This document shows positions 1-64,000 of a stretch of DNA of 64,000 nucleotides, piece after piece. Made by a program: the position numbers and the translations under genes. Under the pieces are notes generated by a model. The model saw only the letters and a list, made by a program, of their open reading frames with translations. It ran no database searches and was not told the DNA's origin. The stretch is from the NCBI RefSeq assembly GCF_037975245.1, contig NC_092563.1, forward strand, positions 30,095,960 through 30,159,959. Reading direction: 5' to 3'. Source of the DNA: Apostichopus japonicus. Its lineage: Eukaryota; Echinodermata; Holothuroidea; Aspidochirotida; Stichopodidae. Position 1 is the first letter of the stretch, and every line of letters starts with the position of its first letter.

Positions 1-135
1 CTATCTTCTGTTACAATGACAGATATACAGATATACTTCACATATTTGAGATATCTCACACTATCAGGATAAGTTTCTCAAATACCGAGAGCAACTACAA
101 CGTACACATTGTGACGAGAGTAATTTGACACCTAC

Positions 136-264
136 CAAAGATCACATGGGGTGTTGACCAAGGATCCATTCACAACAAATGTTGACGAACCACCTCCATC
201 GAGATTTATAGCGTTGATGACATCATGCTTTAGTAGCCAAGTAGCAAACTGTTTTAATGAGACT
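136..264 (-). CDS. NAGPA: NAGPA exon: NAINLDGGGS catalytic-domain signature
   Basis: A 129-nt exon, acceptor ATTTCAG, donor GTAGGT at 135. It encodes VSLKQFATWLLKHDVINAIN, then LDGGGSSTFVVNGSLVN. The DGGGS motif is the most conserved signature of the family. The exon ends with two bases carried over to an exon outside the window. Confidence 0.93.
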
Positions 265-2585
265 CTGAAATTGATGAGACATAGCACCTTTAAACATACT
301 ATTTGGAATTGAGAGAGTGAGCTATTTCTTTTTAATTCAGTTTGACCAACTTTAGCTCCTCTAACCAGGGAGTTGTTATTACATAACAACTCTCTGCTCT
401 AACTAGCTAGTGATTTAGCATTCAAAAACTAACATGAAATTAAAGTGAACTTACAATTTTTTTTTTAATACCAAATTCTACATAATTACAACTTAAAAAA
501 CAATAGCTTTACCATCAATAACTTCTATGTAGCTCTAAGAGGTGACCATATCTGATATGATGTGAATATGTAGTCAATAATTCATGGCTTGCTGAATATT
601 CAATTTTCATGATACCAACATGTTAACATGGCACGCTCAATGACAAGGCAAGTTTGCTGCATCAGTTGTCAGATTTAATGGAACGCTGAACATTAATAGC
701 TTTAATTTTACTTACAAGGTCTTCCAAGTATAATTAGGACATAGATGAACAGATATGGTCACACTGTGAAAGTTTGACAACCCAAAGAAAGTTATACTAG
801 GCTCATCTATGCCTAACATAGTACATATAATGTCTTGACTATTAATAAACTTCCACTTTCCTTTATACTGCAAGTTTTCTGTCAATGACAAAGGATAATG
901 TATTTTCAAGCATGAATTTATGAAAATTTCAAAAAGGGGAATCTGGGTAATCTGTCAATATTTACAAGCAACTACACCATTAATTGATGCAGCTGTCATT
1001 ACCCCTCAGAGCTGGTTCTTCCATCGACATTTGCCAAAACCAATCGTCCATTCTTATCACTTCCTACGACAGATCTTGCAGCCTTGACATTAAAGAAATG
1101 TTCCATTTTACCTATGGTTCCCAATAAATAAGAAACACCAACATTAACACATATAGCAGAAATATCAAGACACGATATTAGACAATTTAAGTGTTTCCAT
1201 GATCGTTACAATTGCATCATTAGTTCAGTTTTCCACTTTTCATCGGATTCACCGAAGCGGTTTAAGGGCATTGTAATGTAGACTTCTGAATAATTACCGT
1301 TTAGCAATTCATCTGGCTGGGAAATGTGCTAGTAGCTGCTAAGTTGGCTATATTATGATGAAGTCCACAGACAAAACAGTCAATCAAACGATACGTTCCA
1401 CACACAAGACTTTTCATGTGGGAAGAAATTATAGTGGACTAATTTAACCTGCTCCTTTAACGTTTACATGCACCTCAACTTTAGGTCAATAAAACTTACA
1501 AGAGCAGTCCTTTAAAGTTGTCATTGTTGAACACACACAGTCTCATAAAACTTATACATGATATCCAGATGTACTTCATTTCATCAAGAAAATATATCTC
1601 TGATGAATACCTTACCTGTCTCCTCTGTATCACTGCACTCTGCCTTCAGGCTTTCATCAAGGTATACCTCTCCATCTCTTATCAACCACCCTACTCCGCC
1701 TACTAGTTGGATAAATGGATTAGTTTCATCCAAGACATCTTCCTCGGATAAATAACTGTAAAACACAGCAAGGAGAAAAGGAAGGCTTTCAATTTTTATT
1801 TTAATACTAATAACAAATGATTCTTCTTCTTTGATAGTAAGACACAGCATTAGAAGACTAACAATACACTAGAATGCTTGAGCAACATATTTAAGAATTG
1901 AAGGAAAGAGAGATGATAAGAACTAATAGGAGATGTCTCCAGATCTGCCAGCAATCTAACAAACAATTGTTCTGAAAACACAACATGAGAGTTTCTTGAT
2001 TCTGTAATGTTCTTAATTACAATTTCATTTCATTGAATAGGATATGTATTTTGAATTCTCCTCCCTCTTCCCTTATTCCCAAGTATAGAAATGATAGCGC
2101 CATACCCAAACACAAGTGTTCCATCTCTACGTATGCCGAAATGAGCATTCTGGACTCCGTGGCTATTCCGTACCAGCCTTCCATATGATACAATGTTACC
2201 CAAACATTCGCCGGTGTGTGGGTTAAAGAATCCGGCATTTACTGCCAATAGGCAGTTGTGTTTAGCTGCCGTTTCAACCGCCGTGGTCCTTGCACCCATT
2301 TTGCATCCTCCATCTCGAAGAGGTTCCAAAACTGAAACAGTCTGTGCTGGATTATTTATAAATGCAATATGACCTGAATTGGTTTCTGTTTGACCCCATT
2401 GACCCTCAAATTCATCGATAAAGTTCAATATTTGTGTGATTGGGAGGGTCACAGTAGAGGACAGAAGACCCTGCCCAGCCTGAGTCTGATGGGTCACGTT
2501 TCCATATTTGGTTGGTTGGCAGTCACGAACATAGCGATGGGAATGAGTGGAAAGTTGTCTTTTTTCAAAGTAGTCGGTCAGGTCT
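136..2585 (-). CDS. NAGPA: NAGPA, N-acetylglucosamine-1-phosphodiester alpha-N-acetylglucosaminidase (partial, four internal exons)
   Basis: The 'uncovering enzyme' of the trans-Golgi removes the covering GlcNAc from GlcNAc-phosphomannose on lysosomal hydrolases and so exposes the mannose-6-phosphate signal. Exons on the minus strand are 2585-2106, 1755-1616, 1111-1003 and 264-136. All junctions are GT-AG and in frame (2, 1, 2 and 2 bases carried over), giving about 286 residues. They match the catalytic phosphodiester-glycosidase domain in order: NAGFF, GECLGN, FGIRRDGTL, YLSEEDVLDETNPF, WLIRDG and NAINLDGGGSSTF, all close to the human protein (515 aa). The first exon seen starts at an acceptor, so the signal-peptide exon lies further upstream and was not identified. 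The last exon ends at a donor after CDL; the EGF-like region, transmembrane segment and tail lie beyond the window start. No frameshift or stop is seen, so the gene looks intact. The family call is secure. Confidence 0.93.
1003..1111 (-). CDS. NAGPA: NAGPA exon: NVKAARSVVG / NGRLVL block
   Basis: A 109-nt exon, acceptor CCATAG, donor GTAATG. It encodes KMEHFFNVKAARSVVG, DKNGRLVL and DGRTSSEG, matching the human FVNVISART...GQLVLFHADGQT segment. The phase fits both neighbours (2 + 105 + 2 nt). Confidence 0.9.
1616..1755 (-). CDS. NAGPA: NAGPA exon: YLSEEDVLD block
   Basis: A 140-nt exon between a TTTTACAG acceptor and a GTAAGG donor. It encodes YLSEEDVLDETNPFIQLV, WLIRDGEVY and the CSDTEETG end, which align residue by residue with human NAGPA as remembered. 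Confidence 0.93.
2106..2585 (-). CDS. NAGPA: NAGPA exon: N-terminal part of catalytic domain
   Basis: A 480-nt exon. The acceptor is CTGCAG ending at 2586, and the donor GTATGG starts at 2105. It encodes an N-terminal linker (RDLTDYFEKRQ, then an NVT glycosylation sequon), then VSVLEPL, NAGFF, GECLGN and FGIRRDGTLVFG. Upstream in frame there is a stop before any methionine, so this exon must be spliced to an earlier one carrying the signal peptide. Confidence 0.9.
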
Positions 2586-3310
2586 CTGCAGTGGTCAAAG
2601 AAAACAGAACAACTTGAATTTTGAAGTCAATGGGTCTTGTTTGTAAGTACAACATAATATAATAGAAAGGATATCTCGTCTCCCCCCCCCCCCCTCCACC
2701 CCCAATGAACACCACCCATCTCCCTTCTACCACTTCATGATGTGAACAAAAGCCTAAAGATGAAAACTTCAATGAAAACATCAAGGAAAAGAACAACTAC
2801 AGCCACACAAATAGCAATAACTATGTTAGCAAAAACAACAACAATCATATTTTTTGCCACATTGCTAAACTCTTATAACGGATTCTATTTTGAATAATCA
2901 GGCCAGAAACAATATATTTGGGTAAATATAGTAATGCAAATCAGAGAACTCCCAGTAGATGTTCATAATATATCTTTAGTTGAAATATACCAGATCAGTG
3001 AGTAATGAGTATACCGTTGTTTGCTAACCAGCTGTGGCACACAACTTTGTGCCACTAGAAGGAATGGTTATTTATTACATTAACACTTACAGTTCATGAC
3101 TAAAACTGATAAAAGTCATGATACACCTGTGTAGGTTAAATACACTGCACCTACATGCCATCTGCCAGTACTGAGTAGACAAACTGGGTCATGAAGAGGT
3201 AAATAAAGCAGAAAATCAGGAAGCGCCATTCTGAAAGAACCATCACGGGTCATTTTACTTTTATAAACTCCTGTTGAGCATCAAGTTGGAAAATTTGGTC
3301 TCTTAGGCTG
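2586..3310. other. NAGPA upstream intron / flank
   Basis: No supported exon. There is a 14-base C run near 2681-2694. On the minus strand, about 2868 down to 2760, there is a short ORF with a hydrophobic start (MIVVVFANIVIAICV...), but no good donor follows it in the required phase, so I do not call it the signal-peptide exon. Confidence 0.5.
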
Positions 3311-3370
3311 ATGCCGGGGGAACTGATGAGTTTCAACTCTGAGAAATGTTACTTGTTGAGTAGTAGAAAT
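3311..3370 (+). mobile_element. LINE reverse-transcriptase fragment, 5' side of insertion
   Basis: Reading frame ELMSFNSEKCYLLSSRN resembles the 'MSFNxxKC' segment found just before the C-terminal part of non-LTR (CR1/L2/RTE-like) reverse transcriptases. It stops at GTAGAAAT (3363-3370), the target duplication of the foldback element that follows. The same LINE frame continues at 4103. The 5' limit of the fragment is uncertain. Confidence 0.6.
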
Positions 3371-4102
3371 GGTTACATCTCTATGTTCCGACGTCTCTAT
3401 GTTCCGACGTCTCTATGTTCCGACGTCTCTATGTTCCAACAATTTTTTGGGACTCATAATTTTTTTTTACCCAAATTTTTTCGGACTCAAATTTTTTGGA
3501 CCAAAATTTTTGACCAGCTTGTTTTCGGACCAACTTTTTTCAGACCAACTTTTTTTCGGACCAAAATTATTTTATACCAAAGTATTTTTATGACCAAATT
3601 TTTTTTGGACCAAAATTTTTGACACCAACATGTTTTCGGACCAACTTTTTTCTGACCCAAATTTTGTTTGACCAAACTGATTTTAGTCCCAAAAAATTTT
3701 AGTACAAACAATTAAATTTCGGGTCACAAGCAATTTTCGGTCACAAGCACTATTTGGGTCATAACAAACTTTGGGCCCTTTTTTTTCGTGAAAAATATTT
3801 GGTGTGTCCAAAAAATTGTGTCCCCCAAAAAAAGGTAGGTCAGAAAAAATTTTGGTCCAAAACAATGGAGTCCCACCCAAAAACAATTGGGTCCCAAAAA
3901 AAATGGGGCCCAAAATATTAAGTCCCCCAAAAAAATTTGGTCCGAAAATGGGGGACAAAAAAGATTGAGTCTCCAAAAAAAATTGGTTCCGAAAAAATTT
4001 TGGTCAAAATAAATTAAGAGTCCAAACAAATTGTCGGAACATAGAGACGTCGGAACATAGAGACGTCGGAACATAGAGACGTCGGAACATAGGGATGTCA
4101 CC
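3371..4102. mobile_element. Foldback (TU-like) DNA transposon, 732 bp, 8-bp TSD
   Basis: The ends are inverted copies built from a 16-bp unit (core CTCTATGTTCCGACGT): about three and a half units at 3376-3435, and the inverse at 4036-4092. The interior also folds back imperfectly. The left half is rich in GGACCAAAATTTTT-like repeats and the right half in their complements. The outer termini are GGTTACATC and, inverted, GGTGACATC. An 8-bp direct repeat GTAGAAAT flanks it (3363-3370, 4103-4110). There is no transposase, so it is non-autonomous. Sea-urchin TU elements have this architecture (tandem-repeat inverted ends, 8-bp duplications); the name is by analogy. The small ORFs inside are by-products of the repeats. 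Confidence 0.85.
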
Positions 4103-4890
4103 GTAGAAATAAGTCAACACATTTTCATAGCATAAAGGGTAAAATCTTGAAACAAGTACATGGTCCTTACCTGTTAGTTATCATCTGTGATGACTTCAAA
4201 TGGAGTACCCATATTAGTAAAAAAGCTGCTATAGCTAGCTCCATTTTGGGTTTGCTAAAGAGAAACCTCAAACGTTGTCCTGTGGAATGTAAGAAACTCA
4301 GCTATACATCTCTGGTGAGAAGTAGCTTGGAATATGCTTCCATAATTTGGGATCCCTATCAACAAGGGGACATTCATCGCTTGGAAAGAATCCAACGTAG
4401 AGCTGCTCGCTTTATTAGCGGTGACTATACTTCCCGGGAGGAAGGGTTTATGACTAGACTGCTCGAAGAACTAGAACTCCCAACACTTGAAAACCGTAGA
4501 AAAAGTGATAAACTGTACTCTCTACAAGATTTTGAATGACCAATTCCCAGCTATTCAACAGGATCATTACCTCACTGCCCTTCCCACTAGGAGACGGATC
4601 ATGCCTACGCAGTTTAAAGATTGTGCTGCGGATAACATAATTAGGAATCAAGTCAACAATAATAGTAAAGCCCTTAAGTACATTCATTGTAAGACCCCCC
4701 AGTATCAGCAATCTTTTTTTCCCTCTGCCATTGCTGGTTGGAATAAGCTAAATGATGAGCAGGTTTGCGCGCAGAGCATCGACACATTTAGGTGTCGTCT
4801 GGCGGGCCGCTAGTGCTGTCTATATCTCCCCGTTGCGCTTATGCCCTATGGGTTTCTGCAACGTATGAAGAAGAAGAAGTTGCTTCTCTG
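4103..4890 (+). mobile_element. LINE (CR1/L2/RTE-like) reverse-transcriptase C-terminal fragment, frameshifted
   Basis: Frame from 4111 (KSTHFHSIKGKILKQVHGPY) through DDFKWSTHISKKAA, LVRSSLEYASIIWDPY and LERIQRRAARFI is typical of the end of non-LTR retrotransposon ORF2. A one-base shift near 4520 moves the frame to KILNDQFPAIQ ... SAIAGWNKLN ... DTFRCRLAGR, with a stop at about 4811. A short 3' UTR ends in a (GAA)n-like tail near 4866-4880. This is a dead, 5'-truncated copy, not a host gene. Confidence 0.85.
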
Positions 4891-5495
4891 TAAAAAACAA
4901 CAACAACACAATGTTGGAAACGGATTGTTTATTTCTATAACATGATAGGGTCACAAACATGATACACAGGTCAAATTTAACTTATCTCTGTTTGTAAAAC
5001 AAGCATCAGTAACTGTACAATATTCAATAGGACTAACGTTTGGCCAGGCCCTATACTATCCAGTGTATAAATTTAAGAAATTTGAAGTGGTTGTCCCCAG
5101 GAAAACCAGCTCACCAATTTTTGGTTGTCCTGCTGAAATTTTGGTCGTCCTGTAAAGCTATAGTATTAGTAGTTTATCTTCGGAAAAAAATACTTGTTTG
5201 GGACTCCTAAGAACCCGTGAATGTTGAGCGATTTCATGGATTCTAGATAAGTAGCAAATTCTGTGTTTCTTTCCGCGGCCTTGCTGGATTTTAGTAGTAA
5301 TGCTGACTGTAGCAAAGATTGTGTACATTAGTTAGGTACATGATGTCTTGCTGCAGAGCGTGGTAAGCTGTAGGTGCGTCATAGTACTGGCCAAGTGTTT
5401 CAGTTTCAGTAATGTTATTAGCGAAAAAAGTTTGCGTCCCATGGACGCAAGCCCCCAAAAAAGTTTGCGTCCCGTAAAAAAAAGCTTGCGTCCCC
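4891..5495. other. Intergenic; GCGTCCC-type short repeats near the right end
   Basis: No gene seen. At 5427-5495 the motif TTTGCGTCCC or its inverse occurs four times between A runs, similar in style to the interior of the foldback elements. The next element is inserted in the last copy. Confidence 0.5.
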
Positions 5496-6790
5496 AGGGG
5501 CGTATCCAGGGGGGGCGCAACAGGCCAAAAAAAAAAGTTTACCAAAAAAAAAAAAAAAATTGATGACGATGTGAGATGTCGGTGATCGCTCAACCCCCCC
5601 CCCCCCTCCGGTATGCTTTATTTTGTGTTTGCCAAAAAAAGGTTCTGGCGAAGTTCGGCGGCATAATAGTTTTAGAAACATAGATGGTAATTGTGTTTGT
5701 ATTATCACTATAAACACTAAGTGACATGCCAGCCATACTAAATTGTGCATTTTGTGTCCATATTTACTGGAAATGTTGCTTATTATTAAGGTCGAAAAAT
5801 GGATCACATATGGCCATGGGCGGCGATCCTGGGTGGAGGGGGGATATATCCCCCCATGAAAATGGGTGGAGGGGATGTAATGCACCATATCCCCCCACCA
5901 AATGCCAGGGATAAGAATACTTTCATGCCTACATTTATGCATCTTCGTTAATGTACGGCTCTTTTTTAGCTTCATTTCTCGCCTACCATAAACGCAGTGC
6001 GATCTTTTCAAATAAAGCATCTTTACAAAGCAAAAATAGTTGACTGTAGGCTTCATTGGCCCTATAACAACAAAATGTATTATTGCGCCCATGGTATTGA
6101 TATAGTACATATATGCACCCCCATAGTATTCATATAGGCCCTATAGTAGGCCTACACACGTACATGTTCGCTCGAACAGCTGAGAATCTCATGTAACCAG
6201 GGTAATGCTTAATACACGTTTCACCTGGATGCCCTAGCAATCGGTACCTAGGAATGTAACTATGTGTAATTGTGTATTGCATGTGTATAGGCCTATAATA
6301 GCCTGCATGAGGCCATTTTCTTCATCGAATAATATAAAAGAGCTCTCGAGCATTCTAACGTTGCGCCTGAAACAAGATTGACAGGGGCAATTTTCCCAAA
6401 ATAACACCCGAAATTAAAAAAAACAGTATTTTGGATCCTGATTATGAGATATTTCGGACATGACATCCCTATTTTAAAGTTGGGTATATGCCGCTTGGAA
6501 ACCTCGGGAAGTGCCGTTTCAGGCCATCTAGAGGGTTTGTTAATCCCAAAATTTTCTTGTACGCTTCGCGCCAACCCATGGTGGCGCTACGCTTAGATAG
6601 TCAACAAAGTCACATCCCCCCCCACTCGGAAGTACGGATCGCCGCCCATGCATATGACACCATTTTGCATTTCAGCCCTTCTTCGAAAGCAAAAATTGTA
6701 CACCCCTCCCCTTAGACCCATCACCCAGGACGGCGATCATTCATGCCTGACGCCCCCCCCCCCCTATTGGAAAATCCTGGATACGCCCCT
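5496..6790. mobile_element. hAT-like non-autonomous DNA transposon, about 1.3 kb
   Basis: Terminal inverted repeats: AGGGGCGTATCCAGG at the left and CCTGGATACGCCCCT at the right, perfect over 15 bp (16 with the outer C/G). Flanks are GCGTCCCC on the left and GCGTCCCG on the right, compatible with an 8-bp target duplication with one change. The interior has long C runs, no long ORF, and a block at 6555-6602 (CTTGTACGCTTCGCGCC...) shared with copies near 27536, 28151 and (inverted) 28836. TIR sequence and duplication length suggest the hAT superfamily. Confidence 0.75.
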
Positions 6791-8049
6791 GCGTCCCGAT
6801 CGAACACCAATTACGTTTATTGTATGACCTACTGTACTAATACTAGGCCTAGTGTAGTATCACTGCCTATACTTTGTGAATTTTATAAACAAAATTATAG
6901 GGCAGATGGCTCAGTGTCTTAGCTTCGGTGTTTGATAGGGGCGGCCCGGCCCACTCCTCTTTTCGCCCACCCTGCCGTTTAAAAAAAAAATACCCCCAGC
7001 CCCTCCTTCACTCCGCCCTTGTACTTCCCTACTCGCCAACTCCGTAGTAGCTCCATGCTTTGACCTTGCAGCGCTTCCGACAGCCAAACTCTTCAAAATC
7101 ACTGTACCTACAGTGTGCATATCCAGGCGCGTAGCCAGGAATTTGCCAAGGGAGGGGCGAAACTGTAGATGCGGCATTGCAAACTCTCAGCAGAGCCTTA
7201 TATAGAGAGAGTTTCGCCAACCATGTAACCGATTTGGATTGGTCGAGAGGGACAACGCCCACACAGGGTGGTAAAATGGGTCCACTTGAAAACTTTATTG
7301 CAGGCGACACGCGTACTCACAGTGTATAGACTATCGTTTGTGTACACGAAAAAAGTACGAAATTGTGAAATAAATGGTGCTGGGGATGCTGCAATCGGTC
7401 AGAACATGGATATTGTTGTTTGATTTTCCGACCGACCATGAAAGAAGAGGAATTTTTTGGAAGTAGAAAGAACAAGATGGAGATCTAATGAAAAAAGTCT
7501 GTGTAGCCTAGGCCCATAGCCATAGTGTAATACGAGTAATGTACAAGCAATGCGAGAATTTTACGTTCAGACTGGTTTCTGTAATTACATTCATGGCTAT
7601 TCTCTCTCGTTTTACGATCCACAAATTCGATTTCATTATGCCAGCTCTCCTAATCATAGCCATGGCAGTTTCAGTCGCACATATAGCTATCCTAATTCCT
7701 AGTTATTGTATGCCTAGGCTAAAAAGGTTAACTTTTAGTTTAATGTAAAAGGGTGGGCTAGGCATAACGTAAAGCCCTAATCCTAAGTTATGCCCGAAGC
7801 ATAAGTTAAGCCTGGGCTTAGTTAGACCTGGACCATTCTTGCTATTACTACAACTGTTATAGCACATTACATAATATGGCACAGTATAAGGCCCAATTAA
7901 ACTAGGCCTAAGGAAAACAAAGTAGCCTAGGCCTAAACTAGTTAGGCTAGGTCTATACTCATTGGCAACTTGTGGGTTGTGTACACATACAGGCCTAATT
8001 ATATAGACCCTTTTAGTATGCCATAAACAAGTGCCCAAATGGTTAACGA
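6791..8049. other. Intergenic spacer with repeat-end fragments
   Basis: No gene. At 7130-7165 there is an isolated end of the GGCGCGTAGCCAGGAATTTGCC repeat family (also at 26525 and, inverted, near 27600). From 7690 to 8000 the sequence is rich in TAGGCCTA-like palindromic words. Short ORFs here have no recognisable similarity. Confidence 0.5.
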
Positions 8050-8052
8050 AGT

Positions 8053-8700
8053 GATTATTCGCAGGGCAGCCCCGCGAATAACGTACACAGACACCTTATT
8101 CGCAGGGCTGTGACGATTTTGAAAATAGGTTTATTTTTAGGTTTTGCTATTGATACCAGTCAGTTTAGGGGCCTTGAAAAAGCCAACCTTTTGGGCCCAA
8201 ATAGTCTTAGTCACTTCATAAGCTAATTTTTGGAACCCAAGCAGTTCAATTTTAAAAGCTTATTTTAAGGGAGCTTATCTTGGGATTCCCCAAAAGCCAA
8301 TATTGCCTGAAAGCCAATATGGTCAAGGGTGTGAGCCCCCCCCCCCCCACACCTTTACATGCAAATGAGCAGTCACTCTGCAAAAACAAAGGTGAAAATG
8401 AGGGATGACATTTTTTATGTTGGCGGTACTAATGCTAGACTGGTTCAATCTTAAGGCCCTAGGCTCCCAAAACCAATCCTAACAGCATTGAGGTAGGAAT
8501 CTTAAAGGCCAATAAATTCCTCAAAATATAGAGGCTCACAATTAAGACTCTCAAAAAGATAGCTGGTGCCCAAAAGCAAACTCGAATAGCCCCAAAAGTT
8601 ACTGATCCCGTTAACCCAGTCTAAGGCTGCCCTGTGAATAAGATGTATGTGTCTGGCTATTCGCAGGGCAGCCCTGCAAATAAGATGCTTGTGTCTGGCT
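8053..8700. mobile_element. Inverted-repeat element with palindromic ends
   Basis: The left end has ATTCGCAGGGCAGCCCCGCG (itself nearly palindromic), then ACACAGACACC, then TTATTCGCAGGGCTG. The right end (8628-8690) has the same modules inverted: GGCTGCCCTGTGAATAAG, GTGTCTGG and ATTCGCAGGGCAGCCCTGC. The unit is about 640 bp, non-coding, with no clear target duplication. It is probably a MITE or foldback remnant. Confidence 0.55.
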
Positions 8701-8712
8701 ATTCTGGCTATT

Positions 8713-9530
8713 ATGTTTTTGTCGTAAAAATCGCCAACTTTTTTCTAACGTTGAATTGGACGACGTGATGCTATTGCGCTTGCGCAATGCTATCGGACCG
8801 TACCATTACAATATGGATGGATTTGTGCTAGGTTTGGGAACTGCCTTGTGTACAGTGTCGGTAAGGTGGGTTGACGTAGAAATATAGCACCAAAGTATGG
8901 TGAATGAACTCCAAATCAAATTATTTTATGTTTTAAAAATAATGAATATTTCTTATTGTTTTTCCATTGTAATTTACATATGTGATTATCAACTTTACAG
9001 TGTCTTGCTTACTATCATTTTGCCTGGTTTTATTATTCTCTCTGTCAAATCATTGAATGTTTTTAAAGTAATGAATATTTCTTTTTGTTTTTCTATTGTA
9101 ATTTACATATGTTACTATTAACTTTACAGAGTCTTGCTTACTATCATTTTGCCTGGTTTTAATATTCTCTCTGTCAGCAATTTGGAAATCAAATACACTC
9201 TTCATCACTCTGCAATTAAATCCTATCACACAGTCATGAATTAAAGCTTACCCTGAATATGACACGATCTGTTTAAACATAGGAATGGCTCTGTTAAAAT
9301 GAATAGAAGACCATTCACAAAAACTAGTAGTACTCACTTACACTAGTAGTAGCATAGTAACGAATGATTATCATAAAAAGTAGTTAAGTAAAATTAGATG
9401 GCGCTCGTCGCCTTTTGCCAAGTCCATCATTGAAAATTGCACTTACCTGTAGTGTAATGGTTCGGGCCAATGTCATTGCGCAATAGCATCAACGTTATGA
9501 AAAAGTTGGCGATTTTTACGACAAAAACAT
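8713..9530. mobile_element. TIR transposon (MITE-like), about 818 bp, with internal tandem duplication
   Basis: ATGTTTTTGTCGTAAAAATC at 8713 is repeated inverted at 9511-9530; with some mismatches the inverted match extends about 80-90 bp inward, through the TGCTATTGCGC segment. Inside, a ~129-bp segment is present twice in tandem (8927-9057 and 9057-9180; shared AATTTACATATGT and CTTGCTTACTATCATTTTGC). There is no transposase ORF. The target duplication cannot be fixed. Confidence 0.65.
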
Positions 9531-10011
9531 TTTTTCCCGTGAAAAATATGTATGCACGCTGGTTCCAGTCAGTTTTAAACGTGTTTCCAGATATACTCTG
9601 ATAACATCACTTGTATTTGATGGTATTTTAAACTTGTTGTCTTGAGTTGTCGTGAAATCGGCCTGTTGACGCTAATTAGTGTGACCCGCTGAACACTACA
9701 TTGGCCAACAAGTGATTGAAAGAGTTAGTTTACAAGTATTGAAAGTTTGAACACAACTTCATGGTCATGTGAGGAAGATGTCAACCATCGGTATGAGAGA
9801 GGGTAGTTTTTTACCTAGAGAAAAACCTATTAGATTATAGAGAACATGTCACCTCAACGACATAGCGAATATGTCAGTGGGTCATTTATATGGAGCATGC
9901 CACCAAGAAGGTCAACCTGAAGCGCGCAATACAGTAAGTACGCCAAATTTGAAACCTTTGATGTATGCATATTAGTTAGGCTACATCAGCCTGGAATACG
10001 TCTGGTAGTAG
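9531..10011. other. Intergenic, nothing recognised
   Basis: A+T-rich spacer upstream of the TINF2 homologue. A GTAAGT near 9935 looks like a donor, but the frame needed to join exon 2 has a stop just before it. Confidence 0.4.
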
Positions 10012-11357
10012 TTGAAGTTGTACTAGAACTAGTAGTAGTACTACTACTAGTAGACAAACGAGTGCACCCTACGGTAATCTTAACTTTAGGCCTAGAACTG
10101 GCAAGTTTTACTCATTGGCTTTCTTCTAACGTTGCAAAATGTATAGGCAGATCTTTTCAGATTCAGCATTAGGCCTATAGCTCACCAAGATAATTAAGTC
10201 CTTAATACGGGACAAACTAAAACGAATGACAGCGAATAAGCGAATGACAATTGACTTTGTACAGGGTAAATTATCATTTGCGAATGACAGCGAATGACAA
10301 CGAATGACAACGACGGACAGTGTTGAGTGGAGATAGAATGATTAACGGAGTGGAGTAAATGCGGTTATTGGTTTTCGCATGTTACGTGGTTGTAGGGTTT
10401 TGGTGTAATTTACGGATAGAAACCACAGGGAAAGATTTTGTGTGAGAATGCCCTTGAGTGTTGTGCTTTTTACCTCTGTAGATTTATATAGAAAGATAAC
10501 TGAAGCCGTTTCAAGATTATAGTATTGTTAGTTTCTAACAATTAATATCGGAAAAATGACGTTAAATTTACTTTTTAAAATCAGACTTACAATTTCGCTT
10601 ACTATAAGGTGCGTTTTTATCTTGTCCGTACTTTACTAGATCTAGATACCCACGAAGTCTGAACTAGCTGTGATATCCGGTTGAAGCAAATGTCTGTGCT
10701 GTCATTATTGTCATTCGTTTTAGTCAACGCATTTTTTTAGTGTGCACAACATATTGTCATTCGTTATGTGTAACGCAATTGTCATTCGTTTTAGTAACAC
10801 CCCTTAATACGATGAAGGCCTTTTGTGTAAAACATGATTTGATTTGAATGGCTCAATAATTGATCCCCCCTTTTCAATTATTTGTTCTCAAAAGGTTCCT
10901 TTGAGATTTATCTCAAATAAGATGAGTTGACATTCGTTTGAGTTGACATTCGTTTGCATGTGACTTGAGGTTGTACAAGCTGTCAAGCACTAGTACTCAG
11001 TAGTAGTACTAGACTAGCTACTATTACTAGTAGACAAAAGAGTGCACCATAAGGTAAGCTTGACTTAACTTTAGGTCTAGAACTGGCAAGTTTTACTCAT
11101 TGGCTTGATTCCTCAAAATATATAACTTCTTCAAACATTGCAAAATGTATAGGCCTAGATGCTAACCATATTTTACAGATCTTTTTTGAAATTCAACACA
11201 AGGCATAGCTTATATCAGTGACAGACAAGTCCTAATTACGATTATAGCCCAATATGTAAAAAAAATTATTTGACTTGAATGGCTCTATCATGATTTCCCC
11301 CCTTCTCAATCATTTTTCTCAAAAGGTTCCTTTGAGATTTATCTCAAATAAGATGAG
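10012..11357. repeat. Direct duplication just upstream of the TINF2 start
   Basis: Copy 1 is 10012-10209 plus 10802-10934; copy 2 is 10983-11357. Shared landmarks in order: an ACTACTAGTAGTACT-like cluster, GACAAA(C/A)GAGTGCACC, TAGAACTGGCAAGTTTTACTC, GCAAAATGTATAGGC, and TCAAAAGGTTCCTTTGAGATT followed by TATCTCAAATAAGATGAG. Copy 1 is split by the 592-bp element at 10210-10801. Copy 2 ends about 28 bp before the ATG, so it likely includes promoter or 5' UTR. Confidence 0.75.
10210..10801. mobile_element. Non-autonomous DNA transposon, 592 bp, with subterminal repeats
   Basis: Termini GG-N4-ACTAAAACGAATGACA are inverted at both ends. A direct repeat CCTTAATACG flanks it (10200-10209, 10802-10811). 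Copies of CGAATGACA lie near the left end and of TGTCATTCG near the right end, typical of subterminal transposase-binding repeats. The sister duplicate at about 11230-11245 shows the uninterrupted site, so the insertion happened after or beside the duplication. Superfamily not assigned; the 8-10 bp duplication fits hAT, P, Merlin or similar. Confidence 0.75.
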
Positions 11358-11384
11358 TTTTTCATCGGGACAGGAAGCATTAAA

Positions 11385-11460
11385 ATGAAATTAGATCATG
11401 AACTTTCATCAGATATCCTTCAATATGCTTGCTGTCAGAATTTTACGAACATTGCCTTTA
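11385..11460 (+). CDS. TINF2: TINF2 exon 1 (start)
   Basis: 76 nt, 25 codons plus one base; MKLDHELSSDILQYACCQNF... then donor GTGAGT. The leftover A joins AT of exon 2 to make Asn26. The ATG is the first after an in-frame TAA. Any 5' UTR exon further upstream is not identified. Confidence 0.7.
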
Positions 11461-14400
11461 GTGAGTATACGTTTTTTCATCTGCTACATTTAGGTTCAAT
11501 AGATATTATATGCCTACAGCATTTCACCTTCACTTTGTTTCATGCAGTGAACATGTTTGAATATTGCATGTGTTTCAGTGTTATAAATGCTGATGAAGAG
11601 TGATTGGAAAGATTCAAATTTTATTTTTTTTGATATGGGTTGTATAAAGTATTATTGTACTACTTATTTTTCCTTTAAATAGATGTTAGCTAGCACTAAA
11701 ACTTACATGCTTTTGACATATTGATTGTGTGTGCATTTATGTATCATTACATTTTGCAGATATTTTGTGCAAATACTTTGATCGAAAGGAGACATTTGAT
11801 ACTCTTCCAACTGACTGCAAACAAAGACTTTATGGTCAAACTTTACTATGGATTGTGAAAGGCTCAAAGTTTGCTCTCTTCAAAGAAGGTCTAACACTAC
11901 TGAGATTACTTCAAGCAGCCCATTCCAATCTGTGCCGTGAAAAAGACTGGGAGAAACTGGAGCTTGGAATTAAATTAAAGGTATGGTATAGAATATATGG
12001 TAATTTTGCGTTTTCCTTAAATTCACATACTGTGTTTTATGAGTAGCTGCACTGATAGACACTGTAGTCGCTGTGCTTGTTGTCAAATTTTAACCACTTT
12101 TTCAATCTCAAATTTAGTATATATATAAAGACTTTACAAAAACAGCCAAAATTTAGTGAAACTAAGCAATATCAAATTTGTATTTTGAGACACTGTCATG
12201 GATTATTTCACCCATTTAGCAGAATTATATGTCAGTTAACTTTATACATGGATGGTCAAACCATCAATGAAATCACATTGCTAAAGGATACAAAGTTAAC
12301 ATCCGAGCAAAATCATTGAGATTGTCATCACCACTAGCCTAAGTTAAGAGAACATTAATGGATAAGTATCGTGAATTTACCGTATACTTTACAGTGTTAA
12401 CCTTTGTAAGAAAACACTGGTCTTGGTTTTTAAACAAAACTCTCATTTCGGTAGACATTGTATTGTACATATTGTAATAGACTGTTGGTCATTCTGTACA
12501 AGGACAAAAGCTTGGCCCGGGAAATAGAATGCTCTGCTGTTTATGACGGACAATCTTGACATCCCTACATATCAATACTGAAGGGATGGTATAACTAAAA
12601 GTTAATTCTAGGAGGTTTCACATATCCTATGATTCACAGAGTTTTAGGAACTGTGTTAAATTAGACTATAATATGCCTTTGATCTAGAAAAATTGTTCAA
12701 TGATGGCAGTTAACTTGTTGAAACGTGTTGATATTTGAATACGATGACCATTATTTGACTTTCTAGGATATCTGCAGCTTATAATACTATACAATATGGG
12801 CAAGTTACCCTACAAATGCAAAGATATGTAGCAGTGTTGTACACAGGACCTATAGTACTTTATGACAGATCAAATACAATATGGACAAATTACCCTACAA
12901 ATGGAAAGATATGTAGCAGTGTTGTACACAGGACCTATAGTACTTTATGAGAGATAAAATACAATATGGATAAATTACCCTAGAAATGCAAAGATATGTA
13001 GCAGTGTTGTACACAGGACCTATAGTACTTTATGAGAGATCAAATACAATATGGACAAATTACCCTAGAAATGGAAAGATATGTAGCAGTGTTGTTCACA
13101 GGACCTATAGTACTTTATGAGAGATCAAATACAATATGGACAAATTACCCTACAAATGGAAAGATATGTAGCAGTGTTGTACACAGGACCTATAGTACTT
13201 TATGAGAGATAAAATACAATATGGACAAATTACCCTACAAATGCAAAGATATGTAGCAGTGTTGTACACAGGACCTATAGTACTTTATGAGAGATCAAAT
13301 ACAATATGGACAAATTACCCTAGGAATGGAAAGATATGTAGCAGTGTTGTACACAGGACCTATAGTACTTTATGAGAGATAAAATACAATATGGACAAAT
13401 TACCCTAGAAATGCAAAGATATGTAGCAGTGTTGTACACAGGACCTATAGTACTTTATGAGAGATCAAATACAATATGGACAAATTACCCTAGAAATGGA
13501 AAGATATGTAGCAGTGTTGTTCACAGGACCTATAGTACTTTATGAGAGATCAAATACAATATGGACAAATTACCCTACAAATGGAAAGATATGTAGCAGT
13601 GTTGTACACAGGACCTATAGTACTTTATGAGAGATAAAATACAATATGGACAAATTACCCTAGAAATGCAAAGATATGTAGCAGTGTTGTACACAGGACC
13701 TATAGTACTTTATGAGAGATCAAATACAATATGGACAAATTACCCTAGGAATGGAAAGATATGTAGCAGTGTTGTACACAGGACCTATAGTACTTTATGA
13801 GAGATCAAATACAATATGGACAAATTACCCTACAAATGCAAAGATATGTAGCAGTGTTGTACACAGGACCTATAGTACTTTATGAGAGATAAAATACAAT
13901 ATGGACAAATTACCCTAGAAATGGAAAGATATACAGCAGTGTTGTACACAGGACCTATAGTACTTTATGAGAGATCAAATACAATATGGACAAATTACCC
14001 TACAAATGCAAGATATGTTGTAGTGTTGTACACAGGACCTATAGTACTTTATGAGAGATAAAATACAATATGGGCAAATTACCCTAGAAATGCAAAGATA
14101 TGTAGCAGTGTTGTACACAGGACCTATAGTACTTTATGAGAGATCAAATACAATATGGACAAATTACCCTACAAATGCAAGATATGTAGCAGTGTTGTAC
14201 ACAGGACCTATAGAACTTTATGAGAGATCAAATACAATATGGACAAATTACCCTACAAATTCAAAGATATGTAGCAGTGTTGTACACAGGACCTATAGTA
14301 CTTTATGAGAGATAAAATACAATATGGGCAAATTACCCTACAAATGCAAGATATGTAGCAGTGTTGTACACAGGACCTATAGTACTTTATGAGAGATCAA

Positions 14401-17400
14401 ATACAATATGGACAAATTACCCTACAAATGCAAAGATATGTAGCAGTGTTGTACACAGGACCTATAGTACTTTATGAGAGATAAAATACAATATGGACAA
14501 ATTACCCTACAAATTTAAAGATATGTAGCAGTGTTGTACACAGGACCTATAGTACTTTATGAGAGATAAAAGACTTCAAAACCTGCTACGTAAAATGCAC
14601 TAAAGTATTCCCTGATTCTGGTAAATAATGACACACATATGGTAGATATAACCAAATGTAATTAGATGTGATATTATAGAACTGTCCTGAAGCTATCACC
14701 ATCCTTTTGTTTTTCTTTGTAACCTTTGCTGGATCTCACAACCAATACCAGTGTATACTTTTTATATGTATTTGTTCATAGATACTCTATTATATTGTCA
14801 TGTCCAAAGTCAAACTCCAGTGTTCAAAATCTGTCTTCAATTGTTTTATTTCATTAAGTAAAGACAATTCAATCTCATACTTTGTTTACCTCATTAAAGG
14901 AATTGTCTGGTGGAAGATTTTGATACATTGTCCTTGTAGTTATTATTTTTCTCTTTCTAACCATGTAAAAATTGTCCCCATTCGACGTGTTCTTCTTGTA
15001 GAAATCTGGTTTTCAAATTCACCAGTTTCTCACCAAAAGTACCGTTTGTTCGAACGCTTCAATATGGTGATTGACGTAGTGCTTGCAGATAGGCAAAACA
15101 GGCGACTTGAAGTTAGCACTCCCAATTCCGCAGCAAATTAACTCACGTGTAAGCACATTGAATTGCCTCATATATATAACGTACATACTCGCGAACGTAT
15201 ATACTACGATGCTCAGTTGGTGTACTTGTATAGCGTTACACATAGTACACTCACACTCAAACCACAGTTCATTAACTGTTCTTCGAAATCGCTGAAATAA
15301 AATTCACGGATCAAATTAACAGTAAAAGGAATCTTATAAAGTATTCGTTAAACCGAAAGATTAAACTTGGCGGGATCGATGTCACCGCAGAACTGTCCGA
15401 TTGTAAACGTTATAGAGTAGCCTATACACGCGAACATTCTTCGCGCTGGAGCTGGATACCGCGATGTATAAACAACGAAGAGCCTGCTGTTAAAACTTAT
15501 CTTGTGTTACACAAAGACCACGAAACCACCGATCTACTACATATATTGCGGCTTAAGGAGTTTTTTAAATCATATCTAATTTATAAGAAATTTCACCGGA
15601 AATTATTGAAGAAATTGATCGAATCGTTGTCAGAGCAGAATATAGCACTGAGAAGCTTAGGCTTCGCAGAACTGTCCGATTGTCAAACGTTTGAGTACAG
15701 CCTACATGCGAACATTTTTCGCGTTGGAGCTGGATAGCGCGATGTATAGCCTGAACAACTCAGAGTCTGCTGTTAAAATTTACCTTGTGTTACACAAAGA
15801 CCACGGAACCACCGCTCAAGTACATGGCGGCTTAAGGAGTTTTTGAAAACATATCTAATTTTTAAGAAATTTCACCGGAAATTAAGGGAGAAATTTATCT
15901 GTATACAAACGCTGTTTTTGTTGTGATTACCGTATAGGTACTGTGCGGAGGGTGGGTTATGACGCAATCTGCTATGGCAGAGCTGACGTCACGTATTGTA
16001 CTGTTCAAATCATATTTGAAATGTCTATCCATAACGATTAAAAAATCGTTTCTCTGTCAAACGCAACATTAGCGTTCTCATACTTTGACAACATGTTTGG
16101 AAAATTATTTACTATTTTTTAAGGTAACTTCTTTGGGCCACCAGACAATCCTTTTAAATCATTATGTTTTTGTTTTTCGTTAAGATAATTCTCCAACAGA
16201 TGCTGAGCGGATGTAGTTCAAGTCAGTGTTTGGAAACTTTCCACGGTCTCTTTCCTGCAATTAATGACATACCGGTAAGTAACTAATTGTGCAATTGGCA
16301 GCATCGTGTCGGTCTGCGTTAAAGTGATACATTTGACTGTACTCTGCTTATGCAATCATTTAATTTGTCCTCTTTGAACTGTCTGCATTTTTGAACTGTC
16401 TGATCTTTTGTCTGCATTTTCCTTTAAAGGTATTGAAGACTCGCTCCAAACCGTGTGCGGCCATCTGAAAAACTTAACTTTCTGTTGCTTGCAAGTGAAG
16501 TTTTGTTCGTTTCGCTACAAATTGCAGACAGTAATGAAACGTGATACCTTGTTATCTTTAGCTGGACCTGAGATGTCCAGCGCCTATATTTATACACTGT
16601 GCTGTGGTTATTGACCGTAGCTGTATGTATTGACTGTACACTAGTGTCTAAATACCGACGGTAGCAAGCTGTGTCTGTATTTTCTGGGATCGATAGTGAT
16701 GTCTAACACTTCTGTTACACCTCATTCGAAACTAGGTCAGATTACCGGCATTAGACGTTTCTTTTTGAGCGAGTCTTCACACCCTTTAAGAGAAAGCAGA
16801 ACTAACCATCGGAATCAAATGAATTGAAAATTGCTAGTTAAATCGATGTTTTTTTTTCCTTCTTTCTCCTTTCTTTTAGCAGAGTGAAGATGAGACACAA
16901 ACTGACAGGAGCCTACCGTTTCTTCTTTGCCAGCTCATCAAACAACCATCCGAGAGGAACTCCATCAGTAAAGATTCAAACTTCCAAACCGAGGTCGGAG
17001 CAAAGCTGATTCATACAATCACGCACCGTGTGAAACATTTAATTAAAAATCTGAAGTGGAAACTCCCAACTCCAAGTTTCTCAAAGGTAAACTTATGTTT
17101 GAATCTTTCATACTTACCAAACTTCCCAAAGAGGTTCGTAATTTGTGATCAGACATAATATTATTGTTTAGTTGAAATGTTCTTGATATATCCTCTAAAT
17201 GGGTGTTTCATTATAACAGTTCCACCACTGTTTGTCTAATAGTGTCATTGAAACATGTGTGAAGAGATTTAACGGTTACCAAGTACCAGGATGAAGGTAG
17301 TATGTTGTCAGATAATGGGATACAGAATCCAGTTCTTGCCCTGGGGTTGATTATACATTACGATTCGAAACCTAGAATCATAGCCTCACGACTAAAACCG

Positions 17401-20400
17401 AAAGCACTGTGTAAAATAAAGTTAATTTCGTCATCGGTATATTCTCCTCTCTTAATGGTAACGAAATCAGCCTAGTTCAATCCCAGTTAATTTGCTAGCA
17501 CGTCATAAAAATCATTTTGAAACCATCTACTTTGAGTACAAACAATGCAGATCTTACCAAAGAGTCTGAAGGGACTGTAAAACTAAGTCCTTCAGCTGGA
17601 AGGAGTTGACTATGTTATTAGAATTAAAAGCACACCCCAATACATATCATTGATGAGAATAGGTTTTATACTTCAGAGATCCAATCATTAGATAAGGTGA
17701 CACTAAGGCTTAAACAACTTCCCAGGGATACCTTAAAGGCTGGTGAGCATTTCCAGGGTTGCTCTAAGGGACTTAAGAGAGTAAATAAATATTTTCCATA
17801 TGATTATATGACCATATTGAATATGATGGTTAAGGCGTATAGCTTTCAACATGGTGTTCATTTCCAAAGCTTGCATTGGGTGTTCATTCCATTGGGTGTT
17901 CCTTCCAATGGGTGTTCATTCGCTTTCTGGTCACTTCGCCCAACAACCATTTCGCCCAACCAGCCTGGTCATTTCGCCCAACCAGCCTTGTCATTTCGCC
18001 CAACCAGCCTTGTCATTTCGCCCAACCAGCCTGGTCATTTCGCCCAACCAGCCTGGTCATTTTGCCCAACCAGCCTGGTCATTTCGCCCAACCTTTTTTT
18101 TACTAATATTCAGTCAGAATAATATTACTTTTTCTATTTCCCTAGTTCAATTTGATTTATTTTGGGTTATGTTACTTCGTGGTAGGTAAATAAAGTGAGG
18201 TCCGCTCGATATCAATCGGAGTCTAAGCAGTTATTTCGGGTATAATGGGAGGATTACACTACTTCAGGCGGTTACGCATACAATGGAAGTTATTTTATTA
18301 CACAAACAAAGGGGAATCGGTCTCCATAAAAACCTATCAAACCTAACCCCTAAAACACTGATCAATCCTACCGACTATGATTTCCCGAACGTTTCCTTAT
18401 TAAATTGAAAAAAAATATATCTAAAACCCGTCTGTAATATTGAAGTACTATATTTAATCAATGTAACCACTGTATCAATGTAACCACATATGTAATCATA
18501 TATGTAATCAATTTAACCACGACTTCAAGTTTTCTAATATTCGGTTCGTTCCCCGTAACGTTAACAATTCCCGAACGTTTCCTTACTAAAGTATCATATT
18601 TAATCAAGGTTGGGCGAAATGACCAGGCTGGTTTGGCAAAATGACCAGGCTGGTTGGGCGAAATGACCAGGCTGGTTGGGCGAAATGACCAGGTTGGTTG
18701 GGCGAAATGGTAAGGTTGGGCGAAATGGCAGTTGGGCGAAAAGGTTGTTGGGCGAAGTGACCTGCTTCCGTTCATTCCAATGGGTGTCCATTCCACTGGG
18801 TGTTTATTCCAGTAGGTGTTTATTCATATAATATACTTTGATCCAATGCAGCTGTAATATTTGATCATTTCTACTAAGCACAAAACTCAAACTATATTAG
18901 TGTTGTTGTGATAACAACAACACTAGCCAATATAGACGAAGAAAAGATGTTATCACTGCATTTATGTTTCACACATGCTGAAAAAGATGCCACATTTCTG
19001 ACAATACTTTGGGTTGCATATCTTGCAGGTCGTCAAGACTAAATTATCAGAGGAAGAACGAAAGATTTATCATCTTCTGGAGGAAAGCAGTCTTAGTAGC
19101 AATCAGCTTCTAGTGTTCCTACAATTGCGAGCCGACATAGACGAAGAAAAGATGTTTCAGACGGTACAGAGGCTGTTTGATGGTCGTGGGAGGGAAGTGA
19201 AAGATAGATCTGTCTGCAATCGAAGTGAAAGGCTACAGAGATCTCCCTCAGAGGAGGAGGAGGAGGAGGAGGATCATCAGTTGCATGTGATGCACAAACC
19301 TTCAGGAAACAGCACTAAAAAGATAGAAAGAGAAACTACAGTTACTTGTGAAAGAAGTGCTATGAAGTATGAAGTAACAGGTGATCCCTCTTCGGAAGAT
19401 GTGAAAATTGAGTGTGGAAGTACGAGGAGGGAAAGAAATAGCTTTGTTTCCCCCATAATGCACTTGGAATCAAGTTATGTAAATCCCGACTCTGAGACAG
19501 ATCTTATAAACTCTTGCATGGATTCAAAGCTGGTTGTAGTATTGAAGAAATTAAACCTTCCAGTCAGACATGTCACAGAGGTGGGAAGGAATGATACTGA
19601 ATGTCCGTTACTATGCAGTGTGAGGTCATCAGAGCCACCTAGTGATAGGTCACTGGTGTTACTGGGTGATAGTTCACCCATCTTGTCAGGTGAAAGATCA
19701 CCACCTCTGTGGAGTGATGAATCGTCTATACTCTCAAGCGATAGGTCACCGACATTTCTGAATGAAACACACTGTGTTGCGAATGAAGGCATAGGGTCCT
19801 TTGATTCACCCAAGAGTTCCTGGGATAACACAAACAATTTGGAGAGGAAAGGTCGAATGAAGGGTGAGATTGCACAAGATGGGTCAAAGGTCAGAAGAGT
19901 TAGTGAATGTAGTTCAGATTCTGTAGAGTATTTTTGTAATTCAAGACTGAATTCAATTCAGAAACCAAAGTTAACAGTCTCCAAAGAAAACATTAACTTT
20001 GCCAAAGATATGCCCTTTAACAGGAGAGTATCTTTAGAAGAAGAAAGTGGTTTTAGGGACAGGAAGGATAGAAGCATCAATGCTGTATCTGACTCACAGA
20101 AAGAGAGGCAGATTTGTCGTGATATTAGAAATGTGACTCAAAATTCATCGGAAGAGAAGGAAGAGTCGGTGTCTTCCTCTGGGTCGAAAAGTGACTCTGG
20201 AAATCACCGGAGGGGCAGCAAGGAACCCTTTGTCGTGAGATCGTTTTATTCTCAGTCGTTGGGTCAGTTGGAGAATTATAAATGGAGATCAGACCACAGA
20301 AGGGTAAAGAGGAAACACAGCGCCAACTCATCCAACGTCCGCCTCTCAAGAAGCAACTATCATTCGTTGGCCACAGATGATGGATTAGGCGCAGCTGTCC

Positions 20401-23400
20401 AGCAAATCAGAAACAAAATGTCAAGGAATGGAGCTTACACCTTACCATGTGGGAATTGGCAAAGATCAAATGCTAACAGTAAAAAGAAGAGAGTTGACAG
20501 TAGCTCAAAGGAAACTTTCTGGTCTTGTAGCTTAGATAATCCACATTCAAGTTTCTTTTCTGGAGTCGGTGAACTCACAAACAGCCCCGTCTTTGAGTAC
20601 AGATATACCTCGTCGGAGTCTTCCAGTAATCAGAGTCTCTCTCTCTTGACCGGAAGAAGGGTTTTGTTTTCAAACGGTCAGGACGGAAGTAACGAGGTTC
20701 ACACCTGTGAGAAGGAACCAGAATATTCAGAGGATCGTTCACCCATCCTTTTGTCATCGTCCAGCTGTGACAATTCTAATAATGCTATTAAGAGGTGAGA
20801 GTTTACTTCCATACATGCCCTTTTTGATAGCCTATGCATTTTCTTTATTTTATATCACATTGAACCCAACCCCTTTTACTAGCCTATATGTATTCTTTAT
20901 TTTATATCACGTTCAGCCCAACCCCTTTTAATAGCCTATGTGTTTTCTTTATTTTATATCACGTTCAGCCCAACCCCTTTTAATAGCCTATGTGTTTTCT
21001 TTATTTTTTATTACATAGAAACCCAACCCCTTTTTAATACCGTATGCATTTCTTGTCATTTCTCTTGCAGTGATTTCTCTTTGGATGAATTGAGGTTTAT
21101 CGCAGAGAGTCAGTCTAAAGAAATTGCTGATGCTGGCCAGCGTGGATTAGTTGCAACAACACCAACGTCTAGAAAGAGTCTGGTCAGAAGTGTAAGTGAC
21201 TTTCATAGGCCATGTTTTGATTTACTCCTTGGTCATGATTCAGATCTCTGGATTGTATAGACTCTCTCTGTGTTGGTGAAACAGTGGACAAAGAAAGCTA
21301 TGAACAAGCGGTTGCTGGGGAAAAAAAATCGTTTTTTGTCAACATTTCAACTGTGTTCTCAAACTTTTCTCGCAAAGTTTTCTCACAATCCTACTTTTCT
21401 TCTCAAAACATTTGAGAAGAAAAACTTTAATATGGAGATGAAGTGATAAATTGATCCTTTTGAATACCCGACACTGTACCCTGCTGAATAATACGATACT
21501 GTCATGAGGGGTATCCCCAGAGAAAGTGGGGATGCAGCTGCCCTGCCCACCCTTTCCCCTCCCTATCCCCTGTCCATATATCTATGGTGAACCATACCTC
21601 TTGACTCATTGGTCCTCTTCAGCCCTTATTTAGGATTGCTTTTAAGATAAATTCTTTATATATGAAGTGTGATGTGTTATTTTCTGTTCATTTTACAGGA
21701 TATAGTCAGCAATAGCTCTAGTGAATTCCAGAATGCCCAAAGATCACATAGTGAGTTTATTAAGTACATGCTCTACTCTCTGTAGCCTTGCTGTAATATG
21801 ATCTTCAAATTGCGAATTTATAGCAAAATTAATAAAGGAACTAGTTGAAAAATATGCCAAAAGAAATATATATATATGTATATAATAATAATCTCATAAA
21901 GAAGCCCTATAGAATCTCCTGGCAATATTTCCCCTTGTCTGCTTGAACAAGCTAAGAGTCACCAATGGAAGCTTTGGGTTCATTACAGACTATTTCAGTA
22001 ATATAATGGCTTGCAACATGCCACTGTTAAAAAGAACTCAAATATTGCACTATTTTCTAGTTTTACTTTCATATGGTGATACATAAATTCATTCTGTGCC
22101 ATTTATTCTGTTGGCCAATATCTTTCAACATTTTTACTAACTTGAAATGAACATTCCAGTAAAAGTTCAAGCTTCTTGGTTATGCATTATTCTCATTAGC
22201 TCCTGACGAAAGTTATGGTACTGAAGAAACCGTTCCAGATTCTGATGAGGAAGAAGGCGGTGAACACTCTGGCAGGCAAAGTTATGTAAGCATCTCCCAG
22301 CACAAACAATATCTCATACCTCAAAAGGATATAGTTTCCCGAAATTTCTGTCAATACTATTTATTTGTGTATCAATTTTAGTGATGATGTCGTAACAGAA
22401 TAAATTATCCGGTTTACCGTAGCAAAATGCTATGAGTTCAAAATTAGCAAATTTCAAACCAAATAGCAAGGATGCATGGCAGGTTCTGTACACAGGAGCC
22501 AAAGTATTTTATAAAGTCTAACTGCCTTCGAAACTGGTAGATGCAAAATTTGAAATGATTCCCTGCACAACAAATAATGAGTAACAACATCTGCTTAAAT
22601 ATCATCACTTAGGCTAAGGCCATGTGTGTTGTAGGCCTATTTGCATATTGAGGTCTGGGCTATATTATTACTGCCATGACTAATTTTATCATAGCAATTG
22701 CAGGGGAAAACACTACCAGTTTGTTAGTGCAAAAGAAGTTGGTTTTGTTTTTCTAAGTTTTGTATAGATTTGGGGAATGATATTTCTAACATACTAATTT
22801 CCATTGAATGTGGTTTTTATACAGTTCTTAGGTGACAATTGCCTATGCAAAAGTCTTATTTGGCTGCTGGATTGAGTTTTCTCAGTGCTCTGGGTTTATG
22901 CTTCTTCCATGTGTTATCTTCATATACACAGAGTCATCACAGATTCCCATCGCTTGTGCAATATTTGAATATTCATGAGGCCAGTTCAACTCTGCGACCT
23001 TGCAGCGTGGTGTTGGAGAAGCTAAAGGTAATTATGTATGCAGTGTATATTTATATAAATTTGTTCTATTTTGGCCTTTTGTTTACTGCATATGTAAAAA
23101 AATCTTTTGTAAATGAAAGCCAGAGATGATATACACGCTGTGCCAAACTTCCTTTATTTAAACTTTGGTGCCCTTATCATCAATCTACTTGGCACTACAG
23201 TGTTCATTGGAAATTGGTTCCGTCTGCAATGTTACATGAGGACCCTCTGAGTAGTAGTGCTACAGTATAACGCACTGTGCTACATAGCAGTGCTACAGTA
23301 CCGCACACTACTCTAAGGAGTCTCTGAGTAATAGTGCTACAGTACCACACACTGCGCTGAGAAGTCACACATACATCACCAGTCTGCATAGCGAAAACTC

Positions 23401-23925
23401 TCAAATGTAATTTCACCTTATTCATCGGCCAATAACCAATCGAGCAGCACAGTACAGTTAGATTTGCCATGTATGAAGAAAGAAAGAAAAGCAAATCCTA
23501 CAATTGAAACCAGTTTAATTAATTCCATAATTTATCTCAGTGACAAAATGGTTAGAACTGAATCAAAGTCATTAATTACTCATTACTACAACTTGATGCA
23601 AAACTAAACAGATGGTGTCTTGATTAAGTCAGTTGCAATCCTATTGTAATTTAAGGTAGGTTTGGAAGCAATTGTTGACCAAATGCAGAGTGCTGCTTTA
23701 ACCTTGTTATTATCTCGTCGCATTTTAACAAGTAACTCTCAAGTGTTTTTCTGAATTGCTGTTACAAGAATATAGGATGTTTTTCTATTACTTTATATTA
23801 TATTCTCAATGTCTGCATTATCTTTGAAATATGTTTATAAATACTTTATTTATCCTTTGCTTCCCCCTGTTTCTCTACAGCTCGAAGAAATGCGATTGCG
23901 CATACTTCTCAGCCAGGAAACCTGA
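11385..23925 (+). CDS. TINF2: TINF2 (TIN2) homologue, shelterin subunit, 10 coding exons, 919 aa
   Basis: TIN2 is the central adaptor of shelterin, linking TRF1/TRF2 to TPP1-POT1 at telomeres. Join: 11385-11460, 11760-11980, 16185-16274, 16880-17086, 19029-20794, 21071-21191, 21699-21750, 22200-22285, 22932-23027, 23881-23925; total 2760 nt, all GT-AG and in phase. Residues ~46-200 match the human TIN2 TRFH domain as I recall it: WIVKG, LTLLRLLQA, EKLELGIKLK, HGLFP and KLPTP in the same order with almost no gaps. The C-terminal DSDEEE (858-863) with following Gly/Glu matches the human DSDEEENGQGEG. Human TIN2 is 354/451 aa; the excess here is one 1766-nt exon of Ser/Glu/Arg-rich, probably disordered sequence. 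I see no exact [FY]xLxP TRF-binding motif in that exon. The ATG has an in-frame TAA 36 bases upstream. The assignment rests on remembered sequence, not an alignment run. Confidence 0.77.
11760..11980 (+). CDS. TINF2: TINF2 exon 2: TRFH domain, first half
   Basis: 221 nt, acceptor TTTTGCAG, donor GTATGG. It carries LLWIVKGSKFALF, EGLTLLRLLQAAH and WEKLELGIKLK, the stretch most similar to the TIN2 TRFH domain. Confidence 0.85.
11981..12784 (+). other. TINF2 intron 2, unique part
   Basis: A+T-rich intron sequence before the satellite; no coding or repeat signal recognised. Confidence 0.5.
12785..14572. repeat. 85-bp satellite array, about 21 copies, in TINF2 intron 2
   Basis: Unit begins ACAATATGGACAAATTACCC and contains AAGATATGTAGCAGTGTTGT and GGACCTATAGTACTTTATG. 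Variants (GAGATAAAAT or GAGATCAAAT; GCAAAG or GGAAAG) recur in a 5-unit, ~426-bp order: GTTGTTCACAGG at 13093 and 13519, TAGGAATGG at 13320 and 13746. Related single copies seem to lie near 22460-22600, 34740-34860 and 62650-62740, so the array looks amplified from a dispersed repeat. The array is non-coding; one short ORF inside is a by-product. Confidence 0.92.
14898..16153. mobile_element. TTAA-flanked TIR transposon (Kolobok/piggyBac-type target), 1256 bp
   Basis: Left end AGGAATTGTCTGGTGG, right end CCACCAGACAATCCTT, inverted with one mismatch. TTAA occurs immediately outside both ends (14894-14897, 16154-16157). No transposase. A ~270-bp segment is duplicated inside (about 15391-15620 and 15665-15890; both with GCTGGAGCTGGATA or GTTGGAGCTGGATA, TTACACAAAGACCACG and AAATTTCACCGGAAATTA). 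The TTAA target suggests Kolobok or piggyBac; which one is not decided. Confidence 0.75.
16185..16274 (+). CDS. TINF2: TINF2 exon 3: TRFH domain, helix with HGLFP
   Basis: 90 nt (30 codons), acceptor GTTAAG, donor GTAAGT. It encodes IILQQMLSGC...CLETFHGLFPAINDIP, equivalent to human VVVELILQG...LNHHFP. It lies just 31 bp after the end of a transposon (14898-16153), so that insertion closely approaches the acceptor. Confidence 0.8.
16880..17086 (+). CDS. TINF2: TINF2 exon 4: end of TRFH domain
   Basis: 207 nt (69 codons), acceptor CTTTTAG (or 3 nt later after CAG), donor GTAAAC. It contains LPFLLCQLIKQP, AKLIHTITHRVKHLIKNLK and KLPTP (191-194), the last matching the LPTP at the end of the human TRFH region. 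Confidence 0.8.
17087..17921 (+). other. TINF2 intron 4, left part
   Basis: No gene signal. The right end (17850-17921) is a short minisatellite of a TTCCAATGGGTGTTCA-like 16-17 bp unit, interrupted by the foldback element and continuing after it at 18770-18830. Confidence 0.6.
17922..18769. mobile_element. Foldback (TU-like) DNA transposon, 848 bp, 8-bp TSD
   Basis: The left arm (17922-18092) carries a 22-bp unit CATTTCGCCCAACCAGCCTG(GT), about seven copies. The right arm (18605-18769) has the inverse, about five degenerate copies. The outer ends TGGTCACTTCGCCCAAC and GTTGGGCGAAGTGACC are inverted. GTTCATTC flanks it on both sides (17914-17921, 18770-18777). The middle ~500 bp is unique, with no transposase. 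Same architecture as the element at 3371-4102, but a different repeat sequence. Confidence 0.85.
18770..19028 (+). other. TINF2 intron 4, right part, with exon-like 20-mer
   Basis: Minisatellite remainder, then 18932-18951, 20 bases identical to 19137-19156 inside exon 5. Ends with the exon 5 acceptor. Confidence 0.7.
19029..20794 (+). CDS. TINF2: TINF2 exon 5: giant Ser/Glu-rich exon
   Basis: 1766 nt, residues 199-786. The first 60 residues are still helical (KLSEEERKIYHLLEE...); the rest is low in hydrophobics, with a Glu run (SPSEEEEEEEDH), many SP sites and five tandem octapeptides at 404-443 (D/E-x-S-x type), with a sixth at 767-774. Acceptor ATCTTGCAG, donor GTGAGA, two bases carried over. 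This exon explains the protein's unusual length. Confidence 0.85.
21071..21191 (+). CDS. TINF2: TINF2 exon 6
   Basis: 121 nt, acceptor CTCTTGCAG, donor GTAAGT. It encodes DFSLDELRFIAESQSKEIAD and a basic tail ending RKSLVRS. Function unknown. The preceding intron (20795-21070) holds a ~60-bp unit repeated about four times (TATCACRTTSARCCCAACCCC-like). Confidence 0.75.
21699..21750 (+). CDS. TINF2: TINF2 exon 7
   Basis: 52 nt, acceptor TTTTACAG, donor GTGAGT; encodes DIVSNSSSEFQNAQRSH, with one base carried over. Small, and supported mainly by phase continuity between exons 6 and 8. Confidence 0.6.
22200..22285 (+). CDS. TINF2: TINF2 exon 8: DSDEEE motif
   Basis: 86 nt, acceptor CTCATTAG, donor GTAAGC. 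It encodes PDESYGTEETVPDSDEEEGG, matching the acidic DSDEEE segment near the C-terminus of human long-isoform TIN2. It is the second independent line of evidence for the TIN2 identity. Confidence 0.75.
22932..23027 (+). CDS. TINF2: TINF2 exon 9
   Basis: 96 nt, acceptor ATACACAG, donor GTAATT. In the phase set by exon 8 it reads SHHRFPSLVQYLNIHEASST ... SVVLEKLK, open throughout. Using the next CAG 11 nt later would hit a stop, which favours this acceptor. Confidence 0.6.
23881..23925 (+). CDS. TINF2: TINF2 exon 10 with stop codon
   Basis: Acceptor TTCTCTACAG. In phase it reads LEEMRLRILLSQET then TGA (23923-23925), continuing the helix begun at the end of exon 9. Another frame of the same exon is open to about 24120 (RRNAIAHTSQPGN...), but it does not fit the phase left by exon 9; it is the main alternative. 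Confidence 0.55.
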   Translation, partial: LEEMRLRILLSQET

Positions 23926-25480
23926 TGAAGCGTCTGAAGAATGTGTTTGCTGGGAATACAGACAACAATTCTAGCTTAGGTTTCATTTATGATACCTTGC
24001 AGTTCCTACAGGCGGTGCATAAGATGCTGTATGAATATGAAGCGTATGATATAGTAAGGTACTCAATTTTGCCATACCCACACCCCCTCCCCCCCCCCCC
24101 CGACTTCGCCTTTAGAGCATAATTTGCCCACTTTTCTAAAATGTTTTTGTTGAATTGAGACTGGGGCCATTTACAGAGCTGGGGAAATATGGGATAAAAA
24201 TAATGCATTTTCAAGAACTTCAGAAACACTTGAAAGAGACACAAACCCTACCCAAATTGTAGGCTACAAAGATCGAACAACTCCACAAAACAGCTAAGAA
24301 AAATCTTATTTGGAAGATAATGGTTTGTAAATCTTATCTGAAATCTGTCATTTTGTAAATCTGTGATGTCATAGTAACCCTTGTGTGAGGTCCTGGCCGA
24401 AGTCAACAAATGATCCAACTTCAATATAAGTTTTACATTGTTTGTCACAAGAAAATTCTTCTTGACCACATTGATTTAATTATTCTCATAGAAATGAGTG
24501 AACTTTATCAAATAACGAGACTGTTTTTTTAATGTATGCATTAAATTTTCTTATTGAAATGTAGCATCTTAAAACCATGGTGTCTTTTATAAAATTGTAT
24601 TTTTGATTGTACTATATATTTGAAGTGTCCTTTTTCGACCATATTTTTGTAAATACATCTTTCCATATTGTCTTGTAATGGTATGGAGTTTTACTTTGTT
24701 TATAAAATCTTTCTTAAAGCCCCTTGATCTATCTATCCCAGAGATATTCCAGAGAGTTTCTGGCAACTTCTGGGAGGTTCGTTCAATTTCCAATTGTGTC
24801 ACACATTATTATAGAGAACATGTTAAGAAAATCATTTTGAATCATGATCTAAAATTACCCCTCACATAAAAACAAGATTTTTTGTGTCACATGTCCTTTG
24901 TTTTGTACTTTGGATATTAGGCGCTGTATAAGTTATTTGATTGATTGACATGTCCTTTTCTTGATGCTACTCTTTTTTACTTATGGGATTGGTTTATTGG
25001 AGCAATCTGATCTTTAACGATAATATTTTGTCGATGGTGTTATTTTTAATTCCACCAAGCTACAGGTCTAGTTTTTTGCATCCATGAGTGACTCTGGCCA
25101 TATCTAACTTGACATTGCACAAATCAGAAGGTCTCGTAATCATAAAGTAACAGTTAATGTTTTATATTTTTACTCTGTGGTTCCATATTTGCTCAGAAAA
25201 GAAGAGAATTAATCAATAGCAAATCCACATGGATTTTTTAAAAATCTTTTTCTTAGACTTTCTCTTGAAGCAGTCATTTCTAGGCTCCAGTAGTCTAATT
25301 TTCAATCGGCCACCAAAATCAAGGTCTGTAACCTCGAGCTGATGCGACTGGGACTTTCACCCTCGTAACATTACAATATGTAACGAATAATAAATGTGCA
25401 ATGTTTGTTTTTGACTTATTGGAAATATGCTCAATTTTTATAATGAATTTCTGTGCGGTACAATTTGAATAAAAATATTG
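23926..25480 (+). other. Probable TINF2 3' UTR and 3' flank
   Basis: No coding signal after the TGA. AATAAA hexamers at 25389-25394 and 25468-25473 are candidate poly(A) signals; nearer canonical ones were not seen. A 12-base C run lies near 24089-24100. Confidence 0.35.
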
Positions 25481-26524
25481 CTAACTAATTATATGTTTGC
25501 AGTTTTCATAATTTGTATCACTATGTGCTCTTGGGTTTCTTTTCTTGATTTTTCTCTCTCTTTATCATGTTTTAAGCCGCAGGGTAGCTGTATGCTATTC
25601 GTATGTACAGGTAAAATACCACAAATGTATAGTTTAATTGACTTGCACCACTCAAGAAAAGTAAATTTTTAACCATAAAGTTAACCCAAGTTGTGAGAGG
25701 TCTTTCTTCTACGTCTTCAAACCAGGTGTTCCCATTTCGTCACGTTTTCCAAACCTACCAATTGTTTACTCAAAGGAATATCATAATTAATGACACCGAG
25801 ACAATCATCTACAGTTTAAAAAAAATGAAACTTAATAATCAAATTCAAGTAATAAACTTTAATTAGCACCAAAAATGGGCAATTAGAGCTCGCAATAAAA
25901 AACAATGATAACATTGAATAAGAGCAGAATACGTAAAAGATATGATAAAAGGATGAAATGAACAAAAGATTACATTTATTACGTTTATTTGAGATTAAAC
26001 TAGTAATACTTATTAACTTACTAAATTTAATAGTTATGAAAATAAATAATTGCATTGAGGCAAATAATTACCAAATTCACCACAAATTTGATTCATTTAT
26101 TTGTTTTTATGAAATGTTCTCTGGTTCTTTTCTTTGATAATCATGTTAAACTCTGCATGTTTATGATTTCTAGCAGCCCCATCCACCAGCTGTTCATTAT
26201 TAATGTAATTAAGTGGTAACTGAACCCAAATACATAATGTATCCACATCTTTGCCACCAAGACTCCTTGATTTTATTCATACCACTAACATGCACACAAC
26301 AGATATGTTCCTATTACCATAAACTGAATATACCCTCAATCTTATATATCTTAAAGAAGTTTACGTATCCCAAGAAATAAGTCTACAGACATGAGTGGAT
26401 TTGAGTATGCGAATCTGTCCATGGGCTTCACAATTCATTTGTTTCGACGGCTATCCACCGTCAATCTATCCAAAGGTTTATAATTTGAATTTGAAGCCAA
26501 AAAATGTTGCAACATTTGCGTAAG
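25481..26524. other. Intergenic, nothing recognised
   Basis: A+T-rich spacer. The last ~40 bases (GCAACATTTGCGTA) are the left flank of a composite insertion; a related uninterrupted copy lies near 29700-29730. Confidence 0.5.
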
Positions 26525-26576
26525 CAGGCGCGTATCCAGGGGGGGGCGTTGGGGGCGCACGCCCCCCGGGTAAGTT

Positions 26577-26684
26577 AAAGAGAGGAGAAAAAAAGAGAAG
26601 AAAAAAGGGAAAAGGAGGGGGAAAAAAGAAAAGGAGGAGAGGAAGGAAGGGAAAAGAAAAGAAGAAAGAGAGAAAAGGAGGGAG
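26577..26684. repeat. 108-base uninterrupted homopurine tract
   Basis: Only A and G from 26577 to 26684 on the plus strand, G runs up to 5, A runs up to 7. Parts are mirror-like, so triplex (H-DNA) formation is possible. The long minus-strand ORF here is Phe/Ser/Leu-rich low complexity and is not a gene. Confidence 0.9.
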
Positions 26685-26932
26685 TAGAAGATAAACGCCA
26701 AGACCTCGGGAAGAGAAAGAGGAACAGTCATAATTACAGCGCTGATCCCTATTATATACACAGGGTAGCCAGTGACAGATCGAGGATTACGGAGGGGACG
26801 TGCGCCTCACCCTACCCCTTACACCGACAACTCCATTTTTTACGTTTCCATTTTGACTCTCTCACTAATGTATCTATATATATACTATATATGGTCTATC
26901 ATAACGCGTGTGTGTGTATGGACGCCTTAAAC

Positions 26933-27309
26933 CAGGGTTGTCCAACCTACGGGCCACAACCCGGCCCGCCGCAGGGTTGCGTCCGGCCCGCCAGAGATGC
27001 TCTACGGTGCGAAATTTTAGTGAGCAGATTTATTGATAACAATTTGAAGCTATATAATCAATCTTTCGAACCTTCTGGGTCCAACAAACTGCATACAGGT
27101 CAGTTTGTGTGACACTCTCAGCGGAGGGGGCGGCTGGACTTTATTCATCTGTTTTAACAGGAAGGAAAATAAATCAGTGCGCTCCGCGCGCAGTGCTCAC
27201 ATTTTGTTGCCTTGGGCTTCGGGCAAAAAATCGAGCCTAGGGTTCATGCGGCCCCCTCCTTCATCATAATCATTCCATGTGGCCCTCTGCAAAAGGTTGG
27301 ACAACCCTG
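26933..27309. mobile_element. Non-autonomous hAT element, 377 bp, 8-bp TSD
   Basis: Ends CAGGGTTGTCCAACC and GGTTGGACAACCCTG are perfect 15-bp inverted repeats. The flanking direct repeat is CCTTAAAC (26925-26932, 27310-27317). The CAGGG...CCCTG ends and 8-bp duplication are diagnostic of hAT (Charlie-like) transposons. No ORF. Confidence 0.92.
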
Positions 27310-28252
27310 CCTTAAACAATTGTGCTATGGAACCAACTTTGGCTGGTCTTGAACTCGACCGAGTCGTCGGGGAACATGACGCATTTCGGGAAGGGGCGAC
27401 CGCCCCCCCCCCCCCCGAGCAAACTTTCTTTATGATATCGCTAGTAATTTCAAAATAGACAATGCTTAGATGCAACTTACAAGGCCTGGGAAGTGTCATT
27501 TCCAGCGATCTGGGAGGCATTTTCGGCCAAAATTTTCTTGTACGCTTCGCGCCTACTTATGGTGGCGCTACGCTTAGATAGTTTGCCTCCCTTGGCAAAT
27601 TACTCGCTACACGCCTGTTCGAATTTGTAAAGCAAAGAGAAGATATCACATCATATCAGTGAGCATGAAAATGCATGTTCCAGGATGAACAGCCTCAAAA
27701 CTGTCTATGTGTGTAGTCAAAGGCGTAGGAGCCCAATTGGATTTGGGGGCTGTAACGACTTGCCCGAAAAATATAACCAAAATTTTTCGCGCGCATTCAA
27801 CATTTGAATTTTGTGCAACATTATGGGTATGTTTTGAAGTGATTTTATTCACGAGAAATGTGAATTTTCAAATTCGCAACAAATAATGGGCTTAAAACCT
27901 TGAAAAGTGGGGCTTTCGGATATTGTGGGCCGTGACGTAGAATCACCTACAAAAGCAATGATCCACAGGACATGCAATGAGGTCGAACATGATGTGTGAC
28001 TGGTGACAATCTTCAAAAAGGTTATGGATGGAAGAAAAAAACTATTGGGAAATACTTGGTTCTCAGGTAAAAGTCTACATCTGGTTGGTCATTTTCAAGC
28101 CCGAGAAGTGCCATTTCCGGTGATCTGGGGGGTATCAAAACCAGAAATTTTCTTGTACGCTCCGCGCCAACCGATGGTGGCGCTCCGCTTAGATAGTAAT
28201 TCGCGACCCCCAGGTTAGAAAATCCTGGTTACGCCCCTGGTAAGAGTTCTTG

Positions 28253-29900
28253 TTTTATAAGATTAAAATCCTTGAAGACTGGAATCAAACCACAGCAGAC
28301 CTTACACTGAAGCCTCAACTTTTTGTTCGAAGTCGAAATATTCTCAGCAGAACTTTAGGTGGTTTTACAGTTCAACACGGTGATCACAAAACTAGCTCTT
28401 CCCGCTCAAAATAAATAAGAACGGTCGATATTCTCTTCATTATGTACAAGGGCGGCGGAAGCACTTTTAATCTGGGGGGCACCGACATCAAAGGGCACTT
28501 TGCAGAAATTCTATTGGACTGATGCAGCCTTATATTTAGTACCCTTTATAACTCTTATTGTATTATCTTATTTGCGTATACACATCACTCCATCAACGCC
28601 CCCCCCCCCCAAGGAAAAATGCATACTAGCACTGCAATATCCAATGTGCAAATTGGGAAACAAGGAACAAGTTTTCTTTTGAGACAAAATGAGGTGACAT
28701 CATGCTTGTTGCTAATGTAGGAATCTTCTGAATTAGAGTTTATTTCTTGTTAATATCTGAACAATTTTTTTCATTCGAAATAGCTTTGAGTTTGACCCAC
28801 AGGCGTAACCAGGATTTGCAAAGTTATATGCACGACTATCTGAGCGGAGCGCCACCATCGGTTGGCGCGGAGCGTACAAGAAAATTTTTGGTTTTACAAA
28901 CCCCTCAGATGGCCGGAAACGGCCCTTCTCGAGTGTTCATTCTGGTCCCCTCGCCTCTTGCTAACTTGAGACACCTCAATTTTTATGTAGAAAAAGGGCA
29001 CATTTTTAACCTGAGGAAAAGTGGGGGGCACGTGCCCCCTGTGCCCCCCGGTTCCGCCGCCCTTGATTATGTACAATCGACAGGGTTGTATTCTGGTCCA
29101 AAAATCTTCAAAGTTGTAGTATAGTGTACAGTTTCCCAAGACTGAGTCCAGTGCAGCCTGAAATCAAGACCTCCCCCTATTCCTATACCACATATGGAAT
29201 CAGCTACAGTCCAGCTGGGCTATCCAATTTCACAATGTGAACCTGTTTCGTTCGCGTTAAAGAGGTGCAACAGCAAGCACACTGGAAGCAGATAGGGGTG
29301 ATATTGCACATGACACTCCCAAATAAGAGGGCAGCATACATATTCTCCCACAATACAAGATCCGGAACCAAGCATTGGCCAGCTGCAAGGCAACAGAAAT
29401 ATAGATCCATTTGTATTTTCAGGGTGAGTAGTATTGCGGTAAAACTAATCAACGCTACACAGAGTAAACGTTGGAATGAGTGTTACTGCGCCTGTGCATG
29501 TAATAATTCCGGTGTAGGTCACATGGTGCAAACAGAATTATCATAAATATACATGATATGAAGAATTCATACACGGCTAGTCTGCGTAATACTTGGTTAA
29601 GAACATTTCGGTCTTACCAGAAAACATTGAAGTCCAGAATGATTCGTTGGATGGCAGAGGAGAAGATCCTGTCATTTGATGACACGAGTTGGAATCCCAA
29701 CAATTTGGCAACATTTGCGTAGGTGTTATTGTTTTATAAGAAGAAAATCATTAAAGACTAGAATCAAACCATAGCAGACCTTAGACTAAACCCTCAACTT
29801 TTTGTTCGAAGTCGAAATATTTCTCAACAGAACTTTAGGTGATTTACAGTTCAACACGGTGATCACATGTTAGACAAGGCTTTTCCCTTCAAAGTCGATG
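28253..29900. repeat. Direct duplication flanking a transposon cluster
   Basis: About 160 bp at 28253-28410 recurs at 29732-29880 (shared GAATCAAACCA, CTCAACTTTTTGTTCGAAGT, AGAACTTTAGGTG, TTCAACACGGTGATCACA). With the shared GCAACATTTGCGTA to the left of each, this is a segmental duplication of a longer piece whose first copy was later split by the composite insertion at 26525-28239. Confidence 0.75.
28447..29065. mobile_element. hAT-like TIR element, 619 bp, 8-bp TSD
   Basis: Left end CAAGGGCGGCGGAA, right end TTCCGCCGCCCTTG, perfect 14-bp inverted repeats; ATTATGTA flanks on both sides (28439-28446, 29066-29073). The interior has GGGGGGCAC-type G/C blocks near both ends and, at 28800-28950, an inserted or shared module beginning GGCGTAACCAGGATTTGC with the inverted CTTGTACGC block. 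Confidence 0.8.
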
Positions 29901-30650
29901 AAGTACTCCCAATTGTAGCGCGATGCGATCATGGAACTATGCTTTTATACATGGCAGTGTATACATTTCACCTTTAGATGTAAACATCTATATAAGAAAT
30001 TAAAACTAAACGTAATAACGTCGTAACAACAACTATATTGATGAACCGTGCGAAAGAAGAAGAAGACAAAGTCAGCAATGACACGTTGTGGATTTTATCT
30101 TTAATAGGTGTATTTGTTTTTCCCACCCCCACCCACCCCACCCCCCCCAAAAAAAAAACGAGATGGCATATTTTCTGCACAATTTACAGGACTAAAGATC
30201 AAAACAGAATAAAAATGCTGTTATTAGGTTACCTTAGCGGTTCCAGTTTTTGACAAACTGTTCCATAAAAAATTAATATGTAGGATTGTTGCAGTTTCAT
30301 GATATACACCACTGCCTCAACTGATGTTTGTTATAAACGGCTGATTTTTAGTCTAGCGCCCTCTATTAAGGGCAGCACTTTTTCTGTACATGTAAATTCC
30401 AACGTATTTGTTTAGCACTTCATTCGCAAGCTTGTGCTTCTGAAGGAAGTGGGAAGGAGAAGGACGGATAACTGTCTCAACCCTCCCCATCGGTCTTCTC
30501 TACCCTTCCAACTCCCAAAAAAATGAAAAATCCAAATATTGGCTGCTTATATGTTTACTACCCAATAGATAAATACAGCAAATGGAGCATGTTACGTAGA
30601 AAAACACATCGCTCCATTGACATCGACACACTAAACCCGCCAGTCCAACT
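29074..30650. other. Intergenic spacer
   Basis: No gene recognised. Contains the second copy of the duplication (29732-29900) and a C/A-rich stretch at 30121-30160. Confidence 0.5.
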
Positions 30651-30659
30651 GAAAATGTT

Positions 30660-30893
30660 ATTTATGCACACACCGGGTTCGAATCCCGGTGAAGGCTGGA
30701 AGTTTTCCGTTATTCTGGATTTTCCAATTCACTACGAATTCCGTTATATAAATTCATATATATATATATATATAATTGAAATCGTAATGAGTTGGAAAAT
30801 CCAGAACAGTGAAAAACTTCCAGCCTCCACCGGGATTCGAACCCGGGCCTCCCGCTTTATATGCGGACACCCTAACCACTAGGCTATGGACGC
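30660..30893. repeat. Two tRNA-derived SINEs, tail to tail around (TA)n
   Basis: The minus-strand copy (30893 to ~30773) starts with a tRNA-like head (A-box TAGCCTAGTGGTTAGG, B-box GGGTTCGAATCCC), followed by TGGAAGTTTTTCACTGTTCT and GGATTTTCCAACTCATTACG, ending in TA repeats. The plus-strand copy (~30660-30756) has the same body but only the B-box half of the head. The shared tail is TATATA at 30757-30773. Confidence 0.85.
30823..30893 (-). pseudogene. tRNA-like SINE head (not a functional tRNA)
   Basis: 71 nt with a 7-bp acceptor stem (one G-G mismatch), a TCCGC/GCGGG anticodon stem and a TTCGAAT T-loop. The anticodon loop ATATAAA would give an unusual ATA anticodon. It runs directly into the SINE body, so I treat it as a pol III promoter relic. 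Confidence 0.75.
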
Positions 30894-31099
30894 TAATTGT
30901 TTGTCCAGAGGTTCCAAACATATTTCCGCTATGCGCGCTTGTCACCTGTATCGAACAATACTAGCTCTGTTTGGTGACGTATTTGCCTTGCTCTAGAGAT
31001 CAAACATAATGCTAACCAACTCGAATCATTTGTGATTCCTAAAGCCAGATCTCGAAAGAGATACTTTGAAGAGACTTTTGTTAATGAAATGGAGGTAAA

Positions 31100-31196
31100 C
31101 GACAAAGGCAAATGAATATATATATATATATAAATATATATATATATAATTGAAATCGTAATGAGTTGGAAAATCGAGAACGGTGAGGAAAAAAAG

Positions 31197-31232
<36 letters not shown>
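31100..31232. repeat. (TA)n microsatellite with third SINE fragment
   Basis: TA repeats at about 31115-31148 and 31199-31231 enclose 31149-31190, a 5'-truncated piece of the same SINE body (TTGAAATCGTAATGAGTTGG). Confidence 0.8.
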
Positions 31233-31234
<2 letters not shown>

Positions 31235-31689
31235 AGCATTTGAGTGCTGTATAAGCTTAGGTCTCGCATACACCTAGCTACTGTATATAGTATATACCTA
31301 GTAATATAGGAGCCATAATGTAACATAAGTTAAGCTATGTTCGTAGGTGTTTTTACAGACGTTTAACTTTTAATTGTTTATGACATTACAGTAGGCCTAG
31401 CTGCTTATTTATGATTCTGCGACATTTTTTACTTTGTTCAACACATACTTTTGGTGGAAAAAGTTTAAATTTCATACTGCAAAGAAACATGACTTTCCAG
31501 TGTGCAATTACGTAGCACCACATATATATCTGCATAACTGCCTAATCTTTGTTCATAGAAAGGTTTGATTTTAAAGATCTGTAATTTGAAGACTTGAACA
31601 ACAATCATAGGCCTACTGGCGAGTGAAATTTGGCGAGTAGACTTTTAGACACGGTCGCCAAATAGCGAGTACTTTAAAAAATATTTGTA

Positions 31690-31935
31690 GAGGCCTGAAA
31701 ACCTTCAAAACATGATTTCTCATGGTAGAAATCATGGATACTTTTCATACATGGTATATGGATTTGCCATATTGAGTACAAGAATCCTTTGTCTTGTGAG
31801 GTCAAATCTCCTATAGGTCACCAGAGGTCAAACTCTGAAAAACCTTTTACAAGATATCTAACGATGGAAATCGTGGATACCTCTAATACTTGGTGTGTGG
31901 ATTCATAACATTGAGAACAATACCCCTATTGTTTT
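31690..31935. repeat. Two-copy tandem of a ~120-bp unit
   Basis: GAAATCATGGATACTTTTCATAC ... GGATTTGCCATATTGAGTAC and GAAATCGTGGATACCTCTAATAC ... GGATTCATAACATTGAGAAC, each followed by (C)CTATTGTTTTT- or GAGGTCAAA-type sequence. Such units are commonly tandem in marine invertebrate genomes; here only two survive. Confidence 0.6.
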
Positions 31936-32111
31936 TGGTGGAGGTGTGTATAGCCACATACAGTAGACTGACCTGTGTTTATCATGCCATAGTGTTATTG
32001 TAACAACTAAATCTGGTTATACTAACAAGCAGAAGACTAGTGCATTGAAGTCATCGAAACCTCAATGCATATTGCATTCTGGTTGTCTTGCTCGTTTGGC
32101 TTCCGCAAATG

Positions 32112-32405
32112 TTATGACGTTTTTGTTGACGTATATACGTCATACTACTGAACTGAGATTGTTTCTACGGCGAACGAGCAAATGCATTGCAAATGTACGT
32201 ACTGCTTTTGTGAGTCGTTTCTGAGAAGTTTGAGAACGACTGACATGTGTAGTCTACTGCTAAACGTTCACAAATACAACCGGCTTTTCTAATGATAAGA
32301 AATGTCCAACCGAAGAGACAACTAAATCAAATATTTTCTGTACTAGCTAAGGAGAAAAGTACAACAAAGATGCAGTAGCTATTTTAAAAAGGGTGGATTG
32401 TTTTA
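32112..32405 (+). promoter_or_regulatory. Candidate SNRK promoter / 5' UTR with CRE-like palindrome
   Basis: TGACGTATATACGTCA (32127-32142) is a perfect 16-bp palindrome containing two CRE half-sites, with a further ATGACGT at 32114. It lies about 265-290 bp upstream of the SNRK ATG. The role is inferred from motif and position only; no TATA box is evident. Confidence 0.3.
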
Positions 32406-32529
32406 ATGATGACTGATTTAGTCCGAAAATCTAGTTACGATGGGAAATTTGCCGGTTTATACGACTTGGAACGGACACTCGGACGCGGCCATTTCGCTAT
32501 TGTCAAGTTGGCTAAACATGTATTCACAG
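32406..32529 (+). CDS. SNRK: SNRK exon 1 (start, glycine loop)
   Basis: 124 nt, 41 codons plus one base, starting [20 protein letters not shown]; donor GTTTGT. Two ATGs are adjacent (32406, 32409); either could be used. The [20 protein letters not shown] start matches human SNRK. Confidence 0.9.
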
Positions 32530-35500
32530 GTTTGTACGGTATATATGTATACAAGTATCATCTCGATTACTAGCCTACATACTGTGTACTGAACTAGGCT
32601 ATACCCATTCAGCTATCACAGCCTATAACTATGAAGTATTACCAGATGAGTACAAAGATGTGTTATTTGTTACCTTTCACTTCAGACTTAAGCTTCATGT
32701 TATATAAACTGCAACATTTTACTGCCAAAGGCTACTGTAATTGAAAATGGTCATCCAAGAAAGAAAGATATCAACATTTCTGTCAGACAACCAAATCTTG
32801 ATGAAAATATAGCAGTCATCCTTCGGGAGTTCGGGCTGAGCTAACAAATATGACACTTGGTGTTGTCTAATGAAGGCTATTAATATTATGAACAAAATAC
32901 ACAGGCTGTTCCACACAGGGCAGCTATAGCTTCTGTCTTATGTTGTAAGAGAAGTGTTTCGATTAACAAGCAATGTACATTGCTGTTTGGATAAACTACA
33001 AGCACAAAACCCCTATCAATGTACCCAGACCTTCACAGGGTGAAACACTCCAAACTTACGTGAAGCGTTTAAACATTAGAACCTTTAATTTTGTAAGTTG
33101 TGACTCCGTAGGCCAGGGAAGCCGTGATAAGAATCCAATTCTGCATATTGCAATGTTGCAAAGCAGAAGACTGTAATAGGGCTCGATAACGATGTGGCAA
33201 GGCGTTCGTGTTAGATGATTAACAGTAGGATATTCTTTAAGTAACTGGGACATTTTGACAAGGGTTTTGCTAGGTTTATTGAAAACACCACAAGTCATCA
33301 AATGGTATGAATTAATATACACTGAACCATTTTCTACTTGAGGTTGTATTTATCACTAATGGACAATGTTTTTGAAGAATTTTAGGAATGTCTGATCATT
33401 GGCTTTTTAAATCGCAACATTAGTGGTTCAATGGGGAATAGCTAAGTCCAAAATGATGGTTTGCATGAAACTTGGGTTCATTGCTAGAGCCGTTTATTAA
33501 TGTCATATCAACTTCTTATTCCACTCATTGCTTGTCAATGACAGGTCATAGTACCTAAAGCAACCATGTTCATACAGATCATAACACAATTTTTCTTTCT
33601 TTTAATTTGATTTATTTGTTTATTTTTCTTGTACAAAGACCTAATTCTATTGGACTGAATCTATGTCATTGTGCAACTACTGTAAGTGCATTTAAAAAGT
33701 AAATGAAAGTTGTACAGTGCAGAGATCTTGCATGGTTTGTTAGAGAAATAATGACCCAGTGCTACTACAAAACACCAGCAACATTTCACCCTGCTATGGT
33801 TTCCACATGGATGTATTCTTATCTCCAGCTTAGTAGTTCATCCATATAAGCCGTAAAGCAGACTTATATTTCACAGGTTGTAACTATTGACCTTCTCTCG
33901 CATCTTTCAGGTGAAAAAGTTGCCGTCAAGGTGATCGACAAGACTAAATTGGATGAAGTTTCCCTAGCTCATCTTTTTCAGGAAGTTAGATGCATGAAAT
34001 TGGTACAGCATCCTCATGTTGTCCGTCTCTATGAGGTCATTGACACCCAGTCCAAGCTTTACTTGATTCTGGAGCTTGGAGATGGGGGCGACATGTACGA
34101 TTATATTATGCAACATGAGAACGGTTTGGACGAGGATCTGGCTAGCACATACTTCCAACAAATAGTACAGGCCATCTCCTATTGTCACAAGATGCATGTT
34201 GTTCATAGGGACCTTAAACCAGAAAATGTCATATTTTTCAAGAAACAAGGAGTAGTGAAACTGACTGATTTTGGATTTAGTAATCTCTACAGTCCAGGAC
34301 AAAAATTAGAGACTTCATGCGGTAGTCTAGCGTACTCGGCTCCAGAGATCCTTCTGGGTGATTCCTACGATGCCCCAGCCGTTGGTAAGTTATTTACAAC
34401 ACAGTCATTGATTAATGTTTGATTTGAAAACAAGAAACTACTTGCAGTAACCTTTGCAGGAGGGTATCCGGGGCAATAAATTCAATTGACATATTAAACA
34501 TGCTGTGTGAATCACTTGAATTCACACAGAATTGTTATACAAGTGTAGCAGATTCTTGCCAACAGAATCTTAGTATTAACATCACTCCTCTCCTACCTGT
34601 CTCCTGTACATCTGCACTTTTTTCTACCTGGCTTACAATAATTGGCGATATTTTGTACTGCGACCCCAGTATCCCATCATAAAACACTATTGAAATTTGT
34701 CAAATTGCTATACAAGTTCAAATATACATAACCGTATTTTTAATACACATGAATCGTAGTATCTATAAGGGGAGCAAATTCAGAAGACTTCAAAACTGCT
34801 ACACAAAATTTGAGCACTAAACTACGGCCTGAATCTGCAAAAGCAGATGTGGTCTGCTATTATTTAGCTTGAAATGCATTAGTTCTGAGCAAAAATTTGT
34901 AATTTGCAAGGCACCCTTTCTGTTCATAATCTTGCTGGAATGTGTCCCACAACTAAACCATACTTAATGTAAATATCAGCTTCTGTTTGGACAATGTGCC
35001 ATATTTAAAGAGAAAAACAAATTAAGCCGTTGTGCACATAATGCTGTACTGTTTTGGATTGCTTGGCATGATAGGCTATAGCCAGAATCACTGTGGAACA
35101 GTGTTTCCTGTTCACACTTTCGAGTCCTTCTACTGTTGTTGTAGCTCTTGCCTTAGTTCCTTTTGTTGTCTTGCTTGTCACTCACACCCCTTGATTGTAA
35201 ACAAAGCTGATAAGACGATTTAGGCGATGAACTGTCGCAATGCTCTAGATGGCAACACTTACTACAAGCACAGTGCATTTACACTACAACAGGGGCAATG
35301 TCTAATCTTTCCCAGTGCTGATAACATTTGTTCATTCACAGTCCTTTTAGCATGAGAGTGATGTAAAGCTGACATTCAACCACTAGCAATTATGATAGTG
35401 CACTTTACAATACTTGTGAAAGCCCTACAGATCAGAGGAGGAAAACAAATATGAAAGGTCAAAGACCTTTACATGTGTAATACTTCACATGCCTTAAAAA

Positions 35501-38500
35501 TCTGAATTGACCAAAATCCTGGATTTTTGTCTAGATGCAGTTTAGGCTTACACCTCCACTAACCCACATCTGGTATTGTATGGTTGCTCATTGAACATAG
35601 ACCATTAAATATTGGTGATTAAATTGCATCGCGTGTGAAAAACTTTCTTCCTTAAAGTTCACTATATGAGATATTATGCGGTACTTTTGTTTAATGGATG
35701 ACGATCTAGGCTGTTAATGTTCACACAGTAAGTAATTATTCTCTGAACAAGCAAATGTATCATGAAATGTTCAATTGCAAATTTTGTAATTATTGAGTAG
35801 TTGATACTCATTCTACTGTAAATGTGTCTATGTATTTAGTGCCACGGATATTAGATATAGTTCCTAAATATTTTTCACAAACTTGTGGGCAAGTTACATT
35901 ACAGTTTTATTTTATCATCTGAAAAATGTCAGTTTTAAAGCCAAAGTCAGTGATTCGGGATATAAACGGAATGCAGTGCAGATTAAAAGCAGTGACTTTA
36001 AAGTTGAGTGTAACATATTTTTGGCCAAAAAAAAACAACATGTTTTCATTTCCAGTCACTCTCAGTATTCCAATGGTTATCCAGTCCGTAGTCGGTGGCG
36101 ATTCCCAAGCAAAGAAATGGCAATGATATGGCACATGTATGGAATAATAATAATGGTGATTTATATCGCACATATCCACTCAGGAGGGAGATCAAGAAGC
36201 ATGAAACTCTCACTGGGTAGAAATTTCTTCGCTCTTTTCCCGGTTGGTTTTCTGTTGCTAATTTACTTAAATGTAGTTGTACATAAAAAGCCAGATTTTT
36301 CTTGAAATCCCTTCCCAGTCGCTTTCCATGTTGTATGGTATGAAACTAGGGTGTGATCCTGGCTTACACGGATGGTATGTAAGGGTACTGTGGCTTCTGA
36401 CTGGTGCCCCCAGCAAGGAAATGGCTATGAATAGAGATTGACACAACTAGGAGTTGTATACTATAGCTATGTTGGTAGAGTGCAAGGTTTGTAACCCTGA
36501 GGTCACTGGCTCAATTTTCAGTCTAATCAACAACCTTTTTGCTCATTTTCCCCCCATTGTTTATCAATGTTCAGTCAGTTTTCCATTGTCCATTTAGTAT
36601 TATTGTCATGAAAAATTGGAAAAAATAGGAAAATTTGACTTTTACTCCAGTTATATCCAAGTGATACTTCACTAAGCAAGTTCATGAAGTAGATCATAAT
36701 GGGCTCATGTTAGTGTAAAAAATATGAAAAATTGCTTTAAGGTGATTTCTTAAAATGGTCATCATAAAATAGACTAAAAATTACCTTTTTGTACTCATGG
36801 AAATTTAAGTGGCAGCAAACTCACAGAACAGCTCTTCTTTAATATCAGCCAATCAAACATTCCTTTTTGTCATCTAAACAACTACTAGAAAGAAAGATAA
36901 TCTAACAAATCAAATTTCCTAGTTTGTACTGGTAGGATACAGTATATATATACTGTATATACTGTATGCTCCCTGTTCTCTTAACTTGAATAGTAAAGGA
37001 TGTACTTTGATTGAATGCTTCTACGTTATTAGGAAGTTTTAATTGCGCTCAATGAAAACACATGTGCTAACATAACGTGTTGGAATGTGTCACTTGTCAA
37101 AAACTGATGGTTCAAAAACTTGCGCTGCATTGAATTTACAGCTAAATCAAAGTTTATTTATCATGTAAAGTCCCAGTCTCTCTTACTGTAATATTCTGGT
37201 GACATAGAGGAGATGTAGTCAATTTGAGAAGTAGAGGTAAGCACTGTACAGTGCTCACTGCATTCATTGTACAACTGTACTGTATCACAGTATAGTGAAT
37301 TAAGCAGTTGAGTGTTCAAATTATGATAAATTCTTTCTCTCATTCTTTGTGATCTGTTGTCCTGTTTCTTCCCATTTCTCCCAATTTCTATTTTGTTTTC
37401 CGTTCTTTTCATATTGTATTTGTTCTTTTGTCCTGGAGGGGGGGGGGGTCTTTTTTCATCATATTAAGAAAGTTTTGAATCATGATGCTGTTGTAATGCT
37501 GTAAGTGATATGGTTCAATGCCTTAAGCTCGGTGACATTACAAACAATGATAGCTAGCATGAGAGAGGTTGTGGGTTCGAGCCCTGGCTGATAAAGGTAA
37601 GGTGTGATTCTTGTACAGAAGCATTCTAAGATGTTCCCATCTGAAATGGTCTTGCAATCAATGAATCAGACCCAGAATGAGTTAGAACTGTGTTTATTCG
37701 ACAACCATCAGACGTGAAGTATGAGCTTAGTCCTGCCATTCAGCTCTTTCTCCGCACATGCATGGACGGCGGGCTGTTTAGCATTATAAATTAACTTCCT
37801 TCCAGTCTGATTAATGCATATTATTATCATTACGTCTCTTGTTGCCTCAGTCCATCTACCTCGACACACAGCGTGTGGATTGTGTGACAACATGCACTGA
37901 GCTCATATTCTTCTAAACAAATAAACTTGCTTGAGCAAATGGGCTTCTGTTTACCAGGACATGTTTCGTGTTTTGTACTTACTTGACTAGATGCAATGCA
38001 ACATTTTAGCATTCAACACAAAGAAAAACGTTGAACTTGATCTGTTTTACATAATTTCATGAGCACTCACCAGTTATGGGATATTTATATAGACTAGTTA
38101 TGGGATATTAATATAGTCATTGTTTGATTGTGTAAGTATGAGGTGACCCCAAGTATATCTCTCTAGGTGAAGAGCCGAAATCATATTGCCAGCCAAACTA
38201 CTGCAGGTTTATAAAGAAATACAATGAATATAATAAATAGACGGTACCATAGTACCATTCTGAAGGAAACTACACAAAATATAGATTCTATCTAGATTTG
38301 TTTTAACGTTTTTCCATCGTTATTTCGATCCTGGCCATCGTTTTTGGATTTTACCCAAACCAGTAAGTTTTGGGGATTTCAGTTGCCAAAGCATGACTAG
38401 GACTGAGGTATGCTGCCTTGCTGTTTAGATGATCACACAAACCTATAAGTAGTAATGTATTTAATCTGCTGTTCTCAGTGCGTGGGAAACTCCTTTTATC

Positions 38501-41500
38501 ATAACAAATAACTGGGGCAATACAGTATATTGGAGTTCCATATTCTTACTCTAGCTATACAAGTGCCATACTTTTTAACGTTGATTGTCAAGATCTAGTT
38601 TTTTCTTTGTTTGTAGTTTAAGGACAAGGTGTTATTGCAAAGCTTGCTGTTTCAAGTGGGCAGATAATTTTGTTTTGCCATAAACCTTCCAGATATATGC
38701 TTATCCCCAAAAGGCCTATTTTGAACAAGTAGTCTCCTCTAGTTTGATGTTTTCTTTGGGTGAACAGAGTTAATTTCAGGCTGAACATTACTTGATATTC
38801 CAGGATTGTTGAAGTGCATTACCAGAACTCACTAGTCTGTAGTGGTCTCCTTCCACTTTGAAGCTACATTATGTGTTTAATAGATTTATCTTAATGCTAG
38901 TAGTACCAAAGTTGACCATTAAAAGAAGGTTTTCACGTAGTCCACAAATATTGCACCACCAGGAATGAAATAATTATGAGTAAAACTCAAAGATATGCAA
39001 CTGAATCATAAAATATTACATTAAGTTTGTGGGACATAAGGTTCATCTATTTTGGCGAAACAGCATTGGTAATTCGGGAGCAGCCTGATGGTTGACGACT
39101 TTAAATATCCCTAAGTTAGTTATTAAAGTTGAGGGTTATCCACAAGTATTACACATGAATATTTGATATAAGTCTGTGGTTCAACAACAGATCATCAACA
39201 ATGTAATTTTCAAATTATGTGATATTAATGTACTAATTTTAATACTATACTAATTGCCTGTTGAACACAGAAATCGACTTGAAAATTCACCTCAATCGCT
39301 TAGAAGATATTTGATACAGGCAGGTAGAATGCTGTAAGCTTCAATGAGGATGCTATAGTACTACACACAGTGATGCATATATATAGAGATGAAAATATCT
39401 GATACATGTGTAAAAGGCTGTAAGCTTCAATAAGGATGCTATTAGTACCCACAGTGATGCATATATAGGGATGAAAATGTCTGATACAGGCAGGGACAAT
39501 GCTGTAAGCTTCAATGAGGATGCTATAGTACTACACACAGTGATGCATATATAGGGATAAAAATGTCTGATACAGGCAGGTAAAAGGCTGTAAGCTTCAA
39601 TAAGGATGCTATTAGTACACACAGTGATGCATATATATAGGGATGAAAATGTCTGATACATGTAGGGACAATGCTGTAAGCTTCAATGAGGATGCTATAG
39701 TACTACACACAGTGATGCATATATAGGGATAAAAATGTCTGATACAGGCAGGTAAAAGGCTGTAAGCTTCAATAAGGATGCTATGAGTACCCACAGTGAT
39801 GCATACAGTATATATAGGGATGAAAATGTATGATACAGGCAGGTAAAAGGATGTAAGCTTCAATGAGAATGCTATAGTACTACACAGAGTGATACATATC
39901 TATATATAGATATCAAGATCAGCTCCCTGTCAAATAGTACATGCATGTTATATGTGTATTGCACCCATGATATGTATCTATAGACCACTACCTTACTACT
40001 GTAGTACAAACTGTATGTTTTAACAGTCGTGTGATGGCTAGCAGAACACTTGCATCTTCCATCCGACAATGAAAATTGATTGATCCTGATATTGCAGTGA
40101 ACATGTAGGTTGAATTGCTAATCATGGAATAATTGAGTGGATTATTTTTTCAAGAGCTTTTTCCAAAGCCTAAAGTGGGATATGCTTACAGCCTTGAAGC
40201 AGAAGAAAATCAATGCTTTGTGCATGAAGTGGGTAGAGAATTCTATGATTAAAGAACTTGTCAAGTTTTTGAGATGTTTGGAAGAAAATGGATAACACCT
40301 TCTATTTTTTTGAAAGGAAAGACAATCATATGAGAATGAAAGTTGAAATATCAATTTGCCTAACTGAACTTTCTAGCTCCATTGTGGGATGATATCCTCA
40401 TTATATCCTCATACTGCACTTCACTAACCTACTGCTAGGACACTGAATTTTTGCCTAGATATTAGATAATTTAACTGGTCAAGCTACTGCCTCCACTGTG
40501 ATGGAATTTTAGTAAGGGTAAAGTAACTTTGAAAATTTCAACAAAATTAACTCAACCGCAGCTTTAAATTTAAAACATTAAATAAAACTTCACAAGTTAC
40601 AGTTTACTTGACTCCTCACTTACCTGTCTCCTTTACCTACATACACCTATCTACCCTAGCTTATTAATTGGTAACATTCTTGCACTGTGCGCCCCCCCCC
40701 CCCAATGGCCCTATCTAAGGTCACTGACCTTCTTCCCACTCTACCATACACAAACATTCTTGTGGAGCTATTTTGAAGTCAGAAAGGAGTTTCTTCATCT
40801 AGTTCACCTACAAAGAATAACAAAGTATCCTTGAATTTTTCATGTTTTCAATTGCATGTATTGTTTCTTTCAGACAGGATCGCCCCTTACATGTAGGTTT
40901 GGTTGTATATGTACCAGTTGTGCGAAGTACGTGGACATTTTATCCTGCACTTGTTAGTTCATTTTCAAATGTTATCTTTTCACCAGTCTTCATTCTTTTT
41001 AACAAATGGACTTTCAGGACAGTTTGCCAAAATGTGACCAGTTTGACTAGGTTTAATAGGGAGGTGAGGAAAGTTGATATTGTAGTAAACTGGAGACATG
41101 TAACTTGTATCATCGCTCATAAATTACAAAAACCAATCAGATTTGGGTAGTAATACTGCATCCACTGTTTCAAGATTGAATGTTTGTAAGATTTACAGCC
41201 AACTTTACAAATAAATTTTGCGTGCATACAAACATTCATTCCATCTAATGAATCAAATCATATTTCATGAGGTCTTCAAAACGGTACGAAAGGATTTGAT
41301 CCCTACGTATACTTGTTCATACCTAGGGACTTTTAGGGAGTAGCATTTCCAATTATTATAATTATTATCATTTTTATTAAACTCAATTAATGCTGTCTCT
41401 GCTAGTAGTAGTACCTTGTAGAACATTACAGAGTTCATTAATAATTGTTCACATGGAATAGCCTTCCTGAGAGTTTCCAAAAATGTGTCCCAAAAGTGTT

Positions 41501-44500
41501 TTGAAAATCTGGACTGTACATGCCAACAGTTGCATTGTTATCCTGCCTGTTTTTAACAGACATTTAAGAAAACGAAGGGTCAAACGAGACTATTATATTT
41601 GTCAATGAGGAAAAGGATACTATTGTTTATAGTTTAGGCGGTGTTTCAGTTTCATTAATTGGTGAAATTGGTGACCATCTGATACTTCTGGTTTACATTC
41701 GGTAGTGTCAGATTAATTGCCTGGATACAGATTTAGCCAGATAGAGGAAGTCTTGCTCCACTGTTCAGGTCCGTTAGTTCGTATGGACATGTATTGGTAC
41801 TATGTATGTTATTTAACTGTGGATAGCATTGTCTGCATCCATGATGTTATGTATTGTACTTCCTCATTAAGTAGTAATGTTCTTGTTCAATAAATAATGG
41901 AGTAAAAGCTATTCTGCTAGTACTGTGACCCGTTAAACGAATAAAAGAATAAAAAAGTCTTGCATTATGGATAGAAATCATTTAGATTTTTCATAAGATT
42001 GGTTGAGCTATTGATGGAGATTTGTCAACAAAGCTCTTGTACACTGTTGTGTGGTCAACATTGTTTTATACTGTACAGTGTATAAGATAAATACACAATT
42101 AGCTGTCTTCAGATGATCTTTAGACTAACAAGCCCGGAATTTTAGCTCTAATTTCTACCCATAACCATAATTTTCATTATCATCATCAGTACAATGAGAG
42201 CATCCCAAAGGGCATAGCGCTGTACTTGAATTAAACCACAACATATTGTGTTCTGTCTGTCTGTGGATGTGAATAAATTAACAATTAAAACAGAAAGTGA
42301 AAATAAACAGCTGCTCACTATGAAGCCTTTGGTGTGCATGAGGCAGTGACCCCTATTAAAGTTCATGTGAGCTGTTCACATACACATATTGCACTGAAGT
42401 GTATGTACAGTTTAGTAGCTGAGTGAACCCTTTGTCCATTGCTCCATGCACGGACACCACCATGTACAATTAAATAAACTAACATCTACTGTTTAAATTA
42501 GTTGGTCAGTGACATTGTTCATGAAGTATGCTTGATATTGTCCTAGAATTTCTTTAGGATGTTTGAGTACCAGTAATAACAAGCAAGAAGTTTCCACAAT
42601 GGACACTATTGGATATGAAAGTCTCTGAAATCACACAGTGTACAATGGCTCCATACATTGATGTCTACCCTACACATAGTTAATGTGAAGGTATATCACG
42701 CTAAGTATTGTATCATGTGTGTAGATTCATGTCACATGTACTGATAGTCTTAGTAACATTCATTCAGTTTATCACCGTACTTATCCTATTTGAACAAAAA
42801 CAAATGTTTGGAAGTGTTTCAATTCATTAATTATGCACTAATGAAGATTTATGTAAATAATGAAGAAGAAAAAATCTTACGGAGTATTTCATGTCTTTAA
42901 CGTCTTCTGATTGTGTTTGATGAGAGTGGAATCGGAGTTTGAATTATTAATACTCTCTGTGGTTTTGATAAAAAAAATGATCAGAAAATGGGTAAAGAAA
43001 TGACAAAAGAAGCAGCTTTTAATAGCAGATTGGAAACCTTTAAGCTTTAAAGAAGTTTTGCACATGCCTGACTACAGTCTCAATTACATATATAGCCATT
43101 ATTTACTGTAGTCTTGCAGCTTCTGTATCCCCGAGTGATGTAAGATTCCTGAATAGCGTGACCTTTCCATCTTTCCGTTGTTTGGGGAAATGAAAAAATC
43201 AATAACAACACTATAGCATGCTGATGTCACATTTTGGTGTTAAAACTGTTGGACAGAGGAATTGCATACATGTACGTACGTGCACACAGGTGTTAAAGGA
43301 TTTCTCTTTTTTTAAGGAAAAGTTCAAATAACTGAAAATGATTTTGCTGGTTCAAATGAATTCATAATTTGTAACTGGATTCACGTAATTTCACGATGTG
43401 CATATTTATAAGTATCATTTTGCTTTATATATTAAAGTTGCACAAACTTGTGTTCGATAATTTGGAAAGGAAGGAAAAATACATTTTCATCAAGAAAATG
43501 ATTTTTACTTTCTTAAAGCATCATTTTGGTTTGACTTTGATAAATCTTGGGTGCTCTGTTGATAGTAAAACTGCATAACAATGTAGTTTATTTAGCTTGA
43601 ATTGTAGAAATTCATTCCAAATAAGACGAAAATAACAGAAAAGACATGTTATTCTTTCTAATTTACTCAACATTTTCTAATATACTCAAGTTTGTGTGCA
43701 ATAAATGCGATATCAACAAAATTGTTGTGTGACAGAATTTTCAGAACTGAAATTGGAATGGAACCTTTTCTTACAAAGTATGTTATTAGTTTTCGTTTAG
43801 ATGCAGAAATTCTAAAAAGATGCTTTATTTGTTCCATTGAATGTTATTTCCTTTACGTTCATCTCTTCCATGTTTAACTAGTGTTAGTGGAAACATAAAC
43901 TGTTGCTAATTCTCAAGAAGCAATGATACGTGCCAAGTGGCAAGACAAAGAGGATGAATTTAACAGGACTCATAAACTCTCAATGTTCAGTTTATTTTAT
44001 CGAGAACTGTTGCCAAAAATTCAGCAAACGAAAAAGATGCCAGAAAAAAATTGGAGGGGCCAACAGGAAAATCTTTTGTTTTGCCTTGGGTCGGCATATC
44101 CTTTCGCTGGCCTTGTTTGAAAGCTTTCACAGTCAGTTAAAAGCAGCTCTTAGCCTTTGCTTGTCAGTTCATAGAAATACAATAGATTGCAAAGAATTAA
44201 ACTAAGGCATCCTCCCACATCGTCTAGTGTCAAAGAAGTTCAGTTGCTTTTTTATTTTGAAGGGACTTCCAAATTTTAGTTATTTTCTTTTTCTTTCTGT
44301 CTGGTCTGCTTTCTTATGTACAGTATATCACTATTTTGTTTTTGTTTTCTAAATGACCAGTCTTTAATTTCACATCTTTATTGCATTGATAATGAAGTGA
44401 TTGAAATGAGTGGAATTGGTAGTGAAAGTGGGGGGAAGAAAACTGCAACTGCATAAAGCAACAATAATACAGCTTGTCGTCATATTACATACTGTACATC

Positions 44501-47500
44501 TTAAACACATTGTGTAGTATACATGTTACATATATAGTATACTTGAATATATGCAGTGTGCAGTTGCAATATACTTAACAGTGTTGTAAGTAATATCACT
44601 ATATTGCTAGTCTTGACTGCCATCTCTACTGTTTATAATTTTAACAATAGCATAGTTTGATTGGTTGGTTGGTTATATATGAAAGGATATTCCCCAAAGT
44701 TTTGGTAAAGGGTTTTTCTCTTTACCCATGCACTGGTAAACAGGCTAGTACCATGTTTGTCATCGTGCCAAAATTTTTTTGTATTTGTTTTTAAAGTGGT
44801 ACTATCCTGAAAACAAGGTACAGTATGGCCATAGTGCCACGTAGGGACAAAGTTATCTAACAGCTATGCCTCCCCCTTTCCTCCTCATCCCCCCCCCCAA
44901 ATGAAGAGCCCCTAAACTAGGTAAATCACCTGAGAGCGTGACATACTTAGCATGAAGATTTGAACAACATCAAGGCCTATGCGTGTATTGGCATTTGGCA
45001 CATACCTGTAAAGTTTCTAATTTAATACTGTTTCCATCTAGGAAATTTAAGCTGCCATTCATGAACAACTGCATAGGCCAATCATATCAAATTTACTTTG
45101 TTCCTCGCTTACCTGTGTCCCAACAACCTTAGCACTCGTTCTACTGCGCCTAGAATGAACTGGTAACTTTTTAACACTGTGCGCCCTCTATAACCAGCCC
45201 TTCCAGTCAATGCCCGCCCTTCCTTCTCATTCTACCATCCAAAGTGCCAGCACCGTGCGTTTTTTGTCTGGATATTTCTTTAACGTAATACGTACTAAAC
45301 TGTGACCTTGGATCTTAGTTTTTTCATCCATTAGATACTGAAGTAGATTACCAAGTTTACCATAGACCAATGATATCAAGACAGCACCTTTTTGTAAGGC
45401 TTTCTCAAATCTCAATTCAGCCCACTGCTCTTAGGTTACTTTGCTTCCTCACTTACCTGTTTCCCCACAACCTCAGAACTCTTGTCCTATTGTGCCTGGA
45501 GTGACCTGGTAACAGTATCACAATGTACACCCTCAGCTACCCGCATTCTACCACCCAAAGAGGTTGTGAGGAGACAGGTAAGCTTGTCCCTTAGAAGCAT
45601 CCAAAACCCGGTAACATTCAGGATTCTTAGCACAAATTTATGAACTAGTTTTATTTTGTGGGTAATCTCACCTATATATAAACAGTAGTAACACTTTAAC
45701 CAAACATAATCCCATTCCCCCTTTTCTTTTTTTCTTTTTTCTTTTTTTAGGATCTGTTTGGTTCTGCTGTTAAGTGTACGTTGAATTGAAATAAATATAT
45801 ATATGAAGGAAATTTGATGACATTTCAAACTGTATTGTGTTCAATCCAAGTTGTTACTTTACTAGTCATTGTCACAGTATGATAATGCACAAGAATGTTA
45901 TAGTTTCATCCACCATGTGAAATGTTTTATCAATCAAATGAAGCATAGATCCATGTTTAATAGTTTTATATTGATTGCAGAAGTTCCATGTATGAATCGC
46001 TATGGTAAGTTTGTGTTGAATCGGTACATTTGTCATCTGCTGAGCTCCACAGGTTCAGTTTCAGCTGTACAGCACTAGTGTAGATCATGCAGCATTAATG
46101 TGGATTGAATTTGGTCCCTGACTCCCTTTACAGATGAATAAGTGTGAGAATTCATGCATCTAATACTCAGAATACTTTTAATATCGATAAAAGCAAGCTT
46201 ACTTTTGTTGCAGTTTATTTTATCTAGATACTAGTAATCAACATCTGTGTAAACTTAGGCTGCAAAGTTATTGTACAAACACAGAAACAATCTGAAATTA
46301 GTGAAAGAGCAAAACAAGAAAAGAAATATGGATGATTAGTTATTGTAGAAAATCAAGAATTTGTTTTTGTTTTTTTGTCAGCCACGACAGCTCCATAGCT
46401 ATAATGTTTCTACCATGCGTATAAATACCGAAAGAAACTTAATTGCTTTAAAGCACACACAATCAGCGTTATAATTGTACAAAAAATTGTCTGTTCATAT
46501 TTTTTTAAGTCAATTGAGAAGTCATGCTTGAAATAAGTAAAAAAATATGACTCATGACATTTACAAAATTTTAGCTCAAGAAAAAATAAAAGTTCATTCT
46601 GTTGATAATCTTATGTTTGACTTCCATTTTCCTTTCTCTTATAATGTTGATTTTGTTCTTTTCAGTACCTGCATTCCATCCCTTCCACCTACTTCTTCAA
46701 AGTCCATTCTCCCTACTCGTTCTTGTCCCCCACCTTCCTAACTTATTTCTTTCCCTTTCCCTTTCTGCTTCTTATGCAACTCCCCCCCCCCCCCTTAACA
46801 CTATAATAATAAAGAAAACAAATGTAATCAATAAAATATACATAATAGTGTAATTGTGATTTGATCTTGATTATGTCTGATCTTGCCACACAGAAAACTT
46901 AGGGAAAGTTCTCATCAATGTGTCATTTGGCATTTTTTTGGCTGTTTTAATATCAAGTACTGTACACCTTTTCTAAATTGGGCGAAGAAAGGACATGTGT
47001 GGCATTGTGAAATTTCAGATGTTGCGTAGACCTGCACCTGCCTATGTCCGTTTGCAGTGGGAAATTATGTGGAATAGAATTTTAAACTGATCATAATATT
47101 TTGGATGGCAACATTTTCTAAAATCAATTTGAAGTAATAATACTGAAAGAGTCATGTGTATAATTAATGTTATTGGATGATTTCAGGTGTCATTTGCTAT
47201 CCTCCCCCCCCAAAAAAAAAACATGCACAAGGGTCACATAATCTTTACTATGTAAAAAGGTACTTTACTATTTAAAAAGGTACTTTACTTTGTAAAAAGG
47301 TATGATGCTCCTTGCTAACCTGTCTCCTCACAGGTCTTACCTATCTGCCTTCCTGTCTCTTCACAAAATTCATTGGTAATTTTCATGAAGTATAGAAGTG
47401 GAACAAGAAGCTTTAGTTTCCTATCTATTATCATCCTTCACCCTTTAAGATCTCTTGGACCCATAATGTACTAGCATACATGGTATGTAAACTCACATTT

Positions 47501-50500
47501 AATATGTTAGGTACATGTCAGAGTCATTTGTGCCCTTGCGTGTGTGTAGTTTCAATAAGTGTAAAACAAACTGTAAGAATCTCATGCAACTCTTTCTTTC
47601 CATGTCACTTTTTCTTTGCAAATTATCTGTGTAGCATCATTTACTGCAAATTTTGACTGGTAGCTGAGTGCCTCTGCACCCTACTGTTTGATTGAAGCTA
47701 CAGATATGCACCTAATGTAATCTCTTCTATTCATCTGTCTGTTCTACCTAGGTCCTTTTCTAGATCTGCTTTTAAAACTAAGCAGGAATTTGACTGGTTC
47801 TTGTATGAAAGTGTAACGTTGAGTGTCAATAGACTGTAACTCCGCCGACACGATGCACTCCACTCTGATGAATGGCATTGCGACAACCTTTCTCCCTGCC
47901 TTCTAGTTTTATGGTTTAATGACTGTAACTTTGATGCTTCACGTAAAATCTGGTCGCTTAGCGATACATTGCGATGGCTCAAAACCGAGGCACTATGCTT
48001 AAGATTTCAAGAGCATTGAGATCCTAGCCCACTCGTAGCAGCAGTGGTGTACTTTCAAACTAATTGTTACATGAGGTATCATTGCAGACAGATAAACCCT
48101 CATGATGACATGTGTGGGTGCCTAGAGGTGTGAGAGCAAAGTCCTATATCGAGAATTGATGGTCTGCTTAGCATATAATTAAATGGATAAATTGGTCTTC
48201 TTAGCATAGTATTAGATGGATAAATTCACTGGGATTGTGGAAGTACTATGTGAAATACTGTTTAGTACTGCCACACAGACATATATGTACAATGTAGTAT
48301 TCAAATTGTGGTGTGGTGAGATTGGTGAGGGGATTGTGGAGACTAGGAAGCTTGTACCTAATGACCTATTTAAAGATCCCTCCCCCTCCACACCAAAGAG
48401 GAAAGTGTTCCTTTATTGCCACATGTATTGTGTTATAATGTAGTAGCAGTAACAGGCATTTAAATATTTTGTGAATATGTTAGTTCAGGTATATAACACC
48501 ACTTTCACAGCAGATAAACAGATTATTTTATACAAAACATTCTGGATAAACATTAATGTAATTGGTGTGACATCATCCTAACAAAAAACTGGAATATCAC
48601 AAATATTAATACAAGCTTACAAGTGGGACTTACTTATGGTACATTGAGAGAATAGAAGGATAGCTTGTTGACACAGAAATGGGTGGACTGGTGACAAAGT
48701 GTTCAAATGTTGCAATGTTGAGGAGAGGCAGTTAAGTAGCAATTTATTTCATTCCTCTGTTACCCTTCTGCTATACATACAAACTCTGATGTACCCTTGC
48801 ACACAACAAAGTCATACATACATTACACCAACACACACAAACAATGTTCTCTCAAATCCCATTAGCAAAGTCTTCAGATTTTATCATTGATTCAGAGATT
48901 TAATGATTTTTCTTTCCTTTTGTGTACATTGTAGTAATGCTTGGTAATATAAAGCAGGTCCATTACACAGTCAGTCCTTCAAACAACACATCTGTCTTCA
49001 GCGATAGTCATCCCTGGGAAAAAAGCTTTTGAATGGCTAACCTAGGCTAACAATGGATTATGTAATAGTCTTTGTCCTGACAGCATTAATCCCTTTTATA
49101 ACCTATTTTTAGTTGTCCACTGTGTGTCCATTGTGTGATTTGGAAGTGTCACAGCTAACAGATCATTAATATAACTGTTGCATAAAGCTAATGGGATTTT
49201 ATAAATGAAAGGTTAGTAACTGTGTGAGGGGAGAGTGAGATAAGAATACAAATAGCCTACACAATTATTGGAAGGTGGGAAAAGGATACAGGAATTAAAG
49301 GTATCCATGTACACATCCTTATAGGTATGCAGCATTATTATTTAAACAGGAAATGCAGCTGATCCTACTGTACTGAAAGAATTGTAGCATGAAGCATCAA
49401 TTACAGTATGAAAACAAGGACTTAGTCAAAGGCAGTCTATATCTTATAAAGCTAGTTAGTCAAAGGCAGATATCTTACAAAGCTAGTTAGTCAAAGGCAG
49501 ATATCTTACAAAGCTAGTTAGTCAAAGGAAGATATCTTACAAAGCTAGTTAGTCAAAGGCAGATATCTTACAAAGCTAGTTAGTCAAAGGAAGATATCTT
49601 AAAAAGCTAGTTAGTCAAAGGCAGATGTCTTACAAAGCTAGTTAGTCAAAGGCAGATATCTTAAAAAGCTAGTTAGTCAAAGGCAGATATCTTACAATGC
49701 TAGTTAGTCAAAGGCAGATATCTTACAAAGCTAGTTAGTCAAAGGAAGATATCTTACAAAGCTAGTTGGTCAAAGGCAGATATCTTACAAAGCTAGTTAA
49801 TCAAAGGCAGATATCTTACAAAGCTAGTCAGTTAAAGGCAGATATCTTTCAAAGCTAGTTCTAAGTTAAAAGCAGATATCTTACAAAGCTAGTTAGTCAA
49901 AGGCAGATATCTTACAAGCTAGTTAGTCAAAGGCAGATATCTTAAAAAGCTAGTTAGTCAAAGGAAGGTATATTACAAAGCTAGTTGGTCAAAGGCAGAT
50001 ATCTTACAAAGCTAGTTAGTCAAAGCCAGATATCTTACAAAGGTAGTTAGTCAAAGGCAGATATCTTACAGAGCTAGTTATTCAAAGGCAGATATATCTT
50101 ACAAAGCTAGCTAAGTCAAGGAAGGTATCTTACAAAGCTAGTTAGTTTAAGGCAGATATATCTTACAAAGCTAGTTAGTCAAAGCAGATATCTTACAAAG
50201 CTAGTTAGTCAAAAGCAGATATCTTACAAAGCTAGTTAGTCAATGGCAAATATCTTAAAAAGCTAGTTAGTCAAAGGAAGGTATATTACAAAGCTAGTTG
50301 GTCAAAGGCAGATATCTTACAAAGCTAGTTAGTCAAAGCCAGATATCTTACAAAGGTAGTTAGTCAAAGGCAGATATCTTACAGAGCTAGTTATTCAAAG
50401 GCAGATATATCTTACAAAGCTAGCTAAGTCAAGGAAGGTATCTTACAAAGCTAGTTAGTTTAAGGCAGATATATCTTACAAAGCTAGTTAGTCAAAGCAG

Positions 50501-53500
50501 ATATCTTACAAAGCTAGTTAGTCAAAAGCAGATATCTTACAAAGCTAGTTAGTCAATGGCAGATATCTTACAAAGCTAGTTAGTGAAAGGCAGATATCTT
50601 ACAAAGCTAGTTAGTCAAAGGCAGATATCTTACAAAGCTAGTTAGTCAAAGGCAGATATCTTACAAAGCTACAGTAGTTAGTCAAAGGCAGATATCTTAC
50701 AAAGCTAGTTAGTCAAAGGCAGATATCTTACAATGCTAGCTTAGTCAAAGGCAGATATCTTACAAAGCTAGTTAGTCAAAAGAATGGACCAGCAATTGAG
50801 GTATTATATGTGTGTTATTTATTCATGACAATTTATGTAGGGCCACCAACATTTCTGGGAGTATAGCTGATTTTGTTTTTCTTCATGAAAAAGAACCTGA
50901 AGTAAAAAAAGAAAAAGAAATGTGTTAATTATATTAAATGTTACAAAAAGAAATCAGGTCATTCTGTTTGAAATTTAGGAATTATCTAAATTGATTCATT
51001 AAGTCCTACCTCAGCTAACTTTGTTCTTAAAAAATTATTAAGAAGCAGCTTGATTATATATTATGTTTGTAATTTAAGTAATATCTTCTGCAAGGTAAAA
51101 AAAAAAAAAAACCCTTGAGCTAAATATATTGTTAGTTTCTTGCAATAATACCACAATTATAGATAATGTACTATAAGAAAAATGGTACTTATAGTTTGTA
51201 AGGAATATTAAAGTTTGGAATAACATAACTGTCATCCACAGATGAACCCAGGAGAGTCCAGTATGTAGACAGAAATACCGACAGAAGTTGTCGTTGTCAA
51301 AGGAAGTTAAGTGGGGAGAGGGGAGTAGTTAATATCTACTTTGAGTGGGAGTTGTCCCCTGATGAGACTTTTATTAGTGGATGTAAATACAATGAATGTA
51401 AATACAATACTTTGTAGGCTCCTTCTGTGGAAATTTGAATGTTGTTATTAAATGTCAGATAAATGACTATTCCACCTCACACACATATTCTCTCTGCTTT
51501 AAAATGTACCATCTTGAGTTTGGTACGTAGATTCTGGTAATTTTATCCAACCTTAATTCCCAGAACTAGAACCAAAATAAATTGGCATTTGATTCAGCAC
51601 CGACATCGATCATGGATCATATATTCACCAAACCAGAAAGTTATAATTAGAAAGAACCAGCAATTCTATCAAATTCTTAGAATTTTCCTTGCACAGACTC
51701 TTTTCAACTTTAGTATTTATCAGACCTGTGCAAAATCAAAATTTTGGAAATTTACCAAGGTTTGAAGACTTTATCTGAACAGCATTTGAGATGGATATTG
51801 AGCTAGTCTTAGTGGTCGAGTTAATGAATGACATCGTTTAATTGGATTTTTATGGCGCCTTTGATCAAAAGTTTACCTAACGTTGCAAGTCATTATAGGT
51901 GCTCTAAGTAAAGGTTACATTACAAATGGTGCACAAATCCATTGATAATTCAACATAGTGGATGTACAGTACTTTAGCAGGAAATTGTTGAGCTATTAGT
52001 ATAATATTAATAAGGCATTACATTATTCAGTGGAGAATAAGTGGGGATTTAATAAATCGATATTTACATGTTGAATGGCCAGGCAATGTAACAGTCAGTC
52101 ATGATTTGTGTTATGTGTGTACATGTACACATGTCACATGTATGTAACTAAATGTAATTGTGTTTCTCAAACATCGATCATAGAAAAACTATGATTCTCT
52201 TTAATACTTGTTAATTCATACTTAGTAAAGATTCCTAAGTCCTATTGGTCCATTCAGGTCAGCTGACCGTGGTTAATCCTGTGAGTAACGCACGGTAAAA
52301 TTACTGGGCATCACTTTAATAAATCTTTGGTTATATGTAACCAAAAATGTTCTGTTTTATGATTTTTCCCCCACACAAATGGTAGTGTATGAATATACAG
52401 GGTTAATCAATGGTCTAGTGTGCATTACTCACATGATCAATGCACTCCGGGTGTTAATGCTATCGATGGATGCACTCGGGCTCCGCCCTCGTGCATCGCT
52501 TGCATTATCCCCCGATCGTGCATTAATCCTATGAGTAACGCACGCTAGACCGTTGATTAACCCCTTATTTAACAGTATGCAGTTATCATTCTGGTGTTTA
52601 CAGTCTTATCTAGGTTGAAGCAAGATATGGTGTTTGTATTCCACATGCAGCTACAGAGAAATGTCTCATAACTACATGAAATTGTAAAAATGAACATAAA
52701 AAGGACATGTGCGAGTTTAGAGAAACTGTTAAACTTTTGATCAAAGTCAGTGGGAGGATCAGTATTGGCTTACTAAATGTCCTTTTTATAGTTTTTGTTG
52801 TATTCTATGAATACCAACTTTATTCCTATGTCACTAATTTTTCTTTGGCATGTACCCAGTTCCCCCTTCCTTGTACTTTCTACAACATGCTTGTATAAGC
52901 GGATCGTGCAGTCATGCAAAGATCTTATGTTTGGTTAGTCCACATTCCAATTATTGTATTTTTTTCCATTCCTTTTTTTGCTAGTAATGATGTCCAGGCT
53001 TTTCCGTCAAGCACCTCACTATTTAATTGGATTTGCTGTTTGACTTCTCCCCTTAGAAATGTTGAATTTTCTTTCAGCAAAATAATTTGGTTTTCAATTG
53101 AAATTAGTTTGGATAGACGGGAAGTTCTCAACCCAACCGTGAAAAAAAGGAGAAAAAAATCAATATCCTCTCATCTACTTTTGATTTGGAAAAACATGTT
53201 TTGCTTTAAGTTGGAGAAAATTTAATTTGAAGTGAAGCATGAATTTTCTTATCTTTAGTATTTCTTCTCTGAATATCCTTATGGAGTTTATGTCTGACTC
53301 TTGACTGAGGTATCTTATGTTGTGAGATCAGCATACAACTGGCATAAACCATATCCTTTGACATCATTTTGTTAGGCACCCTGTTAAAGGTACAGTACAG
53401 TAGAATGCTGAGGGGCTGCAGCATTCTGTAGCCAGGCTGCGCAGGAAAATGATCTTTTGTACTGTGTAGTTACACACTGATGTTCTGTAGAGATGATCTA

Positions 53501-56500
53501 TATTGTATGATATTGGTTCAACACATTGAGTGGATCAAACACTTGTTTGCTACATTGGTGGTAATACTTCCTCAAATTTACTTGACCACTAACTTTTGAA
53601 TTGTCTTGTTGCAATGCTAGTTATAAACACAATCTGTTTTGGTTCAGTGAGTTCTGTAGGTCTTATTTTCCCTGTCAACTAAACTGTTTTGCGTTACCAT
53701 GTTGGTACTATTTTCTATTGAAAGAATTTTGTCTAAACATTGGGACAAAACTGAAAAATGTGTGATTTGTAGATCATAACATTATATCAAGCACAAATGT
53801 AAGATTAATTATTAAATATTTCAAAATTGTCGCACCTTATTCCACATCATCGTTCCTGTATAATGAATTCTGTTAATAGAGAACAGCGAAGAAAATTTTC
53901 CCTCCCAAGAAATGTTTTTTGTGTTTGTCCATGGTGATCCTCCAGAGAGTTTTTAACCTTTTCCCTCCCTGCAAACTACATTTATTGGAGAAGAAATCAA
54001 GTGAAGAGACACTTGAGTTTATCCTTAGGGATACCAAGACTTGGAACCCTGAGCAATCGTAATGCTCATAGTACATGCCACATAGCTTGCATGAGTTTCA
54101 TAATAAGGTAAGAGCTGGCCTTAATAATAATAGTAGTAATAAGGAAGCCACTTAATGCAGTCTAATGCATTGCATAGATCTGCGTCATGTTCTTAAGAAT
54201 ATTTAGCTGTATATGCAGTACCCTGTCCTGTAATGTTAGAGATAAGGTGTAAGAGACATACTGCTTAATGAATGCTTCTCTGTGAACTTCTTAAATTATA
54301 CAGTTTACAGTACTATCTATTTGTATCTTTCCCAGCTCCCTCAGAAATAGTAAAGTATGTGGCACTAGATAAGGAAGCCACATACTGCTTGATGCATCTG
54401 TGTAACTTCTTACAAACAATTCTGAAATCTTTTAATATGTACCTGTCCTTCCTCGGAGTACTGTACTTATAATAGTGAAGCCACATACTGCCTAAAACAT
54501 CAGTACAAACTTCTTCAAAATATTCATGTATTTATAGCTGTTCCACTAATCTACCCCCCCCCCCCTCCAATAATTATGAAACTAGGTTGGACCATGCAGT
54601 ATCTTTACATAACACCTCTCTTCTAATAATTCCTGTTATTTTTTATACTGTTGGTTGTTTGTTTCTTCCGACTGAATTTTGTTCATAAACAATATCGGAA
54701 GAATTAGAACTTTTGATGTTGTTATTTTATTTATAAGGAATTTTTGTCAATATATGGGAGTAATACAGTCAAATGACTGGTCATGTGACTGGTCAGGTGG
54801 TAAGGGATAAGAGATTGTGCAAACGGCTGTAATATTTAGTATCATGTATACATTGATAACAATCTAACAAATAATCATGGAGTTAGAGCTACAGTATTAC
54901 TCCCTCATGCAAGCAACATGTTTTTAAATTTCACATTTTCCTTTGTGTAAAAACTTGATTTCAGTTGTCAACTTTATTTGATAAATTTACATCCCCAGGA
55001 TACTAGGAAATGGCACAGCCACAGACTATGTGATACAATCTTGGAAAGTTGCCTGGTCTAAAAAAAAATTAGTTTAAGTAATAATGATTAAATAGTAATA
55101 ATAAAAAATATATATATAGAAAAAAACACATACTGTACTTTGTTGTAGAGTGCAAAGTACTTTAAGTACATGGAGACAATGTACTTTATATGGATATTAA
55201 TCTACAAATGTTAGCCTACAATATTACAATGTACTGTGTGGTACGTGTGATAGCTGTAATGTTTATTGAAGTATCTTGCACACATTACTAGTTTAGTGTG
55301 CAGTTAAATGTTACTGATAAGGCTCTGTGGAGTCTCACAATTAAACACACCACTTCAACCGCCAGTACTAACTTATAATTTGCTAACAAAATAACCAATT
55401 AATTTGTTTTCTTGCTGCATTTTCATTCATCAGTATGTAAGTTGATTGCTTCAAGTTTCTTGAAGTGGGCAGGGGTGGCTTGGGTGAGGGCAGGGCAGGG
55501 GAGGAGAGGGGAGGGTGATGTTGAAGATGATTGCATGAACTTACTTTTCTCCTCTCATACGTGTCCCCAACACAGATTCCTGTCTACCTAAACTTTATGG
55601 TTGGAAAAATGAGGAATTTTATGGAATTATAGAGTTAGGAATACACAACCACGGCAAGAAGAAATAAAACACTACCTATTCAAAAAGCTCTGTAACAGTA
55701 GTCCTCCCCCAGCCCCTCCTTACCTTCCCACCCCTAAATAATAGAATTGTCTTTGAATTGATTTTGACAAAACACAGCAGTGCTGCATTTCTAAATTGTG
55801 AGAAATCATCATTAATATATGGTATTAAAAGGTAAATTTTATGTTTTCCGATGTCTGGAGATGGGGTACATGCTTATACTCATAGTTTCTATTGCTTTGC
55901 TCCTCAATTAATGTAAGAACAACTGATGAATGTCCAGTATTAAACAGTTGTTTTTGAATTTTTCAGATGTCTGGAGTTTGGGTGTGCTCTTGTTCATGTT
56001 GGTTTGCGGGGAACCTCCGTTTAACGAAACCAACGACAGCGAAACCTTGACAATGATTATGGATTGCAAGTACCACTTGCCAGAACATCTATCAGATGAA
56101 TGTAAAAGGTAAGAATCATTTACAGTCCTCATTGACTTCTCCCCCCACCCACCCCTCCCCCACCACCCCTTGCAAGTACCACATGCCAGAACATCTATCA
56201 GATGAATGCAAAAGGTAAGAATCATTAACAGTCCTCATTGACTTCTCCCCCCACCCACCCCTCCCCCACCACCCCTTGCAAGTACCACATGCCAGAACAT
56301 CTATCAGATGAATGTAAAAGGTAAGAATCATTAACAGTCCTCATTGACTTCTCCCCCCACCCACCCCTCCCCCCATTGCAAGTACCACTTGCCAGAACAT
56401 CTATCAGATGAATGCAAAAGGTAAGAATCATTAACAGTCCTCATTGACTTCTCCCCCCACCCACCCCTCCCCCACCACCCCTTGCAAGTACCACATGCCA

Positions 56501-58023
56501 GAACATCTATCAGATGAATGTAAAAGGTAAAAATCATTTACAGTCCTCATTGACTTCTCCCCCCATCCACCCCTCCCCCACCACCCCCTTGCAAGTACCA
56601 CATGCCAGAACATCTATCAGATGAATGTAAAAGGTAAGAATCATTAACAGTCCTCATTGACTTCTCCCCCCACCCACCCCTCCCCCACCACCCCTTGCAA
56701 GTACCACATGCCAGAACATCTATCAGATGAATGTAAAAGGTAAGAATCATTTACAGTCCTCATTGACTTCTCCCCCCACCCACCCCTCCCCCACCACCCC
56801 CTTGCAAGTACCACATGCCAGAACATCTATCAGATGAATGCAAAAGGTAAGAATCATTAACAGTCCTCATTGACTTCTCCCCCCACCCACCCCTCCCCCA
56901 CCACCCCTTGCAAGTACCACATGCCAGAACATCTATCAGATGAATGTAAAAGGTAAGAATCATTTACAGCCCTTAGTGACTTCTCCCCTCCCCACCCCCC
57001 CCCATTGCAAGTACCACATGCCGGAACATCCATTAGATGAATGTTCTGTAAAAGGTAAGAATCATTTAAAGCCCTCATTGACTTCTGCCCTCCCTCCCCC
57101 CGCCTCCCCCCCCATTGCAAGAACCACATGCCGGAACATCCATTAGATGAATGTTCTGTAAAAGGTAAGAATCAATTAAAGCCCTCATTGACTTCTGCCC
57201 TCTCTCCCCCACCCCCCCCCCCCCATTGCAAGTACCATGTGCCGGACCATCTATTAGATGAATGTAATTTAGGTAAGTATCAATTAAAGCCCTCATTGAC
57301 TTCTCCCCTCCCTCCCCCCCCCCCCCATTGCAAGTACCACATGCCAGAACATCTATCAGATGAATGTAAAAGGTAAGAATCATTTAAAGCCCTCAGTGAC
57401 TTCTCCCCTCCCTCCCCTGGCACCCCTCCTCCAAGGCTACCCCCACCCCAGGCTTACCTTTCTGTCATACTGTTGGTCCCTTGTACTATTCATCTCTGAC
57501 AACTTTGCTTTTAGTGCTTTTTTAGGGTTTTACTCCACTATTGTCTCTTGTTTTTGATTCCTACACATTCCGCACAAAGGCAAATGAACGATTGCTTCTC
57601 ATTATACTGTAGGTCTTGAACGATTGTACAAACATGGATGTATCGTTATGTAGCTAGAAGATCAATTATAATGAAACATTGTTTCTCCACCTGTTTGGTC
57701 TCTTTGAAGCATTTAAAATGTCTTTTAGATTGCCTATTGTAGCCTAAGCCTAATTCTGTACAGTAATCCCTGTTTGTTATCAGTAAAACCTCACGCTTCC
57801 CCTTTTTCACTCTCAGTCTGATAGCAAGAATGCTGGTGAAGGAACCGGCCCGGCGGCTCACCCTAAGTGATATCGAGAATGACCCATGGCTTTCACAGGC
57901 TCAAGATGACCACACATACGTAGAGCCATTCATCACACGAGAAGAAATCGGACCTCAACTCCACGATAATATCATAGACACGATGGTGAAGGGGGACGTC
58001 GCGGACAGACAGAAAATTGTGGA
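32406..58023 (+). CDS. SNRK: SNRK, SNF-related (AMPK-family) serine/threonine kinase, first four coding exons
   Basis: A kinase of the AMPK-related group activated by LKB1, with roles in metabolism and cell growth. Join: 32406-32529, 33911-34384, 55967-56108, 57817 to ~58023 (about 315 codons); all junctions are in phase. The sequence is nearly identical to human SNRK through the kinase domain: glycine loop LGRGHFAIV (25-33), catalytic Lys48 in [12 protein letters not shown] (140-147), DFG (161-163), activation-loop Thr176 in [13 protein letters not shown] (the LKB1 site), [15 protein letters not shown] and the [13 protein letters not shown] end. The last exon enters the UBA-like region ([10 protein letters not shown]). 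Human SNRK is 765 aa; the C-terminal ~60% lies beyond the window or in exons I could not see. No broken residue, so an active kinase is expected. Intron 3 carries the exon-end array described separately. Confidence 0.95.
32530..33910 (+). other. SNRK intron 1
   Basis: 1381 bp, A+T-rich, no repeat or nested gene recognised. Confidence 0.7.
33911..34384 (+). CDS. SNRK: SNRK exon 2: kinase core
   Basis: 474 nt, acceptor ATCTTTCAG, donor GTAAGT. It encodes VAVK, the [20 protein letters not shown] helix region, [25 protein letters not shown] and the activation loop to DAPAV. This is about half of the kinase domain in one exon. Confidence 0.96.
34385..39300 (+). other. SNRK intron 2, part 1
   Basis: No exon seen. 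A dispersed CTACCTGTCTCC repeat copy lies at 34569-34690 and a satellite-related fragment at 34740-34860. Degenerate tRNA-like SINE heads lie at 36460-36535 (GTTGGTAGAGTGCAAGG...) and 37520-37595 (B-box GGGTTCGAGCCCT). A short perfect palindrome of TATA/ACTGTA type lies near 36940-36965, and a 12-base G run near 37437. Confidence 0.5.
36460..36535 (+). repeat. Degenerate tRNA-derived SINE head
   Basis: A-box-like TAGCTATGTTGGTAGAGTGC, then AAGGTTTGTAACCCTGAGGT and a degenerate B-box CTGGCTCAATTTTC. Probable pol III-derived repeat relic. Confidence 0.45.
39305..39910. repeat. 86-bp tandem repeat in dimer order, about 7 copies
   Basis: Unit contains TGTAAGCTTCAATRAGGATG, CACAGTGATGCATATAT and AGGGATRAAAATGTCTGATACA. 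Two variants alternate: A (CAATGAGGATGCTATAGTACTAC) and B (CAATAAGGATGCTATTAGTAC), order A-B-A-B-A-B-A. The minus-strand ORFs here are by-products. Confidence 0.85.
39911..49430 (+). other. SNRK intron 2, part 2
   Basis: No exon seen. Dispersed-repeat copies (CTTACCTGTCTCC ... ACTGTGCGCCC) lie at 40610-40760, 45090-45250, 45430-45560 and part at 47300-47390. Many C runs (40690, 44890, 46783). The rest is A+T-rich unique intron; short ORFs show no recognisable family. Confidence 0.5.
40610..45560. repeat. Dispersed repeat family 'TTACCTGTCTCC ... TGTGCGCCC' (three copies here)
   Basis: Copies at 40610-40760, 45090-45250 and 45430-45560; further copies at 34569-34690 and inverted at 60865-60990. 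Shared order: CTCACTTACCTGTYTCC, a CTA-rich middle, TGGTAACnnTnnn, CACTGTGCGCCC and TTCTACCAYCC. About 150 bp, non-coding, class unknown (SINE or MITE). Confidence 0.6.
49430..50785. repeat. 31-bp tandem array, about 43 copies, in SNRK intron 2
   Basis: Unit AGCTAGTTAGTCAAAGGCAG + ATATCTTACAA. A ~313-bp block of ten diverged units at about 49940-50160 onward is repeated at about 50255-50470 (marked by GGAAGGTATATTAC and CAGATATATCTTAC), a second-level duplication. No spacers, so not CRISPR. Confidence 0.93.
50786..52254 (+). other. SNRK intron 2, part 3
   Basis: Unique A+T-rich intron sequence; nothing recognised. Confidence 0.5.
52395..52563. mobile_element. Palindromic MITE / foldback element, about 165 bp
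   Basis: GGGTTAATCAATGGTCTAGT at the left and ACTAGACC...GATTAACCCC-type inverse at the right (52525-52563), with GCATTACTCA / TGAGTAACGC and a central hairpin GATGCACTCGGGC-TCC-GCCCTCGTGCATC. Nearly the whole element folds back. A partial copy of its right arm lies at 52268-52300 (TTAATCCTGTGAGTAACGCA). Confidence 0.75.
52564..55966 (+). other. SNRK intron 2, part 4
   Basis: No exon seen until 55967. Weak ~95-bp repeats at 54140-54520 share 'AGGAAGCCACATACTGC' wording (three to four copies). C run near 54556; G-rich stretch at 55465-55520. Confidence 0.5.
55967..56108 (+). CDS. SNRK: SNRK exon 3: kinase C-lobe
   Basis: 142 nt, acceptor TTTTTCAG, donor GTAAGA. It encodes [20 protein letters not shown], then [20 protein letters not shown] and SDECK. 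Its last ~40 bases plus donor are the founder of the 12-copy tandem array that follows. Confidence 0.95.
56069..57425 (+). repeat. Tandem array of SNRK exon-3 end plus 5' splice site, 12 extra copies
   Basis: The founder is the last 40 nt of exon 3 (TGCAAGTACCACNTGCCAGA ... GATGAATGYAAAAG) with GTAAGA and the following ~65 nt ending in a C-rich pyrimidine tract. After the real donor (56109), copies end at donors starting 56215, 56321, 56421, 56527, 56634, 56740, 56847, 56953, 57055, 57165, 57273 and 57373 (period 100-110). All 12 keep GT; 11 keep GTAAG. The three at 57055, 57165 and 57273 are the most diverged. Minus-strand ORFs across the array are by-products. Confidence 0.95.
57426..57816 (+). 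other. SNRK intron 3, right part
   Basis: C-rich continuation, then unique sequence to the exon 4 acceptor. No repeat copy of the exon end after 57373. Confidence 0.6.
57817..58023 (+). CDS. SNRK: SNRK exon 4: end of kinase domain and start of UBA region
   Basis: Acceptor CACTCTCAG. It encodes [26 protein letters not shown] and, further on, [10 protein letters not shown]. The donor is either GTACGT at 58024 (gives E at the junction as in human) or GTAAAT at 58028; the first fits the family better. The next exon is not found in the remaining 6 kb. Confidence 0.88.
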
Positions 58024-61000
58024 GTACGTAAATGTTTTAAAGATTCTCTGAAAAATTGCATGGTTGCTAGATGAAAAAGATGGCTTGATTGATAGTAATG
58101 AAAATCTGGAGTTGGAAATGATTGACCAAGAAAAGAGAGACTTTAGCTATAGTTTGTTCTTCTCTTAGGTAGGTACAGTAGGCTAGATGAGCTACAAATG
58201 AGAGATGCAATGCGAGATTGCATTTGTATCAAGTTGGCTCTGACAGTTACAGCACTCACATGTGTACCTATGTACATATATCAAAAACCACAAGGGGCAG
58301 TTAATTATTCCTGTGTATAAATATAAATCAATGAATGAGATAATATTATGTTGTACAGGACTTATAGAGCCAATGTTAGTAATCAACAACCTCTAAATGG
58401 ATAGGGCAGTCTTGGGTCAACTTTATTCTGGACTGATGAAAAAAAGGAACATATTCTTTTATATTGTAGCTCAACATTGTGTTTGTGATTTCTACGACCT
58501 TTTTGTGAAATATTGATAAAGTCAAGATTGTCATGGTTATTAAACATATCTAGGTCAATATAGGGTGATATCATATCTAGAGGTGTTATGTCATATTTGC
58601 ACAACAGCAACCAAATGTTTTGGTTTGCAGTTCTTGTTTTGACCTTGGATTGGTTATTAGGTAAGCTTCCAAGTTAGCAAAAGGAGATTCTGGAATAGGT
58701 GCTGAAAGGTTACTAGGTTATTAGGCTAGATAAACGGGAAGGTGCAATAGTATGGATGAAACAAGTAAGTACAGTAGCATCACTTGTAAATATAAAAATA
58801 AAAAAAGGGGGTCTTGGAATATTTTCCTTTTTGAATCTTAAGTTTGAACACAGCTTAGCTTGAACACAGTACATGACTGACTAGAAAGGTCTGCTGGCAA
58901 TTACGATTTTGTGTAGAAAATGGTACAACATGCGGTGATTAACTCTTGTGCAAGGTGTAGTGACTTATCCGTATGGACATTACCCGAAGGGTCATTGTTT
59001 GATAGCACCATTTAAGACGATATACATGCCAGAGGAACTGCAATGGTCTGTATGTCATTGTTAAATTGTGTAAATAGGTCAACGGTCCTCAAACTGGGTC
59101 GCAACCCAACTGTGTTCAGGTCGCAAAGCATATTTGATGGGTTGCGTGATCATTCCAGAATCCACAGGAAAAAAAGGTTAACTTATATTTGTATTAATAA
59201 TAAAAAGTTGTATAGAGTAGCCCTCTGTGTTATGGAAACAGAGCCAACCATTGCACCAGGAGCCATATGCCTGAGCCATTGTAATGATACATGTCCCCAA
59301 AGGAAAGGTAGTAGGGGGGCGGGATGGCAATAATAAATGTCACCAAATGGAAGTTAGTAGGGGGGATGAACATCAATGGGGTCACTGCCCTAAATTAAAA
59401 ATACATTGCAAGGTTTAAAAGGTCTAGATCATTAACACTCTGTTAGCATCTCTTGTGCACAGTGTAATTACCACATTCTAAAAGCACTTGTTATTGTTCA
59501 GAAAAAGTCATCCCTGATTTAAGCAAACTAAATAGAAACTGGCAACAATAGTTTGCACCAGTTTCCCTTTTGGCACCAAAAGTATCAAATTCGGATGTTA
59601 CCTCGGAAGTGGCAACCAGGAATTGAGTACAAATTTCACCATGATGTTCAGAGTATATTTCTAGTCACCAGGATAATTTACCTGAGTATACTAGTCAGAA
59701 GTTGTTCATAACTAGTGAACAGAAATCTCAAAATATTATCGTCATAAAGAAGTTGTTAGTCATTCCATAGAAGATAACAATTAGCAACCAGACTATATAG
59801 ACTAAACTCTGCCTGTGAATTCTCCGACCGAAATTCTTCTAGATATCGTGAACATGTTTATTGTATTCAGGCAAATCAAAGCCAGACATTTAACTGTCCA
59901 ACTTTAGAAACTTACAATTCTTGTCATTACGTCCTTGTAGTAAAAATAATCTATGACAGTGAAATTGGGAAAGTTCCCCCAATCACCAAAGTCCTTGAAT
60001 TTTTTCTTGAAAAAAAATAAGTTGGCTTTCCTAGAAGTGATTCTTGTTTTACTGTCGTTCTATACTAACGAATGTGTCCTGTCATTACCGTACGAGTGTT
60101 TTAAAGTATATAGGGTTACTAGAGCAGGAAGTAAGTGTACAGTGTATCCTTTACATAGGAAGTCTATAAGCCATCATAGTACATACACCTCTGTGGTGAG
60201 CTTGAGCATTTGTAAACCATCCATACCTGAGCAGGTTTACCTGTTTGCTTTTAACCATGCGTACATTATGTAGGTTGTTTACCAGCAATTACATCTATCT
60301 GTGTTTATTGAGCAGGGCAACTGACAGTATCAAGAGTCACGTTCGTCCCCCCCCTATTAGTTTTGTATTGTATTGTATTTCACGATGGTTCAAAAAAATC
60401 ATAGAGCCGAAATGTGTTTCTTTCATAATACATTTATTCATATCAAATTCAGCGACTATAACAATTGTGTCTATGTAACAAACAGATGAATTGCAATACC
60501 ATGTTTAATTTGGGAGAAGCCACAAATTTTTTGTGTGGTTTAAATGGAAGGCTGATCTGAAAAACTTGTTAATAAACATAGGGGAACCTATTACATATTT
60601 CTACACTTGTTGACACTACTGGAATGCGGTACACCATTACGAACTTGGCACAAGTTGGCAGTGTAAAAAATATTTTAGTTACTCTTAAACAACAAGGATA
60701 TTTCAAGCTAATAAGGAACAGTCACAACAATTTAAACAACTTTGGTAAACACCGAAATAGGTCCATGAGGTGCCGAAAACAAGCAGAATCGGCAAAACAT
60801 GAAGTATGAAAACAAATTTAGTCTGCGAGAAAACAAGTCAATACACTTTGAGACGGTAGAATGAGCAGGAGGGATGTGGACTGTAAGTAACCCATCATAG
60901 AGGGCATACAGTACTAAAATGGTACCATTTCACTCTAAGTATGGTAGATCCAGAGTGCTAAGGCTGTGGGGAGACAGGTAATCTTGTCACTCAAATATTT

Positions 61001-61978
61001 TTTATAGTTTAGGTATAAAGTATTGTTTTATAATCCTGCACTCTATCATAGAAGTATTACTAAACTATTGACACTTTATCCCTCAATTGAAAATTGCTAC
61101 AAAACAACAGAGAAAATGGGATTAACATCAATTTGTTTTTACTGTGACGTAGAGTATTCACATTCGGCAGCATTGAAGCTGCTCTAGTTATTTATACCGA
61201 AATATTGTATAATAATATAAAGAGTAAGTTAAGAGCGACAATTGACAAGCATACTACTCCTTGAATTAATATTTAAAAAACCTATTTCTGACTTGCTTAT
61301 TCTTGAATCTTTTGAAGTCTGTTTGAGATACACCCCGAGCCTATATCATTGCAACAGTTAAGCTATATCTTGATCAAGTCCATGTGTGTTCTAGTGGACT
61401 TAATCCCCACAGAACACCTATGTATAGTGTATTAGTAGATATATACATGTGACTGATCATATGCATCCATATCATGCAATGTCAGTCATTGTTAACTGTG
61501 CACAGTCAAAGATGAAAAGACACATCCTTGATTAAAGTAATTGAAATGACTCGAGTACGGCCTTATTGTAGTAGCAGCAGAGTAGTAGTAATAGTAGTAG
61601 TTGGAGTAGAACTGTAAGTTCTCTTACAATTTAAGGCTATGGCTGATGCAATCTCAACCAAATACGCAGAATCTGTGCATTAAGTGGAGAGACAGCCGAG
61701 AGAGTAAAGTAGAGGAAATGAGAGACTCCCGAGGGGTTTTGCAATAATCGTACTCTGCCGTCTCAGGAGGAGTGATCATCTGAGACGACGAAGATGCATC
61801 CATAGTCCGCGGGGCATGTTCTGTCGTTGTTAGTCGCCGGAGAGGATGGTGAGGGTAAGGAAGGGAGATTACAGATATCACAGAGGATCAAGGATGCAAT
61901 CAATTACACCTGGTCTTAATTTGGACAAAATGATATCCTATGATTGGCAGACAGATTTTTCACTCCATCTCTCTCTAT

Positions 61979-61979
61979 T

Positions 61980-62010
<31 letters not shown>
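61979..62010. repeat. (TTTC)n microsatellite
   Basis: About eight perfect CTTT units within a pyrimidine-rich stretch. Confidence 0.9.
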
Positions 62011-63844
62011 AGCTCTCTCTGTTTTCCTTATGTTTTTATGTTCTTTTTCCTTCTTTCTGCAATGTATCTGAACAGCTTAGTGTTTCACTGGCATGCGCGA
62101 GATCGCTTTCCTTTCTGTGGCTAAAAAATATATATTTCTTGGGAGTCTCATGAAAGTAATCAGTCAAGAAGATTATTGCATAGTATGACAAGGAATTAAA
62201 TCATTTTATATAGCGTTCAGGGTATTCTCAATAAGTTCCTAAGGAGAGACAAAAGTAGTCAATTTACATCCATTGCAATTTTGTTGGTTTTAAATTCTAT
62301 GGTGAGGTGACTGAAGGCAATACACTAGTGGTGCATCAATTCGACAAAGTAAATCTTTAGTTTCTGAGAGGATTACTGTTGTTTCATCTAGATGTAAATG
62401 TAATTATTGAATAGTGAACATGTACGGTATTAAAAGTCCTTAATTGTCTCACCGGTACACATGTCATATATTATGGCAGGCAGTACAGTGTTTCAAGTTT
62501 CATGATGTACAAGTTCCTTGTTAACAAACAGTATTGATCTGACATAATATCCCTTCTGTCCGAGGGGCTACAGTCATGTCAAGGCTGATAGAGAAGTATA
62601 TACATTCTGTGTACACAAGGAATTATTTATCTGGTATCACCAAGCAAAATACTACACAAATGTAAAGATATACTGTGTACCTGTACAGCTGTGTTTGTGC
62701 AAAGAACCATAGTACTTTCACAAACTTATGATGACTTTACACATCATAAAAGTGGGATACTCAACTTGAACAATTAAATATTTTCCTTCAAATTTCCTTG
62801 GTACAGTTTATTATCATTCGTGTACATTTTTGGTCACATGTTGTGGCCTACGTTCGTTTCCAGCTCACCTATTTTGCCTCAAATTTTCTGGTAGGTAGAA
62901 ATTTCTAAAAGGTTTTCAAACATTTTTTTCCCTTCTGGTTTTATCCATCTGACATAATGGAAGATCAGATTAATAACACAAAAAAAATTAAATCTCTTTT
63001 GAGAGTGAGATGCTAAAAAAGAAACTGTAAGACTAGAGTATTCATGAGTTTGAGCAACGCTGACTGTTCTTGGCCATTCTATCAGTTTTGACTGAAATCA
63101 CTGAAACTGTAAGCATCGAGTGTTTAAGAACTTGAATAAGAAAACCAATAGTATTACCATCTCCCTTTCCTCATGCGTCTACAACTGGTTTTAAGGTAAT
63201 TAGTGTTTCCAATTTCAACATAAATGTCATCAAAAGTAATTATTCAAATATTATGTAAACTTCCATGCTTCTTCACCAGTCTCATCTCCATGTTAACCTG
63301 AAAAACATCTCTAGCATCCAGTGATTTTATTTTTAAGTTGACCTAATTTTGATGGAATAGGAAGTTTAACATTTGTTTAGATCAGTGAACACATAGACCT
63401 GTGTATACAATATACATAGATAGTGGATTCCCAACTATGTATCATAGACCCAAAACTAAACAAAACACTATATATGTACATCGGTTGTCAAGTGTCTCTC
63501 TTTAATTTTATTCCATTTTATAACCATTTGATAAACTGTAACAACTGTCAACCCTTACATTGACCCTCTAAAATGAGGAGAATAGATTGCACCTTCCCTC
63601 CTCCCTTCACTTCCTAACCCCTCAAAAATTGTACAACTTAACATGCAGAAGAACTGAGACTCTACACTGTAAGACTCTCCATTCCTTTACATGTTGTTTG
63701 TGTTACATGTTGTTGTGTATTTCATGACTGATGCCTTAAGGTGTAACTGATGTTTTGAATTTGATCTCATTGGCAGTTTTCACATATTATCTGAGCCATC
63801 TCCATCTAGTCCCTTCTGGTTAGGTTATAAACAGAATGTTCATG

Positions 63845-64000
63845 TGAGTGAGTAGGTGTGCTACTAAGTATTCCTTTAAATGTTTTCATACTGACAGATA
63901 ATACTCTAAGGTGTGCTTTTAGCCGGTCTGTTATGTGAGTGAGTGGGTGTGCTACTCAGTGTTCCTTTAACCGTGCTACTCCTACTAAGTATTCCTTTAA
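63845..64000. repeat. Partial tandem repeat at window end
   Basis: TGTGAGTGAGTAGGTGTGCT and, 90 bp later, TGTGAGTGAGTGGGTGTGCT, each followed by ACT(A/C)AGT(A/G)TTCCTTTAA; a third ATTCCTTTAA ends the window. The full size is unknown. Confidence 0.7.

Follow-up and report, generated by a model that had tools for sequence, protein, structure and literature searches.

A tandem array of exon ends and 5' splice sites in an SNRK intron of Apostichopus japonicus is probably a mirage-type minisatellite

Introduction

In the SNRK kinase gene of the sea cucumber Apostichopus japonicus, the end of an exon and its 5' splice site are repeated in tandem at the start of the following intron. Does this array regulate the gene, does it supply new exons or introns, or is it a minisatellite that happens to carry splice signals? 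Structures of a similar kind, called mirages, had been described gene by gene in amphioxus. The passages of PMC3087553 cited here define them as tandem duplications across an exon-intron boundary, report regular splicing and propose that new introns can stem from them. PGBD5 was later added as a mirage gene, and the cited part of that work reports no aberrant mRNA from the mirages of TnC and Adh (PMC3902484). Here we analyse a window of 64,000 nucleotides (the whole stretch of contig NC_092563.1 that holds the array) and further loci of the same genome.

Results

The SNRK gene around the array

Three kinase exons, when joined, match SNRK (5yks) with 432 bits and the next kinase with 236 bits, which bears out the identity proposed in a preliminary description of this DNA. 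The features that frame the array are as follows (a slash marks an exon boundary).

33850..34384, plus strand: upstream SNRK kinase exon (Pfam Pkinase, 3.7e-47; the joined protein matches SNRK 5yks); the left edge is approximate, being the start of the open frame
55967..56108, plus strand: real SNRK exon of 142 nt, with the end AAAAG/GTAAGAATC; its final 45 nt make up unit 0 of the array
56109..56110, plus strand: real 5' splice site (GT), joining in frame to the exon at 57817
57817..58051, plus strand: next SNRK exon, acceptor CTCTCAG/TCTGATAGC, joined frame K-S-L-I-A-R; the right edge is the end of the open frame

The upstream exon has the donor GTAAGT at 34385, and the acceptor of the 142-nt exon is TTTTTCAG, ending at 55966. 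This exon had been called nearly invariant, a description that does not suit the duplicated part: in the alignment to 5yks the exon is identical at 37 of 47 positions and the repeated end at just 8 of 13.

Upstream of the real exon, at 55844-55867, 24 bases resemble the exon start (TTTTCCGATGTCTGGAG) at 21 of 24 positions, without the AG. None of 500 shuffles reaches the score of this resemblance, and the stretch may be the remnant of a former copy of that start. Far from the array, at 2030-2626 on the minus strand, there is a possible exon of a NAGPA-like phosphodiester glycosidase (Pfam 3.3e-4, which misses the curated cut-off).

Anatomy of the array

56064..57408, plus strand: exon-end minisatellite of 13 units (unit 0, the real exon end and donor, and 12 extra units), from TRF, the unit table and the alignment
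56215..57374, plus strand: twelve extra donors, at 56215, 56321, 56421, 56527, 56634, 56740, 56847, 56953, 57055, 57165, 57273 and 57373
56141..57326, minus strand: G-quadruplex motifs whose loops are single nucleotides, present in 10 of 13 units

TRF reports the array at 56064-57408 with a period of 106, 12.8 copies, 90% matches and a score of 1974. Anchored on TTGCAAG, the 13 units start at 56064, 56170, 56276, 56376, 56482, 56589, 56695, 56802, 56908, 57005, 57115, 57226 and 57328, a spacing of 97-111 bp. Thus the exon end and donor have indeed been amplified 12 times as a tandem unit of about 106 bp, as first described, and the start is to be moved from 56069 to 56064. The authentic exon is retained at one edge of the cluster, where unit 0 forms the end of the SNRK exon and reads in frame into the next one. 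All extra copies lie on the intron side of this exon, and the intron runs about 400 bp past the 3' edge of the array. When the genome (671,581,487 bases in 35 contigs) was searched with the SNRK unit, at least 13 matches were returned, and all matches found were within the array.

Each extra unit consists of an exon-like end of 45 nt, a donor together with some 32 nt of ordinary intron, and a C-rich tract. The exon-like end has this length in most units and measures 50, 50 and 47 nt in units 9, 10 and 11. The GT is kept in 12/12 extra copies (13/13 units) and GTAAG in 11/12, the exception being GTAAA at 56527, so that the strong donor ascribed to nearly all copies is there. A C-rich tract with TTGCAAG likewise precedes each of the 12 extra copies, in agreement with the GCAAG noted before. 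The proposed micro-exon of 38 nt per unit holds for 9/12, and fails for units 9 and 10 (43 nt) and unit 11 (40 nt).

On the minus strand the C-rich tracts read as G-quadruplex motifs. Four C runs spaced by single bases are present as separate runs in seven units, while units 8, 10 and 11 show the pattern only if a long run is split; on the G-rich strand the loops of the main unit are A, T and T. Ten of the 12 single-nucleotide-loop motifs in the window fall inside the array. In yeast, the unstable minisatellites are those with short-loop G-quadruplexes, according to the cited passages of PMC5491262, and by analogy the C-rich tract probably favours instability of the SNRK array.

Sequence variation within the array

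In the alignment, units 0-7 are nearly identical and the 3' units divergent, a pattern that shows the cluster evolving in concert. Relative to unit 0, units 9-11 have changes at 4-6 of 45 exonic bases, carry indels of 2-5 nt and are 85-88% identical to the query unit. The copies had been called homogenised, which applies to units 0-7 and does not apply to units 9-11. Since these changes include frame-shifting indels, the extra copies are without coding constraint. The TTG (Leu) of the real exon otherwise occurs only in unit 3; in its place ATG is found in ten of the 12 extra units and GTG in unit 11.

In its intronic part, unit 0 matches unit 6 save one extra C, whereas units 8-12 differ from unit 0 at 2-3 of the 22 bases ahead of the C tract. 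Exchange therefore seems to involve the flank of the real exon as well. The unequal exchange that had been suggested is supported by two sequence dialects, a super-period of 213 bp and variants that alternate. With gaps set aside, mean pairwise mismatch rises from the donor (0.031) through the exonic part (0.055) and the intron (0.100) to the C tract (0.190). Counted as variable columns, the donor's ten intronic bases have 2/10, the exonic part 9/45 (indels not counted) and the 22 intronic bases that follow 6/22. These proportions give no clear constraint on the donors, and selection on donors, judged within the SNRK array alone, was set aside.

Exon-end arrays found without a motif

For a base rate, kinase, myosin and p450 exons of the same genome were surveyed with TRF at 68 of 76 loci; the eight exclusions are L001-L006 and L019, which are the window itself, and L008, which repeats L024. 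Arrays were counted at a period of at least 15 and at least 2.5 copies, and exon edges are the edges of the Pfam match. The loci hold 44 arrays over 5.4% of 248 kb. The window holds 15 over 9.9%, and so the genome is rich in minisatellites; two large ones in the window are at 12789-14571 (85 bp x 21) and 49422-50780 (31 bp x 43).

Two of the surveyed arrays overlap a matched exon, both at its 3' end and both starting at the exon's donor. At L025, about 16 units of 31 bp, with the GT kept in 15/16, follow a titin-like kinase exon whose end reads CCCT/GTAAGTATAACC. At L040, a myosin exon ends AACTAG/GTATGC and is followed by 19 units of 53 bp, with GT in 19/19 and AG/GTA in 19/19. The L040 units (1729-2719 of that locus) occupy nearly the whole intron, up to CCCGCAG, the likely next acceptor. 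No acceptor-side array was seen in the 68 loci against two on the donor side, numbers too small to call a difference. The arrays at L026 and L007 lie further downstream and do not evidently include the donor, and one at L073, 52 bp past its match, was discarded as a plain pyrimidine stretch. As the units of L025 and L040 have no G runs, G-quadruplexes are ruled out as the general cause of such arrays.

In the three arrays found without reference to a motif, the seven donor bases vary less than the rest (0.011 against 0.065, 0.018 against 0.079 and 0.008 against 0.100). This difference hints at more than neutrality, although a window test is not significant (combined p 0.064). With seven arrays p is 0.078, four of the seven having been found through intact donors; L080 (no consensus) and L079 (donor lost in the consensus unit) were dropped from that test.

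Exon-end arrays found by their donors

The genome was also searched for three AGGTAAG spaced 27-57 bp apart, with the reversed motif as control. Raw matches number 2,148 against 1,477, counts that are swayed by large arrays. We therefore rely on arrays counted by hand among the first 100 matches listed for each pattern, which for AGGTAAG cover contig C1 and 2.3 Mb of C2. Among these there are 11 AGGTAAG arrays in 23.95 Mb and 22 reversed ones in 62.43 Mb (ratio 1.30, p 0.44), or 10 and 15 when judged simple repeats are left out (p 0.18). The density of AGGTAAG arrays among the matches listed is thus not significantly above that of the control.

The 5' flanks of all 11 AGGTAAG arrays were fetched, one array being in two pieces (L086 and L088). 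In six of the 11 (five without L079), an open frame backed by homology runs up to the first donor:

L077: exon-end AGGTAAG array, TIL domain 1.1e-9
L080: exon-end AGGTAAG array, USP6NL 7.4e-7, the only PDB hit; no Pfam match
L081: exon-end AGGTAAG array, MON1 4.3e-6; Pfam 0.0066, below the cut-off
L083: exon-end AGGTAAG array, aldo-keto reductase 9.5e-10
L085: exon-end AGGTAAG array, HMG-CoA synthase 1.6e-23
L079: weaker exon-end array, P-loop only, 6.5e-6, under the Pfam cut-off; no PDB stretch passes alone

The gene at L079 may be a neuron navigator. Its later units mostly have no GTAAG, and its consensus unit has lost the donor (five AGGTAGG against two AGGTAAG), which speaks against donors being kept. 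At L078 (91 codons) and L088 (112 codons) an open frame precedes the donor; neither has a Pfam match, and L088 has no PDB match either. At L082, L084 and L087 a convincing exon was not found. Together with the motif-blind survey, eight exon-end arrays with homology support are found beyond SNRK, that of L079 being weak, so the arrangement occurs in several genes of this genome.

Two of these loci deserve separate description. At L080 (677-751, from C1:12646727 onward), in the USP6NL-like gene, the first exon-end unit of 51 bp is open for 17 codons; many of the later units listed end in TATTAG, a stop in the first unit's frame, and the array reaches about C1:12650040. L082 and L083 (C1:18607050 and C1:19120150) have the same donor-bearing unit of 40 bp and are 0.5 Mb apart; the L083 array begins at the aldo-keto reductase exon, and the piece fetched for L082 has no visible exon.

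Is the share of exon ends larger than expected? Outside the array the window has 15 AGGTAAG in 62.7 kb, or about 161,000 genome-wide. The number of introns may be put at about 135,000, from a gene number of 19,828 and the figure of 7.79 given in the Augustus row of the cited table, read as exons per gene (PMC10344927). If 10-25% of these introns use AGGTAAG, real donors would make up 8-21% of the motif, a range built on rough inputs. The chance probability is then 0.0001-0.015 for six of 11 and 0.001-0.06 for five of 11; at an expected share of 24% it is 0.03 and 0.10, and at 36% it is 0.17 and 0.36. Exon ends may therefore be over-represented among AGGTAAG arrays, a result that depends on those inputs. 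By simple proportion from the listed matches, about 140-170 exon-end arrays with the same motif and spacing are expected genome-wide.

Plain random seeding would not explain such an over-representation. One further reading is that minisatellites arise or persist preferentially at exon ends, so that hundreds or more introns would start with arrays of near-perfect 5' splice sites. Their donors would be intact because the selected real exon end serves as the master copy in exchange, or else as docking sites for U1. The hint of donor conservation and the possible excess of exon ends lead us to keep this reading open as a tentative one, and the doubt about L079 made us lower its already modest odds a little. 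If it is true, the genome holds a standing supply of duplicated splice sites for new exons, introns and longer proteins.

Splice signals, coding outcome and alternative explanations

Splice sites were scored with matrices, that for donors being based on human frequencies. On this scale the real donor and ten of the 12 extra donors score 6.32, that at 57273 scores 6.36 and that at 56527 scores 2.24, and none of the other GTs in the array's intron is above 0.5. Outside the array, 10 plus-strand sites in 62.6 kb are as strong as the real donor. The AAG acceptors score 1.0-1.1 in units 1-9 and 3.1-3.4 in units 10-12; the exon's own acceptor scores 3.0 and that of the next exon 8.5. By sequence, then, the extra copies appear splice-competent.

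Splicing from any of the 12 later donors gives CKR-stop, and the predicted truncation of the kinase is therefore correct. The proposal that three 38-nt units restore the frame is not: 85 of 220 triples are a multiple of three in length, though none is open, because the second unit falls in a frame containing TGA. With an open product defined as one that reads 150 nt into the next exon without meeting a stop, one to six units with AAG acceptors yield none in 2,509 combinations, and either internal AG acceptor alone yields none in 847 and none in 465. Tandem cassette exons were accordingly rejected for any single acceptor type. When acceptors are mixed between units, an open product results from 102 of the 4,197 combinations that contain three units at most.

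These open combinations bear on the idea that the units are raw material for gain of introns or exons, recruited as one or the other in a Rogers-type model of AG/GT duplication. Such a role was proposed for the globin mirages (PMC3087553, in the passages cited), and the L040 repeats, which fill nearly the whole intron with AG/GT in 19/19 units, would suit it. Against it, one kind of acceptor gives no open SNRK product, and in seven of the eight other arrays a stop follows within 1-12 codons of reading past the donor; the eighth is L080, where the sequence covered ends 74 bases after the donor. We consider this explanation of the SNRK array unlikely.

The array could instead act as a regulatory decoy, its extra donors and 38-nt exons competing so that the intron is retained or a poison exon included, the transcripts are destroyed and the copy number sets the fraction lost. 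Decoy exons near retained introns do exist in other genes. Eleven of the 12 extra donors equal or exceed the real one in strength, three of the 12 micro-exon acceptors are on a par with the exon's own, both by the matrices above, and a stop arises from every later donor and from every one of the 38-nt-type combinations tested. However, the acceptors are AAG and nine of 12 score under the exon's own, and the presence of like arrays in genes as unrelated as HMG-CoA synthase, MON1 and myosin speaks against a switch special to SNRK. Published mirages of the same anatomy are also reported, in the cited passages, to splice normally (PMC3087553, PMC3902484). We think a decoy role improbable, and with it the proposed tuning of SNRK output by copy number.

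Tandem arrays are notorious for being misassembled. An artefact is nevertheless highly improbable here, since the units differ among themselves in two dialects, the same type of array recurs in unrelated genes, and the published assembly, if it is the one analysed here, is described, in the part cited, as made from HiFi reads with a mean of 14.7 kb at 64-fold, ten times the array's 1.3 kb (PMC10344927).

Discussion

We suggest, with a probability of about 0.8, that the SNRK array is a mirage-type minisatellite that has grown by slippage and unequal exchange and is mostly inert. A tandem duplication that by chance spanned the exon-intron boundary would have placed a second exon end and donor on the intron side, and replication slippage and unequal exchange would then have enlarged the array. 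G-quadruplexes of the C-rich tract would be a probable helper of this expansion in SNRK and dispensable for the class. Growth would be confined to the intron side because purifying selection holds unit 0. We infer that the first donor, 56109, which adjoins the complete exon, is the one used, and that the other donors would leave with the spliced-out intron. A regulatory role is most likely absent. Some points stand against an inert array: the donor bases in the motif-blind arrays are better conserved (p 0.064, not significant), three of the 12 micro-exon acceptors score as high as the exon's own, and exon ends may be in excess among AGGTAAG arrays.

The value of the SNRK array lies in the class rather than in the single case. 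The class gives a direct test of the gain of introns and exons through tandem duplication. It is also a natural experiment on how the spliceosome settles on a single 5' splice site when a dozen are nearly identical, for it is mainly position that sets the competitors apart from the real donor.

Among known systems, the decoy exons of detained introns, such as that of OGT, are intronic sequences with exon-like splice sites. Such a decoy is a single exon whereas SNRK has an array. Human internal tandem repeats are also minisatellites at exon-intron boundaries, able to alter splicing or create introns; they were sought in recent segmental duplications according to the passages cited, whereas the SNRK array is in a kinase gene outside these (PMC2812944). 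CEB1 and CEB25 share with the SNRK array tandem units and G runs with one-base loops on the G-rich strand (PMC5491262, cited passages); the SNRK array is compared here by its motifs, and the class differs in that the L025 and L040 units are not G-rich. In the cited portions of papers on earthworm metallothionein and C. elegans minisatellites, intronic minisatellites appear and nothing like exon-end arrays. No report of mirages in echinoderms or sea cucumbers was found among the open-licence PMC papers listed by the searches.

The closest likeness is to the amphioxus mirages of BflGb6/BflGb9, Adh3, TnC and PGBD5, which are, in the passages cited, minisatellite-like duplications of an exon-intron boundary (PMC3087553, PMC3902484). 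Both kinds have splice signals in many units, keep the real exon, show concerted evolution and occur in several genes. Unit sizes of 10-160 bp in the amphioxus globin and Adh3 genes include the SNRK unit of about 106 bp (same sources). They differ in that amphioxus also has acceptor-side mirages while the sea cucumber cases are donor-side only, and in that SNRK has 13 units with G-quadruplex-prone C tracts. In its sequence features, as read from the genome of one assembly, the SNRK array matches mirages and probably belongs to this already described kind, in a phylum different from that of amphioxus. With eight or nine Apostichopus japonicus genes, SNRK included, mirages would be present in more than one deuterostome phylum.
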